Shown here: piece after piece, positions 1-64,000 of the stretch
Numbering within the stretch: position 1 is the stretch's first letter
Layout: every line of letters starts with the position of its first letter
Assembly (NCBI RefSeq): GCF_000271665.2
Contig: NZ_CP010978.1
Coordinates: 3,874,501-3,938,500 of the forward strand
Reading direction: 5' to 3'
DNA length: 64,000 nt
From: Pelosinus fermentans JBW45
GTDB taxonomy: Bacteria; Bacillota; Negativicutes; DSM-13327
Program-made: the position numbers and the translations under genes
Notes under the pieces: model-generated
Told to the model about the DNA's origin: nothing
Databases searched by the model: none
The model's input: only the letters and a program-made list of their open reading frames with translations

Positions 1-1806
1 TGACTGAATTCGATTAATAATTGCTGATATATTTTTGGTAGCTTTTGCAGATTGCTCGGCTAACTTACGTACCTCGTCTGCCACTACCGCAAAGCCTCGA
101 CCTGCTTCTCCTGCCCGGGCAGCTTCAATCGCCGCATTCAAAGCCAGTAAGTTCGTCTGTTTTGCGATTTCGGTAATTACACCGGTAATTGTGCCAATTT
201 CTTTCGTACTTTCTCCCAGTACCTCAACTGTTTTAGCTGTATCGGCAACAAGGCTTTTGATATTTTGCATCTTAACTACCGTCTCATTGATGACCTGCTG
301 CCCTTGAGCAGACGCTGTTGAGCATTCATTAGTAGAAGCTGCCGTCTGCTGAATACTTTCTGAGACATTCACACTAATATTCACTAGTTTTTGCAACAGT
401 TCCTCAGTCGTCTTCGTATCTTTGCCCTGATGTCCAATTTTTTCAGCAATATCCGCGACAGACTGGGACACCTGAATACTTCCGACGCGTGATTGCTCCG
501 AAGTAGCAGCAACCGTATTGGTGGACTCTAATACAAGAGCAGAGGATTGTTTTACAGACTGTACAATATTTCGCAAACTAAGAGTCATACTATTAAAAGC
601 CATCGCAACATGCCCTAATTCATCGTGTCGATAATGCCCCATCGTGTGGGTTAAATCCCCCTGGGCTACAATATCTGCCCCTTCCGCTAATTCTTGCAAG
701 GGAGCAAGGGACCGACGAATCACAAACAAACCACTAATCAGTAAAATCATAATCATCAAAAAGATAATCTTGGTGCTATTTTCTACCATATCAAATGCCG
801 ACTGCAGTGCCTCTTTTTTGGGATAGGTGGAAATAGCAATCCAATCCGTATTCGCAATGGGGCGATAGGAAATAAAATAGTCTTGATTCCGAAATATTCC
901 CATAGTATTACCGGACTGCTTTTCCACAGCCTCTTTATAATACTCTTCATCTAATTGTTTGGACTCTGTAACCGCCGATGAATCACTTTGATAAAAGATT
1001 GGTACTCGATTCTTATTCAGAATTGTAATGGAATAGCCTGGATTTTGCGATAATATCTGCTCCACCAGATTATTTACATTCTGCATAGATAAATTAGCTC
1101 CCAGTATCCCCTGCACTTTATTATCTGCTCCTACAATAGGAACTGACGCAATAATCGTCATTTCATTGGTTACCTTACTATGTACTGGGTCTGAAAAATT
1201 TACAGTTCCTTGCAATGCCTTCTGAAAATAATCCCGATCCATAATATTTACTAATGCTTTATTATCCGTACGAAAAATTTGATTTCCATCGGTACGAGCC
1301 ACAAAAAGAGCCTCATTACCACCATAATAAGGCTTAACCTGGGTAAGATAATTCTCCAATCCTTCTTTTTGCATTCCGCGAATGCTGCTCGTGGAACTGG
1401 TTACCATTAAAAAATTCTTTTTAGATTGAATATTGGCACCAATATCGCTAGCGATTCGGTCAACAACTTTATTATTTTTATCAATTGCAGCCTGAGTTAG
1501 GCTTTCCATTGTCTGATTCGTGAAATACCAGCCAATGATACTTAAGGGCATAACACAGATAAGAGCCATGGTAATGGTTGCCTGGGTTGCAAGAGATGAC
1601 CAAGATATTTTGAAGGTAAAATTACGCAAAAGATCCAGCTTGAAAAGCCTTAAAAAATGTATCCTATAATTACTCTTTCCGGAGAATTTAGGTAGCTTTT
1701 TTCTGTACTGCTTCAATTCTCTTAAGCATATAATCGGATTACTTTTGAAATTAGGCATAAACCTAATTTTTATATTCTTTATAAAACTCACCAGTTTTTT
1801 TAGCAT
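1..1806 (-). CDS. Methyl-accepting chemotaxis protein, C-terminus cut by window edge
   Basis: Membrane chemoreceptor that passes ligand binding to the CheA/CheW array. The reverse-strand reading frame is open from an ATG at 1806, preceded by a GGGGG ribosome site, to the window edge (602 codons). In order it shows an unusually long, basic cytoplasmic N-terminus of roughly 65 residues, a first membrane helix, a periplasmic Cache-like sensor ([20 protein letters not shown] and related segments), a second helix ([17 protein letters not shown]), a HAMP segment, and the methyl-accepting signalling domain including the highly conserved hairpin tip ([20 protein letters not shown], then [18 protein letters not shown]). 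The end of the signalling domain lies outside the window. Ligand is unknown. Family assignment is secure. Confidence 0.95.
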
Positions 1807-1879
1807 GCTGCTTTCCCCCAAACATTATTACTATACATGTAATAAATGTTATGCTCATACAATAACTTCTTACCAATTA

Positions 1880-1918
1880 AACAGAAAAGGTCATGATATG
1901 TACATGACCTTTTCTGTT
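1880..1918 (-). terminator. Terminator downstream of pstS
   Basis: Perfect 16-bp inverted repeat (arms 1880-1895 and 1903-1918) with a 7-nt loop, directly after the pstS stop codon. On the reverse strand the 3' arm ends in TTTTCTGTTT, so the U-run is imperfect. It separates pstS from the chemoreceptor gene. Confidence 0.75.
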
Positions 1919-1939
1919 TATTCATATTTATCCGCCAGC

Positions 1940-2803
1940 TTATTTTTTTAATTTTGTAACAGGTACAAATCCATTTTTCTCAGCATATGTTTCTTGGAAC
2001 TCTTTGCTAGTTACATAGTCAATAAAGGCTTTTACTGCACCAGTAGGTTCCCCTTTAGTAAACATACGACCAAAGGTATATACAGGGTAGCTGCCGTTAA
2101 CAACGTTCTCAATGGAATATTTCACACCATTGTAAGACAAGCCTTTTACACTTTGATCCACATAAGCAGCATCTACATAACCAATGGCACCAGGAGTGCT
2201 TGCAATCGCAGATCTTACAGCACCATTTGAATCTTGAATAACAGCATTATCAGTGAAATCAGCATTTTTAAGTACTACTTGGGCAATCGTTGCACGAGAT
2301 CCTGATGACTTTGCACGATGAACTAACGTAATTTTTTGATCTTTACCGCCTACATCTTTCCAGTTCGTAATTTTACCAGTCATAATATCCACATATTGTT
2401 GTTGGGATAAATTTTCTACAGCTACGTCACTATTCACAATGAATACAAATGGAATTCCTACCAATTTGTGCTCAACAAGTCCTTTATCCTTTAAGTTGTC
2501 TTGCAGGGCAACATCAGAATTACCAATATTAACAGACCCTGCAGCAACTTGATTTTGTCCGGTAAAAGAGCCGCCGCCTGCGATATTCACCGTTACTTTA
2601 TCATATTTCTTTTGAAATTCTTCCTGTCCAGGTTTTAATAAAGGAAGCAACGCTGTCGAACCAGATGCAGTTACTGTTCCTTGTACATCCGCAGCCGCCT
2701 TAGGAGCTGCTTCTTTTGTACCGCCACAGCCAGCTACCAGGCTAACACCTAACATTAAAGACATCGCCGCTACAAGTATTTTAGATTTTTTTACTAATTT
2801 CAT
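1940..2803 (-). CDS. pstS: Phosphate ABC transporter substrate-binding lipoprotein PstS
   Basis: Periplasm-facing phosphate-binding protein, 287 residues, of the PstSCAB importer. The ATG at 2803 is chosen because it has a GGGGG ribosome site and starts a lipoprotein signal (MKLVKKSKILVAAMSLMLG, lipobox VAGC); an in-frame start 15 codons upstream has neither. Typical PstS segments are visible: TVTASGSTALLPLL near the mature N-terminus, GGGSFTGQNQVAAGSVNIGNSD, and HRAKSSGSRATI, which contributes phosphate ligands. No pstC, pstA or pstB follows; the next gene downstream is a chemoreceptor, so the permease must be encoded elsewhere. A Pho box lies about 60 bp upstream, consistent with induction by phosphate starvation. 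Confidence 0.95.
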   Translation of the reverse strand: MKLVKKSKILVAAMSLMLGVSLVAGCGGTKEAAPKAAADVQGTVTASGSTALLPLLKPGQEEFQKKYDKVTVNIAGGGSFTGQNQVAAGSVNIGNSDVALQDNLKDKGLVEHKLVGIPFVFIVNSDVAVENLSQQQYVDIMTGKITNWKDVGGKDQKITLVHRAKSSGSRATIAQVVLKNADFTDNAVIQDSNGAVRSAIASTPGAIGYVDAAYVDQSVKGLSYNGVKYSIENVVNGSYPVYTFGRMFTKGEPTGAVKAFIDYVTSKEFQETYAEKNGFVPVTKLKK

Positions 2804-2862
2804 TTGAAGACCCCCTGTAAAATTTACTATAGTTAAATTGTAAGACAATATGAACCGAAATG

Positions 2863-2890
2863 TGTTAAGACATTGTTACGTTTATGTTAA
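2863..2890 (-). promoter_or_regulatory. Pho box upstream of pstS
   Basis: On the reverse strand three TTAACA-type hexamers (TTAACA, GTAACA, TTAACA) recur with an exact 11-bp period at 2885-2890, 2874-2879 and 2863-2868. This is the direct-repeat layout bound by PhoP in Bacillus (TT[A/T/C]ACA with about 5-bp spacers). It lies about 60 bp before the pstS start and reads in the same direction. Confidence 0.8.
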
Positions 2891-2903
2891 ATCGCTTATA
2901 TAC

Positions 2904-4709
2904 TCAATCAATGCAGTAGCAACTCCGCCAAACTAATTTACACTTCTTTTTCACTGCACCAGCGGCTTCACCTAAATCAGCCGGCGTTTTGAATTTGCAT
3001 TCACGACTTGTCACTACCGCGATGGATAAGGAAACCATGGGGTATTCTTCTTCTATTCCATGTCGATTCTTGGCAACAATATATTCCACCTTTTGATCCT
3101 GTTCTGTATAAAAACCTCTAATGCGAACATCAAAATAATCAATGATTGTCTGGCATAAGGGTACAACATCAACGCCATGTACAATGGCAATGAAATCATC
3201 ACCACCGATATGTCCTACAAAGAATTCTGCAATGTTAGCACTTTTTAATTGCAACTGAATTAGCTGGGCCGTCATACATAGGATTTTATCACCGTTGTCA
3301 AAACCATAAGTATCATTGTATGCTTTAAAATTATCCAAATCAAAGTATAATACAGAATAAGGCTCTTTTGATTCAATAATCTGCTGCAGTTTTTCTTCAA
3401 TCAAAATATTCCCTGGCAAACCACTTAAGGGATTGCTATGTTTAGCCCGATTGATTTCTAACTGAGTCGTTTTCTCCAATAACTGCCGTACTGTAGTGAT
3501 CCCATAATATTTTCCATATTGAGTCACCACGATATAGTCATACAGACTATCTTCATATCTGGCAACTGCCAATTTTGATACTTGCTCTAAGGGCATATCA
3601 TAATCCACTATTAATGCATGATTGTCCATCAGCGACCCCACGGATCGCTTCATATAGACAGCGACTCCATATTGAGTCGCCAAATGCACTAGAAATTTAT
3701 TCTTCATTAACAATCCCACTGGCACCTCTCCTTGAAGCAAGGTAATGCCCATAAGATGAGGATTTTCATTAAAATATTCCAGGACCTGACTGCCAGTAAT
3801 TCCTTCTGGAAAGCCTGGATCGCGCCTGCTAATTTCTCCAATAGGCATAGTCAAAGGAGAATGAAAGGCCTCTTGTTTCTTCTGCTTGTTTTTTAATATG
3901 ATATTTTCTTTCACCAAAGAATGAATCGTTAAGAACTCCGCAGCCGGTCTTTGCAGCAGATACCCTTGACCATAGGGTATACCAATTTGAATTAAAGTAT
4001 TCAATTCGTCAATCGTTTCAATACCTTCTGCAATAATTTTCATATTCATTACAACGGAAAATTCATAAAATGCCTTTATTAATGCCTGTTTTAAAGCATC
4101 TTTATCAATATTCCGTACCAAATCCATATCAATCTTTATAAACTGCGGTCTTGTCTCTGCTAACAGCCGTAAGCCTGAATACCCTGCTCCAGTATCATCA
4201 ATGGCAATTTTATACCCTTGGCTGGTATAATGATCTAGAACCTTGCGAAAGTTTTTGTAATCAGCGATAGAATTTTTTTCCGTAATTTCAAAAATAATAT
4301 TACTCAGATCAAAATCCTGAGCTGCTACCATTTCCAGTGTGGCACCCTTTTGAAAACGCTCATCGTTTATAATGTTAGGATCAACATTAATAAACAACAT
4401 CATATCTTTGGGTAATTCCTTAACCCTGGCCAAAGCTTTACTTCTGCAAAGAAACTCTAACTCCCACAATTTATTAAACTTCTCTGCAGCTGCAAACAAA
4501 TCATCTGGCCGCTCCAAAGCTGAACCTTGTGGTCCACGACTCAAAGCCTCATAGCCAACAACATTTCCATCCAAAAGAGAAACAATTGGTTGAAAAACAG
4601 CCTTAATGTCTTTGTTATTTAGAATTTTCTCCAATTCACTGTAACCACTCTCTCCCCATTGTGTGTATTGGCGTTGTCGGACTAGCTGATTGCTTAGCAC
4701 AGCTGGCAT
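2904..4709 (-). CDS. EAL-CBS-GGDEF protein (c-di-GMP turnover)
   Basis: Cytosolic 601-residue protein with three parts. The N-terminal EAL phosphodiesterase domain (about 25-270) retains the catalytic signature: YEALSRG, the Asn of INVDPN, FEITEKN, AIDDTGAGYSGL, FIKIDMD, IIAEGIET and the Gln of GYLLQRP, so it is probably active. A central pair of CBS-like motifs (about 290-430) may bind a nucleotide. The C-terminal GGDEF domain (about 435-595) has YFDLDNFKAYND and the variant GGDDF; no RxxD inhibitory site precedes it. The EAL-CBS-GGDEF order suggests a phosphodiesterase whose GGDEF part is either a weak cyclase or a GTP sensor; that is inference. No membrane segment. The ATG at 4709 has a GGAGGA ribosome site. 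A three-repeat Pho box about 70 bp upstream suggests phosphate control. Confidence 0.9.
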   Translation of the reverse strand: MPAVLSNQLVRQRQYTQWGESGYSELEKILNNKDIKAVFQPIVSLLDGNVVGYEALSRGPQGSALERPDDLFAAAEKFNKLWELEFLCRSKALARVKELPKDMMLFINVDPNIINDERFQKGATLEMVAAQDFDLSNIIFEITEKNSIADYKNFRKVLDHYTSQGYKIAIDDTGAGYSGLRLLAETRPQFIKIDMDLVRNIDKDALKQALIKAFYEFSVVMNMKIIAEGIETIDELNTLIQIGIPYGQGYLLQRPAAEFLTIHSLVKENIILKNKQKKQEAFHSPLTMPIGEISRRDPGFPEGITGSQVLEYFNENPHLMGITLLQGEVPVGLLMKNKFLVHLATQYGVAVYMKRSVGSLMDNHALIVDYDMPLEQVSKLAVARYEDSLYDYIVVTQYGKYYGITTVRQLLEKTTQLEINRAKHSNPLSGLPGNILIEEKLQQIIESKEPYSVLYFDLDNFKAYNDTYGFDNGDKILCMTAQLIQLQLKSANIAEFFVGHIGGDDFIAIVHGVDVVPLCQTIIDYFDVRIRGFYTEQDQKVEYIVAKNRHGIEEEYPMVSLSIAVVTSRECKFKTPADLGEAAGAVKKKCKLVWRSCYCID

Positions 4710-4778
4710 AACAGTGTTCCTCCATATTCAAATGATCTTATTTCTATACTTAATAGTAAAGAACTGGAGCTTCGTTTA

Positions 4779-4806
4779 TGTTATGCGATGGTTATTTTTA
4801 TGTTAA
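4779..4806 (-). promoter_or_regulatory. Pho box upstream of the EAL-CBS-GGDEF gene
   Basis: Reverse-strand hexamers TTAACA (4801-4806), ATAACC (4790-4795) and ATAACA (4779-4784) repeat every 11 bp, the same geometry and orientation as the box before pstS. It lies about 70 bp before the start of the c-di-GMP gene and also within the divergent region serving the PhoR-like kinase, so it could affect both. Confidence 0.65.
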
Positions 4807-4893
4807 ATTTGGGGTTTTATTATTTTTTTTTCATAGTCAACCTATCTCTTTTATTGTATGATTTTTCTAGAATACATTCGTCAGGAGGCAATT

Positions 4894-6669
4894 ATGTTTA
4901 AATGGGGTATAAAACTAAGATTGACCATTAGCTACCTCTTATTAATCTTATTTACCATGCCAGTGTTAAGCGGCTATCTTCTTTGGTATTTCTATCAGCA
5001 TAATTTGGAAATTTTAACCTCCAGCTTATTAACCCATGCTCATGTTACCGAACATTTTTTAGAAACCTATATGGCAGGTCCCAATGAAAAATCCCGAATT
5101 GACCAACGCATCAAAGAATTGGCCACTAAAACAGATTTGCGTGTTACCGTCATTAATCATACTGGCGATGTACTTGCTGATTCTTGGGAAAATCCAGCCA
5201 CTATGGAAAATCATCTGCAACGGCCAGAAATAGCTTCTTCACTTACCGGGCATGAAGGATCATCCATTCGCTATAGTAGTACCTTAGGGCAAAACATGTT
5301 ATACGTAGCCATTCCCATACGAAATGACAACGAGATTGTAGGTTCCGTTCGCATCTCCAGTACTTTGGCGGCCATTGACGCTGGATTTAATCAAATTAAG
5401 TCCACACTTCTTATTGCCATCTTATTAACCTCTTTCTTAGCCATTCTGCTCAGTATTTGGTTAGCCAGAAAATATACTGCTCCTTTGGAAGAAATCACCG
5501 CTGCTGCCTGTGATATTGCAAATGGTAATTTAGACCGCCGCCTCCATGTACGAACTGGCGATGAACTAGAGCTACTAGCTCACACTCTTAATAACCTAAC
5601 CTCAAATTTAGATGATAAAATCAACGAAACCATTGCTGAAACACAAAAATTAGATCTCATCTTACAGCATATGGACAATGCTGTCATCCTCCTTGACCGA
5701 TATGGAAAAATAACCACAGCCAATAAAATGGCCAGAGATATTTTTGACATTAAAGATGCTATGCTCAATCAACATAATATGCAAGTTCTTGGTTATAGCC
5801 AACTTGATCGCGGGGTACAGCAAGCTGCGAAGCAAGGAAAAAGTATGCTGATCTATCTCAAAACCAATATTCATAGCAGCATAAGAGTATTTCAAATATT
5901 TATTGCCCCGATTACCGCTACCGAGAATGAGATTACTAGTATATTAAGTGTATTTCACGATATTACCGCTCTGCAGGATATGCATGATCGTCAATCTGAT
6001 TTTGTCGCTAATGCTTCTCATGAGCTGGCAACACCACTTACGACAATCAAAGGATTTGCAGAAACATTATTAGATGGCGCCTTAGAAGATAGCAAGCTGA
6101 GCTCTAAATTTCTTACAATTATCCATACGGAAGCGGAAAGAATGCAGCGCTTGGTGAACGAGCTCTTACAATTGGCAAAATTAAATTCTCATGAATATCG
6201 GCAGCAAGTCAAGCTAAAAGCAACTCATGTAACGCCCCTTCTCTACGCTGTAAAAGATGATCTTAGAACCAATGCAGAAGAAAAAAATATTACTGTAGAC
6301 ATTCAGGCAAATGCTGATCCTATTGTTATGGCTAACCCTGACTGGTTAAAGCAGATTTTGATTAATCTCTTGGATAATAGCATCAAATATACACCGCCTC
6401 TAGGCAAAGTACTGTTAACTTGTCTTCAGGAAGGCCATGAAGCGATACTCATCGTTGAAGATACGGGTATCGGTATTCCAGCTACTGATGTACCATTGAT
6501 CTTTGATCGTTTTTATCGAGTTGACCGGGCGCGATCTCGTAATGCTGGCGGCACAGGCTTAGGACTAGCGATTGTAAAATTTATTGTTGAAATGCATGGC
6601 GGCAAGATTGAGGTAAAAAGCTCCGTCAACATCGGCACAACCTTTACCATTCGCTTACCACTCGCCTGA
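4894..6669 (+). CDS. PhoR-like sensor histidine kinase
   Basis: Membrane sensor kinase, 591 residues. The start at 4894 has an AGGAGG ribosome site; an ATG 36 nt upstream has none. Order: membrane helix (about 8-30), extracytoplasmic Cache-like segment, second helix (about 165-190), HAMP, PAS (from about 245, LILQHMDNAVILLDRYGKI), HisKA with the phospho-acceptor motif ASHELATPLTTIKGF, and HATPase with N box (ILINLLDNSIKYTP), G1 (VEDTGIGIP) and G2 (GGTGLGLAIV). The architecture matches PhoR/PnpS. The H box has Ala where Arg or Lys is usual (HELATP). No response regulator gene is next to it, which is unusual for this family. Location near pstS and two Pho boxes supports a role in phosphate sensing, but this is inferred from context. 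Confidence 0.88.
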   Translation: MFKWGIKLRLTISYLLLILFTMPVLSGYLLWYFYQHNLEILTSSLLTHAHVTEHFLETYMAGPNEKSRIDQRIKELATKTDLRVTVINHTGDVLADSWENPATMENHLQRPEIASSLTGHEGSSIRYSSTLGQNMLYVAIPIRNDNEIVGSVRISSTLAAIDAGFNQIKSTLLIAILLTSFLAILLSIWLARKYTAPLEEITAAACDIANGNLDRRLHVRTGDELELLAHTLNNLTSNLDDKINETIAETQKLDLILQHMDNAVILLDRYGKITTANKMARDIFDIKDAMLNQHNMQVLGYSQLDRGVQQAAKQGKSMLIYLKTNIHSSIRVFQIFIAPITATENEITSILSVFHDITALQDMHDRQSDFVANASHELATPLTTIKGFAETLLDGALEDSKLSSKFLTIIHTEAERMQRLVNELLQLAKLNSHEYRQQVKLKATHVTPLLYAVKDDLRTNAEEKNITVDIQANADPIVMANPDWLKQILINLLDNSIKYTPPLGKVLLTCLQEGHEAILIVEDTGIGIPATDVPLIFDRFYRVDRARSRNAGGTGLGLAIVKFIVEMHGGKIEVKSSVNIGTTFTIRLPLA

Positions 6670-6688
6670 AACAATTGCACAAAATATA

Positions 6689-6800
6689 GAACGTTAAACA
6701 CAGAGGACACAGAGAGCCACAGAGAGCACGGAGGGGTATTTTCTAAGCCCTCTATGTATTTCTTCTCTGTGTTCTCTGCGCCTCTGCGGTTCGTTTATCT
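6689..6800. repeat. Dispersed imperfect palindrome, copy 1
   Basis: Two arms rich in CACAGAGGACACAGAG-type sequence (about 6690-6737) and CTCTGTGTTCTCTGCGCCTC (about 6765-6784) form an imperfect inverted repeat. Closely related sequence occurs at 10769-10874. It occupies most of the gap between the kinase and the PhoH-like gene. No coding potential seen. Confidence 0.75.
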
Positions 6801-6923
6801 TTTAGCACGTAACGTTTTGCTTAGCAAAAATTTAATCTATTATTAATGAATTCCTAACGCAATGTTAAATTGTAAACCTTATAATGAGAACGAGAATACT
6901 TTTCTCAATAAAGGGGGATTACG

Positions 6924-8309
6924 TTGAAGAAATATTATGTCTTAGACACTAATGTTCTATTACACTCTCCAAATGCCCTATACGCTTTTAATGAGCATAC
7001 TATTGTAATTCCTGAAGTCGTGATTGAAGAACTGGATAAGTTTAAAAAGGAATCAACAGAACGTGGCACCAACAGTCGTAGTGTCAGTCGCATTATCGAT
7101 AGTCTGCGTACACAAGGCAATTTACTAAAAGGAGTCCCCATCAATAACAGTGGTGGAATTCTCATCTTAGAATCTAATCATACTGCCACTGCCATGCCGC
7201 TTCACTGGGAAGGCGATAAAGCCGATAATCGTATATTGCAAGTTTGCAAGGGACTGGCAGAAAGCGGTCACCAAACTATTTTAGTGAGCCGCGATACGAA
7301 TATGCGTGTTAAATCTTCCATTTTAAACATTCAAGCCGAAGACTTTCGTAATGATAAAGTTTCAGATATAGACCAGCAATACACGGGACGTATAATTGCC
7401 TATACTTCTAGTGAAGTAATCAATCGCTTCCACGAAAGTACAAATCATTATATTGATCCTGATACTCTTTATGTTTTTGACGATCTGGCAGGTATATTAA
7501 TTCCTGCAGTCTTAGTTACCAACCAATTCTTGCTAATAAGGTCAACGGATAATGATCGTCATACCGCATTAGGCCGTTTTGATGGAAAAAAGGTCGTTCA
7601 CTTACAATACCAAAATCGTAATCCTTTTGGAGTTACGCCCCGCAATGTGGGGCAAATTTTCATGCAAGAATGCCTTATGATGAGTGCTGAAGAAGCACCT
7701 TTAGTCATTTTAAAAGGTATTTCTGGAACTGCTAAAACCTTTTATGCCTTAGCAGTCGGACTTTACAACTATATGGAATGTCGTCCAAGAGAGTATCACC
7801 ACATTCTAATCTGTCGTCCAAATTCAATGTTAGATGAAGGAATTGGTTTCCTACCTGGCACAGAAGCCGAAAAAATCGAACCTTACATGCGTGCGATAAA
7901 GGATAATTTATTTACATTAATGTCAGGTAACACACCCATGGAAGATAAAGATGTACTGCAAACGGAAGATACGGTTAATATGCTATTTGAAAAGCGTGTT
8001 ATTCAAACCGAAGCATTGGCCTATCAAAGAGGTCGCTCACTGCAAAAGTATTGGGTTATTTTTGACGAAATGCAAAATGCTACCCCACGCCAAGCAAAGG
8101 CTGTATTAACCCGTCCTGGCCTGGGTACTAAAATCATACTCATTGGTGATCCAGCCCAAATTGATAATCCACTGTTAGACAGCCAGTCCAACGGCTTAAG
8201 CTATGCCAGCGAAAAAATGATTGGATCTAAACTATGCTTTCAGGTAACCATGCTGCCTGAAGAATGCGAGAGATCTCCCTTGGCAGCAGAAGCGGCTATG
8301 AGACTGTAA
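6924..8309 (+). CDS. PhoH family protein with N-terminal PIN domain (YlaK type)
   Basis: Predicted PIN nuclease fused to a PhoH ATPase, 461 residues, probably acting on RNA. The TTG at 6924 follows an AAAGGGGG ribosome site. The PIN domain (about 1-145) opens with YVLDTNVLLHSP and has acidic residues at VIEELDKFKK and ADNRILQV. The PhoH domain (from about 245) has Walker A GISGTAKT and Walker B WVIFDEMQNATP, followed by ILIGDPAQID. Length and layout match Bacillus YlaK. The name PhoH comes from an E. coli phosphate-regulon gene; nothing here shows phosphate control of this copy. It is monocistronic, ending at a terminator shared with splB. Confidence 0.93.
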   Translation: MKKYYVLDTNVLLHSPNALYAFNEHTIVIPEVVIEELDKFKKESTERGTNSRSVSRIIDSLRTQGNLLKGVPINNSGGILILESNHTATAMPLHWEGDKADNRILQVCKGLAESGHQTILVSRDTNMRVKSSILNIQAEDFRNDKVSDIDQQYTGRIIAYTSSEVINRFHESTNHYIDPDTLYVFDDLAGILIPAVLVTNQFLLIRSTDNDRHTALGRFDGKKVVHLQYQNRNPFGVTPRNVGQIFMQECLMMSAEEAPLVILKGISGTAKTFYALAVGLYNYMECRPREYHHILICRPNSMLDEGIGFLPGTEAEKIEPYMRAIKDNLFTLMSGNTPMEDKDVLQTEDTVNMLFEKRVIQTEALAYQRGRSLQKYWVIFDEMQNATPRQAKAVLTRPGLGTKIILIGDPAQIDNPLLDSQSNGLSYASEKMIGSKLCFQVTMLPEECERSPLAAEAAMRL

Positions 8310-8327
8310 TCTTTTATTGCATTATAT

Positions 8328-8366
8328 AAAATAGGCTCGTACATTTTTTGTACAAGCCTATTTTTT
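8328..8366. terminator. Bidirectional terminator between phoH-like gene and splB
   Basis: Stem AAAATAGGCT-GTAC pairs with GTAC-AAGCCTATTTT and is flanked by A-runs and T-runs, so it can stop both convergent genes. Confidence 0.85.
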
Positions 8367-8369
8367 GCT

Positions 8370-9401
8370 TCATACAAAGTACTCGATGGCGGCATGAGGA
8401 AAATACGTATGTATTCCTTTATGCATATCCTTTTTCATTTCATCCATCGTTTCTTTTTGATATATATATTTTCCATAACCAAACTGCCCGTACTTAAATT
8501 TACGTTCCTCTTCTTTCATAGGTAATTTCGTTTCCGGAAATATATCAAGAATGTTATTTTTAGCTCTTTTAGTGAAGCGATGAGCGATTAACTCAAAAGT
8601 TATATCACTACGATCCTTTTTCGGAAGCTGTTTATCTAATTCCTGTAGTAATTGTAAATACTCTTCTTTCCAGCCAGGATAATAAAAAATAGGGGCAATA
8701 ATAAAACCAACAGGATATCCCTTCTCTGCTACTTTAGCAGCGGCCTCTACTCTTTGGATTAAAGTCGGCGTTTTATGCTCATACTGGTCAATAATTGATG
8801 CTGCATTGATGCTAAAGCGAAAGCGGGTATGTCCATTATGTTTAGCCGTTAATAAAGAATCCACCCGATCATGCTTGGTAACAAAGCGAAATCTGCCGAA
8901 TGGCTGTCTGCCAAAAAATTCAATAGTGTTATATAAAAGCCCTGTCAAATATTCTGTAGGAATTGGATCTGAAGTAGCTGCACCTTCAAACCAGGTGATT
9001 TCCGGTGCTCTCGCCCTGATGTAACGACTAGCCTGTTCCAATATTTCATTCACATTCACATACACCCTTAAATAAGGCTTCTTCCCTAAAGTAGTAGCAA
9101 GATAACAATATTCACACATACTCGAACAGCTAGTGGTCAACGGCAGCTGGTAGTGAGCCGATGGCTTACATCCTGCAAAATCTAGACTCTTTCTAATACC
9201 TACGACTAAGGTGTTCTTAGCTTCTTGATAGGCTTGCTGCGGAGTATCTCCCGGTATACCCGTAATTCGATTATGAGATCCAGTTAGCGTTATAGGTACC
9301 TTCATTTCTTGTAACTGTTCAAACACCTGTTGTCCAATGGGATATTCGAGTGCTTTGGGCTCGAAAAACGCTCTTTTGGGAATAAATTGATGACTCATCA
9401 T
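8370..9401 (-). CDS. splB: Spore photoproduct lyase
   Basis: Radical SAM enzyme that repairs the thymine dimer spore photoproduct in UV-damaged spore DNA during germination; 343 residues. The cluster-binding CxxxCxxC motif is present as CSSMCEYC at about residue 92, in the context LPLTTSCSSMCEYCYLATTL typical of SplB. The rest (VNVNEILEQASRYI, EGAATSDPIPTEY, RFRFVTKHDRVDSLL) also matches. ATG codons at 9401 and 9398 are adjacent; the second has better spacing from the GGGGGAG site, so the protein may be one residue shorter. No splA is nearby. Marks the organism as a spore former. Confidence 0.95.
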   Translation of the reverse strand: MMSHQFIPKRAFFEPKALEYPIGQQVFEQLQEMKVPITLTGSHNRITGIPGDTPQQAYQEAKNTLVVGIRKSLDFAGCKPSAHYQLPLTTSCSSMCEYCYLATTLGKKPYLRVYVNVNEILEQASRYIRARAPEITWFEGAATSDPIPTEYLTGLLYNTIEFFGRQPFGRFRFVTKHDRVDSLLTAKHNGHTRFRFSINAASIIDQYEHKTPTLIQRVEAAAKVAEKGYPVGFIIAPIFYYPGWKEEYLQLLQELDKQLPKKDRSDITFELIAHRFTKRAKNNILDIFPETKLPMKEEERKFKYGQFGYGKYIYQKETMDEMKKDMHKGIHTYFPHAAIEYFV

Positions 9402-9565
9402 ACTCCCCCTATCAATTTCCTAATTATCTTCTCTTAGTGTGAACATAATCGGACAAATTCTATGCAAATCTCTCGAAAAATAAAATAAAAGCCTCTGTTA
9501 GGTTGCTTTTTTAAGTATTTTGTTGTAAATTATTCAATAGATTGAGAAAGGTAGTTGATAAGAAT

Positions 9566-10192
9566 ATGAATGCTAAAGTGATTGATCATCCGCTAATTCA
9601 GCACAAATTATCCCTAATACGCAATATACATACAGGAACCAAAGAATTTCGTGAATTATTAGAAGAGATCTCAATGTTAATGGCTTTTGAAATCACTCGT
9701 GATCTCCCCTTAGAAGATGTAGAAATCGAGACTCCTGTTGCAAAATGTACTTGCAAAATGCTATCAGGTAAAAAATTAGGTATTGTTCCCATTTTGCGGG
9801 CTGGCTTAGGTATGACCAATGGTGTTGTCAGACTTATTCCTGCTGTTAAAGTGGGCCATATCGGCTTATACCGTGATCCCCAAACCCTAATGCCAGTAGA
9901 GTACTACTGTAAATTACCAAGCGATGTAGCAGAAAGAGACTTTATTCTAATTGATCCCATGCTTGCAACAGGCAACTCTTTAGCTGCTTCAATTGACATC
10001 CTCAAAAGAAAAGGTGCTAAAAACATTAAGTGCATGTGTCTAGTTGCCTCACCAGAAGGCATACAATTAATTAATAACTCCCATCCTGACGTAGATATTT
10101 TCGTAGCTGCGATTGATGAAAAATTAAATGATCACGGCTACATTGTCCCAGGTTTAGGAGATGCCGGCGATCGAATCTTTGGTACCAAGTGA
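9566..10192 (+). CDS. upp: Uracil phosphoribosyltransferase
   Basis: Salvages uracil: uracil + PRPP gives UMP + PPi, in the cytosol. 208 residues from the ATG at 9566, the usual family length; an upstream TTG in frame at 9542 would add eight residues and is less likely. The PRPP loop is [15 protein letters not shown], and the C-terminus [14 protein letters not shown] is the standard UPRT ending that contacts uracil. Other conserved segments are PILRAGLGM and [15 protein letters not shown]. Single gene with its own terminator; divergent from splB. Confidence 0.97.
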
Positions 10193-10210
10193 TCTTTACA
10201 GCAATTTATG

Positions 10211-10258
10211 GTGTGCAGTTTTTGTCTAAATGGACAAGGCTGTATACCTTTTTTTTAT
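10211..10258 (+). terminator. Terminator of upp
   Basis: Arms 10211-10226 and 10232-10247 pair through Watson-Crick and G-U pairs with one bulge, followed by CTTTTTTTTATT. Confidence 0.75.
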
Positions 10259-10409
10259 TATCATCGTCTCATCAAGAAAAACAATCTGTACTATTAATAA
10301 AAATTACCAATAAAATTTTCATTAAATTTACATATAAATAACACATTTTTTTTGAAAAAGGTGTATAATGGACTTAAAAAATAATGAAACCGAAAGGCTG
10401 GGATACAGT

Positions 10410-10652
10410 ATGGCGATTTGGCAAGTTGAATTAGACAGTAGAGATGTGAGTCAATATCGCAAGAAGTTGAAAAATCGCGGTTTTATCTCGGCGAGCTATT
10501 TTTCCTACAATGGCTTTGATCTCGATAAAATGAGAAAATTGGCCAAAGAAGGAAAAATTGATGCTATGCGCTGCATTATCGGGAAATCTATACGATGGTA
10601 TTACTTAGAGCAACAAGCAGAAACTGCACGACTCAAGGGTGAGCTATACTAA
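10410..10652 (+). CDS. Small protein of unknown function
   Basis: Not recognised. An 80-residue basic, soluble protein from the ATG at 10410 (MAIWQVELDSRDVSQYRKKL...). An in-frame ATG at 10368 would add 14 residues, but it overlaps a likely -10 box (TATAAT, 10364-10369), so the later start, with GGGA seven bases before it, is preferred. Features: an aromatic-rich middle (ASYFSYNGFDLDKM), then KLAKEGKIDAMRCIIGKSIRWYYLEQQAE, which resembles a short helical or helix-turn-helix segment; this is not enough to call DNA binding. No signal peptide or membrane helix. It is an isolated gene with a very strong terminator. Confidence 0.65.
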   Translation: MAIWQVELDSRDVSQYRKKLKNRGFISASYFSYNGFDLDKMRKLAKEGKIDAMRCIIGKSIRWYYLEQQAETARLKGELY

Positions 10653-10676
10653 AATCGAATATAGTCCTTCATATAG

Positions 10677-10738
10677 GAGAAATAGAGTCAGTGTTTCCTT
10701 GAAACAAAAAGGAAACACTGACTCTATTTCTCTTTTTT
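10677..10738 (+). terminator. Strong terminator: perfect 24-bp stem
   Basis: Arms 10677-10700 and 10709-10732 are perfectly complementary over 24 bp with an 8-nt A-rich loop and are followed by TTTTTT. It ends the small gene at 10410-10652. The stem is much longer than a usual terminator. Confidence 0.85.
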
Positions 10739-10768
10739 ATAGAACTAGAATTTATAAGTTTAAGGGAA

Positions 10769-10874
10769 TGTTGAACACAGAGGACACAGAGTTCGCTTAA
10801 GAGCACAGAGGTTTTTAACTCTAATTATCTTTTCTCTGTGTGCTCTGCGCCTCTGTGGTTCGGTTTACTTTATT
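10769..10874. repeat. Dispersed imperfect palindrome, copy 2
   Basis: Left side GAACACAGAGGACACAGAG (about 10772-10791) and right side CTCTGTGTGCTCTGCGCCTC (about 10834-10853) closely match copy 1 at 6689-6800. The 338-bp gap from 10653 to 10990 holds the long terminator, this repeat and the promoter region of the following oxidoreductase operon; no gene is seen. Confidence 0.75.
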
Positions 10875-10990
10875 ATGTTTTAAAGGACGCGCAGCGTTTT
10901 TCTTATTATTTTGTCGCTTTTATAAAGGGTTTCGTCTAACTTTCACGAAGTAATTGTCATATAAAGGCAAATAATACCCAGGGGGATAAT

Positions 10991-12748
10991 ATGATGAAGA
11001 AACGATATTATACTTGCCTCTTTGCTGGTGAGGCTGGCTACGGAGTCATGAGTGCTGGTTCTATCATTGCCAAAGGAGCAAATCGTAATGGTTTGTGGTC
11101 TTTCTTAGTAAATGAATACCCTTCCCTGATTCAGGGTGGGCTCAATTCTTGTCTGGTACGTCTGGCTGATCAATCCCTTTCATCTTATGAAGAAACCCTT
11201 GATTTTTTAGGGCTCTTTTCCCAACAAGGCTTTGATTATTATGCGGATAAGCTGAATCCGGGGGCTATTGTACTATATGATCCTGCGACTACCCAAGTGG
11301 ATGAAAGCAAAGTCCCTGAGGGTACTTTACTGTATCCTGTTTCTTTAACAAGTTTCGTTCCTAAAGGCGGAGCTAAGATCATGATCAACAGTGCCATGTT
11401 AGGAAGTTTTTGTGCTCTTACAGGCTATCCTAAGAATGTGGTCATTGATGTAATAAAAAATGAATTCCACAATGCTAAAATACAACAGGAAAACATTAAA
11501 ATTTTAGAAGAAGTATATGAACATATCGTATCATCCTTACCTTCCCAGAACGTCTTTCCCTTCACTTTTCATAAACACGCGGAACCCAAGATTCTAATTA
11601 ACGGCAATGAGGCTATTTCCATTGCAGCGATTCAAGCAGGCTGCAAATTTTCCGCTGGTTATCCCATGACACCAGGCTCAAGCGTTTTAAGCTATTTAGC
11701 TGATCATGGCAGAGACTATGGTCTAGTTTTTAAGCAGGCCGAAGATGAAATTGCCGCTATTAATATGCTCATTGGCGCTTCCTTCACGGGGGTACGTTCC
11801 ATTGGTTCTACTAGCGGCGGCGGCTTTGCCTTAATGGTAGAAGCCTTAGGTTTTGCTGCGATGGCCGAAGTGCCCGTGGTTATGGTCAATGCCCAAAGAG
11901 GTGGTCCTAGTACTGGGCTGCCAACGCGAACCGCACAGGCTGACTTAAATTTTGTCGTCTATGCCTCTCAAGGAGAATTCCCACGGATTGTCTTAGCTCC
12001 CGGAGATATCGAAGAATGTTTTTATGAAACATTTCGGGTTTTTAATCTCGCAGATAAATACCAAGTACCATGCATTATTTTAACTGATAAATATTTGGCT
12101 GATTCCTCTGTTTCTCATCCCCTCTTTGCTACTGGTCATTTAACAATTGACCGCGGCAAACGGTTTGAAGAAAACGTAGATCGCCAAGAACCTTATTTGC
12201 GTTATCAAAATACCCCTGATGGCATTTCAACAAGGGCCTTTCCGGGGCAAGTCGGCGGCCGCCATATTGCTACTAGTTATACTCATGGTGAGGACGGTTT
12301 TTATAGTTCGGGAAATAAGGAATACGCCCTTAACGAACCAACTGTAACAAAAGAGAGTATGGATAAATTATATAATAAATTACCCTCTATGGAGAAAGAC
12401 ATACCTGCTATTAAATTTTATGGCCCATCTGAAGCTGATGTAACGATTATTGCCTGGGGCTCAACGAAAGGAGCCATCTTAGAAGCCATGGAGCAAGCAG
12501 CAATCGAAGGAATTTGCGTAAACTTTTTGCAGGTTCTCTATATTTCTCCATTTCCAGCTACCGCTGTTGAACCAATTCTGCAAAAAGCCAAGAAGACCCT
12601 CCTCATTGAAGGCAATAAGACAGGGCAGCTTGGCGGCATTCTTGCCGCTCATACGGGGTACAAAGCGAACCATTCCTTCTTCAAATATAACTCTCGTGCT
12701 TTTGTGCCTTCAGAAATTCTTGCAAAGATCAAGGAGGTGCTTCTCTAA
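10991..12748 (+). CDS. 2-oxoacid:ferredoxin oxidoreductase, fused gamma-alpha subunit
   Basis: Part of the thiamine-dependent enzyme that oxidatively decarboxylates a 2-oxoacid to an acyl-CoA with reduction of ferredoxin; the likely substrate is 2-oxoglutarate or a branched 2-oxoacid. 585 residues. The gamma domain comes first (CLFAGEAGYGVMSAGSIIAKGA, about 8-190), then alpha (GYPMTPGSSVLSYLADHG and STSGGGFALMVEALGFAAMAE). The ATG at 10991 has GGGGG five bases before it. The stop overlaps the next gene's start by one base, so the two subunits are translated together. No ferredoxin-type delta subunit is adjacent. Substrate cannot be settled from sequence alone. Confidence 0.92.
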   Translation: MMKKRYYTCLFAGEAGYGVMSAGSIIAKGANRNGLWSFLVNEYPSLIQGGLNSCLVRLADQSLSSYEETLDFLGLFSQQGFDYYADKLNPGAIVLYDPATTQVDESKVPEGTLLYPVSLTSFVPKGGAKIMINSAMLGSFCALTGYPKNVVIDVIKNEFHNAKIQQENIKILEEVYEHIVSSLPSQNVFPFTFHKHAEPKILINGNEAISIAAIQAGCKFSAGYPMTPGSSVLSYLADHGRDYGLVFKQAEDEIAAINMLIGASFTGVRSIGSTSGGGFALMVEALGFAAMAEVPVVMVNAQRGGPSTGLPTRTAQADLNFVVYASQGEFPRIVLAPGDIEECFYETFRVFNLADKYQVPCIILTDKYLADSSVSHPLFATGHLTIDRGKRFEENVDRQEPYLRYQNTPDGISTRAFPGQVGGRHIATSYTHGEDGFYSSGNKEYALNEPTVTKESMDKLYNKLPSMEKDIPAIKFYGPSEADVTIIAWGSTKGAILEAMEQAAIEGICVNFLQVLYISPFPATAVEPILQKAKKTLLIEGNKTGQLGGILAAHTGYKANHSFFKYNSRAFVPSEILAKIKEVLL

Positions 12749-13611
12749 TGAGTGCTCATGATATTAATCTATCCTATGTTCCCACTTGGTGTGCTGGCTG
12801 TGGCAATTATGGCATCATCAATGCACTAAAAAAAGCCCTGACTTCCCTTAACTTGGATTTAGAACAAACGGTACTAGCCACAGGAATTGGCTGCGCCAGT
12901 AAAATCAGTCAATATGTGAATACCTATCGCATTGAAACCTTACACGGTCGTTCTCTGCCTGTAGCCACAGGAGTCAAATTAGCTAACCACAATCTGACTG
13001 TAATTGCCGAAGGCGGCGATGGAGATGGAATGGGGCTCGGAATGGGGCATTTTATCCATACGGCAAGACGCAATTTGGATATTACCTACTTTATTCATAA
13101 TAACCAGATTTACGGTTTAACCAAAGGACAAACCTCACCTACTAGTGATTTAGGAGCCGTCACGAAGTTTACCCCTGCCCCCCTTGGCAATGTGGAACAG
13201 CCTATTAATATAGTAAAAATGGCATTAAATGCAGGAGCTACCTTTGTGGCACGAGGCTTTGTCGGCAATAGCGCTCAGTTGATTTCTCTCATGGCTGAGG
13301 CTATTAAACATCCAGGATTTGCCGTAGTTGATATTCTCCAGCCTTGTGTTACTTTTAACCATGTAAATACGTACCCATGGTATCAACAGCGTGTTAAAGT
13401 CATTGATAATATGGAAGGCTATGACCCCACCAGCCTAGACAAAGCTCTGTTTTTTGCTGGCTTATGGGGCGAACAAATCCCTATAGGCTTATATTATCGT
13501 ACAATACGTCCTACCTATCATGAATCTCTGCCCCAATTGTCTGAGCAATCCCTGATGCAACAGAAGATTGACAATGTAGATATAACAGGACTCATGAAGG
13601 AGCTCTATTAA
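12748..13611 (+). CDS. 2-oxoacid:ferredoxin oxidoreductase, beta subunit
   Basis: Thiamine-pyrophosphate-binding subunit, 287 residues, partner of the preceding alpha-gamma protein. Visible are the cluster-binding N-terminus WCAGCGNYGI, a third conserved region around ATGIGCASKI, and the TPP/Mg motif GGDGDGMGLGMGHFIHTARRN followed by HNNQIYGLTKGQTSPTS. Length and motifs fit the KorB/VorA-type beta subunit. It overlaps the alpha stop by one base and ends just before a strong hairpin, so this is a two-gene operon. Confidence 0.93.
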   Translation: MSAHDINLSYVPTWCAGCGNYGIINALKKALTSLNLDLEQTVLATGIGCASKISQYVNTYRIETLHGRSLPVATGVKLANHNLTVIAEGGDGDGMGLGMGHFIHTARRNLDITYFIHNNQIYGLTKGQTSPTSDLGAVTKFTPAPLGNVEQPINIVKMALNAGATFVARGFVGNSAQLISLMAEAIKHPGFAVVDILQPCVTFNHVNTYPWYQQRVKVIDNMEGYDPTSLDKALFFAGLWGEQIPIGLYYRTIRPTYHESLPQLSEQSLMQQKIDNVDITGLMKELY

Positions 13612-13668
13612 TAACCCAAACGAGCACACTTAGCACATTGCATTGGCAAAACATATTTCTTTAACGAC

Positions 13669-13695
13669 AAAAGCACGCCCTTAAGGCGTGCTTTT
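13669..13695. terminator. Bidirectional terminator
   Basis: AAAAGCACGCC pairs with GGCGTGCTTTT around a short loop. It lies between the convergent oxidoreductase and iron-uptake operons, with A-runs and T-runs on both sides. Confidence 0.88.
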
Positions 13696-13720
13696 CCCTT
13701 TATTCTTATACGTTATCCCA

Positions 13721-14506
13721 TTATCTTACTAAATCATAAGTGACGCAAACAGGACGGCCTGTCCTCGGTTCCTTAACGATCTGTGCATCAATTTGAAAGA
13801 CTTCTTTTAATGCATGAGGTACCATGACCTCGTCAGGCGTCCCATGACAGATGATACTCCCACCCTTAATTGCAATCATATAATCGGCAAAACGAGCCGC
13901 TAAATTTAAATCATGTAAGACCATCACAATGGTGTAGCCCTGCTTTTTATTAAGATCACGTAAAAGCTCGAGTACCTCCAACTGATGAGATAGATCAAGG
14001 TAAGTAGTAGGCTCATCAAGCAGAATAAGATCAGTCTGCTGCGCCAGTGCCATAGCAATCCACACACGCTGACGCTGCCCGCCGGAAAGGGTATCCACAG
14101 AACGATGTTCCAGTTCTGAAAGCTTCGTCACTTCCAGGGACCAGTCGATAATCTTTCTGTCGTTCAAGGCGAGCTTGCCAAAGCCCCGTTGATAAGGGAA
14201 ACGTCCATATGATACCAACTCACCCACGGTCACCCCATGAGGAGCGGTAGGACTTTGTGGCAGAATCGCCATTTTTTTAGCAATTTCCTTAGTCGCGAGG
14301 GTTGTAATATCCTCTTCATTTAAATAGACCGCCCCCGTTTTAAAGCGCAGAATGCGCCCCACTGCCTTAAGAACACTAGATTTTCCACAACCATTAGGAC
14401 CGATGATGGTGGTAATTTTCCCATAGGGGATTTTCATATCTAAAGCTTCTACAACGATACTTTCATCGTAGGCAATTGCTAAATTCTTTGTTGTGATACT
14501 ATTCAT
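13721..14506 (-). CDS. Iron-siderophore-type ABC transporter ATPase (FecE/FhuC family)
   Basis: Cytoplasmic ATPase, 261 residues, that drives the FecCD-type importer encoded just upstream. Walker A GPNGCGKSS at about residue 36, the Q loop ILPQSPTAP, signature LSGGQRQRVW, Walker B LILLDEPTTYLD and the switch His in MVLHDLNLAARF are all present. The sequence TTYLDLSHQLEVLELL is typical of FecE/FhuC/BtuD-like proteins. It is the last gene of the AraC-led operon, 36 bp after the second permease. Substrate (ferric siderophore, heme or corrinoid) cannot be told from the ATPase; the upstream Fur box favours iron. Confidence 0.93.
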   Translation of the reverse strand: MNSITTKNLAIAYDESIVVEALDMKIPYGKITTIIGPNGCGKSSVLKAVGRILRFKTGAVYLNEEDITTLATKEIAKKMAILPQSPTAPHGVTVGELVSYGRFPYQRGFGKLALNDRKIIDWSLEVTKLSELEHRSVDTLSGGQRQRVWIAMALAQQTDLILLDEPTTYLDLSHQLEVLELLRDLNKKQGYTIVMVLHDLNLAARFADYMIAIKGGSIICHGTPDEVMVPHALKEVFQIDAQIVKEPRTGRPVCVTYDLVR

Positions 14507-14542
14507 TGATTACACCTGCTTTTTTAAATGAATGGCGACACT

Positions 14543-15571
14543 CTATCTTCCGCTTTTTGCTAGCAGATATAGAAAATAAGGTGCGCCCACAACTGCAACA
14601 ACGATACCTGTCGGTATCTCCGAGGGCTGCACAAGAGTCCGGGCCAGTATATCAGATATGGACACCAGTAAAGCACCTGTTAATGCACAACACGGCAATA
14701 AAATCTGATGCCCTGGTCCCACGAGGCGACGTGCTAAATGGGGGGCTATCAGTCCAACAAAACTTATATTACCGCTAACGGCGACGCAAGATGCCGCCAA
14801 TGCCACTGCAACCGCCAATAGTATCCTTCGCTCCCGTTCTACAGATACACCCAGACCCCAAGCAATTTCCTCACCAACACTTAGCACATCAAGAACCCGT
14901 GCCTTGAAAAATACATAAGGAACCAGTACTAGCAGCCATGGAAGCAGTGCTATGACAAACCTCCAACTAGCGCCCCAAATGCGCCCCGCCTGCCATACCG
15001 TGACAAAATTAAACTGACTCTCGTCCAGAAGAATAACCAAGACAATCATGGCAGCACTGATTCCCACCTGCATACCTACTCCCGTTAAAATCAGGCGCAG
15101 AGGGGATAATCCCTCTAGATTTTTATAAGCTAATAGGTAAATCAACACTGCCGCAAGGCCGGCGCCAATCAGTGCCAGAAAGGGCAGTGTGAATACAGAA
15201 AGGGCCGTTTTTGTTGGAAAAAGCAAAACAAATAGTACAACCATCAATCCAGCACCGGCGTTAATTCCTAATAGTCCAGGGTCAGCCAACGCATTTCTGG
15301 CTATTCCCTGAATGATGCATCCTGAAAGGGCAAGTCCCGCACCGACCAGCATAGCAATGATGATACGAGGCAGCCTGAAAGTAAACAAGACCAGATTTTC
15401 TTTGTCACTGCCACCTCCAAGTAGGATGCGTAGAAGATCATGGAACGTTAAGTGGGTATAGCCCGATTTCATGCTGAAGATGATTGAAAGAATCAGTAAA
15501 ATCCCTAGTAGAAGCAGCACAGCAATAATTTTTGAGCTTTTTTTCTTCTGTTGCTGGCCCGTAGAACCCAT
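14543..15571 (-). CDS. FecCD-family ABC transporter permease
   Basis: Inner-membrane permease, 342 residues with about nine or ten hydrophobic helices. Family marks: FRLPRIIIAMLVGAGLALSG near the N-terminus, then GLLGINAGAGLMVVL, GEEIAWGLGV (the coupling helix region facing the ATPase) and VSGNISFVGLIAPHLARRLVGPGHQ near the C-terminus. It directly abuts the preceding permease gene, and the two should form a heterodimer. Part of the Fur-associated uptake operon. Confidence 0.93.
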   Translation of the reverse strand: MGSTGQQQKKKSSKIIAVLLLLGILLILSIIFSMKSGYTHLTFHDLLRILLGGGSDKENLVLFTFRLPRIIIAMLVGAGLALSGCIIQGIARNALADPGLLGINAGAGLMVVLFVLLFPTKTALSVFTLPFLALIGAGLAAVLIYLLAYKNLEGLSPLRLILTGVGMQVGISAAMIVLVILLDESQFNFVTVWQAGRIWGASWRFVIALLPWLLVLVPYVFFKARVLDVLSVGEEIAWGLGVSVERERRILLAVAVALAASCVAVSGNISFVGLIAPHLARRLVGPGHQILLPCCALTGALLVSISDILARTLVQPSEIPTGIVVAVVGAPYFLYLLAKSGR

Positions 15572-16621
15572 CTACGCCTCCCTCCTTTGTTTACGTGCTA
15601 AGTACAGGAAAAAGGGGACACCGATGAGGGCGATGATGGCACCGATTGGTGTTTCATGCAGAGGATTAAGCGTTCGCGCACCCAGATCTGCCAACACCAG
15701 CAGCAAGCTCCCCAGCACTGCCGAGGAAGGAATGATCCAGCTATAGTCTACCCCTACCAAATAACGAGCAATATGGGGAATGATAAGACCAACCAAGCCC
15801 ACAGGTCCTACCACTGATACAGAGGCTCCTGCCAGTACTAAGACAACAAGAGCGGCGGCGAGCTTTACAATGTTCACCCTCAGTCCCAGCCCCTGAGCAA
15901 TTTCCTCCCCTAAGCTGAGCAGTGAAATGGAGCGGGAAAGCAGGATCGCTGCAAATAATGTTACTGCTATACACGGAAACAGGATGCGAAGCTGCTGCCA
16001 CGTCGTACCCGCAACACCACCTGCAGTCCAAAAGGCTATATCCTGTGCGACACCAAAATAAATAGCAATGCCATGGCCGATTGCTGCCAGCAGCGCACTA
16101 ACAGCAATTCCTGCCAACACCAGCCTCATAGGAGTGGCTCCTCCCCGCTGCAGGGAACTAATCCCATACACCAATCCGGCACTAATCGAGGCACCGAAAA
16201 AAGAATATAAAACGAGGTAGCTGTAAGATAGACCGGGCACAAAGGCAAAACAGAGAGACAACATAAAACTTGCTCCTGCATTAAGACCCATTAGACCGGA
16301 ATCCGCCATGGGGTTCTGCGTGATGCCCTGCATCACTGCACCTGCCACAGCTAAAGCAGCCCCTACTAACGCACTTGCCAACACACGAGGCAGACGTAAA
16401 TCCTGTATAATTAAATGCTGCATTGAACCGGGAGTAAAGTGTATCAGCGCGTCCCATGCAGCAGACAGAGGCATCTGCACCACGCCCTGTGTAAGGGAGA
16501 ATGCCATGGATATCACCAGCACACAAAGTCCAATTGCAATTACTAAGAGTGCTCTCCAAGAGCGACCTGTTTTTTTTACAAAGGGATCTGAACGAACAGC
16601 GTCATTTGTTGAAACTTTCAT
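15572..16621 (-). CDS. FecCD-family ABC transporter permease
   Basis: Second permease of the importer, 349 residues. Conserved stretches include LRLPRVLASALVGAALAVAG, GLMGLNAGASFMLSL, GEEIAQGLGLRV and VVGPVGLVGLIIPHIARYLVG. It has a basic cytoplasmic N-terminus and about nine or ten membrane helices. Its stop is followed immediately by the next permease start. The gene lies 47 bp after the ABC-B transporter gene, so all are probably one transcript. Confidence 0.93.
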   Translation of the reverse strand: MKVSTNDAVRSDPFVKKTGRSWRALLVIAIGLCVLVISMAFSLTQGVVQMPLSAAWDALIHFTPGSMQHLIIQDLRLPRVLASALVGAALAVAGAVMQGITQNPMADSGLMGLNAGASFMLSLCFAFVPGLSYSYLVLYSFFGASISAGLVYGISSLQRGGATPMRLVLAGIAVSALLAAIGHGIAIYFGVAQDIAFWTAGGVAGTTWQQLRILFPCIAVTLFAAILLSRSISLLSLGEEIAQGLGLRVNIVKLAAALVVLVLAGASVSVVGPVGLVGLIIPHIARYLVGVDYSWIIPSSAVLGSLLLVLADLGARTLNPLHETPIGAIIALIGVPFFLYLARKQRREA

Positions 16622-16668
16622 CTATAACATCACCTCCATACCGTTTATTCAGCGCTTAGTAATTCTTA

Positions 16669-18384
16669 TTAAGTACTGAATTGAGCGTGATGAAGACGAC
16701 TGTATATTCCCTTTGCAGCTAACAGTTTTTGATGACTCCCTTGCTCTGCAATACCTTCTGGTGTAACTACGATGATACGATCCGCATTTTTAATTGTCGC
16801 CAGCCGATGAGCAATGACGAGAGTTGTCCGTCCCTTGGACAGCTCTGCCAGTGCTTTTTGAATTGCCATTTCCGTTTCCGTATCCAAAGCAGAGGTGGCC
16901 TCATCCAGTATTAGAATCGCAGGATTCTTAAGAAACATGCGGGCAATAGAAAGCCTCTGCTTCTGTCCACCAGAAAGTTTCACGCCACGCTCGCCGATAA
17001 CGGCATCCAGACCGTCCGTTTGGGCACGGATAAATTCATCCATTTGAGACCGTACTACCGCATCCCAGATCTCTTCCTCTGTTGCATCCATTTTACCGTA
17101 CAGGATATTTTCCCGAATGGTTCCAGCAAATAGAAATACATCCTGCTGCACAATGCCAATTTGCTGCCGGAGAGATTGGAGTTTAATTTTATTAATATCA
17201 ACTCCATCAATGGTGATACTTCCTGATAATACCTCATAAAAGCGAGGTAACAGGCTGCACAGGGTAGTCTTTCCTCCGCCGGAGGGTCCTACAAAGGCTA
17301 CCGTTTCGCCTGTGGGAATGAAAAGATCTACATTCTCCAGCACAGGACATTCTTCCTCATAGGCAAAGCTCACGTTGTTGTAGCGAATATTTCCTTGCAG
17401 CTGCGGTGCATCAATTGCGTCGGGTGCATCAACAATATCTGGGTGGATATCCATAATTTCCACAAAATTTTTAAATCCGGCAATGCCTTTGGGGATTCTC
17501 TCAACCAGAGTGCTAATCATTTGAATAGGACGGATGATGACATTGATGAGTAGAATAAAACTGAACATTTGCCCACTAGTCAACTCTCCTTGCAAAAAAA
17601 ACCAGCTTCCTCCTGCTAACGCAAATAAAGATAGAAATCGCATAAGCAGGTAAGTAATCGCTGTGCTGGTGGTGAAGATCTTAAATCCTTCCATCTTGAC
17701 CTTGTGGAACCATTGATTATCGGAAATGAACAGCTTTTTTTGATGCTCCTCATTCGTGAAAGCCTGCACCACACGGATGCCTCCCAGAGCATCCTGCAGC
17801 CGGGCATAAAAACAGCCTACGCTTGCAAACATCTGCCTAAAAGCACGGGTCATCTTTTTAGCGAAAACAAAGATGACCACCATTAAAAGCAGCAATAACA
17901 AAAGCGTCATCAGTGACAGCTTCCAGCTGATGGTAAACATCACTCCTAATGCACCAATCAGTGTGATGATGATGATAAACACATGTTCTGGTCCATTATG
18001 AGCCATGCTCCCCACATCCATTAGGTCATTGGAGATACGTGACATCAACTGACCAGTCCTATGGGTGTCGAAAAAACGGAAAGATAATTTCTGCATATGA
18101 CTAAACAGCTCATTACGCATGTCGGTCTCTATATTGAGTCCTAGCATATTACCCCAATAATTGATCACAACATTAAGCCCCGTATTAATGATATAGACGC
18201 TTAACAGACCTGTACATGCTAAAAGTACCCAGTGCCAGTTGCCACTAGGCAACAATTTGTCCACTACTTGCGCGACCGCCAAGGGAAAAACCAATTCCAA
18301 AGCGGACATTATTACCGCACAGGAAAAATCTAATAAGAATAGCCCCTTGTAAGGACGATAATAACTAAAAAAACGACGAACCAT
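16669..18384 (-). CDS. ABC-B type half-transporter (membrane domain fused to ATPase)
   Basis: 571-residue half-transporter expected to act as a dimer. Six membrane helices in about 1-320 (the region from FFSYYRPYKGLFLLDF to LLINVIIRPIQMISTL), then an ATPase with Walker A GPSGGGKTTL, signature LSGGQKQRLS, Walker B ILILDEATSALD and the switch His in IAHRLAT. By fold it looks like an exporter. In siderophore loci this type can export a siderophore or, as in YbtP/YbtQ of yersiniabactin, take part in import. No siderophore synthesis gene is visible, so the direction of transport is open. It lies between the binding protein and the permeases within the uptake operon. Confidence 0.88.
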   Translation of the reverse strand: MVRRFFSYYRPYKGLFLLDFSCAVIMSALELVFPLAVAQVVDKLLPSGNWHWVLLACTGLLSVYIINTGLNVVINYWGNMLGLNIETDMRNELFSHMQKLSFRFFDTHRTGQLMSRISNDLMDVGSMAHNGPEHVFIIIITLIGALGVMFTISWKLSLMTLLLLLLLMVVIFVFAKKMTRAFRQMFASVGCFYARLQDALGGIRVVQAFTNEEHQKKLFISDNQWFHKVKMEGFKIFTTSTAITYLLMRFLSLFALAGGSWFFLQGELTSGQMFSFILLINVIIRPIQMISTLVERIPKGIAGFKNFVEIMDIHPDIVDAPDAIDAPQLQGNIRYNNVSFAYEEECPVLENVDLFIPTGETVAFVGPSGGGKTTLCSLLPRFYEVLSGSITIDGVDINKIKLQSLRQQIGIVQQDVFLFAGTIRENILYGKMDATEEEIWDAVVRSQMDEFIRAQTDGLDAVIGERGVKLSGGQKQRLSIARMFLKNPAILILDEATSALDTETEMAIQKALAELSKGRTTLVIAHRLATIKNADRIIVVTPEGIAEQGSHQKLLAAKGIYSRLHHAQFST

Positions 18385-18467
18385 TAAAATATTCTCGCTC
18401 CTTTTTCAAAAATAGCGCAACCATTATAATATAATTTGTCGTACAGATCTATAAGGTTGCTAATGAC

Positions 18468-19439
18468 TCACTTTGCCAGAGTTTTGACAACGCTTTTAAC
18501 TCCATACTCTGTCGCAACGATTCCCACTGTAAAGCCCGATCGATCTACGAAATAGACATGCCCTCCTTTCACTGCCTGTAAGGCACTCCATATGGAGTTG
18601 CCCTTCAAATCTTCAAGTTTTTTTTCAATACCCGGAACTTTCATTAAAAAGATATGATCAGGATTCAGTTCTGCCAGTCTTTCCAGGGAAATCCTCCCTG
18701 TTCTTTCCGGATAGCCATTAGGGGCATGCAATCCCAAACCACTTTGATCATCAAAATACGCGGGATAATTCTGCTTACCAAAGATACCAAACGAACCTTT
18801 ATCTGCCAATGCTAAGAATGCAAATGTTTCCTCTTGATAGGGTAAAAGTTTATCTCGTGATTGAACAATCAGCCACTCAAGCTGCGCGATACGCGCCTCT
18901 GCATCCTGTTCTTTGCCAATCACTTTTGCAATCTCCCGCGGCACACTTCTCCAATCAAGGGAAAGCGGCTGTGTATCTAACAAGACAACAGGAGCAATCT
19001 TGGATAATTCATCATATATCTCTTCGTTATATCTTGTACCAATGATTAACTCAGGTTCAACATCAAGCAATTTTTCAAGATTAATACTGGTTTGGCTTCC
19101 CAAGTCAATTAGAGAATTCGCTGCCAGATACGGTTTTAGTGAATCCCATTGTGACATAACAGTAACTTGAGGTGCTGCAACAGGTGGTGCATTCAGTGCA
19201 AACATCGTTTCTACAAGCGGGAAAGCCACCATGGCAATTCGCTGGGGCTGCTTTTCAATACTAATTTTATTACCTTTTGAATCTATGTAAGTCCGAGGGA
19301 AATCTGCTTCTTTTCCCGGCATTTCACTACTGTCAGATGATGGTTTGGAGGCAATATTTGTTTTCGGCTGGTAGCTGCATCCTACTAATCCTCCCGTAAC
19401 TATCCCTAATGACAGAAGTATTACAACTATTCTTTTCAT
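18468..19439 (-). CDS. Iron-siderophore-type ABC transporter binding lipoprotein
   Basis: 323-residue extracytoplasmic binding protein of the FecB/FhuD/BtuF class. The ATG at 19439 follows GGAGGAGG and opens a lipoprotein signal (MKRIVVILLSLGIVTGG, lipobox LVGC); a start 34 codons upstream in frame has no support. The fold is shown by RIAMVAFPLVETMFALNAPP, LGSQTSINLEKLLDVEPELIIG in the first lobe and LERLAELNPDHIFLM in the second. It precedes the ABC-B, permease and ATPase genes in one operon under the AraC regulator. The ligand is not determinable here. Confidence 0.92.
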   Translation of the reverse strand: MKRIVVILLSLGIVTGGLVGCSYQPKTNIASKPSSDSSEMPGKEADFPRTYIDSKGNKISIEKQPQRIAMVAFPLVETMFALNAPPVAAPQVTVMSQWDSLKPYLAANSLIDLGSQTSINLEKLLDVEPELIIGTRYNEEIYDELSKIAPVVLLDTQPLSLDWRSVPREIAKVIGKEQDAEARIAQLEWLIVQSRDKLLPYQEETFAFLALADKGSFGIFGKQNYPAYFDDQSGLGLHAPNGYPERTGRISLERLAELNPDHIFLMKVPGIEKKLEDLKGNSIWSALQAVKGGHVYFVDRSGFTVGIVATEYGVKSVVKTLAK

Positions 19440-19550
19440 ATGCCTCCTCCGTTTATTTGCCGTCACATTTCTAGCATTGATAATGAAATTCGACATCACT
19501 ACAGTACTATACCAAGTTAAAAAAAAAGTAGGAATAGACATATTCCTAAA

Positions 19551-20378
19551 TTACCCCGTATTTTTTTCTAAAAAGTTTCGCAACGTACTAGGTGAGGTAC
19601 CTGTACGCTTTTTAAAAAGCTTGCTAAAATAATAAGAATCAGAATAACCGACATAATCAGAGATTTCTGATACGGAGCAAGTTGTAGTGCATAGTAATTC
19701 TTTGGCGCGTTTCATCCGCTGTGATATTAAATATTCATTTGGACTCATCTTCACGTGTTTTTGGAACAAATAAGCAAATTGCTTACTGCTCAAACCATAC
19801 TGCCCAGCTAATTTTGGAATGGTCAGCTGTTCCATGTAGTGATTGTCCATATATTCAATTGACTGCTCGACTAGCGACCGTCCACTTTCCTTTCCCCGAT
19901 TTGTCGAACATGTCAAAACTTCATCCATGACACTTAAGAATAATGATTTCGCCCGCAGAGCCTGCAGGTTACTCGGCATTCTGCAGGTGTGGCAAAGTCT
20001 TTGCAGCATATCATTAATCCGCGGACTGTAGCCCGAGTCTAGTTCATAATGGGATAATGCGTAAGGAAATGTGTACTTTTCACTGTCAGGAATTTTATAG
20101 TGTATCAGCACAAATTCCCACGTTGACTCCCCAAGAACCTCTTTGTCCAACGTCATTCTAGGTCCTGCATGAAAAAATCTGCCGGGTTCCATTTCATAAG
20201 TCACACCCTCGAAAGTCATTCTTGCCTTTCCTCGCAAGGGAAAAATAATTCCTGAGGCTGCTGCAGTATAGGTTGCAAAACTTTTTCTGCCTGGTTCTAT
20301 CACAAATCTACCCGCGTCGACAATATTAAATGATATCCGGGAAAAACCGTCTGCCATATCATCAATGTTAACCTTCAT
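19551..20378 (-). CDS. AraC family transcriptional regulator of the iron-uptake operon
   Basis: 275-residue regulator with an N-terminal cupin-like sensing part (about 1-160, containing GIIFPLRGKARMTFEGVTYEM in split form) and a C-terminal double helix-turn-helix (about 170-272): LTIPKLAGQYGLSSKQFAYLF and CSVSEISDYVGYSDSYYFSKLF. It is the first gene of the operon, with GAGGAG before the ATG. AraC regulators placed this way (YbtA, Btr) use the imported siderophore as co-inducer; that role is inferred. It diverges from the nitrogenase-like genes and could control both sides. Confidence 0.9.
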   Translation of the reverse strand: MKVNIDDMADGFSRISFNIVDAGRFVIEPGRKSFATYTAAASGIIFPLRGKARMTFEGVTYEMEPGRFFHAGPRMTLDKEVLGESTWEFVLIHYKIPDSEKYTFPYALSHYELDSGYSPRINDMLQRLCHTCRMPSNLQALRAKSLFLSVMDEVLTCSTNRGKESGRSLVEQSIEYMDNHYMEQLTIPKLAGQYGLSSKQFAYLFQKHVKMSPNEYLISQRMKRAKELLCTTTCSVSEISDYVGYSDSYYFSKLFKKRTGTSPSTLRNFLEKNTG

Positions 20379-20486
20379 TGTACATGCTCCTCTTCATTAG
20401 AAATAAAATAATTACAGAATTATTTTTTATTGTTATCTATAAGAAACGAATTAACTCTATGCTTACAATGTTCGAAATACAATTAT

Positions 20487-20505
20487 GACAATGAATATCA
20501 TTATC
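20487..20505 (-). promoter_or_regulatory. Fur box
   Basis: Reverse strand GATAATGATATTCATTGTC matches the classical 19-bp Fur box GATAATGATAATCATTATC at 17 positions. It lies 109 bp before the AraC start and overlaps a possible TTGTCA -35 element for that operon, and about 135 bp before the promoter of the nitrogenase-like operon. Confidence 0.82.
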
Positions 20506-20640
20506 ATAATTGAATAAGCCCCAATTTGTCAATCAATCTCCCTTAAGAATACTGGGTTCAATGTTCATTTTTTAATATAAAATAGTATTCTCAATTAAAA
20601 ACCACTGAAAAAAACACATGCTAACTTTGAAATATCTCCA

Positions 20641-20669
20641 TTTACTTCAACTTTTTTACTTGGTATGAT
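20641..20669 (+). promoter_or_regulatory. Promoter of the nitrogenase-like operon
   Basis: TTTACT (20641-20646), a 17-bp spacer, and TATGAT (20664-20669) with an upstream TGG extension resemble a sigma-A promoter. The ATG at 20665 lies inside this -10 element, which supports TTG 20731 as the real start of the first gene. Upstream, AGAATACT (20546-20553) and AGTATTCT (20584-20591) are inverted copies 30 bp apart and could be an operator. Confidence 0.6.
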
Positions 20670-20730
20670 GGTAAATACATTGATTAATTTTCGATATTAT
20701 GAAAGCATATCGCAGAAAGAAGGTTTGTTA

Positions 20731-21480
20731 TTGAAAAAAATTGCTATCTATGGGAAAGGCGGTATTGGGAAATCCACGACAGTGTCCAATGTAGCAGCGG
20801 CTATGGCCTGTATGGGGCTCCGTGTGATGCAAATCGGCTGCGACCCTAAGGCTGACTCTACCCGCAACTTAACAGGTGGACAGTCCATTCCAACAGTGCT
20901 GGATGTTTTGCGGCAAAAAGGTGACGCCATGTTGAGCGATTTCTTAGTAGAAGGAGCTTGCGGCGTTTTTTGTGTGGAAGCCGGTGGACCAGTTCCGGGG
21001 GTAGGCTGCGCGGGGCGCGGTATTATCACTGCCTTTGAAAAACTAGCGGAATTAAACGCATTTGAACACTATAAGCCAGATATTGTACTTTATGATGTAC
21101 TAGGAGATGTTGTTTGCGGTGGTTTCGCCATGCCGATCCGCGGGGGCTATGCCGATGAAGTCTGCATCGTCACCTCCGGAGAAATGATGTCGCTGTATGC
21201 CGCTGCCAATATCACTCACGCGGTCAAAAGCTTTGGAAAACGGGGATATGCCACACTCCGCGGGCTAATCCTCAATGCTAAAAACATTGATAACGAAGAA
21301 TCCTTGGTTGCACAGGCTGCCAGTGAAATGGATACGCAGATTCTTTATCATCTCCCACGCGACCCACTGGTCCAGCAGGCAGAAGCACAAGGTAAAACTG
21401 TGACAGAGGCTTTTTCAGCTAGCCCTATGGCCGTGCATTATCAAACTCTAGCGGCTCTTTTATTGGAAGATTCACGCTAA
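20731..21480 (+). CDS. Nitrogenase-like Fe protein (NifH/BchL/CfbC family)
   Basis: ATP-dependent electron donor for a nitrogenase-like reductase, 249 residues. The TTG at 20731 has AAGAAGG before it and gives [16 protein letters not shown], the family's usual N-terminus with the P-loop at 8-16. Both cysteines that hold the bridging [4Fe-4S] cluster in NifH are present: C93 in GVGCAGRG and C129 in LGDVVCGGF (C97 and C132 in NifH numbering). The switch I region [11 protein letters not shown] is also intact. It is shorter than true NifH (about 290) and no nif genes for cofactor assembly are near, so nitrogen fixation is unlikely. Its partners are the next two genes. Relatives act on porphyrins (BchL), Ni-sirohydrochlorin (CfbC) or C-S bonds (MarH); the substrate here is unknown. 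Confidence 0.92.
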
Positions 21481-21514
21481 CTAATTTCAGTCCAATTTGA
21501 AAGGAGCAAGGATT

Positions 21515-22807
21515 GTGCCCGTTTTACATGACAACATGTTGACTCATCTAAAGAAATTATCCACCCTCCAGTCAAATAAGGGAGTTCATTTTCTAACTCC
21601 CGCTGCTATTCCAGGCAGTCATTGTCCAATGAACGCTGCAGCCCGTTTAGCTGGATCGATACAAGGGCTGTCCTCACTAATAATAGGCACACAAGAGTGT
21701 GCCTATTACAGTCGATTGGTTCTTCGAGAGCCTTATGGAAAAGCTGGAGAACTCCATTGGATGTATGTGCTCGATGCCAATGAAGTAGTATTCGGCTGCC
21801 GAGAGGGTTTGAATCAGGCGCTTATTGAAATGGATCAAGCAGGCACAAAGGCCATATTGCTGATCGTTACTTGTTTGCCAGACTTGATCGGCGAGGACAT
21901 GGAAGCTATTATCCATGAGCTGCAGCCAAAACTAGCAGCGCGCCTTATTTCTATCTCTGCGCCTCATTTTGCCTGCAACGGTCACCCTTCTGGTATTTGG
22001 CGCACCTTAGAAGCTATGGCTGGCATTATGCAGCAATGTACTATTATTCCCCATAGTGCGAACCTCCTAGGTCTACACGCCGCATCTGCGTCAGAAATAC
22101 CTCTTTTAACTTCCTTGTCTGCTGCCGGCGTGAAGCTGCGAGGCTTAGGACCAGACAGCACACTGGATGAGTTTCTCAGCGCACCAGATGCAGCTATTAA
22201 TATTGTTCTGTCCCCTTATATGGCTCCCTTAGCAAAACGTATGGCCAATGACTTTAGTACCCCTTTTGTTTATTTGCACGATAAGTACAGCATAGATGAT
22301 ATTGATACGGCATACGCACGCATTGGGGAAATTTTAGATTTGGACTTCGGTGATGCTTTCACCAAAGGGCGAAACGCTTTGAAGAAAGCGCAGGAAAGAG
22401 CTGATGTTAACCTCAGCGAGTTAAGCTTTTTTGCAACCGATACATCCCTTGATCCCATTCCATTATCTGCTTACCTGTCCACCCAAGGCATGAAACCATT
22501 GCTGCTGCATATTGAAGAATTTTATCAGGAAGACAGGCAGTGGGCACAAGCCTTACATACCCAGGGACACGATCCCTTAGTGTGCCATCGGGTCAACAAT
22601 TTGGCGGAAGTATCCGTGTTTGAAATGCTAAAACCTGCTTTTAACTTAGGATCTGTACCGCCCTCACTGAAACAGAAAATATCTCATGTTGACCAGCTGC
22701 ATAAAATGAACGGCACCTTTGGTCATGAGCGAACCACCTGGCTGCTGGATAAAATAATGCAAGCGTTAGGCACGCCTGCAGCAGATTTGTCGAAAGAGGT
22801 GATGTAA
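21515..22807 (+). CDS. Nitrogenase component-1-like protein, cysteine-bearing subunit
   Basis: 430-residue NifD/BchN-like protein. The GTG at 21515 has an AGGAG site eight bases before it. Three cysteines fall at the positions that bind the P-cluster (or the DPOR NB-cluster): C37 (PGSHCPMN), C62 (GTQECAYY) and C120 (VTCLPDLIGED). The rest shows the repeated Rossmann-like folds of component 1. No clear equivalents of the NifD FeMo-cofactor ligands could be placed by eye. It overlaps the next gene by one base, so a 1:1 complex with that protein is likely. Function unknown; it is expected to receive electrons from the Fe protein at the front of this operon. Confidence 0.88.
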   Translation: MPVLHDNMLTHLKKLSTLQSNKGVHFLTPAAIPGSHCPMNAAARLAGSIQGLSSLIIGTQECAYYSRLVLREPYGKAGELHWMYVLDANEVVFGCREGLNQALIEMDQAGTKAILLIVTCLPDLIGEDMEAIIHELQPKLAARLISISAPHFACNGHPSGIWRTLEAMAGIMQQCTIIPHSANLLGLHAASASEIPLLTSLSAAGVKLRGLGPDSTLDEFLSAPDAAINIVLSPYMAPLAKRMANDFSTPFVYLHDKYSIDDIDTAYARIGEILDLDFGDAFTKGRNALKKAQERADVNLSELSFFATDTSLDPIPLSAYLSTQGMKPLLLHIEEFYQEDRQWAQALHTQGHDPLVCHRVNNLAEVSVFEMLKPAFNLGSVPPSLKQKISHVDQLHKMNGTFGHERTTWLLDKIMQALGTPAADLSKEVM

Positions 22808-24030
22808 TGGGATTGCACCGTTTTCATCCTACGCCATCTGGACGCATGGGTACTTTGTGGGCACTTTCTAGTATACGTAATGCAGCACTAGTGGAGTTTG
22901 GTTCCATGGGACATATGCTCTATGGGCGGGCAACATTAAAAAGAATGGGGAAAGATCCAGATTGTAAACTGTATTCTACCCATATTAATGAAAGCGATAT
23001 TGCCATGGGAGAAACCAATCGGCTGACGAGAGCGATTGCTGATATTGCTCTTAGGGATCAGCCTCGGGTAATTTTTGTGCTTCCCTCCACTATACCAGAA
23101 ATGATTGGTACGGATTTATCTGCTCTGTGCAAGGAACTGCAAACCAGTTATCCCCATGTACGGTTGCTGCCCTTTGAGGCCGGTGGTTTCAATATCGAAC
23201 TGCATCGTGGTGTGCAGGAGACTTTACTTTTGCTGGCAACAACACTGCCCCTGGATGTGCCGCCCACGCCAAATCCCACTTTTAACCTTATCGGGTCCTG
23301 CACTGACCTATTCCAGTTTAACGCAGACACCCAGGAAATTGTAAGAATGATGGAGGGAGCTTTCGGACTAAAGCCTTTATGTATAATGACTTCGGACACA
23401 TCCGTCGAAGATATCGAGCACATGGGCGGCGCTCATATCAATCTGGTAATTCGCCGGGAAGGCTTGTCCGCTGCCTGCCATTTACAACAGCAATTTGGTA
23501 CCCCTTTAGTCGAGGGTCGCCCCTACGGCATGCAGGGTACATACTCTTGGTTAGAGCAAATCGCTCAAATACTGGATAAGCCCATCAATCAAAGTTTTAT
23601 TTTGCAAGAACAAGCTGAAGCACGACCTATTATGGAAATCGCCCCTGGCTTTTTCTCTCATCAAAAAAAAACCGTGAAATTGTCCATCGGCGGTCATGCC
23701 GATGTAGTTGCAGGAATCCTTACTTATGCCTGCAGCGAACTAGGACTTACCCCTGATCTGTGCTGGTGCGATAGTCCTGCCATGGCGACAGAAGATCTGC
23801 CCTATTGGCAGGAAGCACAGTGGTCACAAACTATAACTAACAGACATCAGGGGCTGCTCATGGCCAGTGGCGAAGTGCTGACGTGGGCCGGTCGCAACAA
23901 TTTGGCGATGCAAATTGCCAATCCTAGTCGTGGATGGCAAATGTACCCCTATTCTCCACCGTATATGGGATTTCGCGGTGCAATGAATTTGGCGACCATG
24001 TGGATGAATGAAGTCGTACGAATACTCTAA
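22807..24030 (+). CDS. Nitrogenase component-1-like protein, cysteine-poor partner subunit
   Basis: 407-residue NifK/BchB-like protein. Segments aligned by eye to the P-cluster cysteine sites lack cysteine: TPSGRMGTLW, FGSMGHMLYGR (His at the second site) and VLPSTIPEMIGTDL (no Cys at the third). So any inter-subunit cluster would be held by the three cysteines of the other subunit plus perhaps one non-cysteine ligand here, as in DPOR. The C-terminus APYMGFRGA-like stretch (YSPPYMGFRGAMNLATMW) is characteristic of the superfamily. Start and stop overlap with the preceding gene (TAATG). It is the last gene of the operon, closed by a terminator. Confidence 0.86.
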   Translation: MGLHRFHPTPSGRMGTLWALSSIRNAALVEFGSMGHMLYGRATLKRMGKDPDCKLYSTHINESDIAMGETNRLTRAIADIALRDQPRVIFVLPSTIPEMIGTDLSALCKELQTSYPHVRLLPFEAGGFNIELHRGVQETLLLLATTLPLDVPPTPNPTFNLIGSCTDLFQFNADTQEIVRMMEGAFGLKPLCIMTSDTSVEDIEHMGGAHINLVIRREGLSAACHLQQQFGTPLVEGRPYGMQGTYSWLEQIAQILDKPINQSFILQEQAEARPIMEIAPGFFSHQKKTVKLSIGGHADVVAGILTYACSELGLTPDLCWCDSPAMATEDLPYWQEAQWSQTITNRHQGLLMASGEVLTWAGRNNLAMQIANPSRGWQMYPYSPPYMGFRGAMNLATMWMNEVVRIL

Positions 24031-24037
24031 ATACAAA

Positions 24038-24069
24038 ACTCCCCTCTACCATAATGGTAAAGGGGAGTT
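24038..24069. terminator. Terminator between nitrogenase-like operon and pgl
   Basis: AACTCCCCT pairs with AGGGGAGTT and an inner TACCA/TGGTA extends the stem. It lies between convergent genes. Confidence 0.78.
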
Positions 24070-24074
24070 ATTGT

Positions 24075-24806
24075 TTACTTCTTATTAGCGTTGAGCAGCT
24101 TACTTGCACCCTGATCTAAGAACCAAAATAGTTCACCATTTTTGGGTGTAATCATTTGAGATGGCAATCTCAAATGATCCTGAGGTCCCTCTAGCACCTC
24201 ACACACAATTTGCGCTTTACTATCCCCCGTCACTAAAAATGCAACCGTCCTAGCCTGATTAATAAGGGGTGCTGTCAAGGTTACACGATGACTATCAAGT
24301 TCTGGTAAATACACATGACCAGTCCAATGTTTTTTTTCTTGTAATACAGAAGTGTTAGGAAATAAAGAAGCTGTATGCCCATCAGATCCTAAACCAAGAA
24401 AAATAAAATCCAATTGAGGCTCCTCTTCTGAAAAGGTCGATGCAATTACTTCTTCATATTCCTTGGCTGCTTGCTCAGGAGTTGAGTTGCACACAATGGG
24501 ATGAATTTGTTGTTGAGGGATTGGCACATGATCTAAAAATGCCTTTCGGGCCATAAGCTGATTGCTGCGAATATCATCCGCAGGCACATATCGTTCATCC
24601 CCCCAATAGATATGTATCCCTTCCCAAGGTATCTGATCGGAGTAAGGAGGCTTTGCTAGCATTTCATATATTCTCTGTGGTGTTTGCCCGCCAGCTAAAG
24701 ATACGGTAAACCGACCTCTTTCTGCTACTGCCAAACATGCCTTTTCTAAGAATAATTCAGCAACTGCGCTCCCCAGAGCATCTACATTCTCATATATTGT
24801 AATCAT
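24075..24806 (-). CDS. pgl: 6-phosphogluconolactonase
   Basis: Hydrolyses 6-phosphoglucono-lactone to 6-phosphogluconate in the pentose phosphate route, 243 residues of the DevB/SOL type. Landmarks are [18 protein letters not shown], the conserved [15 protein letters not shown], and [19 protein letters not shown]. Its ATG overlaps the stop of zwf by four bases (ATGA), so both enzymes are made from one message in pathway order. No gnd gene is adjacent. Confidence 0.96.
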
Positions 24807-26320
24807 GTTTTTCTTCCTTCTTTTCTATCGAATTCTAAGCAGGCAGGAACCAACCATGTTCTTCCATCTTGGGTAATCAACTCTTCAGCAGATTTAGGTC
24901 CCCACTCACCCGGTGCATAATTAGGAAAATCTGCAGGAGAAGTCTCTTCCCAATGTTCTAATACGGACTCTAATACAGACCAAGCTGTTTCTACCTGATC
25001 ATTTCTCATAAACAGCCCAGGATCGCCACGCACAACGTCTAACAGCAATGTTTCATAGGCTTCGGGAGAAGAAGACTGAAATACTTCCTGATAGGTATAA
25101 TGCATTTCCACAGGTTTAATCTTCATCCCCGGTCCCGGCTCTTTTGCCTGTGTCCGCAGCATAATACCTTCCTTAGGCTCAATTTGAATCGCCAGGCGAT
25201 TGGACTGCATGACCTTATCAGAAAAAGGATGATGTGGTACCGGCCTAAACTGCAGGGAGATTTCAGAAACACGACCTGGTAAATGCTTACCTGTACGCAA
25301 ATAAAAAGGCACTCCCTGCCAACGCCAATTATCAATAAATAACTTCATTGCTACAAAGGTTTCTCTACCTGAACCTGCCGCTACATTTTCTTCTTCTCGA
25401 TAAGCAGGTACTGGAAGACCGTCTACCACTCCCTTGCTATATTGACCCCGAACAGCAAATTTTTCTACCTCATCTTTGCCTATAGGACGAATCGCATTGA
25501 GTACATCCACTCTCTTGTTACGAACTTCATCAGCCTGAAAGGAAGTAGGAGGCTCCATCGCCACCAGGCACATTACCTGTAATAGATGATTCTGGACCAT
25601 ATCACGCAGGGCTCCAGCCCCCTCATAATAGCCCCCTCGCTTGCCGACACCGACTTTTTCTGCCACTGTAATCTGAACATGGTCAATAAAGCTGCGGTTC
25701 CAAATAGGTTCCCACATAGCATTGGCAAAACGAAACGCCAAAATATTTTGTACCGTTTCTTTTCCTAAATAATGGTCTATGCGATAGATCTGTCCTTCAT
25801 CAAAGACACCTGTTAACACCTGGTTAACCATTCGGGCAGATTCCAAGTCTCTACCAAAAGGCTTTTCTATGACAATGCGATAGCTTGTTTTTCCGCGAAA
25901 AACCTCCTGCTGTCCTAACTGTTCCACAATTTCTGTAAATAAAGTAGGAGGAGTCGCAAGGTACAATACCTTATTAGCAGACTTATACCAGCCTTTTTTT
26001 AACTCTTCCAAAAGAAACCTATAGGTTTTTTCATCATGATAATCAGCTGCCATATAGGATATATTAGCTGCAAATTTTGACCAATCATCTTCCTTGCTTC
26101 TACCCCTGCGAGAAAATGCATCCACACCTTTGCGCAATTGCTGTCGAAACATTTCATCGTCGGACGCAGTACGTGCAATGCCAATAATGCAGAAAGGATC
26201 AGGCAATAAGCCATCAATAAATAAGTTGTAGATAGCAGGTATAATCTTACGCTGCGTTAAATCCCCAGATGCACCAAAAATAACAATTACAGTTGGCTCA
26301 ATTTTCACATCAAGCATCAT
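24803..26320 (-). CDS. zwf: Glucose-6-phosphate 1-dehydrogenase
   Basis: Oxidises glucose-6-phosphate to 6-phosphogluconolactone with NADP+ (or NAD+); 505 residues, full length. N-terminal nucleotide fold [21 protein letters not shown] in split form, the active-site signature [21 protein letters not shown] (about residue 177; His and Lys catalytic), and [12 protein letters not shown] are clear. Two adjacent ATGs at 26320 and 26317 follow a GGAGGAATGG site. The 290-bp region upstream (26321-26610) is AT-rich, separates zwf from the divergent response regulator, and shows no gene. Confidence 0.97.
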
Positions 26321-26610
26321 CTATGCCATTCCTCCATTCCTTTTATACAGGTTAAGAAATTATCCTTCATCTACTCTAACCTATTCATAACAGCAATTTT
26401 TTCTACTTTCGAATACTCTTCCAATATTATAATAATTCTTTATATTATTATTAAACTCCTTGTTCTCCAGTATTTTACCCAGATTATTTTAAAATCAGCC
26501 TTTAGTCCCTGTTTGTAAAAGTAAATGCATTTCAAAGGATTATCCGCTAATATAATACATATATATATATTTCTCGATAAATTTTTTATCTGTAAAAATA
26601 AGGAGCTTTT

Positions 26611-27273
26611 ATGAAACTATTGCTGATTGAAGACGAACAACGGCTTGTTGAAGCCCTCTCTTATTTATTGAAGAAAAATGGCTATGCCACAGATATCGCT
26701 ATGGACGGGGAAAGCGGCATAGAAATGGCTTTAACTGGCATTTATGATGTAATTATCTTAGATCGAATGCTTCCCAAACTTGACGGCATTTCCGTTGTAC
26801 AAGAATTTCGTCACCGGGGCTTTGATGCTCCAGTCTTATTCTTGACTGCCAAAGATGCCCTTAAAGACCGAATCGAGGGACTAGACGCAGGTGCTGATGA
26901 TTATCTGGTTAAGCCTTTCTCATCTGAAGAATTATTAGCAAGGCTAAGAGCCTTAGCTAGAAGAAAGACGAAAGAGCTTATCAATAAAACCATCACAGTA
27001 TCAGGAATGATCTTTGATCCTTTGCGGGGTGAGGTTACCAAAGGTTCGGAAATTATTCAACTTAGTGTGAAGGAGTCCCTGCTATTAGAACTACTCATGT
27101 ACAATCAAGGGCAGGTCATTACGAAAGAACGTATTTTCGAAAAGATTTGGGGTTATTATTCAGAAACTGATATCGCGAATGTAGACCTTTATATTCACTA
27201 TTTGAGAAAAAAGCTAAACACAACCGCCATTAAAACAGTACGTGGTGTTGGTTATTTATTCGAGGAGAACTAG
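26611..27273 (+). CDS. OmpR/PhoB-family response regulator
   Basis: 220-residue DNA-binding regulator. The receiver domain has the acidic pair in LLIEDEQ, phospho-acceptor Asp in VIILDRMLPKLDG (about residue 51), Thr in LFLTAKD and Lys in LVKPFS. The C-terminal winged helix (about 125-218) ends with IHYLRKKLNTTAIKTVRGVGYLF. AAGGAG precedes the ATG. One base separates it from the histidine kinase gene, so the two form a cognate pair. The signal is unknown. Confidence 0.95.
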   Translation: MKLLLIEDEQRLVEALSYLLKKNGYATDIAMDGESGIEMALTGIYDVIILDRMLPKLDGISVVQEFRHRGFDAPVLFLTAKDALKDRIEGLDAGADDYLVKPFSSEELLARLRALARRKTKELINKTITVSGMIFDPLRGEVTKGSEIIQLSVKESLLLELLMYNQGQVITKERIFEKIWGYYSETDIANVDLYIHYLRKKLNTTAIKTVRGVGYLFEEN

Positions 27274-27274
27274 C

Positions 27275-28564
27275 ATGTTTCACAAACTACGTCTACAGCT
27301 TGCGATTATTAACTTAATTATCATTGCTGCACTTTTTTTAATTTTAACAGTAGGTACCTATCTTTTTGCTGAAAACCAAATGAGAAATCGCGCCTTTGGC
27401 ATGGGAATCAATTTTATATCTGACATACAAGCAGGCCTAATTAACGATATGCCGGATCGCGGTCCTCGGGATCAAGGTAGACATCCTCCTCATGACGAAC
27501 CTCCTCAATCACCAAGGCAGCCATTAGAGCAACCACCAGAACATCCCCTTGTTTTTTTTGTTAAAACAGATGCTGACAATCAGATTTTTTTTACCTCCTC
27601 TACCCAACCTCTAGATTCCGCTTCTTTATCCACTCTTGTACAAGGAAGCCTACGCCAAAAAGAAACAACTGGAACGATTTCTTTGCAAGAAAGCTATTAT
27701 TATTATGTAAAAACTCCCCTGCAAGACCAGTCGGGAATGATTGTCCTCTTTCAGAACTTTGATCATGAAAAGAACTTGCTTCACAGTCTCATCACGGCTT
27801 TAATCATCGTTGGCATCCTTTGCTTACTCTTATCTCTTGTCGCAAGCCTTTACATGGCAAATCGTGCTATGATTCCCATTTCCAGTGCCTGGGAGCAGCA
27901 AAAAAATTTTCTAGCGGATGTCTCTCATGAATTACGTACCCCATTAACTGTCATGCAGACGAATTTAGAAATCGTCCTTGACAATCCGGAAGGAACCATC
28001 GCCAACCAAAGTAAATGGTTGCATAATATTAAAGAAGAAACCGACGCTATGGCTAAATTAATAACCTCCTTACTCTTTTTAGCACGTGCGGATTCGCAAC
28101 AGCCATTACTAGAAAAAAAGTTTTTTTCCCTAAGTCAATCGCTTCTTCGTTCAACGGAAGCACTCGCTCCTTTAGCTGCTGCCAAAGGGATTACCCTTGA
28201 GCTTTCCATTGCTCCCGAAATCCAAATTTATGGTGATGAAGGCTCTATGAAACAGCTTGTCAGTATCTTCTTTGACAATTCTATTCGCCACACCCCTTCT
28301 GGTGGCAAGATCTCCATATTCCTATCTCAATCCAAAAAAGAAATCACCTTCACTTTCACTGATACGGGAGAAGGAATTGAAAATATGCATTTAGAGAAAA
28401 TATTTGATCGATTTTATCAGGTAGACAAATCCCGTTTTAAAGGCGGTACAGGGTTGGGACTTTCCATCGCCAAGCTAATTGTGGAAACTCATGGAGGCTC
28501 TATTAAAGTCTCCAGCCAGCTTACGTTAGGAACAAAATTCTGCATAAAATTACCCATATCCTGA
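27275..28564 (+). CDS. Sensor histidine kinase paired with the OmpR-type regulator
   Basis: 429-residue membrane kinase. The ATG at 27275 has GAGGAG before it. Two membrane helices (about 10-32 and 170-192) bracket an extracytoplasmic domain containing an unusual Pro/Asp/His-rich stretch (residues about 65-95: PRDQGRHPPHDEPPQSP and on), which might bind metal or be a flexible linker. There is no obvious HAMP-length linker before HisKA (DVSHELRTPLTVMQTNLE). HATPase motifs: FFDNSIRHTP, FTDTGEGI and GGTGLGLSIA. Signal unknown; the His-rich segment hints at a metal or envelope-stress cue but proves nothing. Confidence 0.93.
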   Translation: MFHKLRLQLAIINLIIIAALFLILTVGTYLFAENQMRNRAFGMGINFISDIQAGLINDMPDRGPRDQGRHPPHDEPPQSPRQPLEQPPEHPLVFFVKTDADNQIFFTSSTQPLDSASLSTLVQGSLRQKETTGTISLQESYYYYVKTPLQDQSGMIVLFQNFDHEKNLLHSLITALIIVGILCLLLSLVASLYMANRAMIPISSAWEQQKNFLADVSHELRTPLTVMQTNLEIVLDNPEGTIANQSKWLHNIKEETDAMAKLITSLLFLARADSQQPLLEKKFFSLSQSLLRSTEALAPLAAAKGITLELSIAPEIQIYGDEGSMKQLVSIFFDNSIRHTPSGGKISIFLSQSKKEITFTFTDTGEGIENMHLEKIFDRFYQVDKSRFKGGTGLGLSIAKLIVETHGGSIKVSSQLTLGTKFCIKLPIS

Positions 28565-28582
28565 TTTAGGATATGGGTTTTA
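28552..28582 (+). terminator. Terminator overlapping the kinase stop codon
   Basis: ACCCATATCCT (28552-28562) pairs with AGGATATGGGT (28568-28578), then TTTATAA. The left arm covers the last codons and runs into the stop at 28562-28564. Confidence 0.75.
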
Positions 28583-28597
28583 TAACAGGAACGAACA

Positions 28598-28664
28598 ATT
28601 GAACCACAAAGGCACAATGCCGCTGCTGCGGCACCCTTTGTGTCCTTTGCGTCTTTGTGGTTCC
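28598..28664. repeat. Dispersed palindrome, copy 3
   Basis: GAACCACAAAGGCACAA pairs with TTGTG...TTTGTGGTTC, with an inner TGCCGC/GCGGCA hairpin. Related in design to copies 1 and 2; the 37949-37990 element repeats its reverse complement. It lies between convergent genes. Confidence 0.75.
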
Positions 28665-28680
28665 TTCATTTTATTTTTTA

Positions 28681-29685
28681 TTACTTTAAAGTGTGTATAT
28701 AATCAATAAGATCTTTAAATTGCGCACCATTCTTCTCAATTACTGGTTTAACGGCTTCTTGCCACTCCGCTACGTTGTCAACAGAAGTAATTGTAACGCC
28801 AGCAGCTTTAATCTTTGCGTTGGATTTTTCCTCATATTTAGCCCAGGATTCCTTTTCTGTGGCAACAGAAGCAGTGGCAGCATCTTGAATAATCTTTTGA
28901 TCAGCGGGTGAAAATTTATTCCACATAGCTAAGTTCATCAGAAGTACTTCAGGAACACGCTGATGTCCATCTAAAATATAATTCTTCGCAACTGTATAGT
29001 GGTTTGCAGATTCAAATGAAGGCGCATTATTTTCTGCAGCATCAATTGTACCAGTTTGTAATGCTCCAAATACATCACCATATGGCATTACAATAGGATT
29101 TGCACCTAGAGCAGTAACCATCTCAAGGGTAATTGCACTTTGTTGTACGCGTATTTTTTGACCTTTCAAGTCGGCAAGCTTCGTAAGAGGCTTGCTGGAA
29201 TAGAAGCTTCTAGCGCCAGACTCGTAGTAAGCCAATCCCATCATATTAGATGTTTGAAGGTCTTTTAGCAGTTGCTGCCCTTTATCGCTATTCAAAAATG
29301 CCCATTCTTGACTTGAGTCTCTAAATAAATATGGAAGAGCAAACAATCCCATTTGGGGGTTGAAGGAGGTAAGTGTAGCACTGCTAACTCTTGTCATATC
29401 AACTGTACCACCTGATTGAACCTGACTTACAACTGAGTTTTCATCACCTAATGTTCCGCCAGGATAAACTTCAACATTAATTCTTCCGTTTGAGGCTTGT
29501 TTAACAAGTTCTGCAAATTTCCTGTCACCGTCAGTTGTAGGATAGTCCGCTGGGTGAGCTTCAGCCAACCTTATAGTGACTTTTGCTCCTTCCCTCGCTT
29601 TTTCTTTTGAAGCACCTGAGCTACAACCTGTCAACAAAACAGCACATAACAGCGATAAGATTAGAACTGACAAACTTCTTTTCAT
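28681..29685 (-). CDS. TRAP transporter solute-binding protein (DctP family)
   Basis: 334-residue extracytoplasmic receptor for an anionic organic acid. Lipoprotein signal MKRSLSVLILSLLCAVLL with lipobox LTGC. DctP hallmarks: LAEAHPADYPTTDGDRKFAEL, VEVYPGGTLGDENSVV, and the region KIRVQQSAITLEMVTALGAN, with the conserved Arg that salt-bridges a substrate carboxylate, followed by GALQTGTIDAAENNAPSF. AGGAG precedes the ATG. Co-directional with DctM, DctQ and the KdgF-like cupin upstream. The neighbour cupin suggests a uronate or uronate-derived substrate; this is inference. Confidence 0.93.
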   Translation of the reverse strand: MKRSLSVLILSLLCAVLLTGCSSGASKEKAREGAKVTIRLAEAHPADYPTTDGDRKFAELVKQASNGRINVEVYPGGTLGDENSVVSQVQSGGTVDMTRVSSATLTSFNPQMGLFALPYLFRDSSQEWAFLNSDKGQQLLKDLQTSNMMGLAYYESGARSFYSSKPLTKLADLKGQKIRVQQSAITLEMVTALGANPIVMPYGDVFGALQTGTIDAAENNAPSFESANHYTVAKNYILDGHQRVPEVLLMNLAMWNKFSPADQKIIQDAATASVATEKESWAKYEEKSNAKIKAAGVTITSVDNVAEWQEAVKPVIEKNGAQFKDLIDYIHTLK

Positions 29686-29732
29686 TATTTTAGCTCCTTT
29701 TCTAATTTATAATTTTTAAATACTAAATGTAT

Positions 29733-31034
29733 TTAACGCATGAAATGTGGTAAATAGAGAGATAATTGAGGAACGTAGATAATTACCATCAAACAAATAA
29801 ACAAGATAACATAGAATGGGAGCATGTGCCTTACGGCTCTCCCTATCGGTGTATCTGTCAAGGCACACCCTATAAACAAAACAGCTCCATGGGGTGGAAT
29901 CGTCAAGCCAATTCCTAGGCTGAGCATCATAATAATTCCGAAATGGAGAGGGTCTATATGCATGTTAAGTATAACTGGCTTTAAGATTGGTGTCATAATC
30001 ATAATCAATGGTGCCATATCCATCGGTGCGCTCAGCAAAATCAGCAAGCAAGCTATGATAAACAATAGGATGAACGGGTTACTGGATATTCCTAATAGAA
30101 GGTGAGTAACCATATCTGGTATACGCAAGATTGTTAAAACGTAGCTAAATGCTGCAGAAGCTGCCATTAAGAAAAACACAAGAGAGCAGATTCTTAATGT
30201 TTTTAATATAATTGGCCAAAAATCTTTAATGGAAATATCTCTATAAAAGAAGAAAGTAATAATGAAAGCGTACAAGCAAGCAATAGCCCCCGCTTCAGTA
30301 GCTGTAAACCAACCTGTAAAAATGCCCCCTAGAATGATAACGCAAGTCATAATAGAAAATATTCCGTCAAAAATAACTTTCCCGTGTTCTTCCTTCGGTA
30401 TTATTTCATTCACTGTGTAACCATTTCTAATAGCTAGAAATCGACCAGCAATCATTAAGATTGCACATATAACAAAACCAGGAAAAACACCCGCTAGAAA
30501 AAGAGCATTGATAGACGGAGCAGCTGCGCCATAAGCAAGAGCATACAAAATCAAATTATGACTTGGTGGAACAACAACACCTTGTATAGAAGCAGAAATA
30601 GTAAGGCTTGTAGCAAATTCTTTGCTATAACCTTTTTTTACCATCTGTGGGATCATAACAGTACCCACAGAAGCCATATCAGCAGCAGCTGAGCCGGAAA
30701 TGTTGCCAAACAATAGGCAAGCAAGGCAGTTTACCATAGCAAGACCACCCTTAAATCGGCCAAAACCTAGCAATGCGAACCGTATTAATCGTTTCGCTAG
30801 CCCGCCTTCACCCATAATTTGACCAGCCAAAATAAAGAACGGAATGGTAAGTAACGCATAGTTATTAAGGCCATCTATCATTTTGTGAGAAATTAACTCA
30901 AGGCCAAAATCCTCCATTAAAAAAACAACTAGTGTAGAGGCGACAATACACAACGAAATTGGCACTCGTATCAGCATTAACCCAATAAATGTTATTGTAA
31001 GAACAATTATTTCAATAGTAATATGATCCATCAA
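29733..31034 (-). CDS. TRAP transporter large permease (DctM family)
   Basis: 433-residue permease with about twelve membrane helices. Typical segments: TIPFFILAGQIMGEGGLAKR, NISGSAAADMASVGTVMIPQM, VVPPSHNLILYALA and IIMMLSLGIGLTIPPHGAVLF. Uses an ion gradient, not ATP. It overlaps the DctQ gene by four bases. DctP follows 47 bp downstream. Confidence 0.95.
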   Translation of the reverse strand: MMDHITIEIIVLTITFIGLMLIRVPISLCIVASTLVVFLMEDFGLELISHKMIDGLNNYALLTIPFFILAGQIMGEGGLAKRLIRFALLGFGRFKGGLAMVNCLACLLFGNISGSAAADMASVGTVMIPQMVKKGYSKEFATSLTISASIQGVVVPPSHNLILYALAYGAAAPSINALFLAGVFPGFVICAILMIAGRFLAIRNGYTVNEIIPKEEHGKVIFDGIFSIMTCVIILGGIFTGWFTATEAGAIACLYAFIITFFFYRDISIKDFWPIILKTLRICSLVFFLMAASAAFSYVLTILRIPDMVTHLLLGISSNPFILLFIIACLLILLSAPMDMAPLIMIMTPILKPVILNMHIDPLHFGIIMMLSLGIGLTIPPHGAVLFIGCALTDTPIGRAVRHMLPFYVILFICLMVIIYVPQLSLYLPHFMR

Positions 31035-31564
31035 TGCCCACCCAATCCTTTATGTCTTTTTAAATCAACACCAAAAAATTGAAATATGCCATAGAACAGA
31101 ATAAGGACACCTGATACGGGTATTGCGAGAGTTCTATAGGCTATAGGCAAATTACCCATGGTAGGAATAGTTTGACCAAAGTCGTTTATCATAAGCTTTG
31201 TTCCATAAACAATCAATATTAATGAAAAGACAATTTCAAAAATCGAAATGAGCTTTTCAATATAAAAATTTGATTTTTCGCTAAATTGGATAGAAGTAAA
31301 AGCAAGGTGTATTCTTTCCCGAAAGCCCATCGCAATGCCCAAAAATGAAAACCATATCAGTAAGAATATTGTGATATCTAAAGACCAAGTCGGTGTATAG
31401 CTGAACAATTTTCTGACAAACACTTGAAAACATACAATCACGATCATTATTAGCAACATTATTTTTGATAATTCTTCAAAAGCCTTATCGATAGATAGCA
31501 GTAAACTTGATATCCACTTTACTCCATTTTTTGGAATTTGCGTGGGTTCTTTTGAATCTGCCAA
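31031..31564 (-). CDS. TRAP transporter small permease (DctQ family)
   Basis: 177-residue four-helix membrane protein that pairs with DctM. An N-terminal cytoplasmic tail of about 35 residues is followed by helices around LMLLIMIVIVCFQVFV and ITIFLLIWFSFLGIAMGFRE; the latter is the family signature. Gene order cupin, DctQ, DctM, DctP in one direction. Confidence 0.93.
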   Translation of the reverse strand: MADSKEPTQIPKNGVKWISSLLLSIDKAFEELSKIMLLIMIVIVCFQVFVRKLFSYTPTWSLDITIFLLIWFSFLGIAMGFRERIHLAFTSIQFSEKSNFYIEKLISIFEIVFSLILIVYGTKLMINDFGQTIPTMGNLPIAYRTLAIPVSGVLILFYGIFQFFGVDLKRHKGLGGH

Positions 31565-31603
31565 AATATCAACTCCTCATATATAATTTAATACCAATTC
31601 TTA

Positions 31604-31954
31604 CTAAACAGTCCTTATTTCATCCGGTGTGAGGAAATCTTGCCGTATTGGTGTGAATACATCGATCAATACTGAGTCATCCTCCAAAGAAACAACTCCA
31701 TGCAAGACATTCTTAGCAGCATAATAGCTATCCCCCTGCTTAGCAATTTTAGTTTCGCTGCCAACCGTAATTTCAAAACTTCCCTTAACGACATAGCCTA
31801 TTTGCTCATGTTCCGAATGGCTGTGAGGGACCCCTATGCTTCCTTTTGCAAACTGAAATTCTACTAGCATAAGTTTGTCCTCTGCAACTAGTACTTTGCG
31901 TGACGTTTTATCACCAATATCTTTTCCTTGTAGCTCTTGGTTTGTAATAATCAT
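31604..31954 (-). CDS. Cupin protein resembling KdgF
   Basis: 116-residue single-domain cupin. The metal-binding motif is HSHSEHEQIGYVVKG (about 46-60), with the later His in NVLHGV, and the ending DVFTPIRQDFL is strikingly like KdgF, which converts pectin- or alginate-derived unsaturated uronates to linear ketouronates. AGGAG precedes the start. First gene of the TRAP operon and divergent from an AraC regulator, so a role in uptake and use of a uronate is likely. A generic cupin of other function cannot be excluded. Confidence 0.82.
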   Translation of the reverse strand: MIITNQELQGKDIGDKTSRKVLVAEDKLMLVEFQFAKGSIGVPHSHSEHEQIGYVVKGSFEITVGSETKIAKQGDSYYAAKNVLHGVVSLEDDSVLIDVFTPIRQDFLTPDEIRTV

Positions 31955-32106
31955 TAAAATCCTCCTTTAGCGCAGATAACATCCATGATGAATTGCCATA
32001 ATGCGTCTTTCCCTTTAAAGTATATCTGAAATTTTTTCCATTGTATTGACTGAATATTGTGGTAAAATGTTGTTGTATTGTTATTCTTAACCTGGGAGTG
32101 GTAAAC

Positions 32107-32973
32107 TTGCCGACAATGAGTGATTTTGATTTTGATTTTGAGCTCAATGCAAATCCTCACCAATTTATCCACCAGCATACTACCTCATCTCAAAATACTT
32201 GGGATAAATTCCATTCCCATCCCGGTATGGAGTTTATTTATGTTCTGCAGGGAGAAGGGTCCGCGATTATCGATCAGAATATCTATCCATTTAAACCAGG
32301 ATCACTTATGTATTTTCAGCCCTTTCAGTTACATAGGGTAAAGGCAGATATACCAGAAAAAACATTTTACATCCGATCAAAATTACTATTAGAACCATCT
32401 ATTATTGATTCTTATTTACAAAAATTTACTGCTTTATATCGTTTTTTTCAACACCTATGGCATAGTAATCTAAACTGCCAAGTTATCCAAGTGACAAATT
32501 CTTCCCAATTTGAAACTCTATTTACACTCTATGGATCTCGTTATAAGCAATTGGAAATTACAGAAGACTTTGCTTTATTCTTCCTGCTTTTTATAACGAC
32601 GGTAAAAGATCAATGGAATGTCCAAAATCAAATGGAGAGAGAGACGCAGCTTCGTCATATCCACTATGCCGAATATGTTATGAGATGGATTGATGCAAAT
32701 TATCATGAAGAATTTACATTAGAATCTTTAGTAAAGGAACTTCATCTTTCACGTTTTCATATATCCCACTTATTTCGTAAAGCTACGGGAAGTAGCATCA
32801 CAGAGTATCTAACCTATCGTCGTTTACGAGAAGCTTCTTTTTTATTGCGGACAACGTCTTTACCTTTACAGGAAATATGCAGTAAAATTGGCATTGGCAA
32901 TATTTCGTATTTTTGCCAATTATTTAAAAGAAACATCGGCGCTACACCTTCTCAATACCGAATAAAGCAATAA
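32107..32973 (+). CDS. AraC family regulator of the TRAP/cupin operon
   Basis: 288-residue regulator with an N-terminal cupin sensing domain (HSHPGMEFIYVLQGEGS near residue 37) and C-terminal double helix-turn-helix (about 185-285: FTLESLVKELHLSRFHISHLF, then LPLQEICSKIGIGNISYFCQL in split form). TTG at 32107 with GGGAG before it is preferred; an ATG at 32116 is a possible alternative and an upstream in-frame ATG at 32059 lacks a ribosome site. Divergent from the cupin-dctQMP operon, which it probably controls in response to the transported sugar acid. Confidence 0.87.
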   Translation: MPTMSDFDFDFELNANPHQFIHQHTTSSQNTWDKFHSHPGMEFIYVLQGEGSAIIDQNIYPFKPGSLMYFQPFQLHRVKADIPEKTFYIRSKLLLEPSIIDSYLQKFTALYRFFQHLWHSNLNCQVIQVTNSSQFETLFTLYGSRYKQLEITEDFALFFLLFITTVKDQWNVQNQMERETQLRHIHYAEYVMRWIDANYHEEFTLESLVKELHLSRFHISHLFRKATGSSITEYLTYRRLREASFLLRTTSLPLQEICSKIGIGNISYFCQLFKRNIGATPSQYRIKQ

Positions 32974-33008
32974 TTTACTTTTACCCTTTTAGCCACCAGA
33001 TCACAGAG

Positions 33009-33047
33009 AAAAAACAGTACCTTAGCGGCACTGTTTTTTTATTTTTT
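33009..33047 (+). terminator. Terminator of the AraC gene
   Basis: AAAAAACAGT (33009-33018) pairs with ACTGTTTTTT (33030-33039), followed by more T. Confidence 0.82.
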
Positions 33048-33153
33048 ATGGAAATAGGACTCGGCGACAACTAAAGCACCATTTTTTACCTAGAATAACA
33101 ATATCCGTATCGCAAAAACTACAACCGAAAAGAATAGGTAGCGATATGGAAGG

Positions 33154-34329
33154 ATGACAACCGTTAAGATGGATCTTAGTATCATAATTCCTACTTTTAA
33201 TGAAAGAAATAACGTTAGGATCATTGCTGAGAAAATTACTAATCTATTACAAGGAAGTAATTGTTCCTTTGAAATCATTTTTGTCGATGATAGCCTTGAT
33301 GACACACCTGTCATTTTAGAAGAACTCTGTCAGAAATATAAGGAAGTAAAATATATTCACCGCCACAATGAAAAAGGCTTAGCATCTGCAGTTGTTAAGG
33401 GTTTTTTACATTCTCAAGGCAATCAGATCATTGTTATGGACGCTGATCTCCAGCATCCTCCTGAATTACTCCCTTTGATGATCAAACGACTAGGACGTTA
33501 TGATGTTGTCATCCCTAGCCGCTTTGTTGCTGGCGGCTCAGATGGCGGCTTAAATATAGTACGCAAATTAATCTCAGGGGTTGCCAGGGGAATTGGTTAT
33601 GTTTTTATAAAAAAGCTGCGCTGTATTTCCGATTCTACTAGCGGTTACTTTGGTTTTAAACGAAGTGTCATTGAACAAGTGCAGTTAAATCCCATCGGTT
33701 GGAAGATACTTATTGAAATTCTGGTAAAAGGAAGATACCAAACCGTACATGAAATTCCTTATTCTTTTGTGGCGCGGGCAGCAGGAACATCAAAAATGAA
33801 TTTGAATGAGCAATTCAATTATCTAAAACACATCGGGCAACTTATGATGTATCACCCTGAACATCGTAAATTTTATTATTTTTGTATGATTGGAACCTTA
33901 GGAGTCTTTATCAACTTATCATGTTTACATTTTTTTCTGCATTTCCTTGGAATGGAAGAATTAACAGCTTCGGTTTATGCCTCCTCCATTGCCATGCTTC
34001 ATAACTTTATGTGGAATCACAAAGTAACCTGGAAAGAATGTAAACAACAAACTTTATGGAAGCAAATGATGCAATTTCCTCAGTTTGTATTAATCTGCAG
34101 TGTGGGTATCGCCATTACCACCTTATTTACCCAAGCATTTCTCTTTCTAGGGTGGAATATCTATGCCGGTCAGCTAACAGGTATTACCGTATCTATCCTC
34201 TGGAATTTTTCTGCTAATAGCAAATGGACATGGTCTGCTACTTATTCACAAATCAATGCTGATAAAGAAAAATTAATTGTAACCCAAGAATTACCTAGTA
34301 AAGAAAATTGTATGCAAGTAGAATTTTAA
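33154..34329 (+). CDS. Polyprenyl-phosphate glycosyltransferase fused to GtrA-like membrane domain
   Basis: 391-residue protein. Residues about 6-230 form a family 2 glycosyltransferase of the dolichol-phosphate mannosyltransferase type: LSIIIPTFNERNNV, IIFVDDSLDDTP and MDADLQHPPELL (metal and nucleotide-sugar binding Asp residues). Residues about 245-375 form four membrane helices of the GtrA/DPMS type (GTLGVFINLSCLHFFLHFLGM, ending NFSANSKWTWS). It likely loads a sugar onto a lipid carrier at the membrane. The start is uncertain: ATG 33154 overlaps its own GGAAGG site, and ATG 33169 (MDLSIIIPTF) is an alternative. The next gene, 20 bp on, is a membrane glycosyltransferase that could use the product. 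Confidence 0.88.
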   Translation: MTTVKMDLSIIIPTFNERNNVRIIAEKITNLLQGSNCSFEIIFVDDSLDDTPVILEELCQKYKEVKYIHRHNEKGLASAVVKGFLHSQGNQIIVMDADLQHPPELLPLMIKRLGRYDVVIPSRFVAGGSDGGLNIVRKLISGVARGIGYVFIKKLRCISDSTSGYFGFKRSVIEQVQLNPIGWKILIEILVKGRYQTVHEIPYSFVARAAGTSKMNLNEQFNYLKHIGQLMMYHPEHRKFYYFCMIGTLGVFINLSCLHFFLHFLGMEELTASVYASSIAMLHNFMWNHKVTWKECKQQTLWKQMMQFPQFVLICSVGIAITTLFTQAFLFLGWNIYAGQLTGITVSILWNFSANSKWTWSATYSQINADKEKLIVTQELPSKENCMQVEF

Positions 34330-34349
34330 AACAGAAAGGGTTCCATTAC

Positions 34350-35465
34350 ATGAAGTTTCCATCAAAAACCGTATGGTTTGCTTTTTTGATCCACACACTC
34401 ATCATTTTTACCTCCTATCAATTAGCTGATTACTTACCTTCTCACCCTCCAATAGGATTTGTAGATCAATCCTTATATCCTATGCCCCCCTTTATCGAAA
34501 AATTTATCCGTTGGGATGCCCATTGGTATACCTATGTTGCTGGACATGGATATGATGCAAAGTCGATAGTCTTTTTCCCTTTGCTCATTATATTAATAAA
34601 ATGTTTATCTTACGTAGGTTTACCCATCCCTTTTGCTGGTTTATTACTTTGCAATGTATTTGCGTTCATCAGTTTCTGGATTATGGATATAACCTTCCGT
34701 TTAGATTTTCCACCAGAACAAGTTCACTATTCTCTCTTATCTTATGCTCTTATGCCAACTTCTCTTTTTCTAAATAGTATCTATACAGAACCTCTATTTA
34801 TCACCTTTTCTCTTTTCTGCATCTATTTTTCTAGAAAAGGTCAGTGGTGGTATGGAGGAGTAGCGGGTGCACTAGCCACTTTGACCAGAAATTTGGGAAT
34901 CTTTCTTTTTATTTTTTTACTTTACGAATTCTTTAAAAAGAAGTCTCTTCATACTAACTCCATACCTGCCATGATTCCACTTTTCCTACTGCCAATTGCT
35001 CTATCATGTTTTATGCTGTACAACTTCTATCTATTGGATAATCCGATTGCTTTTATAACCACCCAACAAGACTGGGGAAGACATTTTGAACTGCCCTGGC
35101 ACAATATTGCAGCTAATATCCCTTTGACTTTTTCCAATGATCCTTATAGTCAGCCTGGAGTTGCTTTAGATACATTCCTCACGGTTAGCAGCCTCATTGG
35201 TCTATTTTTGCTCACAATTCGGCCACAGTTTAAAATTCCTACCTCCTACCTCTTAATCGGCTGGCTATGGTTTCTCATCCCTCTCTGCTCTACTGCTCCC
35301 AGCCTTCCTCTGTACAGTGTCTCCCGTTTTATACTTCCGATATTTCCTCTCTATCTCTTCTTTGGACAGCTTTCCCGCAAATCCTATTATTGTTGTCTTG
35401 CCATCAATGCTTCTATTTTATTAGTATGTACTTCTTTATTTATGAATTGGTATTGGATTGGATAA
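34350..35465 (+). CDS. Membrane glycosyltransferase, PIG-V (GT76)-like
   Basis: 371-residue protein with about ten hydrophobic helices. The motif RWDAHWYTYVAGHGYD at about 50 in the first external loop, with acidic residue after RW, is typical of PIG-V-like mannosyltransferases that use lipid-linked sugars. YALMPTSLFLNSIYTEPLF and ALATLTRNLGIFLF are also characteristic. The ATG at 34350 has AAAGGG nine bases before it. Operon partner of the preceding DPM/GtrA protein, which may supply its donor. Acceptor unknown. Confidence 0.82.
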   Translation: MKFPSKTVWFAFLIHTLIIFTSYQLADYLPSHPPIGFVDQSLYPMPPFIEKFIRWDAHWYTYVAGHGYDAKSIVFFPLLIILIKCLSYVGLPIPFAGLLLCNVFAFISFWIMDITFRLDFPPEQVHYSLLSYALMPTSLFLNSIYTEPLFITFSLFCIYFSRKGQWWYGGVAGALATLTRNLGIFLFIFLLYEFFKKKSLHTNSIPAMIPLFLLPIALSCFMLYNFYLLDNPIAFITTQQDWGRHFELPWHNIAANIPLTFSNDPYSQPGVALDTFLTVSSLIGLFLLTIRPQFKIPTSYLLIGWLWFLIPLCSTAPSLPLYSVSRFILPIFPLYLFFGQLSRKSYYCCLAINASILLVCTSLFMNWYWIG

Positions 35466-35577
35466 TTGGTTTATATTTCCATTTTATGTTAAATTTCAAT
35501 CACATAATCATGTTATAAGTGGGGGAAAATAAATTTGGATTCAAAATCAATAATAAAATTTAAAGGGGGCATACAAC

Positions 35578-36066
35578 ATGGCTACAAATGATAAAAACAG
35601 CAAACAATCCATGAACTCTTCTGCAATAACTTCCAATGCAAACCAAAGTCAAAATGCACAGAATAAGCAGGCTCAAAGCAAAAACCAATATGGAACATTA
35701 ACTGCTACTGCTGATGCCAATAATGATTATTCAAGTTCTGCACAAAGTCAGCAATATGGCAGCCAATCTGGAGCATCTTCTGCCTATACTGGCAACAGCT
35801 ATGCAAGCTCATCTCAAAATCAAAAAACACAACAAAGCAAAAACCAGTATGGAACGTTAACTGCTACTGCAGATGCTAATAATGAATATTCAAGTTCTGC
35901 ACAAAGTCAGCAATATGGCAGTCAAGCTGGAGCATCTTCTGCCTATACTGGCAACAGCTATGCAAGCTCAACTCAAAATCAAGCAGCAAATAAAACAAAA
36001 CAAAGCAAAAATCAATATGGTACCCTTACTGCCAAAGCAGATGCTAATAACGACTATACAGAATAA
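35578..36066 (+). CDS. Repetitive Q/S/N-rich small protein resembling gamma-type spore protein
   Basis: 162-residue, highly hydrophilic protein with no hydrophobic core. It contains three copies of QSKNQYGTLTAxADANN(D/E)Y, at residues 33, 86 and 142, separated by two near-identical linkers SSSAQSQQYGSQ(S/A)GASSAYT. Only the ends differ. Composition and repeat style resemble gamma-type small acid-soluble spore proteins (SspE), which store amino acids in spores, but the typical GPR cleavage context (FGTEFA) is not seen; YGTLTA could be the equivalent. Strong AAAGGGGG site before the ATG. Alternative: a surface or coat protein, though no signal peptide exists. Confidence 0.6.
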   Translation: MATNDKNSKQSMNSSAITSNANQSQNAQNKQAQSKNQYGTLTATADANNDYSSSAQSQQYGSQSGASSAYTGNSYASSSQNQKTQQSKNQYGTLTATADANNEYSSSAQSQQYGSQAGASSAYTGNSYASSTQNQAANKTKQSKNQYGTLTAKADANNDYTE

Positions 36067-36120
36067 GAATCATAAAAAGATGCTGATGGGATTAATCCCA
36101 TCAGCATCTTTTTATGATTC
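36067..36120. terminator. Perfect 54-bp palindrome acting as bidirectional terminator
   Basis: The two 27-bp halves are exact reverse complements with no spacer. Reading either way it begins GAATCATAAAAAGATGCTG and ends in T-rich sequence. It starts right after the repeat-protein stop and includes the last codons and stop of the convergent DUF134 gene. Confidence 0.9.
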
Positions 36121-36609
36121 GTGTCCACTACAGCATCCACTCTCATGATCATGCCCGTGCCCATGTCCCCCACCACAAGCATGACGAGTACCGTCTTCTG
36201 CCAATTTTATTTTCTTCATACTTTCACATTGAGGGCAAGGAATTTCATATCCATGTTTGCCCCCCTCTGAGCATGGCTCTACCTCCCAAATATGTCCACA
36301 ATCCTTGCACTCAAATTTTCTATTCTTTATCATATAATTTCCCCCTTGTATTATGATGGTCTGCCCATTTACTAGAGAAGTAACCATTTTCTTTCTAGCT
36401 GATTGTAGTATTCGCTGGAAAGTAGCCCGTGAGACTCCCATCTTTATGGCACAAGTCACTTGATCCATACCATCAAGATCTTTCAAGCGTAAAGCTTCTA
36501 GTTCTTCAACTAGAACTAGAATGGTTCCTGTATTCATTTGACCATCAGGTACGAATTTTCGAAAGATCGGTTCTTGCTCTACCAAACCACAACAACGTCT
36601 TCTTGCCAA
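36112..36609 (-). CDS. DUF134 family protein with metal-binding C-terminus
   Basis: 165-residue protein. The N-terminal half is DUF134 (MARRRCCGLV, LVLVEELEALRLKDLDGMDQ, and a helix-turn-helix CAIKMGVSRATFQRILQSARKK), thought to bind DNA. The C-terminal part carries a zinc-ribbon-like pair (CKDCGHIWEVEPC and PCPQCES) and a His/Cys-rich tail (CGGGHGHGHDHESGCCSGH) likely to bind metal. Such proteins often sit near dinitrogenase-cofactor-like (NifX/NafY) genes, but none is adjacent here. Its stop codon lies in the shared palindrome. Confidence 0.85.
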   Translation of the reverse strand: MARRRCCGLVEQEPIFRKFVPDGQMNTGTILVLVEELEALRLKDLDGMDQVTCAIKMGVSRATFQRILQSARKKMVTSLVNGQTIIIQGGNYMIKNRKFECKDCGHIWEVEPCSEGGKHGYEIPCPQCESMKKIKLAEDGTRHACGGGHGHGHDHESGCCSGHES

Positions 36610-36720
36610 AATATCACTCCTTCAAATGGGCATATGCTCATTTATATTATATACCTATGAAGAGAAAATGCAAATATATTATAAGAAGAATCCTAAATTG
36701 CCTCGTACATAAAAATATTT

Positions 36721-36789
36721 TTAAACGCGAAGATGCGAAGGACACGAAAAAATGTTATTTCTTCGTGTCCTTCGCATCTTCGCGTTTAA
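36721..36789. repeat. Dispersed palindrome, copy 4 (perfect 28-bp arms)
   Basis: Arms 36721-36748 and 36762-36789 are exact reverse complements around a 13-nt loop. The core GCGAAGGACACGAA / TTCGTGTCCTTCGC is similar in layout to the other copies. The 223-bp gap 36610-36832 otherwise shows only the DUF134 promoter region. Confidence 0.85.
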
Positions 36790-36832
36790 CAGTTGCTTAT
36801 CGCAATAACTTCCATAAATAGTTTTTCCATGC

Positions 36833-37711
36833 CTAAGAGGGATCTTTTACCACTAACAAAACCCCACCAATAATGAGTGCTGTTCCTATCCAAAAGCCGA
36901 TTCCCACTTGCTCGCCAAGAAAAAAATAACCAAGCAGCGTCCCTACCAACGGCTGGAAAAAGAAGTACACTCCTGCACGGGTAGCATCAACAAGCTGCAA
37001 CCCTTTATTCCAAAAAAAGAATGCACCTGCAGTTGATACGATGCCTAAGTATAATATGCCGCTCCACACCAAAGGTTCTAGCAGTACATGCTGAATTTGG
37101 ATCAGGTTGATATTCGTAATTACAAACGGCGTCATTGCCAGAGTTGCTGCCAATATTGCATAAGTTGTGACTACAAGCTGTGAATAACCACCAGGTACCT
37201 TTTTTATCAAAACAGACATAAAGGCCCAGGTTAAGGCCGCTCCCCCTAGAATTATGCCGCCAAGTTTTGAAGAATTGCCAACATCACCAACTCCAATAAT
37301 ACATAACACACCAATCGTCGCTAAACAAACTGATATTCCCTTTCTCAAGGTAATTGTCTCTTTTAGCAGGATTTTTGCAAAGATGACCATGAAAGCTGGA
37401 GTCGCAGAAGTAATAATTGCCCCCATTTGGGCGGAAGACAGCTGAGTCCCTGCAAATTGCGCCCAAATGGAAAGAAAGTAACCAACTAGACCAATCAAAA
37501 GGATAAGGGGTATATCTTTTTTATCAATTTTCCAAGATTGGCCTGTTGCTATACCAAAAGCAACTAGAGTAAGTAAAGCCACAATATAGCGAAACCATAC
37601 TAATTCTAAAGGAGCAATAATAGTAAGTACCATCTTACTTACTACATACATACCACCCCAAATACTGGCAGCCAATGTCAAGTATATCGGACCAAGATAT
37701 TGATTTATCAT
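36833..37711 (-). CDS. EamA/DMT-family transporter
   Basis: 292-residue inner-membrane protein with ten helices arranged as two EamA repeats (first about 5-135, second about 150-285). Signatures: ASIWGGMYVVSKMVL, PLELVWFRYIVALLTLVAFG, QLSSAQMGAIITSATPAFMVIFAKILLKE in pieces, and FFFQPLVGTLLGYFFLGEQ. These are drug/metabolite exporters; substrate unknown. A 17-codon open frame with a GGAGGA site lies about 75 bp upstream. Confidence 0.92.
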   Translation of the reverse strand: MINQYLGPIYLTLAASIWGGMYVVSKMVLTIIAPLELVWFRYIVALLTLVAFGIATGQSWKIDKKDIPLILLIGLVGYFLSIWAQFAGTQLSSAQMGAIITSATPAFMVIFAKILLKETITLRKGISVCLATIGVLCIIGVGDVGNSSKLGGIILGGAALTWAFMSVLIKKVPGGYSQLVVTTYAILAATLAMTPFVITNINLIQIQHVLLEPLVWSGILYLGIVSTAGAFFFWNKGLQLVDATRAGVYFFFQPLVGTLLGYFFLGEQVGIGFWIGTALIIGGVLLVVKDPS

Positions 37712-37784
37712 TTATATTCCCTCCGTCTTTTACGATTAAAAAAGGTATGCTAAACGGAAAGAATACGCTGCGCAATCCATCCGT

Positions 37785-37838
37785 TTAAGAAAGGAGTGCA
37801 CTGGGAACATCATTTTCAAATAAAGGTTTAAAATACAT
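37785..37838 (-). CDS. Possible 17-residue leader peptide upstream of the EamA gene
   Basis: ATG at 37838 has GGAGGA six bases before it and encodes MYFKPLFENDVPSALLS then TAA. It is codirectional with and 73 bp before the transporter. The good ribosome site is the only support. The rest of the 289-bp gap (37712-38000) holds a repeat remnant and AT-rich DNA. Confidence 0.4.
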   Translation of the reverse strand: MYFKPLFENDVPSALLS

Positions 37839-37948
37839 GAATAGTCCTCCTATTAATTTTTCTACAATTATATCATTATACTTTTAAAGTTTAAACTCTA
37901 TATTGCAAAAATAAATATCAACATACCACATCCAAAATTATCTCCACT

Positions 37949-37990
37949 CCTTTGTGTGCCGCATCAGCGGCATTGCGCCTTTTTGGTTGG
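37949..37990. repeat. Dispersed repeat, partial copy 5
   Basis: TGTGCCGCATCAGCGGCATT followed by GCGCCTTTTTGGTTGG closely matches the reverse complement of one half of copy 3 (28598-28664), with only a few mismatches; the other half is absent. The inner GCCGC/GCGGC hairpin is kept. Confidence 0.7.
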
Positions 37991-38000
37991 TAAAAAACTT

Positions 38001-39167
38001 TTAAATACTTGTAGAGTTGATTTGAGCTTTTGCTTTCTTATAGGTTTCTAGAATCAAGGCAAATAGAGGGCTCACCTTCGAAATTCCAGTATATTTTTGA
38101 ATTGTCGCTTCAATACCATTTTCTTTTATGTGGTTTTGTATTTCCGCAGCTTCGGGATCATCCTTAGAATCAAAAAGTAGGGCAGCAGCAATTACTAATG
38201 ATAAACCAGAAGGTGTAATACCATACTCTAATGCTTGCAGTGCAGGTCCTACCAAACGATCCTTTGCTGATAATTTTCGAATAGGAGAACGCCCCACTCG
38301 GGTAACTTCATCCGATATATAGGGATTTTTAAAGCGTTTGATGATTTTATGAATATACTCTTCATGCTGCTTACTATCAAAATGATGTTTTGCGATTAAC
38401 AGCGCACCCGTTTCATGCAGCACCTTTTCTGTGATATCCAGTACATAAGAATTTTGAATTGCTTGATCAATGCTGCCTAATTTAAGCAAATAGCCAAGAT
38501 AGGCCACAGCTGCATGACCGGTATTGACGGTAAACAGCTTTCTTTCAATAAATGGTCCTAAATCACTTACATAGGTAATCCCTTCTACCTGGGGTACAGC
38601 ACCTAGCACCTGTGACTGATTGACAACCCACTCATAAAAAGGCTCTACGGTAACCCATAGCTTATCGTCATGCTTCTGCAAGGGAACAATGCGATCTACA
38701 GCAGCATCAGGAAAGCCAATGACCAACGTCGCCTGTTTTTGTTCTTGCTCACTAAGAGATTCATAAACAAACGATTTTAAGGCTGAACTTCCGCCAATCA
38801 TGTTTTCACAAGCAATCACATTTAGAGCTTTGCCTTCTGCCTTGATTCGTTTTTGAATCCCTTTTGCAATGACAGGAGCGATAAACTTTAAAATATTCGG
38901 TCCAACAGCTGTTGTTACCAGATCAGCAGAAGCAATGGCTTCTGCGACAGCTTCTTCATTTTTGCTAAGTAAGGCAACTACATTATGAATTGCAAATGTA
39001 GTTTTTTCCTCACTGGCAAGGGACACCGTATATTCCTGGCGTCGATTGATTTCTGCAACCAATTCATCACTTACATCAACAAAGCATATTTTATAGCCGG
39101 CTTGATGCAATAATTGTCCAATGAAACCTCTGCCAATATTACCCGCACCAAAATGTACTGCAAGCAT
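38001..39167 (-). CDS. mtlD: Mannitol-1-phosphate 5-dehydrogenase
   Basis: Oxidises mannitol-1-phosphate to fructose-6-phosphate with NAD+, 388 residues. The start at 39167 gives MLAVHFGAGNIGRGFIGQLL, the family's dinucleotide-binding N-terminus, with AAAGGGG nine bases upstream; an in-frame ATG 46 codons earlier lies within mtlF and is rejected. The catalytic Lys region KLFTVNTGHAAVAYLGYL and the DEVTRVGRSPIRKL segment are present. Follows mtlF closely; end of the mtlR-mtlF-mtlD group. Confidence 0.96.
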   Translation of the reverse strand: MLAVHFGAGNIGRGFIGQLLHQAGYKICFVDVSDELVAEINRRQEYTVSLASEEKTTFAIHNVVALLSKNEEAVAEAIASADLVTTAVGPNILKFIAPVIAKGIQKRIKAEGKALNVIACENMIGGSSALKSFVYESLSEQEQKQATLVIGFPDAAVDRIVPLQKHDDKLWVTVEPFYEWVVNQSQVLGAVPQVEGITYVSDLGPFIERKLFTVNTGHAAVAYLGYLLKLGSIDQAIQNSYVLDITEKVLHETGALLIAKHHFDSKQHEEYIHKIIKRFKNPYISDEVTRVGRSPIRKLSAKDRLVGPALQALEYGITPSGLSLVIAAALLFDSKDDPEAAEIQNHIKENGIEATIQKYTGISKVSPLFALILETYKKAKAQINSTSI

Positions 39168-39171
39168 ATGC

Positions 39172-39606
39172 TCAACCCCTTTCGAATATTTCAATAATTG
39201 CTTCTTTGGTCGTAGCATTAACAAGAGTTTTAACATTTTCTTCTTCTGAACAAACAATTGCGATATTGGAGAGTATTTCCAAGTGCTCATCACCAATTCC
39301 CGCAATACCGATAATCAAATAAGCAATATTACCATTGCCAAAATCTACACCATTAGGTACTTGTATAATGGATATCCCAGAAGATTTTATAAATTCTTTT
39401 GACTCATTTGTGCCATGAGGAATTGCTACACCATTACCAATATAAGTCGTCATCAATTCTTCACGCTCAAACATCTTCTTGATGTAATCGTCAGTCACAT
39501 GCTCCCCTTGAACCAGGAGCTGCCCAGCTAAAGTGATTGCTTCTTGCTTATTTGAAATCTTAGCATCCATTACAATTTTATCGGCAGAAAAAATTACGTT
39601 TTCCAT
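39172..39606 (-). CDS. mtlF: Mannitol PTS EIIA component
   Basis: 144-residue cytosolic phosphocarrier that passes phosphate from HPr to the mannitol permease. The active-site His lies in NGVAIPHGTNESK (about residue 64), typical of the fructose/mannitol EIIA domain. Ends with FERG just before mtlD and lies one base after mtlR. The permease MtlA (EIICB) is not encoded nearby. Confidence 0.95.
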   Translation of the reverse strand: MENVIFSADKIVMDAKISNKQEAITLAGQLLVQGEHVTDDYIKKMFEREELMTTYIGNGVAIPHGTNESKEFIKSSGISIIQVPNGVDFGNGNIAYLIIGIAGIGDEHLEILSNIAIVCSEEENVKTLVNATTKEAIIEIFERG

Positions 39607-39607
39607 A

Positions 39608-41710
39608 TTACATATCTCTCCCTTTTATTTTTTTAATAATATATGCGTATAAACTTTTTAAAAAGAATGAACGTATGCCTTCCGCCTCTTTTGCGGCTAA
39701 TACTGCTATAATCTCTTCTTCTACTAATAGGGAACTGATTTCACTTAAGATTTCCAGGCCCTCTCTGGAAATATTGGCAGGTGCCAGAAGCAATAATAGC
39801 TTATCAACATTGGTAAATTTATTATCCATAGATTTAATAATAATTGGTTTTTCCAGAAAATATAACATTAAAGCCGGTTTTAAAACGTCTTTATTTCTGC
39901 TGTGAAATAATGCTAGCTGTATATTGGAAATCCCTAAGCCGCCTAATTTTTCTCTTTCTAATAAATTCTTTATCAGTTCCTGTTTATTACTGATGATATG
40001 ATTTTTCTCAAATTTTTCACAAATCAAACCCAATATGCCTTCGGTATTCATATTATGATTATTTATGCTATGACAAGCAAAATTCTCGATAATTTCAATA
40101 CTATGGCTAATATAAGACTGATACATTCTTAATGTTCCTAAAAAATCATCCTCTTGTAAAGGGGAAGTCGATTTGGCATTTTGCTTGCAATCGCCTAAAC
40201 TTTCTAGATAGAGAGTGATATGCTTAACATCATCTCGTGTTAACAAGGGGCTAACCAAAATATATTCTTGAGAGGGAATGGATAAATGAACGGTTGAAAT
40301 GATAATGTCATACTCGCTTTTAGGGGTTTTCTCCACATCAAACATGGAGATATTTTTTGTGTAGCCAATATCGGGTAATTCTTTTTTGATTCTGCTTGCC
40401 AATATTTTTGATGATCCGATCCCACTTGCACATACAACCAGTGCATGATACTGTTTACGGCAATCACTCCGGCTTCTCTCAAGAGAAGCACCGATATGCA
40501 TCACTAAATAGCCAATTTCTTCATCTGGAACAGACAACTCTGTAAAAATAGCATCGACTGCTGCTTTCACAATCTGAAACAAATGATTGTACCGACTTTT
40601 AATTTCATCCAGTAAGGGGTTGCGAATCTTCATATTCTTTTGAATGCGGAAAATTGCTGGCTCAATATGGGCCAATAAACCTTGAATTAATGTTGGATCT
40701 TGATTTAGTACAACATCAAGTTTGTCTTCACAAAAACTAATGAGTTTATTCACCTGTAAGGCAAGTTCCACGTTTTTAAATTCAAAATAGTCGTCGTGGG
40801 CACTTCGCAATTTTGCGCCTCGCAAATGCATCGTAATATAACCAATTTCGGCAACAGGTATGTCTAATTGAAAGCGATTTCGAAGGGTCTGCACAATTTT
40901 TTCCGAAATTTGAAATTCTGGAGTACGTTCTAAGTCCTTTAAATATGCTTCATCAAAGCCGATCTTTTCACCTTTTTCAATACGTTCAATAGCCAGAGCT
41001 AAATGTATTGCTAAGCCAATAAATGAACTATCCGCTAAAGGGTAAGGAAGATCATTTTTTAAATCCCGCAGAGAATTTTCAATGATAATCAGTTTTTCTT
41101 TCTCAATGAGTCCCAACAAGCGCTCCGATACGGTACTAATATGCTTGGAAGGTTTTTCATAAATGTTGTCTCTCAATATTCCTAACAAATCAAATTCATC
41201 CAAGTTTTCCGAAATCAGCGTACTCATCGCTTTTCGAATTGCATTTTCTGTACCATATAATTCAACACCATAACCTCTTTTGCGAATCAATGTTAAATCA
41301 TAGGTTCGAATCCAAGCCTCTAACTCATCTAAATCATTGCTTATCGTTGATATTGTAGCTTTAAAATCATGAGCCATTGATACCAATTTGATCGGTTCTT
41401 TGGCTTCCAGCAGCTGACATAAAATCAACAATTTTCGTTCCTTCGCTGAATATTCTGCCACTCTTTGGCTATATAACAACGACCTGACTACTTCTTTTTG
41501 TTTTATATCACCTTCAATAAAAATACCAATACCTGCTTTTTTAACTAGCTGCAATTGATGGGTCGCTAAAAGATCTTCAAGATCATTTAGCTCTCGATGA
41601 ATGGTACGTGTGCTTACCTCAATTCGCTCTGCAATTTCATTAACAGTTATTCCTTGGGCCTCGGTTAATAAAATAGTTAATATCATACGCTGTCTTGAGG
41701 TAATATTCAT
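39608..41710 (-). CDS. mtlR: PRD-containing transcriptional activator of mannitol genes
   Basis: 700-residue regulator. From the N-terminus: helix-turn-helix (ITVNEIAERIEVSTRTIHREL), a second DNA-binding region, two PRD domains with conserved His sites (for example AIHLALAIERIEKGE and YITMHLRGAKLRSAHDD; later YLVMHIGASLERS), an EIIB-like domain with a potentially phosphorylated Cys (LVVCASGIGSSKI) and an EIIA-like domain with His at LFHSRN. ATG 41710 is preferred over 41716 because the GAGGGG site is at proper distance. PTS phosphorylation would set its activity. Likely activates mtlF-mtlD and a distant mtlA. Confidence 0.93.
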   Translation of the reverse strand: MNITSRQRMILTILLTEAQGITVNEIAERIEVSTRTIHRELNDLEDLLATHQLQLVKKAGIGIFIEGDIKQKEVVRSLLYSQRVAEYSAKERKLLILCQLLEAKEPIKLVSMAHDFKATISTISNDLDELEAWIRTYDLTLIRKRGYGVELYGTENAIRKAMSTLISENLDEFDLLGILRDNIYEKPSKHISTVSERLLGLIEKEKLIIIENSLRDLKNDLPYPLADSSFIGLAIHLALAIERIEKGEKIGFDEAYLKDLERTPEFQISEKIVQTLRNRFQLDIPVAEIGYITMHLRGAKLRSAHDDYFEFKNVELALQVNKLISFCEDKLDVVLNQDPTLIQGLLAHIEPAIFRIQKNMKIRNPLLDEIKSRYNHLFQIVKAAVDAIFTELSVPDEEIGYLVMHIGASLERSRSDCRKQYHALVVCASGIGSSKILASRIKKELPDIGYTKNISMFDVEKTPKSEYDIIISTVHLSIPSQEYILVSPLLTRDDVKHITLYLESLGDCKQNAKSTSPLQEDDFLGTLRMYQSYISHSIEIIENFACHSINNHNMNTEGILGLICEKFEKNHIISNKQELIKNLLEREKLGGLGISNIQLALFHSRNKDVLKPALMLYFLEKPIIIKSMDNKFTNVDKLLLLLAPANISREGLEILSEISSLLVEEEIIAVLAAKEAEGIRSFFLKSLYAYIIKKIKGRDM

Positions 41711-41737
41711 AACCATAACCCCTCTTTAAGAAAGAGT

Positions 41738-41763
41738 TCACGCTAGCTGTACAACTAGCGTGA
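41738..41763. other. Inverted repeat before mtlR
   Basis: TCACGCTAG (41738-41746) and CTAGCGTGA (41755-41763) flank an 8-nt centre that is itself nearly palindromic. It could be a terminator of the heptosyltransferase gene, though the T-run is poor, or an operator for MtlR. Confidence 0.5.
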
Positions 41764-41882
41764 CTATTGTTTCTATGTTCCTATCATATATCACATATTT
41801 GACCTTTTCAATAAAATGAAAATTGAATTTCGTCATAGGACTTGTTGACATTTCTACATGTTTTCCATTCACAAACCGTTGT

Positions 41883-42932
41883 TTATGCTCTTCCTCTTTT
41901 CAGAATCTCATACACCTTCTGAACCACCGCTTCAGGGGTTATACTTTCCATGCATGTTCCCTCTCCCTCCTTAGGACATCGCCTTTTATGGCAGTAGGAA
42001 CAGGAAAGTGTGGAAGAAAGAACCTCATGCTGCTCTCCTTGGGGAGCATAAGTAGCAGGGTCTGTCGGTCCAAACATGCCAACTGTTGGAACTTCCAGGG
42101 CCCCAGCCATGTGCAGAGGCCCTGTGTCTCCAGAGACTACTACAGAAGCCTGCTCTATGATACCTGCCATTTCCAGCAGACTGGTTTGTCCAATGGTGTT
42201 GATGACAGGAACCCCTGCCTTTGTCTCGACTTCCTTACCTAATTGAACTTCTGCTTTTCCGCCGCATAGAATGATCCGGAAATCCTTGCCAAGAAGCTTG
42301 GCTGTCTCTATAAAAAAAGCAATAGGCCAATTTTTGGTGATCCAAGTCGTCCCCAAAATGAGCACTACAATCTTCTCGTCTGGTAAAACAGCATATTGCT
42401 GCAATAAATCTCTGGCAAATTTCCTAGCTTCCTCAGGCACAACAAGGCTCATTTTATGATTTACAGCTTCAATTCCTAAACAAGGCAAAACTGCGAGATA
42501 TTTATCGGTAATATGCTTACTAAGGGCTTCCCCAGTCTGGGTCATAAAATGAGAGTTGAGTTCTTTTGTTCCTTTCATACCAATACGTTTTTTGGTATTT
42601 GCCTGCTTGGCAATCATTCCTGTAAGAAAAAGACCATGAATATCAAGGACCGCATCAAACTGCCGGTCCTTTAGTTGTTTTTTTAGGTCACGCCACATTC
42701 TCAAAGCTTCTCTAAATTTAAAATTTCTAAGATAGTCTTCAAATTTTTCCCTTGACCATATAATAATTTCATCTATATAAGGATTGCCTTGTAAGAGGTC
42801 TGCTGAGACCCCACCAACCATCCATGTTATTTTACAATCGGGCCAGGCAGCCTTCAAAGAACTAGCTACGGGCGTACAATGAATCACATCACCAATTGAA
42901 CTGAGTCTGATAATCAATATTTCCTTAGACAC
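41883..42932 (-). CDS. Glycosyltransferase family 9 (heptosyltransferase-like)
   Basis: 349-residue LPS-type sugar transferase. N-terminal ILIIRLSSIGDVIHCTPVAS is the classical GT9 start; the second domain has LGTTWITKNWP, and VVSGDTGPLHMAGALEVPTVGMFGPTDP, the nucleotide-sugar binding site. A CSYCHKRRCPKEGEGTC segment near the C-terminus is common in this family. Its presence fits an outer membrane with lipopolysaccharide. Alone in its transcription unit; a 9-bp palindrome (42973-42993) lies 40 bp before the start. Confidence 0.92.
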   Translation of the reverse strand: MSKEILIIRLSSIGDVIHCTPVASSLKAAWPDCKITWMVGGVSADLLQGNPYIDEIIIWSREKFEDYLRNFKFREALRMWRDLKKQLKDRQFDAVLDIHGLFLTGMIAKQANTKKRIGMKGTKELNSHFMTQTGEALSKHITDKYLAVLPCLGIEAVNHKMSLVVPEEARKFARDLLQQYAVLPDEKIVVLILGTTWITKNWPIAFFIETAKLLGKDFRIILCGGKAEVQLGKEVETKAGVPVINTIGQTSLLEMAGIIEQASVVVSGDTGPLHMAGALEVPTVGMFGPTDPATYAPQGEQHEVLSSTLSCSYCHKRRCPKEGEGTCMESITPEAVVQKVYEILKRGRA

Positions 42933-42972
42933 GAAAATACCTGCCTTTGTAGATTTGAACCGCTGCTCATTT

Positions 42973-42993
42973 TACCTATAACGTTTATAGGTA
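42973..42993. other. Short palindrome before the GT9 gene
   Basis: TACCTATAA and TTATAGGTA flank CGT. Located just upstream of the heptosyltransferase-like gene; could be an operator. No T-run, so not a terminator. Confidence 0.4.
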
Positions 42994-43090
42994 TTGTACC
43001 TCATTTAGTAAAAAAAATCCTGTAACGATCATCCTATTGAAAATTACAGTTTCTTTGAAGATTGAATTCTTCACCAGCATCAAATCCTAT

Positions 43091-44011
43091 TCATGTTATT
43101 TGTAAAAGTCGAAGATTACCTCGTAATGTGAAATTTTCTAAACATGCTGGAATGAGTACCGTATCTCCAGGTTTTAGGCTTTCCCTCTTATCCTGATAAA
43201 TAACCTCACCTGATCCTTCGATTACACAATATATGAGAAACATCTCTTTTGTTTTTTCATGTAACTCCCCAGTAACAGATAATTTTTCCACGGAAAAGTA
43301 CTGACATGTAATACTACGATCCGTAAATACACAACTTGGCTGCTCTGCGAAATTTATGACATCAAGAGCCTTATCGATATGCAGCTCTCGCAGTTTTCCA
43401 TCCTTTGTTACTCGATCATAATCGTAGATTCGATAGGTTGTATCTGAATTTTGTTGTATTTCATATACCATCACGCCTTCCAGCAAAGCATGAACGGTAC
43501 CTGAGGGAACATAGATCATGTCTCCTGCTTTCACAGGCACTCTTTTTAGAACATCACTAATATGATGTGTTTCTACTGCCTTAATAAATGCTTCCTTAGT
43601 AATATGATTTTTAAGACCATATATGATATGTGCATCATCTTTTGCATGTACCACATACCAGGCTTCTGTTTTACCGGCTTCTCCCTCCACCCTATGAGCA
43701 TACTCATCATCAGGATGTACTTGAATGGATAAATTATCATTGGCATCAAGAATTTTAATTAGTAAAGGAAAGGATTTCCCCTCTGCAAATTTCTTTCCCA
43801 TTAATTTTTCTCGGTACTCTATCATCAATTGATGTAAGCTTTTACCAGCTAAATAACCGTTTTCCACGATACTCATGCCATTGCTATGACCTGATAAATC
43901 CCAGCTCTCTCCGATATGATCACTAGTAATTTTTCTGCCAAATACTTTTTTTATATTTGTACCACCCCAAAGACGTTCCTGGTAAACAGGTGCAAATTTT
44001 AACGGATACAT
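43091..44011 (-). CDS. manA: Mannose-6-phosphate isomerase, class I
   Basis: Zinc enzyme interconverting mannose-6-phosphate and fructose-6-phosphate, 306 residues (the shorter Bacillus type). Metal-binding residues are in SIQVHPDDEYAHRVEGE and in YVPSGTVHALLEGVMVYEIQQNSDTTYR (split), and the opening PVYQERLWGGTNIKKVFG is typical. May supply mannose units to the glycosyltransferases of this region; that link is inferred. Confidence 0.95.
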   Translation of the reverse strand: MYPLKFAPVYQERLWGGTNIKKVFGRKITSDHIGESWDLSGHSNGMSIVENGYLAGKSLHQLMIEYREKLMGKKFAEGKSFPLLIKILDANDNLSIQVHPDDEYAHRVEGEAGKTEAWYVVHAKDDAHIIYGLKNHITKEAFIKAVETHHISDVLKRVPVKAGDMIYVPSGTVHALLEGVMVYEIQQNSDTTYRIYDYDRVTKDGKLRELHIDKALDVINFAEQPSCVFTDRSITCQYFSVEKLSVTGELHEKTKEMFLIYCVIEGSGEVIYQDKRESLKPGDTVLIPACLENFTLRGNLRLLQIT

Positions 44012-44179
44012 TCTTCTACCCCCTTAATACGATATTGGAAACAGACTTTCTATGTTGGCTAACTAGTATATTCTCCTAAATTAATTCTATCATTACAATG
44101 ATTTATCTTCACATCACCTATTCTATTATATACCATTTTATAATTGGTGTTCTACCTTTATCCGATGAGTTCATTTTTT

Positions 44180-44219
44180 TAAATAAAAACTGACACCGTA
44201 ATAAACAGTGCCAGTTTTT
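44180..44219 (-). terminator. Terminator of the PFOR operon
   Basis: AAAAACTG-CAC pairs with GTG-CAGTTTTT around an AT-rich loop with one mismatch; the reverse strand ends in TTTTTATTT. Confidence 0.8.
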
Positions 44220-44226
44220 GTCCTTT

Positions 44227-47200
44227 CTATTCTTTTATAGCCGCCAATGTCTTATAGTTTCGAAGTCGCTCTTTTGCATCTAGTTCTGTCTTTTCAAATA
44301 AGGCCGCTGCCGCCTCTGGGAACTGTTTCATCAAGGATGCATAACGCACTTCGCCCATCAGAAATTCTTGAAAGTTCATGCTTGGTTCTTTGGAATCTAA
44401 AATAAATGGTGTTTTTCCATTTTCCTTTAATTGTGGATTATATCGATACATAGCCCAGTAGCCGCTGTCTACTGCACGCTGAGTCTCCAGTTGACTAAAG
44501 CCCATACCAAGCTGTAAGCCATGATTAATACAAGGTGCATAAGCAATAATCAGCGATGGTCCCGGATAAGCCTCTGCCTCGCTAATCGCCTTAAGGGTTT
44601 GATTCTTATCAGCTCCCATAGCAATTTGCGCTACATACACATACCCATAGCTCATGGCAATCATCCCTAAGTCTTTTTTCTTGGTTTTCTTGCCACTTGC
44701 TGCAAATTTAGCAATTGCCGCAGCAGGGGTAGCTTTCGAAGACTGTCCGCCAGTATTTGAATATACCTCTGTATCAAAAACCAAAATATTGACATCTTCA
44801 CCGCTAGCCAGTACATGATCAAGTCCGCCAAAACCAATATCATAGGCCCAGCCATCGCCGCCAAAAATCCATTGGGATCTCTTTACGAGAAAATCTCGAT
44901 TTGTATAGATGGTATCTAACAAAGCATCCTGACCTTTTACCTTTTCCAAGGCGGCAATCAGTTTATCGGCTCTAGCCCTTGTGCCCTCTTTATTCTCTTT
45001 ATGGATTAGCCAATCTTCACAAGCCTGCCTAAATTCTTCACCGAAAGGCAGTTTAACAGCTTTTTCAATATGAAGTGCTAATTGATTTCTCAATTGCTTT
45101 ACTGCCAAGTGCATACCTAATCCAAATTCAGCATTGTCCTCAAACAGTGAATTCGCCCACGCAGGACCATGCCCGCGATGATTCTTCGTATAGGGTATGG
45201 AAGGTGCACTGCCAGCCCAGACGGAAGAACAGCCCGTGGCATTGGCTACCATCATTCTCTCACCATAAAGCTGAGTGACCAGTTTGGCATAAGGAGTCTC
45301 CCCGCAGCCGGCACAAGCTCCGGAAAACTCTAAAAGCGGCTGTTCAAACTGACTGCCTTTAACGGTAAAGATATTGACCGGATTAGCTTTAGGCGAAATC
45401 TTCATAACATAATCCCACAACGGAGCCTGCCCAAGCTGAGAAGCCAGTGGCTTCATTTGCAAAGCTTTTTCCTTCGCGGGACAAATTTGGGCACAATTGC
45501 CGCAGCCTGTACAATCATAAGGAGAAACCGCTAGCCGAAAATTCAGGTCTTTCACGCCGACAGCCGCCTTAGTACAAAATCCTTCAGGTGCAGCGGTTAG
45601 TTCTTCTCCATTTAGTAATATTGGTCGAATGACTGCATGAGGGCATACGTAGGAGCAATGGTTACATTGAATACAATTATCTGGCAGCCATTCAGGAACA
45701 TGAATGGCAATACCACGTTTTTCATAAGCCGAAGTACCTAAAGGAAAAGTTCCATTTTCCATGTCAAGAAAGGCACTTACCGGCAGATGATCCCCCTCCT
45801 GGCGGTTCATCGGCACCAGTACATGTTCGATAAAATCGGGAATTTCTTTTCTATGGACTGCTCCATCAAGAGCGTCTTTCCAGTCATCGGGAACATGAAT
45901 TTTAACAATGGAATATATTCCTTTGTCAATGGCAGCATGATTCATAGCCACCACTTTTTCCCCTTTATTCCCGTAAGATTTCCACACTGCCTCTTTTAGA
46001 AATCTCATCGCGTCATGCAAAGGTATAATATCAGCAATTTTAAAGAAAGCAGACTGCATGATCATGTTTATCCGTCCGCCAAGTCCGATCTCCTCAGCAA
46101 TGCCAACCCCATCAATGGTATAAAATTCAATATCATTTTCCTTGATATAGCGCTTCATAACTGCAGGCAGCTTACTTTCGATTTCCGCCTGACTCCATCT
46201 ACAGTTCAGAAGAAAACTGCCGCCTTTTTTAAGTCCATCTAATACAGGATAATTATAAATATAAGATTGATTATGACAGGCAATAAAATCCGCCTTATTG
46301 ATAAGATAGGGGGACTTTATCGGTTGTTTGCCAAAGCGCAAGTGTGAAATCGTAACGCCGCCGGATTTCTTAGAATCATAGGCAAAATAGGCTTGGGCAT
46401 ACATATCCGTGTGATCACCGATAATTTTTATCGCACTTTTATTGGCACCAACCGTTCCATCTGAACCAAGCCCCCAAAATTTGCATGCTGTGGTACCGGG
46501 TACAGTCGTATCAATGTCTTGACCAAGAGGCAGTGAAGTATGGTTTACATCATCAATAATCCCCACAGTGAAATGATCTTTCGGACTGACGGCTTTTAGA
46601 TTTTCAAAAACCTCTTGGATATGACTGGGGATAACATCTTTGCCGCCAACACCGCAGCGTCCTCCCACAATCTGAGGTATCCATTCCTTCCCATAAAAGG
46701 CTGCCTTAACATCAAGATAAAGAGGTTCAGCAAAAGCCCCCATTTCTTTTGTCCGATCTAAGACAGCAATTTTTTCTACAGTTCTTGGAATGTATTTCAT
46801 AAAATGTTCGATGGAAAAAGGACGATATAAGTGGACTGTCAACAATCCAACCTTTTCCCCTTTCCCATTCAGATAATCAACTACTTCTTCAACCGCCTCA
46901 CACATTGAACCCATGGCAATGATCATCCTGTCCGCATCCGGCGCCCCATAATAATTGAACAGATGATATTCCCGGCCAGTAAGTTTAGTGATTTGCGCCA
47001 TATACCCTTCGACAATTTCCGGTAACTTCTGATAATAGCGATTGGATACTTCCCGCTGTTGAAAGTGAACATCAGAATTTTGTACGGTTCCTCTCAAGGT
47101 TGGGTGATCAGGATTAAGAGAAGTTCGCCGGAACTCATCTAGAGCCTGCCAATCCAAAAGGTCAGCCAATTCCTCATATTCGAGAACCTCAATTTTTTGA

Positions 47201-47739
47201 ATTTCATGGGAAGTTCTAAATCCGTCGAAAAAGTTTAAAAAGGGAACTTTTCCTTTAATGGCTGATAAATGAGCAACTGCTGCCAAATCCATGACTTGTT
47301 GAACGCTGCTTTCTGCCAATAAGGCAAAGCCGGTTTGCCGAGTCGCCATAACGTCTGAATGATCACCAAAAATACTGATGGCGTTAGCACCAACTACCCT
47401 GGCACTTACATGAAATACTCCCGGCAGCAGTTCTCCGGCAATTTTATACATGTTGGGAATCATTAAAAGCAAACCTTGCGATGCGGTATAGGTGGTCGTT
47501 AAAGCCCCTGCCTGCAAGGAGCCATGCACAGCTCCTGCTGCGCCTCCTTCTGACTGCATTTCAACAATCTCTACTCTTTGCCCAAAAATATTTTTTCGTC
47601 CTTGAGCTGCCCACTCATCTGCAAGCTCTGCCATGTTGGATGATGGCGTAATAGGAAAGATCGCAGCTACATCAGTAAAAGCGTAAGAAACATGGGCTGC
47701 TGCTGTATTTCCATCCATTGTTTTCATTTTTCTTGCCAT
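44227..47739 (-). CDS. nifJ: Pyruvate:ferredoxin (flavodoxin) oxidoreductase
   Basis: Single-chain 2-oxoacid oxidoreductase, 1170 residues: pyruvate + CoA + oxidised ferredoxin gives acetyl-CoA, CO2 and reduced ferredoxin. ATG 47739 has GAAGGGAG before it. Domains: alpha-like (AAAHVSYAFTDVAAIFPITPSS), gamma-like, a two-cluster ferredoxin insert (CIQCNHCSYVCP and CTGCGNCAQICP, about 695-760), and the TPP domain (GCAGCGETPYAKL, GGDGWAYDIGFGGLDHVLASG and NTEVYSNTGGQ-like FDTEVYSNTGGQSSKATP). It lies 32 bp after an amino-acid permease and downstream of threonine dehydratase, so in this setting it may act on 2-oxobutyrate to give propionyl-CoA; enzymes of this class accept it. Confidence 0.95.
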   Translation of the reverse strand: MARKMKTMDGNTAAAHVSYAFTDVAAIFPITPSSNMAELADEWAAQGRKNIFGQRVEIVEMQSEGGAAGAVHGSLQAGALTTTYTASQGLLLMIPNMYKIAGELLPGVFHVSARVVGANAISIFGDHSDVMATRQTGFALLAESSVQQVMDLAAVAHLSAIKGKVPFLNFFDGFRTSHEIQKIEVLEYEELADLLDWQALDEFRRTSLNPDHPTLRGTVQNSDVHFQQREVSNRYYQKLPEIVEGYMAQITKLTGREYHLFNYYGAPDADRMIIAMGSMCEAVEEVVDYLNGKGEKVGLLTVHLYRPFSIEHFMKYIPRTVEKIAVLDRTKEMGAFAEPLYLDVKAAFYGKEWIPQIVGGRCGVGGKDVIPSHIQEVFENLKAVSPKDHFTVGIIDDVNHTSLPLGQDIDTTVPGTTACKFWGLGSDGTVGANKSAIKIIGDHTDMYAQAYFAYDSKKSGGVTISHLRFGKQPIKSPYLINKADFIACHNQSYIYNYPVLDGLKKGGSFLLNCRWSQAEIESKLPAVMKRYIKENDIEFYTIDGVGIAEEIGLGGRINMIMQSAFFKIADIIPLHDAMRFLKEAVWKSYGNKGEKVVAMNHAAIDKGIYSIVKIHVPDDWKDALDGAVHRKEIPDFIEHVLVPMNRQEGDHLPVSAFLDMENGTFPLGTSAYEKRGIAIHVPEWLPDNCIQCNHCSYVCPHAVIRPILLNGEELTAAPEGFCTKAAVGVKDLNFRLAVSPYDCTGCGNCAQICPAKEKALQMKPLASQLGQAPLWDYVMKISPKANPVNIFTVKGSQFEQPLLEFSGACAGCGETPYAKLVTQLYGERMMVANATGCSSVWAGSAPSIPYTKNHRGHGPAWANSLFEDNAEFGLGMHLAVKQLRNQLALHIEKAVKLPFGEEFRQACEDWLIHKENKEGTRARADKLIAALEKVKGQDALLDTIYTNRDFLVKRSQWIFGGDGWAYDIGFGGLDHVLASGEDVNILVFDTEVYSNTGGQSSKATPAAAIAKFAASGKKTKKKDLGMIAMSYGYVYVAQIAMGADKNQTLKAISEAEAYPGPSLIIAYAPCINHGLQLGMGFSQLETQRAVDSGYWAMYRYNPQLKENGKTPFILDSKEPSMNFQEFLMGEVRYASLMKQFPEAAAALFEKTELDAKERLRNYKTLAAIKE

Positions 47740-47771
47740 AAATAACTCCCTTCTTTCTGTATTCATTCCTA

Positions 47772-49166
47772 TTAACTAACTTTATTATGAGTATCATCTA
47801 ATTCTTTTGCAGATTGATTTTTCCCCAAACCGAAAACATAATAACTTACTATGACAATCGTGCAGAATATACCTCCTACGATTAATGAAACGCGAGTATC
47901 ATCATTGAACCACATTCCAATCAACACCAATAGCAGGAAAATAACCGTTACATAATTGCTAATGGGAAAAAACGGGGACTTGAAAGGATGAGTTTTCATT
48001 TCCTCTTTCCATTTTTTTCTGAATGCAATCTGACTAAATGCCAGAACAAACCAGGGGATCATGCCTGGAAGAATACTAGCACTGTAAATGTATAGAAATA
48101 ATTTGGATTCCGGAGCGATGTAGTTTAAAAATACACCTAATAATAAGCAAGAAATTGTAACCATAATACTATTGCCAGGCATCCCGTTTTTTGATACCTT
48201 GCCAAAGAATTTAGGAGCTTGACCGTTCTTGGATAAGGTATAAAGCATTCTGCCTGCACTATAAATCCCACTGTTGCACCCTGACATAGCGGCAGTCAAA
48301 ACAACAAAATTGATAATACCAGCAGCAGCAACAATTCCAATTTTGGCAAACGTCATAACAAAGGGACTGCCGATTGTACCGACTTGGTTCCATGGATAAA
48401 TGGCTAGTATAACAAATATGGCTCCAATATAGAAAATTAAAATACGCCAAATAATATTTTTAGTAGCACGACGTAAGGTGTTTTTAGGATCTTGTGCTTC
48501 ACCAGCGGTAATGCCAACCATTTCAACTCCTTGATAAGACGCCGTTACCAGACAAAGAGCAAATAAAAAACCTTCTAAACCACCAGCAAAAAATCCACCA
48601 TGAATATATAGATTTTCGATACCAACAGGCTGACCGCCATTGCCGAAGCCAAAAAGAATCATGCCAAGTCCAATCACAATCATAGCAACGATCGCCGCTA
48701 CTTTAATGAGTGCAAACCAAAATTCAAATTCACCATAGTACTTAACCGCAACTAAATTTGCCGTTGCCACAATCGCCACCCCTGCCAAAGCTGGCAGCCA
48801 TTGGGGAATGATGGGAAACCAGTACTTAACATAAATTCCAATGGCCGTTACTTCCGCCATTCCAACTGTAACCCATAAAAACCAATAACACCAGGCAGTC
48901 AGATAACCAGCTAACGGGCTGACATATTTATGGGCATAGGTTGCAAAAGAACCTGTCATTGGCTCTAGGTAAAGCATTTCCCCCATAATGCGCATAACAA
49001 AAAACATGATAATACCTGCTAATGCATAAGCAAGCAATACAGAAGGACCTGCCCACTTTATCGTACTCGCTGACCCCATAAAAAGACCAACACCAATGGT
49101 TCCCCCCAAAGCAATCAATTCAATATGCCGTGACTTTAGCCCTCTGGTTAGTTCTTTTTCTTCCAT
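47772..49166 (-). CDS. Amino-acid permease (APC superfamily, AAT family)
   Basis: 464-residue permease with twelve helices. N-terminus [30 protein letters not shown] is the family signature, including the unwound helix 1; also [22 protein letters not shown] in split form and [15 protein letters not shown]. Proton-coupled import of an amino acid. It lies 25 bp after threonine dehydratase, so threonine or serine is the likely substrate. Confidence 0.9.
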
Positions 49167-49191
49167 AATAATGTTCTTTCTCCTTTCACTC

Positions 49192-50400
49192 TTATCGAAT
49201 ATTTACACAGTACTGTTTTTCTTCCATTAACCTTTTGATGGCATAGATTTGTTCCTTGTCAGCAGTTTCCAGCTCCAACTCGACTTTGGCATATCCTAAA
49301 GCCACACCTTGGTTATCACGGCTATGGGTTACGGCAAGTACATTTGCACCTGCATCAGCAATCAATTGCAGCAATGTCCACAATGTCCCCGGTTTATCGG
49401 AAATCATCGTATCAAAAAAGACTTTACGACCAGACTTCACCATACCTTTATTGATAATGCGTGTCATAGTATTGACATCAATATTGCCACCACTGATTAC
49501 GGCTGCAATCTTACGCCCTTTATATTGAGAAAGGCGATGTAAGACAGCGGCAATGGCTGCAGCGCCCGCCCCTTCTGCTATGGTTTTGATCCTTTCCAGC
49601 AGCAGCAGAATGGCTCCTGCTATTTCTTCCTCGTCTACCGTAACGATATCATCAACGAAATGTTTAACAATGTCAAAATTCAAATTCCCTGGAGTCTTAA
49701 CTGCAATTCCATCTGCGATCGTTGGAATTTTATCAATGGTGACAATACACTTCCTGGAGATTGCTTCGGCCATGCAGGGCATATTCTTAGTCTGCACCCC
49801 GATGATTTTGATTGAAGGCTTTAGATTCTTTAAAGCAACTGCCATACCAGAGATTAAACCACCGCCGCCAATTGGCACCACCACCACTTCTACCTCAGGC
49901 AAGTCTTCTAAAAGCTCCAAAGCGATCGTTCCCTGACCTGCAATCACCATGGGATCATCAAAAGGATGAACAAAGGTAGAATTCTCTTCTGCCTGAATAC
50001 ATCGAGCCTTTGCATAGGCTTCGTCATAAACATCTCCATGAAGAACGACTTTTGCTCCATATCCCCGAGTGGCATTGACCTTCGATAACGGCGCATGTTT
50101 AGGCATCACAATGGTGGAAGAAATGCCAAAGGTGGTCGCTGCAAGAGCTACTCCCTGAGCATGGTTACCTGCGGATGATGCAATCACTCCTTTACTCTTT
50201 TCTTTTTCACTTAGATTCGCTATTTTGTTATAAGCCCCCCGCAGTTTAAAAGAACCTGTTCGCTGCAGGTTTTCCATTTTGAGATACACATGATTGCCGC
50301 TCATCTCACTCACCGTATTGGTATACGCCAATCCTGTCCTGCAAATCACACCCGCAAGGGTTTTTCTGGCCTTTTCTACATCCTCTAAGGAAACATGCAT
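49192..50400 (-). CDS. ilvA: Threonine ammonia-lyase with C-terminal ACT domain
   Basis: PLP enzyme that deaminates threonine to 2-oxobutyrate and ammonia, 402 residues. PLP lysine is in [13 protein letters not shown] (about residue 52), glycine loop in [12 protein letters not shown], and a single ACT domain at about 325-402 ([23 protein letters not shown] in part). This size and single ACT place it with the catabolic or TdcB-like long forms (the symbol tdcB would also fit). Follows the ridA remnant by 12 bp and precedes a permease and PFOR, which points to catabolic use rather than isoleucine synthesis. Confidence 0.93.
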
Positions 50401-50412
50401 TGTATCACATCC

Positions 50413-50490
50413 TTATTCCCCCACCTTTACGGCTTGTGAATACGCACCAATTGCTTCTGGAGCCTTCGACGTTCTGATTATTTCTTTCAT
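50413..50490 (-). pseudogene. Truncated ridA (TdcF-like) fragment or leader peptide
   Basis: A 25-codon open frame with a strong GGGAGGA site encodes the N-terminus of the RidA/YjgF enamine deaminase family (APEAIGAYSQAVKVGE, family norm APxAIGPYSQAVxxG) and then stops; full RidA is about 125 residues. The stop is 12 bp before the ilvA ATG. RidA normally removes the reactive enamine formed by threonine/serine dehydratases, so a former ridA-ilvA operon is the simplest reading. The kept ribosome site may now serve as a translated leader. Confidence 0.72.
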
Positions 50491-50587
50491 ATGTATTTCC
50501 TCCCATCTTTTTCCTTGTACCTTTATTCAACAGGTCTCTCTTAAAGAAATCCTGACAGGTATCAAAATACTCATCCTACAGCACTAT

Positions 50588-51244
50588 CTATTTCATTGCC
50601 ATATATCGATAAATTGTACTTTCGGATGTTTTTAAAATGGCAGCAGCCTTTGTTATGGCACCTTTGATCTTAAAGATTCCATTTTCACGCAGTTCCTGTA
50701 CAATAGCACTCTTTTCCTCAGGCGACATTCTATCCACTGCAATATTGTATTTGGCAATTAACTTATGAATCCCATTATCTACTACATGATCTAAAGAAGT
50801 ACTTAATGATTCCGTTATTTCTGCATTGTTATTTATTTGAACTGCATTGCTAAGCAATGTCTTTAAAGGATATTCACCTAGAATTTTATGCCCCTGGTTA
50901 TCAGAGGCATTTAAGATATTAACACAAAGCATGCCTATCAAACTTCCTGCTTCATCTTTAATATAATAAGTGGATGAGATTAAATTGTCTCCCCTGTCAT
51001 TACGACTTCGATAATTGACAAAAGCATTATGCTGTAAATACGTTTTATTCTCTAGCAGCTTGAAACCTAAATCCGTTAAAGGACATCCTAAAGAACGACC
51101 GCTTATATATCCATTTCGAATTGCAATCACAGAGTTTTCAACATCAACGATATCATGTAAAAGTACTTCACAATTCGGTCCGATAATATCCGCAATAAAA
51201 TCAACTAAAGGTATATATAATTCCAGCAGTTTTTTGTATTTCAT
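50588..51244 (-). CDS. YheO/DauR-like PAS-HTH transcriptional regulator
   Basis: 218-residue regulator. Residues about 1-115 form the YheO-like PAS domain (YIPLVDFIADIIGPNCEVLLHDI, VIAIRNGYISGRSLGCPLTD, GSLIGMLCVNI), and the C-terminus carries a helix-turn-helix (IKGAITKAAAILKTSESTIYRYM). Family members often sit beside ridA and amino-acid deaminase genes. It is the first gene in this direction, 97 bp before the ridA remnant, and likely controls the threonine operon. Confidence 0.88.
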   Translation of the reverse strand: MKYKKLLELYIPLVDFIADIIGPNCEVLLHDIVDVENSVIAIRNGYISGRSLGCPLTDLGFKLLENKTYLQHNAFVNYRSRNDRGDNLISSTYYIKDEAGSLIGMLCVNILNASDNQGHKILGEYPLKTLLSNAVQINNNAEITESLSTSLDHVVDNGIHKLIAKYNIAVDRMSPEEKSAIVQELRENGIFKIKGAITKAAAILKTSESTIYRYMAMK

Positions 51245-51400
51245 ATAATCTCCTTCTTTTCTGAATTATCTACTCTATATTTTTAAAGTTCGCTGTTTTG
51301 TAATAATTTCCTTTTATGGTAATAACTTTTTATCACCTATTTTTTTACAAAATTCGAGTATTACTTATATCCAATGCAAATACATCGTCTTCAGGCAGAG

Positions 51401-51435
51401 AAAAACGACTAGCCAAAAAATAACTAGTCGTTTTT
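51401..51435 (-). terminator. Terminator of the protease/unknown operon
   Basis: AAAAACGACTAG (51401-51412) pairs with CTAGTCGTTTTT (51424-51435). It lies directly after the stop codon at 51443. Confidence 0.85.
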
Positions 51436-51442
51436 CGTATCT

Positions 51443-52048
51443 CTATGGTGTATTTGTCTTGGCGATTATGCCAATATCATCCCAATTTGACCAATTGTAA
51501 TATTGATCAATCCATACACTTAACTTTTTTAACCTTAACTCTCTGATTTCATGTTGTTTGACCCATAGCTCCTGGAATCTGGAAACAAAAGAAAAAATAT
51601 CGGTAATAACAGTAGAAAAATTAAGCGGACTTACCCCTTGCTCGCTGAAATTACCATCATGAGAGGATAATAAAATTCTTTGAGAAACCGCGCTAAACTC
51701 ATCAAAGGATTTTAATGCTTCCATTACCATGGGCTGATACTTGGAGTCATTCACATTGGGAATTCGATTTCCCCCAATCGCCTCTAATTCGATGGTTGAT
51801 CGCAATCCAGAAAATTTTGCCGCTGCGATTTGATATTTTAGTTGAGCCTCGAGATAATCTCGATCCTTTTGCCGATCAGCATATTTCTCTTTAATCACTA
51901 ACACATAACTTTCCGCAATTTGCTTGGCTGCTGCCGAGTAAAAAGATGCGGGAAGTTCAGCCGTTTTTGACGACGTTCCTGTCGCACAAGCCCACCCTGG
52001 TAGGGCAAATAAAAATGCCAGCGGCCATAAAAGCAACTTTTTTATCAT
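51443..52048 (-). CDS. Exported protein of unknown function
   Basis: Not recognised. 201 residues from the ATG at 52048, which has AAAGGATG before it (a start seven codons upstream is possible). Signal peptide about 1-22 (MIKKLLLWPLAFLFALPGW, then ACATG). The mature part is helical and charged (FYSAAAKQIAESYVLVIKEKYADRQK; RFQELWVKQHEIRELRLKKL), with no enzymatic motif. It starts 30 bp after the subtilisin gene, so the two are cotranscribed. It could be a substrate, inhibitor or partner of that protease; this is only context. Confidence 0.65.
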   Translation of the reverse strand: MIKKLLLWPLAFLFALPGWACATGTSSKTAELPASFYSAAAKQIAESYVLVIKEKYADRQKDRDYLEAQLKYQIAAAKFSGLRSTIELEAIGGNRIPNVNDSKYQPMVMEALKSFDEFSAVSQRILLSSHDGNFSEQGVSPLNFSTVITDIFSFVSRFQELWVKQHEIRELRLKKLSVWIDQYYNWSNWDDIGIIAKTNTP

Positions 52049-52078
52049 AATGAGCACATCCTTTAGCAATGTGAAAGG

Positions 52079-53053
52079 CTATCCAGCAACTTCGCCTTGC
52101 TTAACTGCCGTTTCCACCTCCATGGGATGCAAGACATTCTGGTAACCGACAGTCAGATCCAGGAAACCGTTGCCTTCTTTTATTTTTTTATAGCCTAACG
52201 TACTGGTCCGTTTGCAAAGCTGGGCATAAATCTCCGCTTCCGTAAGGGTGCGTTCAAAGTCCTTTTCGCATTGATTGATGATCAGGGCCGCGGCCCCAGC
52301 AACATGGGGTGTGGCCATAGAGGTTCCGGAAAGAACGGCATAACGGCTGCCAGGATAGGTTGAAACAATCTCCACTCCCGGAGCAACCACATCAATCTCT
52401 TTATTCATTGTACTAAAGGTTGCCAGCTTTTTGCTCAGATCCACAGCTCCCACACCGACTACCTCGTTATACCCGCCGGGGAACTGTCTTTCAACCTGTC
52501 CCGTATTACCAGCGGCGCAGACCACCAGCACCCCGCTATCCGTCGCCCGGACAATGGCGTCATGTAAAGCCGAATCATCGGTTTCTCCCCCCAATGACAT
52601 AGAGAGGATACGCACTTTCTCCCCTTCTGCTCCCTGCCACTGAAGGGCATAGTCGATAGCACTGATCAGATTTTCATAACCTCCGTTTCCGCTGCTGTCA
52701 AGTACCTTAAGAATCAGCAAATCTACCTGAGGAGCCATACCGACGACACCCTGGCTGTTCTCGGCTGCAGCAATGGTTCCCGCCACATGGGTACCATGCC
52801 CATTACTGTCGCCAAACTGATCCGGGTCCCCATTATCGTCAGTTGTAAAGTTGCGCCCGCCAATAATACGGTCTTTCAAATCGGGATGATCCACTTGGCA
52901 GCCCGTATCCAGGATGGCAACTACCACCCCTTTGCCCCGCTTGCTTGGCTCCCAAACCTCCGGTGCTTTCATTAATTGAATACCATCGGGTATTTTTTCC
53001 GCATTGTCCAAGATTTCTTTCACCTCAAAAGGTAGAAGCTTCATTTCATGCAT
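52079..53053 (-). CDS. Subtilisin-like serine protease, intracellular (ISP) type
   Basis: 324-residue S8 peptidase. Catalytic triad: Asp in VVVAILDTGCQVDHPDL, His in NGHGTHVAGTIAA, Ser in LSGTSMATPHVAGAAAL; the oxyanion Asn is in VVCAAGNTG. There is no signal peptide; instead a short N-terminal extension containing LLPF matches the LIPY/F inhibitory propeptide of Bacillus ISP enzymes. So it should act in the cytosol after self-removal of that extension. AAGGAGG precedes the ATG. Neighbouring genes on both sides encode exported proteins, which is an odd setting for a cytosolic protease. Confidence 0.92.
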   Translation of the reverse strand: MHEMKLLPFEVKEILDNAEKIPDGIQLMKAPEVWEPSKRGKGVVVAILDTGCQVDHPDLKDRIIGGRNFTTDDNGDPDQFGDSNGHGTHVAGTIAAAENSQGVVGMAPQVDLLILKVLDSSGNGGYENLISAIDYALQWQGAEGEKVRILSMSLGGETDDSALHDAIVRATDSGVLVVCAAGNTGQVERQFPGGYNEVVGVGAVDLSKKLATFSTMNKEIDVVAPGVEIVSTYPGSRYAVLSGTSMATPHVAGAAALIINQCEKDFERTLTEAEIYAQLCKRTSTLGYKKIKEGNGFLDLTVGYQNVLHPMEVETAVKQGEVAG

Positions 53054-53233
53054 GTTGATTCCTCCTTAAGTTCGCCTTACTTTAGATTCATGATCAATAA
53101 GGATCCTCTTGGCATAATAAAGCATCCTGATAAGCTGGAAAAGAATCCTATATAGTTTCATTATACTCGATCACTTCTGGTAATAATAGGGAATTTTTCG
53201 CACTCTACTGCTATTGATTCCAAAGCTAGCTCT

Positions 53234-53755
53234 TTAATTGCTTCGCTTATAGTCTTGAGCGATATTGTACATAGAATCGGCAAAAGTCTTTGGTTGGACA
53301 GATGTAAATCTGACAAGCTGCTTACGATCTTCCAAAACCACTCCTCGTGCGCTGAATACCCGAGTCTCAGTCACCGCATATATTTTCCTTTTGAGTTGAA
53401 AGACCATTTGAATTTCACTGCAGGCAACCTCATCCCCCTCGTTCAGTTTTTCTTTGTAGACCTCATTCAGCTTGTCAATGACTTTTGGATCGGTAAAGAT
53501 GGTTTTCGTTAGAACATTCACCTGTGTTTTATCTGTTTCATCAATGCTCAATGACTGATGGTCAAACACGTAAATACCAATGTCATTGGTAAATACATAC
53601 GACCAGCGCTCCTGCTCAATTTCTGCCATGCTCGGTTTGGGTCGAACACTAATCTCCCAGTCCGGCGGCGATATTCTATCTGATTCTTCCGCCTGTACGA
53701 TAATACCGGGAAGCAGCAGCCAGCACAGCACCAATAGCAGCATTATCTTTTTCAT
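53234..53755 (-). CDS. Exported protein of unknown function
   Basis: Not recognised. 173 residues from the ATG at 53755 with an AAAGGGAG site; a TTG three codons earlier is possible. Signal peptide MKKIMLLLVLCWLLLPG, cleavage likely after VQA. The mature protein appears to be beta-rich: WSYVFTNDIGIYVFDHQSL and VFQLKRKIYAVTETRVFSARG, then RFTSVQPKTFADSMYNIAQDY. Similar small exported proteins with a WxYVFTNDxG-like start occur in Negativicutes as I recall them, without known function. 180 bp before the protease start; the gap shows no gene. Confidence 0.65.
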   Translation of the reverse strand: MKKIMLLLVLCWLLLPGIIVQAEESDRISPPDWEISVRPKPSMAEIEQERWSYVFTNDIGIYVFDHQSLSIDETDKTQVNVLTKTIFTDPKVIDKLNEVYKEKLNEGDEVACSEIQMVFQLKRKIYAVTETRVFSARGVVLEDRKQLVRFTSVQPKTFADSMYNIAQDYKRSN

Positions 53756-53811
53756 TGTTAACAAAGCTCCCTTTCAACTTTTACGATGGATGGAATGTAA
53801 CTAAACCCCTA

Positions 53812-53843
53812 AGCGCAGCCTTCCAGCAAGTGAAAGACTGCGC
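53812..53843 (-). terminator. Hairpin after the beta-propeller-like gene
   Basis: GGCGCAGTCTTTCA and the complementary region ending CTGCGCT form an imperfect stem on the reverse strand; T-run is weak (TTAGGGGTTT). May only partly terminate. Confidence 0.5.
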
Positions 53844-53888
53844 CAAAGAGTTTGCTTAGAATATAAATTACAGAGTAGGCTGCATATC

Positions 53889-55127
53889 TTATGGATTTTT
53901 CTTTTTGAGTTCGTCGGCAAGCGCTTTTGCCTGACGAGCCAGTCTGGCTTGGCCGACAAAGCCTTTAGCAGAAGCAGCAGCTGTGCCTGCTGCCATTTTG
54001 GCTGCTGGTGCATCAGGGGCGATAAAGCAAGCTGAATTGATTTCGGTGTAACCGGCATCATTCAGTGCAGCTGCATTAAAGGAAGTGGGTGTGCCGCCAG
54101 TTGTCGTAGGCAGGGAAGAATAGGCATCGATTTGGTTGCCTCTGACAAACCAGAAACGGCTAGGAGTGCTTTCTGCCTGTATGCCCCAGAAATAACCACC
54201 GGAATTAACATTGTCCACGACCGTCCAGTTGGTTGTGCTGGGGTTTGCCAGATTGGCAACGGTCGAGCGGTAAATTTTCCCTTCCATGGCGGAAAAGCTG
54301 GAATTATAATGCCCAACAAACACATAGGCATTGTTGGCGTTGGCGATGCTGATATCGCGGAAGTCACCTGCCCAGCCGGACGGCAAAGCAACATTGTTAA
54401 CACTCATTTCATTATCTTCGTCGATTGTGACGATGCTTAGGCGGGTCAAAGCATTTCCGGAACCGGCATTTTGCACGCCGCCCAGTGCACATATGTATAA
54501 TTGATTGCCCCAAGGCTCTAGGGTAAAGCCGTTTCTACCCACTCTTACACTAGTTATAAAGTTTAGCGTACCATTAGTATTAATTTCATATTGCAGCACA
54601 TAACTGTCGGCGTAGACCTCATAACCGCCTTCTGGGTTGCTGCTGAACAGAACATAGAGATAATCACCAATAACAGCCAGACCTTCGCCATGCACATCGC
54701 CGGTCACCGTCAATGGGAATTCATAACTCATCGTCTGGGTAAAAGCATCACTAGTCATATTCACGGCCGCAATTTTTCCCAGGTCATAGCCAGTAGCGTA
54801 CAACCAGTTGCCCTTACTGGCAACTGCGTGCAGGTTGCGGACAGCAGCCCAAGTATGGCTTGCAAGGGGCACTGCCCAATTTCCCTGAGGTTGGATGATC
54901 TGATTGTTAATCAAACTCCCGGGATTGGCAACATTATACTGACGCAGCACCAGACGACTATTGCTATGCTCAAAGAAATTAAAAAAGGCGGCATCACCGT
55001 TCAAACCGGTTATTTTGGCCTTAGCGGCGGCGGTGTCAACACTTGACGTACTGCGGGAACCAGTAATGGCCCCGGCTTGACTATTCACATAATTGCTGAT
55101 GGCATACGCAAACAAATTTTCAGACAT
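53889..55127 (-). CDS. Beta-propeller-like protein of unknown function
   Basis: Not recognised by family. 412 residues from the ATG at 55127 (AAAGGAG ten bases before). No signal peptide. From about residue 60 to 345 there are recurring blocks of the type gxxLYxxGYDxGxxAVxN, GDYLYVLFSSN, GNQLYICALGG and NNAYVFVGHYN, typical of propeller blades. The C-terminus (about 355-412) changes to an Ala/Lys-rich helix (AAGTAAASAKGFVGQARLARQ). An N-terminal segment (about 1-45) is also Ala/Ser-rich. It follows the B12-riboswitch-controlled TonB receptor by 110 bp. It could be a ligand-binding or cell-surface protein moved by another route; unproven. Confidence 0.7.
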   Translation of the reverse strand: MSENLFAYAISNYVNSQAGAITGSRSTSSVDTAAAKAKITGLNGDAAFFNFFEHSNSRLVLRQYNVANPGSLINNQIIQPQGNWAVPLASHTWAAVRNLHAVASKGNWLYATGYDLGKIAAVNMTSDAFTQTMSYEFPLTVTGDVHGEGLAVIGDYLYVLFSSNPEGGYEVYADSYVLQYEINTNGTLNFITSVRVGRNGFTLEPWGNQLYICALGGVQNAGSGNALTRLSIVTIDEDNEMSVNNVALPSGWAGDFRDISIANANNAYVFVGHYNSSFSAMEGKIYRSTVANLANPSTTNWTVVDNVNSGGYFWGIQAESTPSRFWFVRGNQIDAYSSLPTTTGGTPTSFNAAALNDAGYTEINSACFIAPDAPAAKMAAGTAAASAKGFVGQARLARQAKALADELKKKNP

Positions 55128-55237
55128 TGAACACACACTCCTTTTATTTTCGTTTTTTCTTTTTTCTAAAAGCTGTCTATACTATTATTGATCGCTCTAC
55201 ATTGGAATCACCTCCTTAACTCAACACCATAAATAAG

Positions 55238-58111
55238 TCAGAACGTATAGCTCATGGTTGCATAGTAGGAGCGCCCCTGGATGGGGAATGCAACATTGTA
55301 CCCTTCACTCTGGAGGTTATTATAGGCTTTTAGCTTGGGTCCCTTATTAAAGACATCATTGACGCCCACCATCACTTCCAAGCCTTGGTAGAATTTATAT
55401 TTGGCACCCAAGCCAATGGTGGTCAGTGCATCCTGACCGTACCACTGGTTAAAACTATTGACCTTGGTGCTCTCGGTGAACATTTCTCCCAAATATTTAA
55501 CCTCACTAAACAGCAGCGTCCGATTGTCAGGGCGGTAGCCCAGCCGCAGCGATCCTTCCCATTCGGGAGCATACGCCTGCTTGGCGTTCCAGTAGGCATT
55601 GGTACCGGTAGGGGAGTCATTTTTGATTCTGGCTTTGGTGTCAGTATAGGTGGCAGCAATATCCAGATCCCATTTGTCCCATTTGAGATTGGCCTGCATT
55701 TCCACGCCCCGTGCCCGTCCTTCCGCGCTGTTGCTATAGCACCAGTAGTCGTAGCCATAGCGCCACAACTGCAAAAGGTTTTTCGCATTGCGGCCGAAAT
55801 AGGTTACCTGCAGCTTGCTGTCGGCGCCCAGCGTACGGCCGTCCCAGAGGGCGCTGACATCCCACTGTTTGCCTTCTTCCGGCAGCGGGAACAGGGAAAT
55901 CAGGTTGCCATTGAGGTCACTGCGCGGCGCCGGCAGTATACCGGCACCGTCGCCGGCAATCTCATACAGGTTGAGCAGCCGGAAATAGGTCCCGCCCGTG
56001 GCCCGCAGGGCGAAGTTGTCGTTCACTTGTTTTTTCAGGGCCAGCTGCCAGGTTGTCTTGCTCTGGGTTTCTTCGGCTTGTTGGTTCCATTTGTGCTGGT
56101 AGTCACCTTCCAGCGGACTGGAGCCGAAGGTGGTAGACGAATTATAGCGAATACTGGGAGTCAGCCATAAATCGCCCGCTTTCCCCAGCGCAATGGTATC
56201 CTGCACCTGGGCATTAAACATTTTCTGCTTATAAAAAGTGCGGTAACGGACAGTGTCGGGGTTGGTGGCGTCAGTGACCATGGAACCGGCGATATGCATT
56301 TTTTCGTCCGAGTAGTTGACCATGAACTCAATCAGATGATTGTCCCCCGCCTTGTAAGTGCCGTCAAGCATGCCGCCCCAGCGCTCAGAGTCGTACCGGC
56401 TCCATTCGCGGAATGGAATCTTCCAGTAGTAAGAAAGATCCTTGAACCAGGTACTATTATTGCGGTAGCTTTTGTCCTGATCCAGGTAATTGACCGACCA
56501 GCCCCACTCCAGATTGCCCGCATTGTCGCGCCGACCAGCCTGCAGCTCCTTGGTGGTCAGCTTTTGCTTTTTATCCATGTTCAGTGGCAGACCTGTTTCA
56601 CCGTGAGCGTCAGCATCCCTGCCCGAATCAATAGCAGCAAATGCTATTCCGGGAGTATCCCACAACTGCTGAGGCAAATGCCGGTCGATCTCCTTCCAGG
56701 CGCCTTTGACTGTCCAATGGTCGTCCTGCCATTTGACAATAGCATCAGTATTTTTATAGTCGTTATACCGGCGCCAGCGGGTTCCGTCCCCCAGCTCGGC
56801 TTTGAGTTTTTCATATTTCTCGATGTCGGCCATAAGCGACTGCATCTGCGTTCCGTCGGGCTTCCAAGATTCAGTACGTGATTTTGCAACATAGTTCGCG
56901 TAAATATCAAGATATTTGGCGGGATCGGCAGCTATCTCAGCATAACTGATGTTAATACTCATATCATTGTATAATTCCCTATAATAGGTTTGGGCATAGC
57001 CCTTTACGTCGCTTATGATCCCATTTGGGTTAGCACTGGAGTCACCGGTGTAGGCTTTGGACGTTATTAGTCTTTGATACCCGTAATCATACAGAGCCTG
57101 ATACTCTGCTTCATAAAGGGCGGTCTGGCCGCCGGGCAGTACTTCAGTTGCAAACTTCACCCATTCTTCCGGGTTATTTCGGTAATATTCAGCCTGAGTA
57201 TCGGATAAGGTCTGTTGCGTGGCTACAGTCTCATAACCTGACCGGGATTTTACTGTGTTGAAATCGGCTATCCCTTGCTCGGCAACTGTTGTCAGAGAAT
57301 TCTTCCGTTGGTCAATCTGACTAGCATAGGCCGCTACCTGCTCATCGCTGGCATAATTCTTGTACTTGAAATCGCCTTCGCTCTGCTCCCGGTTGATGCC
57401 CACCATTAGACTGCCGCTGCCCAGAGGCGCATCCACCTGTAAGCTGCCGATATAGCCGCCATACGAGCGCTGCCCGATGCTGGCAGTGATATTTTCCTTG
57501 GTTGGACGCTTGGTCACAATATTGATTACACCGCCCATAAAGGTGCCGCCAAAGCGCGCCGGGATATATCCCCGGTATACCTCAATACGCTCAACGTTTT
57601 TAATCGGAATAGTGGAGATATCCGCCGCCGCGTCGCCGCCAAGATTAAACAGCACTCCATCCACAAACAACCCTACCTGTGCCGCCGTCGATCCACGCAC
57701 ACTGACAGTGGTATATTGGCCTTTACCATTCACTTCTCGCACATGGACGCCGGGCACGTCTTTTAACAAATCAGGCAGGCTTTTCTGCTCGCCCTTATAG
57801 TCCTCCGGGCGGATGATAGTTACAGTGCCGGGCGAGAGCTTGGACTCCCAGTCCGGGCGCTTGGCTTCTACCGTGAGCGCCGGTAAATCATAGTCTGTCT
57901 GCTGCTCCTCGCCTTCAGATTCGGCGGCATAGGCCAGGCTGCCCAATGGCATGACACCGACCACCAGCGCACAGCCCAGCCCCAGAGTCAGCCGTTGCAG
58001 AATGCGACATTTGCGCGTTTTTTGGGTTTTTCCCGTACTCTTTGCCAATTCAGATACGACTTGCCAACAGGAGCGGGCGCGATTCCAGATGATTCTATAT
58101 ACATGGTTCAA
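55238..58111 (-). CDS. TonB-dependent outer-membrane receptor, likely for cobalamin
   Basis: 957-residue receptor starting at a TTG (AAAGGA before it). Residues 1-25 (MNHVYRIIWNRARSCWQ...) form an extended signal peptide region like that of autotransporters, followed by a hydrophobic core (41-58) and cleavage after AYA (62). The plug (about 75-200) has LPDLLKDVPGVHVREVNG, VSVRGSTAAQVGLFVDGV and RIEVYRGYIPARFGGTFMGGVINIVTK (in parts). A helical insertion of about 190 residues (252-445) interrupts an early extracellular loop. The barrel ends with YYATMSYTF, the terminal Phe signal for insertion. A cobalamin riboswitch precedes it, so the substrate is most likely a corrinoid. Confidence 0.93.
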   Translation of the reverse strand: MNHVYRIIWNRARSCWQVVSELAKSTGKTQKTRKCRILQRLTLGLGCALVVGVMPLGSLAYAAESEGEEQQTDYDLPALTVEAKRPDWESKLSPGTVTIIRPEDYKGEQKSLPDLLKDVPGVHVREVNGKGQYTTVSVRGSTAAQVGLFVDGVLFNLGGDAAADISTIPIKNVERIEVYRGYIPARFGGTFMGGVINIVTKRPTKENITASIGQRSYGGYIGSLQVDAPLGSGSLMVGINREQSEGDFKYKNYASDEQVAAYASQIDQRKNSLTTVAEQGIADFNTVKSRSGYETVATQQTLSDTQAEYYRNNPEEWVKFATEVLPGGQTALYEAEYQALYDYGYQRLITSKAYTGDSSANPNGIISDVKGYAQTYYRELYNDMSINISYAEIAADPAKYLDIYANYVAKSRTESWKPDGTQMQSLMADIEKYEKLKAELGDGTRWRRYNDYKNTDAIVKWQDDHWTVKGAWKEIDRHLPQQLWDTPGIAFAAIDSGRDADAHGETGLPLNMDKKQKLTTKELQAGRRDNAGNLEWGWSVNYLDQDKSYRNNSTWFKDLSYYWKIPFREWSRYDSERWGGMLDGTYKAGDNHLIEFMVNYSDEKMHIAGSMVTDATNPDTVRYRTFYKQKMFNAQVQDTIALGKAGDLWLTPSIRYNSSTTFGSSPLEGDYQHKWNQQAEETQSKTTWQLALKKQVNDNFALRATGGTYFRLLNLYEIAGDGAGILPAPRSDLNGNLISLFPLPEEGKQWDVSALWDGRTLGADSKLQVTYFGRNAKNLLQLWRYGYDYWCYSNSAEGRARGVEMQANLKWDKWDLDIAATYTDTKARIKNDSPTGTNAYWNAKQAYAPEWEGSLRLGYRPDNRTLLFSEVKYLGEMFTESTKVNSFNQWYGQDALTTIGLGAKYKFYQGLEVMVGVNDVFNKGPKLKAYNNLQSEGYNVAFPIQGRSYYATMSYTF

Positions 58112-58204
58112 AAAATATCATTCCTTTGTTACTTTCTTTACTTCTTGCATAGTTGCTGGATGTTCTTACTGCATTCAATAATCCAGCTGCTCATATAAAA
58201 TAAT

Positions 58205-58233
58205 AGCAATAAAAAAACTCCCATATTGGGAGT
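58205..58233 (-). terminator. Riboswitch-controlled terminator before the TonB receptor
   Basis: ACTCCCA (58217-58223) pairs with TGGGAGT (58227-58233); on the reverse strand it is followed by seven T. Located between riboswitch 1 and the receptor start, so the switch acts by transcription termination. Confidence 0.85.
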
Positions 58234-58316
58234 GCTTACGTTGGACCACCAGAAAAATTTACGGCAGCTTTACGTAATCTCCTCCCTGTCACTCGCAGGT
58301 TAAATGGTGATTGTTA

Positions 58317-58472
58317 GATAGGCAGTTCTCCTGACTTCGGATCATTGCTTTCTCGCGCCTTCCCAAAGCCTAAGCTCCAGTGGCATTGATGCGAGATTGC
58401 TCCCCGTTACAGTGGCGGGACCGTGCCGGCATTACACCGGTCTTCCCTATTAAGCCCCGAAGGGCACCTATC
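58317..58472 (-). ncRNA. Cobalamin riboswitch 1
   Basis: Reverse-strand RNA closed by a P1 helix GATAGG/CCTATC (58467-58472 and 58317-58322). It contains the core GCCACTGTAACGGGG, GGTCCCGCCACTG, and the B12 box AGTCAGGAGAACTGCC at the 3' end. It lies 205 bp before the TonB receptor. Confidence 0.95.
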
Positions 58473-58763
58473 CCGATATTCTGTTGTATCTAATCCTATG
58501 CATCGCTTCATAACAGTATTACATTATCACAATAGTATGACTTTTCTCTTATCCTCTCATCGCTAAATTTTGAATTCCAACTTTACTTTTAGCTTGTCCA
58601 TCAAAACACCCATATTTTTTCCTGATCATTCTCCTTTCATTTGCTACCATTTATCTCTGGTGAAGATAATTCACAGAGACTATTGCTTCTTTTATGTACC
58701 CACTTATTGCATAAAAGCCACAACCTACCAATATCACCACAGCCATGTAGTATTTCGTCAACG
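58473..58763. other. Stretch between the two riboswitch units, no convincing gene
   Basis: About 290 bp. On the reverse strand, open frames of 31 codons (58651-58746, beginning MAVVILVGCGFYAISGYI, hydrophobic) and 16 codons (58563-58613, MGVLMDKLKVKLEFKI, with AGGA six bases before) could be a small membrane protein and a gene remnant. Neither has firm support. It is the only DNA under control of riboswitch 2 before riboswitch 1 begins. Confidence 0.4.
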
Positions 58764-58807
58764 AAAATAAAAGAAGCCACCTGTGACACCGTCCCAAGAG
58801 GCTTCTT
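58764..58807 (-). terminator. Terminator of riboswitch 2
   Basis: AAGAAGCC (58800-58807 on the reverse strand) pairs with GGCTTCTT (58771-58778), followed by TTATTTTC. It forms the expression platform of the second riboswitch. Confidence 0.82.
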
Positions 58808-58896
58808 ATTCCATGCAGACAATTTATCTGCACAAAAAAATGCAAAAATGCATCCAAATCCCCTCCCCATCTCTCGCAGGTAAAACGGTGATCGTT

Positions 58897-59052
58897 GTAC
58901 AGGCAGTTCTCCTGGCTTAGGATCATTGCGCCTCCAAACCTTCCCAGAACGATTCGTTCCAGTGGCATATCTTGGATTTGCTCCCCATTACAGTGGCGGG
59001 ACCGCGCCGGTCTTTAACCGGCTTTTCTATGAAGCCCTTACGGGCACCTGTA
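58897..59052 (-). ncRNA. Cobalamin riboswitch 2
   Basis: Reverse-strand RNA closed by GTACAGG/CCTGTAC (59046-59052 and 58897-58903). Core GGTCCCGCCACTGTAATGGGG and B12 box GCCAGGAGAACTGCC are present. The DNA past the B12 box also resembles riboswitch 1 (TCTCGCAGGTAAAACGGTGA versus ACTCGCAGGTTAAATGGTGA), which suggests duplication. Confidence 0.95.
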
Positions 59053-59112
59053 CCTATATTTAGTTTTGTAATTGCTTTTTTCAAATGAAATTCAAAGAAT
59101 TCTATTTATTCC

Positions 59113-59141
59113 ATTATAATCCTGTGGAAATAAATATACAA
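59113..59141 (-). promoter_or_regulatory. Promoter of riboswitch 2
   Basis: Reverse strand TTGTAT (59136-59141), 17-bp spacer, TATAAT (59113-59118). Transcription would begin about 50 bp before the riboswitch P1 helix. Confidence 0.65.
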
Positions 59142-59223
59142 CTATTATCTCTATGAAATAAAAAACTCAATCAGACCTTTTTTGCCCAGAATGTTTTCAT
59201 CTATTTTTCTACACTCATATAAA

Positions 59224-59267
59224 ACTGGAGGGAGATTCTCAATTTTATTTAAGAATCTCCCTCCAGT
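59224..59267 (-). terminator. Terminator after the TonB receptor fragment
   Basis: Perfect 16-bp arms ACTGGAGGGAGATTCT (59224-59239) and its complement (59252-59267) with a 12-nt AT loop, followed on the reverse strand by TTTTATATGAG. Confidence 0.85.
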
Positions 59268-59298
59268 CAGAAATCATTAATCAGTTTCCAATGTATAA

Positions 59299-59667
59299 TT
59301 ACATGTCAAACGTTGCGGAAAGCATCAAGGTTCTTGGCATGGATAATCCAATCGTGCTCGATCCGCCTCTGGCGATCCAGTAATCTTTGTCAGCTACGTT
59401 GTAGCACATGGCACTTAAGGTTATAGGGGTACCGGAAAATGCAGTTCTGTGTTTTATGCCTAAATCAAAAGTCACGACAGAAGGTACTTGTGCCTTATTA
59501 TCGGTAACATAGGCAGAACCGCTATAAACAGCACGACTAATAATAGAAGTCTTTTTATCAGCTTCGTATTCCAGCGCCAGAACACCACTCCATTCGGCAA
59601 CACCGTTAACATGATAACCATCCAGCAGACCTTTTGCAGTTTTTTCTCTTTGGGCATCTAAGTACAT
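59299..59667 (-). pseudogene. C-terminal remnant of a TonB-dependent siderophore receptor
   Basis: 122 codons corresponding to the last strands of a FhuA/FpvA-type barrel: LDGYHVNGVAEWSGVLALEY, VVTFDLGIKHRTAF, ITLSAMCYNVADKDYWIARGG and the ending PRTLMLSATFDM, which matches the usual RTxMLSATFxF terminus. Signal peptide, plug and most of the barrel are missing, and the upstream 66 bp cannot encode them. A full receptor has about 700 residues. Lies just downstream of an Opp/Nik-type ABC operon, whose outer-membrane partner it may once have been. Confidence 0.85.
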
Positions 59668-59733
59668 GATTACCTCTTTTATTTAATGTATTATTCCACC
59701 TTCTTTATTGAATCGTTTCCCCATAGATTGCCT

Positions 59734-60498
59734 CTAAAAATTTAAAAAGGTATCCAGCAGTTGTTTCGTGTATTCTTCTTTTGGCTGTTTGTATAAATCT
59801 TCAGCGGTTTGCTGCTCAATGATTCTACCTTTATACATTACGGCAATTTCATCACTACAGGCTTTTATTACATCAAGATCATGGGATATGAACAGATAGG
59901 ATATTCCTTGTTTTTTTTGCGCATTTTTAAGCACTTCGATTACCTGGGCTTGAACAGATACATCCAGCATGGAGGTAGGCTCATCTAGTACTAATAATTT
60001 GGGCCTAAGCAATAGTAATCTGGCGATACAAACGCGCTGCAACTGGCCGCCGCTTAATTGATAGGGCCGCCTGTTTAGTAGTTCCGTACCGAGACCGACA
60101 AATTGCAGCTGTTCCTCGATTTGCTCATCTAGATATTCTTTGTCACCGATGTCATGGAATCGATAAGGTTCTTCCAGACTTTTGCCGATCGTCATGCGGG
60201 GATTTAACGAAGACTCGGGATTTTGGAACAAGATCTGCATTTCTTTACGCAGTTTTTTCATCTGCTTCATTGTATAATGGCTGATCTCTATGCCATTGAA
60301 AATGATTCTGCCAGTGTCGCATGGTATGAGTTTTAGAGCAAGACGTCCAAGAGTTGATTTGCCGGACCCGCTCATGCCAACCAAACCCAATGTTTGTCCT
60401 GCTTTAATTGAAAAAGAAACGTTATTGACGGCAAGGGTATGGGTTCGTCCAAATAAGCCGCTTTTGAATTCTTTGCTTATATTGCTGACATTAAGCAT
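59734..60498 (-). CDS. Opp/Nik-type ABC transporter ATPase (OppF/NikE class)
   Basis: 254-residue ATPase. Walker A GMSGSGKSTL, Q loop ILFQNPESSLNPRMTIGKSL (typical of peptide/nickel systems), signature LSGGQLQRVCI, Walker B LLVLDEPTSMLD and switch His in FISHDLDV. It lacks the C-terminal oligopeptide-type extension of OppF, as NikE does. Its ATG overlaps the end of the partner ATPase gene by eight bases. Last gene of the operon. Confidence 0.92.
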   Translation of the reverse strand: MLNVSNISKEFKSGLFGRTHTLAVNNVSFSIKAGQTLGLVGMSGSGKSTLGRLALKLIPCDTGRIIFNGIEISHYTMKQMKKLRKEMQILFQNPESSLNPRMTIGKSLEEPYRFHDIGDKEYLDEQIEEQLQFVGLGTELLNRRPYQLSGGQLQRVCIARLLLLRPKLLVLDEPTSMLDVSVQAQVIEVLKNAQKKQGISYLFISHDLDVIKACSDEIAVMYKGRIIEQQTAEDLYKQPKEEYTKQLLDTFLNF

Positions 60499-61432
60499 AT
60501 TTCCAGCACCTCACCCATCGACCATTTACTTCTTGCAAAGCCGGCTCTGTTAAGCAGCATATATCTTTTCGGCAGGAACATCGGGGATGGAATTTGCAGC
60601 CTGTCGGCAGGTCAATGAGGCTGGGGGGCATACCGGATAAAGGCAATAATTTCTTGTGGGGCTGGGCATCGATCAAACCGCAGGTATATGGATGCAGCGG
60701 CTCATCAAATATTTTGCCAGCCGGCCCCTGTTCAAGGACCGTACCGGCATATAGGACAAGGACTGTATCGCATATCCTCTGAGCAAGCCTTAAGTCATGG
60801 GTAATCAGGATAATGCTGCTATTTGTTATTTTTTTCAAGTCCTGAAATACTTGAGACACTTCCTGTCGTATAATGGCATCTAAGCCCTTGGTCGGTTCAT
60901 CGGCAAGGATCCATTCCGGTGAAAGTGTGGTACTCATGGCGCATAAGGCTCGCTGGCGCATGCCGCCGCTTAGCTGAAATGGGTAGCTGTTAAAAGTTTT
61001 CTGCGGTTCATGAAAAGAATAGTTTTGCAATTGTCCGATGCCATGGGAAATGCCTGCTGTTTTAGTTTTTTTATCATGATAGCGATAGCCTTCGATGATT
61101 TGTTTGCCGATAGTCATGGTAGGATCAAAGGCTGCATCCGGATTTTGCGGTATAAAGGATATAATTTTGCCACGGATCTGGTTCAGCTCTTTTTCCGTCA
61201 ATTGCAATAAATCAATATTTTTGTAAATAATACTGCCGGTTATCAGACTATTCGCTGCCAGCAAGCGCAAAACAGACATGCCCAATACGGATTTGCCGCT
61301 TCCCGTTTCGCCAATCATGCCAGTGATTTCCCCGCTATTGAAAGTCATATCCACGTGGTTTACAGCATGCACGGTTCCTGCTTTAGTCTTGAAGGAGATA
61401 GTAACATCTTTTAAATAAACATTATTATCCAA
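60491..61432 (-). CDS. Opp/Nik-type ABC transporter ATPase (DppD/NikD class)
   Basis: 313-residue ATPase. Walker A GETGSGKSVLG, FIPQNPDAAFDPTMTIGKQI, signature LSGGMRQRAL, Walker B WILADEPTKGLD, switch His in LITHDLRLAQ. The C-terminal extension GCKFHPRCSCRKDICCLTEPAL holds four cysteines that bind a [4Fe-4S] cluster in DppD-type proteins. Forms a heterodimer with the OppF/NikE-type ATPase. Confidence 0.93.
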   Translation of the reverse strand: MDNNVYLKDVTISFKTKAGTVHAVNHVDMTFNSGEITGMIGETGSGKSVLGMSVLRLLAANSLITGSIIYKNIDLLQLTEKELNQIRGKIISFIPQNPDAAFDPTMTIGKQIIEGYRYHDKKTKTAGISHGIGQLQNYSFHEPQKTFNSYPFQLSGGMRQRALCAMSTTLSPEWILADEPTKGLDAIIRQEVSQVFQDLKKITNSSIILITHDLRLAQRICDTVLVLYAGTVLEQGPAGKIFDEPLHPYTCGLIDAQPHKKLLPLSGMPPSLIDLPTGCKFHPRCSCRKDICCLTEPALQEVNGRWVRCWKYA

Positions 61433-61447
61433 TTTATATAGCCCTTC

Positions 61448-62284
61448 CTACAAATATTGTTTGTTTATATCCTGCTGGATACTAAAGAGATCACGCAGGG
61501 CATCGCCAATTAAATTGATACTGGCGCATAGAGCTAATATGCATAAACCAGGGGCTAACAGCAGATTGGGATAGCTGCGGAAATATATTTTAGCGTCATT
61601 GATCATAACACCCCAATCGGCCTCTGGCGGCTGCATGCCAAGACCCAAAAAACTCAGCGCAGCAATGGACAGTACTACCGTGCCGATTCGTACCGTGAAA
61701 AGTATGATAAGGGAATTGAATATGTTCGGCAATATATAATGCACTAGGATGTAAAAAGCACTGGCACCCAGGCTGCGTACGCCTTCAATATAATTTTCTT
61801 CCCGTATTTTTAATACCTCGCCGCGCACAATTCGGGAAAAACCTGCCCATGAGGTCAAAGTAACAGCTAACAGCAAACTGGCTGTACTTGGCCCCATGAC
61901 ACCGGCAATCGCGATCATCATGCTCATTCCCGGCAACCCCTGAAATATATTTACCAACAGTTGTATGATCGTATCAATGATTCCGCCGAAATATCCGCTG
62001 ATCATTCCTAAAGTAACCCCAAAAAGCATGGTACATAAAGCTGCTGCCACGGCAAAACGGATGGAAACTCTTGCACCATATAGGATACGGCTGAATACGT
62101 CTCGCCCTAATGCATCGGTTCCCAGTAAATGAGCCCCAGAGCAAGATTGCAATGTTTCATCCGGCAATACTTGGTTGGGATCATAAGGAGCGATAACGGG
62201 AGCAAAAATAGCACCGCTTAGCATCAGCAGCAAAATGAAAGCGGCAATTTTATAGATGATAGAAAGTTGTTTTATGTTAACCAC
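61448..62284 (-). CDS. Opp/Nik-type ABC transporter permease (DppC/NikC class)
   Basis: 278-residue inner-membrane permease with six helices. LLGTDALGRDVFSRILYGARVSI is the family hallmark; SWAGFSRIVRGEVLKIREENYIEGVRSLGAS carries the EAA coupling loop (EGVRSLGAS). Abuts the partner permease gene with no gap. Confidence 0.94.
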   Translation of the reverse strand: MVNIKQLSIIYKIAAFILLLMLSGAIFAPVIAPYDPNQVLPDETLQSCSGAHLLGTDALGRDVFSRILYGARVSIRFAVAAALCTMLFGVTLGMISGYFGGIIDTIIQLLVNIFQGLPGMSMMIAIAGVMGPSTASLLLAVTLTSWAGFSRIVRGEVLKIREENYIEGVRSLGASAFYILVHYILPNIFNSLIILFTVRIGTVVLSIAALSFLGLGMQPPEADWGVMINDAKIYFRSYPNLLLAPGLCILALCASINLIGDALRDLFSIQQDINKQYL

Positions 62285-63244
62285 TTACTTCCCTCCCAAG
62301 CGTATTTTAGGGTTTAATAAAAAATAGCTTATATCCACCAGAAAATTAAACAGAACAAAGACTAAACCTGTGAAGATGACGTATCCCTGGATCGCCGGAT
62401 AATCCCGTCCTCTTATCGCTTCTAATACATAACTGCCCAAACCCGGTAAAGAAAAGATAGACTCAATCACAGCGGAACCACTAATGATAGCGCCAAAGTA
62501 ATTCCCTAATAAGGTGATTACCGGAATAAGGGAGTTCAACAGACCGTGCTTCCAGATAATCATTGGAAATGGCAGCCCTTTTGCTTTTGCGGTGAGTATG
62601 AAATGCTGCTCCAGCACTTCCAATAGTGCAGCACGCTGAAGACGCATCAAGGTGCCGATCGTTCCCGCCGCCAAGGCAAAAGAAGGCATAATGAGATGAA
62701 CAACTGTACCATATCCGCTGGTTGGCAATAGATGCAGCTCTTCAGAAAAAATCCACATGAATAGGATTGCCAGCCAAAACGCCGGTATGGATGTAATGAT
62801 CAACGCTGCTGTTCTGAGCACAAAATCACTTTTTGAATTGTTTTTATAAGCCATAAAAACGCCCATTGGGATAGCTGTAAATATGACCAGCAGCAATGTG
62901 AAGGATGCCAGACTGATGGTTACCGGCAGACGCAGCATCAGTTCGTCCCAAATGGGACGCTGGGTTATGTAAGATACGCCTAGATCACCATGGAGGATCT
63001 GCAGAAGCCATGACAGATACTGGACGATAAAAGGACGGTCTAATCCCAGCTCATGGCGCTTATTGGCGATTTCCTGGGCACTGGGAGTAGAAACTCCGTC
63101 CATGTTCAATAATACCGCAGCAGGATCACTTGGTGATATAACACCGAGTATAAACGCTGCTATGGTGATGCCTAATAAGACAGGAATAATCAGCAATAAT
63201 TTCTTGACAAGATAGAATAAAATATCGTTCATCACTTTACCCAC
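62285..63244 (-). CDS. Opp/Nik-type ABC transporter permease (DppB/NikB class)
   Basis: 319-residue permease with six helices. Markers: LGLDRPFIVQYLSWLLQILHGDLGVSY, TRLQRAALLEVLEQHFILTAKAKGLP-like EAA loop (LMRLQRAALLEVLEQHF, TAKAKGLPF), and IESIFSLPGLGSYVLEAIRGRDYP (in part). It overlaps the end of the solute-binding protein gene by 13 bp, so coupled translation is likely. Confidence 0.94.
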   Translation of the reverse strand: MGKVMNDILFYLVKKLLLIIPVLLGITIAAFILGVISPSDPAAVLLNMDGVSTPSAQEIANKRHELGLDRPFIVQYLSWLLQILHGDLGVSYITQRPIWDELMLRLPVTISLASFTLLLVIFTAIPMGVFMAYKNNSKSDFVLRTAALIITSIPAFWLAILFMWIFSEELHLLPTSGYGTVVHLIMPSFALAAGTIGTLMRLQRAALLEVLEQHFILTAKAKGLPFPMIIWKHGLLNSLIPVITLLGNYFGAIISGSAVIESIFSLPGLGSYVLEAIRGRDYPAIQGYVIFTGLVFVLFNFLVDISYFLLNPKIRLGGK

Positions 63245-64000
63245 TCTATTTTATCTAATGTTATACCATAAAGCAGCGGTTCATAATTTTGTATTTTTTT
63301 GCTGTGAACAGCCAGATTCATATCAGCAAATAAGGGTATACAAGGCGGAGACTCGACAGATATATCCTGCAGCCAGTCATATATTTTAGCTCTGTCAGCT
63401 ATTTCTAACGTGGCATCTAACTGATCGAGCAATTGCTCGGCTTCGTCGTTGTTATAGCCTAACCGATACTGCATATTCGCACTGCCGGTACGTTTCATAT
63501 AATTTTTGAATAATATCGCCGGCTCAAGATTAGGCAGCCCCTGGGTGCCGATGATGATGTCGTAATTACCAGTTGCTCTAGCATCCTGGATAGCGGCCCA
63601 GTCCATAATGACGATACTGGCATTCAGGCCGAGTTCTTTCAGCTCTGCTTGAATGAACTCCGTTATTTCTTTATAGGGGTATCTGTCAATTCCGTATTGA
63701 GGAAGCAAAAAAGTGATATTGGCCTTTTGGCCCTTTAAAACGGCATTAGCCAGTTCTTTTGCTTCCTCCACATTCCGCCGGGGTTTAATTTCTTTGCTAA
63801 AAGGGGATGCTCCATTGAGGAAATTACCCGTTGGTATGGCATAACCATGAAAAAAGTTCTTCACAAGTACATCCCTGTTAATCATGAGGCTTACGGCTCT
63901 TATCATGCGAGGATCGTTAAAAGGCGCTTTTTCGCCATTGCAGAACAGATAATGGGTAATGGTAGATTTGCCTATTGCTACAGCAAAACGATTGTCTTTG
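63232..64000 (-). CDS. Opp/Nik-type ABC solute-binding protein, N-terminus beyond window
   Basis: C-terminal 255 residues of an SBP family 5 protein; the reading frame is open to the window edge (an internal Met at 63906 is not the start). The region FNDPRMIRAVSLMINRDVLVKNFFHGYAIP is the standard family 5 segment, followed by ADELKKAGL-like QAELKELGLNASIVIMDWAAI. Substrate may be nickel, a metal-chelator complex or peptide. TonB receptor and riboswitch neighbours favour a metal or cofactor role; this is inference. Confidence 0.92.
   Translation of the reverse strand, partial: KDNRFAVAIGKSTITHYLFCNGEKAPFNDPRMIRAVSLMINRDVLVKNFFHGYAIPTGNFLNGASPFSKEIKPRRNVEEAKELANAVLKGQKANITFLLPQYGIDRYPYKEITEFIQAELKELGLNASIVIMDWAAIQDARATGNYDIIIGTQGLPNLEPAILFKNYMKRTGSANMQYRLGYNNDEAEQLLDQLDATLEIADRAKIYDWLQDISVESPPCIPLFADMNLAVHSKKIQNYEPLLYGITLDKIEWVK

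Follow-up and report, generated by a model that had tools for sequence, protein, structure and literature searches.

What does a nitrogenase-like ATPase with two component-1 subunits do beside a set of iron-uptake genes? The nitrogenase superfamily includes large groups without known function, and the window (the whole stretch of 64,000 nucleotides that was analysed, from a 5.38 Mb genome in a single contig whose near relatives are Pelosinus) carries such a set. Its H, D-like and K-like genes lie next to each other on the + strand, at 20665-21480, 21497/21515-22807 and 22807-24030 in the list of open reading frames.

Predicted cluster ligands of the H-D-K proteins

20665-21480, + strand: NifH/BchL-like ATPase (H); PF00142 (Fer4_NifH), 305 bits
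21515-22807, + strand: D-like component-1 subunit of the NifE/BchN type; PF00148 (Oxidored_nitro), 177 bits
21623-21625, + strand: D Cys37 (Cys43 in TTG numbering), first predicted cluster ligand; MAFFT, hhalign and conservation
21698-21700, + strand: D Cys62 (Cys68 in TTG numbering), second predicted cluster ligand; MAFFT, hhalign and conservation
21872-21874, + strand: D Cys120 (Cys126 in TTG numbering), third predicted cluster ligand; MAFFT, hhalign and conservation
22807-24030, + strand: K-like component-1 subunit of the BchB/NifN type; PF00148 (Oxidored_nitro), 193 bits
22912-22914, + strand: K His36, candidate for the fourth cluster ligand; aligned with BchB Asp36 and with the cluster Cys of NifK

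In alignment with NifH and BchL, H keeps the P-loop GKGGIGKST and both [4Fe-4S] cysteines, and its real start probably lies about 22 codons inside the longest open reading frame, because homologues begin at residue 22-23. The D-like gene may start at GTG 21515 or at the alternative TTG 21497, and the ribosome site AAAGGAG about 8 bases upstream indicates that GTG 21515 is likely the correct start; the residue numbers of the preliminary description count from this GTG. By hhalign, the D-like family profile matched NifE at E=7e-30 and BchN at 1e-11, and NifEN was the top profile match for the D-like and K-like subunits alike. The K-like subunit aligns without the C-terminal extension found in BchB, and the nearest solved folds to its AF2 model (pLDDT 85.6, pTM 0.88) were ChlB (2xdq_B, TM 0.86) and BchB (3aer_D, TM 0.85), ahead of NifN and NifK (TM up to 0.82 and 0.80, respectively). 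A DK fusion, obtained from Pelosinus propionicus L042 by translating across its one stop, was also modelled (pLDDT 80, pTM 0.71); the model packs unlike the NifEN heterodimer, its superposition on a NifEN fusion giving a TM of 0.37 and an rmsd of 27 A over 927 columns, where the one-residue linker may have forced wrong packing.

The MAFFT alignment combined 83 D and 83 K sequences with reference proteins from annotated plasmids (BchN/BchB from L121, NifD/K/E/N from L122 and VnfD/K from L125), and a second, independent alignment was made with hhalign, using family profiles against single references. Both matched D Cys37, Cys62 and Cys120 to the P-/NB-cluster cysteines of NifD, NifE and BchN. 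In both, K His36 occupies exactly the column of BchB Asp36 and of the NifK Cys, and no K Cys stands at any of the three cluster columns, which in K hold Pro/Ser, His36 and Thr/Ser/Ala. The preliminary description, on an alignment by eye, had proposed that D has cysteines at the three P-cluster-type positions and that K has none at the matching segments, with a His at the second site, and both alignments bear this out, as does homologue conservation for the D cysteines. It had also held that there is no FeMo-like cofactor, which agrees with the ligand columns aligned for both subunits: that of Cys275 contains Ser239 in D and Arg216 in K, with no Cys, and that of His442 has no His in D or K. Its likeness to the NB-cluster of DPOR stands as far as the 3+1 topology, the K fold and the position of His on Asp36 are concerned, but it is not specific, as NifEN has 3+1 too. 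Chlorophyllide reductase also takes three Cys from its D-type subunit and one residue from its K-type subunit. Since NifEN and chlorophyllide reductase share the arrangement, the pattern denotes a single [4Fe-4S] type and not DPOR as such. A DPOR-like, cofactor-free reading fits the ligand pattern, with the cluster itself predicted, and we infer both its [4Fe-4S] type and its ligation by His from the sequences.

Conservation was high at the predicted ligands. In TTG numbering, D C68 and C126 are 100% kept across 74 homologues, and C43 is kept in all of the 70 homologues aligned there. For K, we compared 40 proteins of the window's own clade (clade I) with 41 of a more distant one (clade II). 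Position 36 is His in all 40 clade-I proteins, which are close homologues, and Thr in 39/41 clade-II proteins, where His38 occurs in 38/41; a single Cys was found at this position among the 81 homologues. The Thr36/His38 pair of the distant clade means that a His ligand is not universal in the family, and on this comparison the predicted non-Cys fourth site is a trait of the whole family, while His36 is a trait of the window's clade. Glu30, His59, Glu62, Asp64, Ser94 and Asp103 of K are kept in both clades. Identity is about 40-60% inside clade I and about 30% to clade II. In the maximum-likelihood tree, the D and K families each form a supported clade apart from Nif, and the Bch rows are long, with unsure placement. 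Clade I alone has extra near-invariant cysteines, namely D C101 and C363 (counted from TTG 21497) and K C53, C165, C192 and C321 (from ATG 22807).

The iron-uptake neighbourhood

20487-20505, - strand: Fur-box-like operator GATAATGATATTCATTGTC (17/19), separating the nifH-like gene from the divergent araC gene
19551-20378, - strand: AraC-family regulator, divergent from H; best NCBIfam match a regulator of the Btr type (82.7 bits, cut-off 900)
18468-19541, - strand: siderophore-type ABC substrate-binding lipoprotein; PF01497, nearest structure FeuA (bacillibactin), 2why_A, E=1e-18
16669-18384, - strand: MsbA-like ABC exporter, between the binding-protein and permease genes
15572-16621, - strand: FecCD-type permease, from the open reading frame and gene-cluster comparison
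14543-15571, - strand: FecD/FhuB-type permease; FecD model 275.7 bits, cut-off 406
13721-14506, - strand: FecE/FepC-type ATPase; FecE model 324.9 bits, cut-off 375

None of 300 shuffles produced a match of 16/19 for the Fur box of the window, and boxes of at least 16/19 were found in 18 of the 82 loci, where shuffling predicts 0.05. By these matches, the HDK genes sit in iron-uptake clusters marked by Fur boxes, and Fur control is predicted. Among the loci compared, only those of Pelosinus have the MsbA-like exporter within the uptake cluster; we speculate that it could serve in siderophore recycling, by re-export of the emptied siderophore.

Neighbours were counted in the loci with enough flank, 27 of clade I and 33 of clade II. 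FecCD permeases are nearby in 21/27 and 29/33 of these, respectively; for substrate-binding proteins the figures are 22/27 and 27/33. Some HDK loci have no linked transporter. The top solved match of the clade-I binding proteins is FeuA (162 bits), and in clade II all 24 binding proteins tested match IsdE, with HupD/IsdE as the top solved matches. The heme ligands of IsdE are Met78 and His229. The binding protein of one clade-II locus, L105, keeps this heme-ligating Met and His, and about 7 of the 24 clade-II proteins retain both, the gut sub-branch not among them. Many clade-II loci also carry a flavodoxin of the BilS-type family (17/17 tested), and diderm HDK loci carry TonB siderophore receptors as well. 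Thus, as judged by sequence matches, the uptake proteins divide with the enzyme clade into FeuA/FepB-like putative catecholate-siderophore binders in clade I and IsdE-like putative heme binders in part of clade II.

Two other substrates were considered and rejected. Heme was discarded for the window itself, where the binding protein is FeuA-like and not IsdE-like. As for vitamin B12, the binding proteins resemble siderophore or heme types more closely than they resemble BtuF, and of 14 loci scanned with Rfam only one gave a cobalamin riboswitch, L101 of Phascolarctobacterium (632-823), ahead of a separate TonB-receptor gene some 4 kb upstream of a clade-II HDK cluster. In Sporomusa termitida, an enterochelin-esterase-like alpha/beta hydrolase gene lies directly 3' of HDK on plasmid pSPTER (L123, 11576-12310).

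Another HDK set, L031 (G000:C1:297000-316000; H 8200-8955, D 8889-10250, K 10231-11460), occurs in the genome of the window; its D and K are 43% and 60% identical to those of the window, and it shares His36. Its genes run in one direction in the order TonB receptor, binding protein, permease, permease, ATPase, H, D, K; the binding protein matches FepB, and the TonB siderophore receptor scores above its cut-off (358 vs 223.5 bits). A cluster of four component-1 genes, arranged like nifDKEN, lies at G000:C1:4987907-4993626, and a further pair at 1241758-1244952. Given nifDKEN-like genes elsewhere in the genome, HDK is probably not its nitrogenase.

A proposed reductase for iron acquisition and its alternatives

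We propose that H-D-K may be a nitrogenase-like, ATP-driven reductase for iron acquisition that releases iron from imported chelates, a reading that we consider plausible though not quite probable. Its narrower form, in which a His-ligated [4Fe-4S] ATP-driven reductase of anaerobes strips iron from ferric catecholate siderophores (heme in the sister clade), is put forward a shade more tentatively, and the substrate and the Fe(III) reduction chemistry are presumed. The H2 [4Fe-4S] ATPase would dock on (DK)2, as in DPOR, and each ATP-gated cycle would deliver one electron to the lone [4Fe-4S] cluster that sits at every D/K interface. Cys37, Cys62 and Cys120 of D would hold this cluster, joined in the window's clade by K His36, and there would be no FeMo-type cofactor. 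The electron would then go directly to an iron chelate brought in by the neighbouring FecBCD-type transporter, reducing its Fe(III) and freeing Fe(II). For the window's clade this chelate would be a ferric siderophore of the catecholate type, and for part of clade II it would be heme. We favour an iron-acquisition reductase because of the ligand columns, their conservation, the absence of FeMo-cofactor ligands and the K fold near ChlB/BchB; because of the FecCD and binding-protein linkage, the Fur boxes and the clade-specific binding-protein types; and because of the TonB receptor beside L031, the esterase-like gene in Sporomusa and the BilS-type flavodoxin in clade II. However, the chief doubt is that ferric catecholates resist reduction very strongly (about -0.75 V for enterobactin at pH 7), perhaps too strongly even with ATP gating. 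The loci without a transporter, the Thr36/His38 pair as the fourth ligand in clade II and the alternative offered by K His59 also speak against the proposal, and gene proximity can reflect the use of imported metal instead of chelate reduction.

The chief rival to chelate reduction is an organic-ligand reductase in the style of DPOR, chlorophyllide reductase and CfbCD, which would reduce a double bond of an imported tetrapyrrole, either heme or one of its derivatives, or a bond of the siderophore backbone, with iron release as a secondary effect. The lone-[4Fe-4S] nitrogenase-like enzymes with known function, DPOR and CfbCD, do work on tetrapyrroles (PMC12552129), and clade II has IsdE-type heme binders together with a flavodoxin of the BilS family, named for bilirubin reduction; nevertheless, the window's clade brings in siderophore-type ligands and its K lacks the C-terminal extension of BchB, and we regard this rival as unlikely, though to be taken seriously. 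A scaffold or assembly factor that links imported iron to the building of metal cofactors was put forward earlier (PMC3464626) and would accord with the NifEN-like profile scores and with the other nif-like component-1 genes of the genome. It sits poorly with two classes of iron-chelate import, the Fur boxes, the absent cofactor ligands and the fact that the compared loci show no recurrent linkage with nif, hydrogenase or further target enzymes, and it seems to us improbable.

Another possibility concerns the fourth ligand alone and is otherwise compatible with chelate reduction: a different K residue (His59 or Ser94) or a water or thiol might complete the cluster, with His36 acting as a proton donor or gate. 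The Thr36 of clade II (39/41) with its His38 and the retention of His59 and Ser94 in both clades would be explained, whereas the invariance of His36 in the window's clade (40/40) and its position exactly on BchB Asp36 argue against it, and we give it some credence while leaning the other way. The shared fold and the three D cysteines could also suggest that P-cluster and FeMo-like cofactor are both present, as in nitrogenase or methylthio-alkane reductase. This reading was rejected on the ligand columns and is strongly disfavoured, to the point of being very improbable, as K homologues lack the P-cluster cysteines, apart from one Cys at position 36 among 81, and neither subunit has equivalents of Cys275 or His442.

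If chelate reduction is true, ATP-coupled low-potential reduction would extend to metal acquisition, and it would become clear how anaerobes can draw on siderophores or heme that ordinary donors cannot reduce. There would also be a natural series of Asp, Cys, His and Thr at one cluster-ligand position, in which the tuning of potential by the ligand could be studied, and many "nifH" matches in clostridia and gut bacteria would likely be iron-uptake genes, not genes of nitrogen fixation.

Relation to known systems

In Clostridium botulinum (CLM_0808/0809) and Alkaliphilus oremlandii (Clos_0313/0314), Dos Santos et al. (2012) described NifE-like proteins with three P-cluster cysteines and NifN-like partners with none, which adjoin NifH and an ABC transporter; they considered a non-Cys ligand possible, as in DPOR, speculated that metal transport might be coupled to the assembly of a cofactor, and gave the group no assigned function or fourth ligand (PMC3464626). 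As this group is evidently related, the 3-Cys/0-Cys asymmetry is known and not new. The window's set resembles it in the three Cys of the E-like and none of the N-like protein, the adjacent NifH and ABC genes and the absence of FeMo-cofactor ligands, and differs from it in belonging to another clade, in His36, in its contiguous HDK genes and in its siderophore-type importers. In L086 (Alkaliphilus transvaalensis), NifH and an ABC ATPase are encoded upstream of these genes, as in the group. In the tree, related species of Alkaliphilus and Clostridium place in clade II, a match of species and not of the named loci, and we infer that clade II is the group of Dos Santos et al. New here are His as the fourth-ligand candidate, the Fur-box iron-uptake context and the clade split of the uptake proteins; the open-licence literature gave no report of His36, Fur control, the siderophore/heme split or a function, which is not proof of novelty.

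DPOR shares with the window's set H and a two-subunit component 1, three N-type Cys plus one B-type non-Cys residue in the same place, the absence of a FeMo-cofactor site and a common fold. Unlike DPOR, the HDK family has His36 (clade I) or Thr36 (clade II) instead of Asp36. The proteins of the window are about 18-20% identical to those of DPOR and score below the model cut-offs (BchN 26 vs 420, BchB 90 vs 490 and BchL 198 vs 345 bits); there are no pigment genes near HDK, the context is iron transport, and K lacks the C-terminal extension of BchB. NifEN is similar in the three Cys of NifE, but NifN contributes a Cys and the L-cluster is bound, whereas K has His36 and the window's HDK is not nif-linked. 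Nitrogenases (NifDK and the alternatives) have six P-cluster Cys, three per subunit, in contrast to none in the window's K. The Group IV systems (CfbCD, MarHDK and IsrHDK) are anaerobic reductases of the same H/D(/K) architecture, but their operons serve F430, methylthio-alkane or isethionate sulphur, and Mar has a P-cluster and a large cofactor.

By the tree, a third HDK lineage is represented by L124 (Treponema saccharophilum plasmid pTS1, 8058-11231), which lies beside FecB/FecC/FepC genes and has a near relative with a protein of 800 residues. It has Cys at K position 37 and a different D cysteine pattern; its one vote is included in the clade-II counts, and clade I is unaffected.
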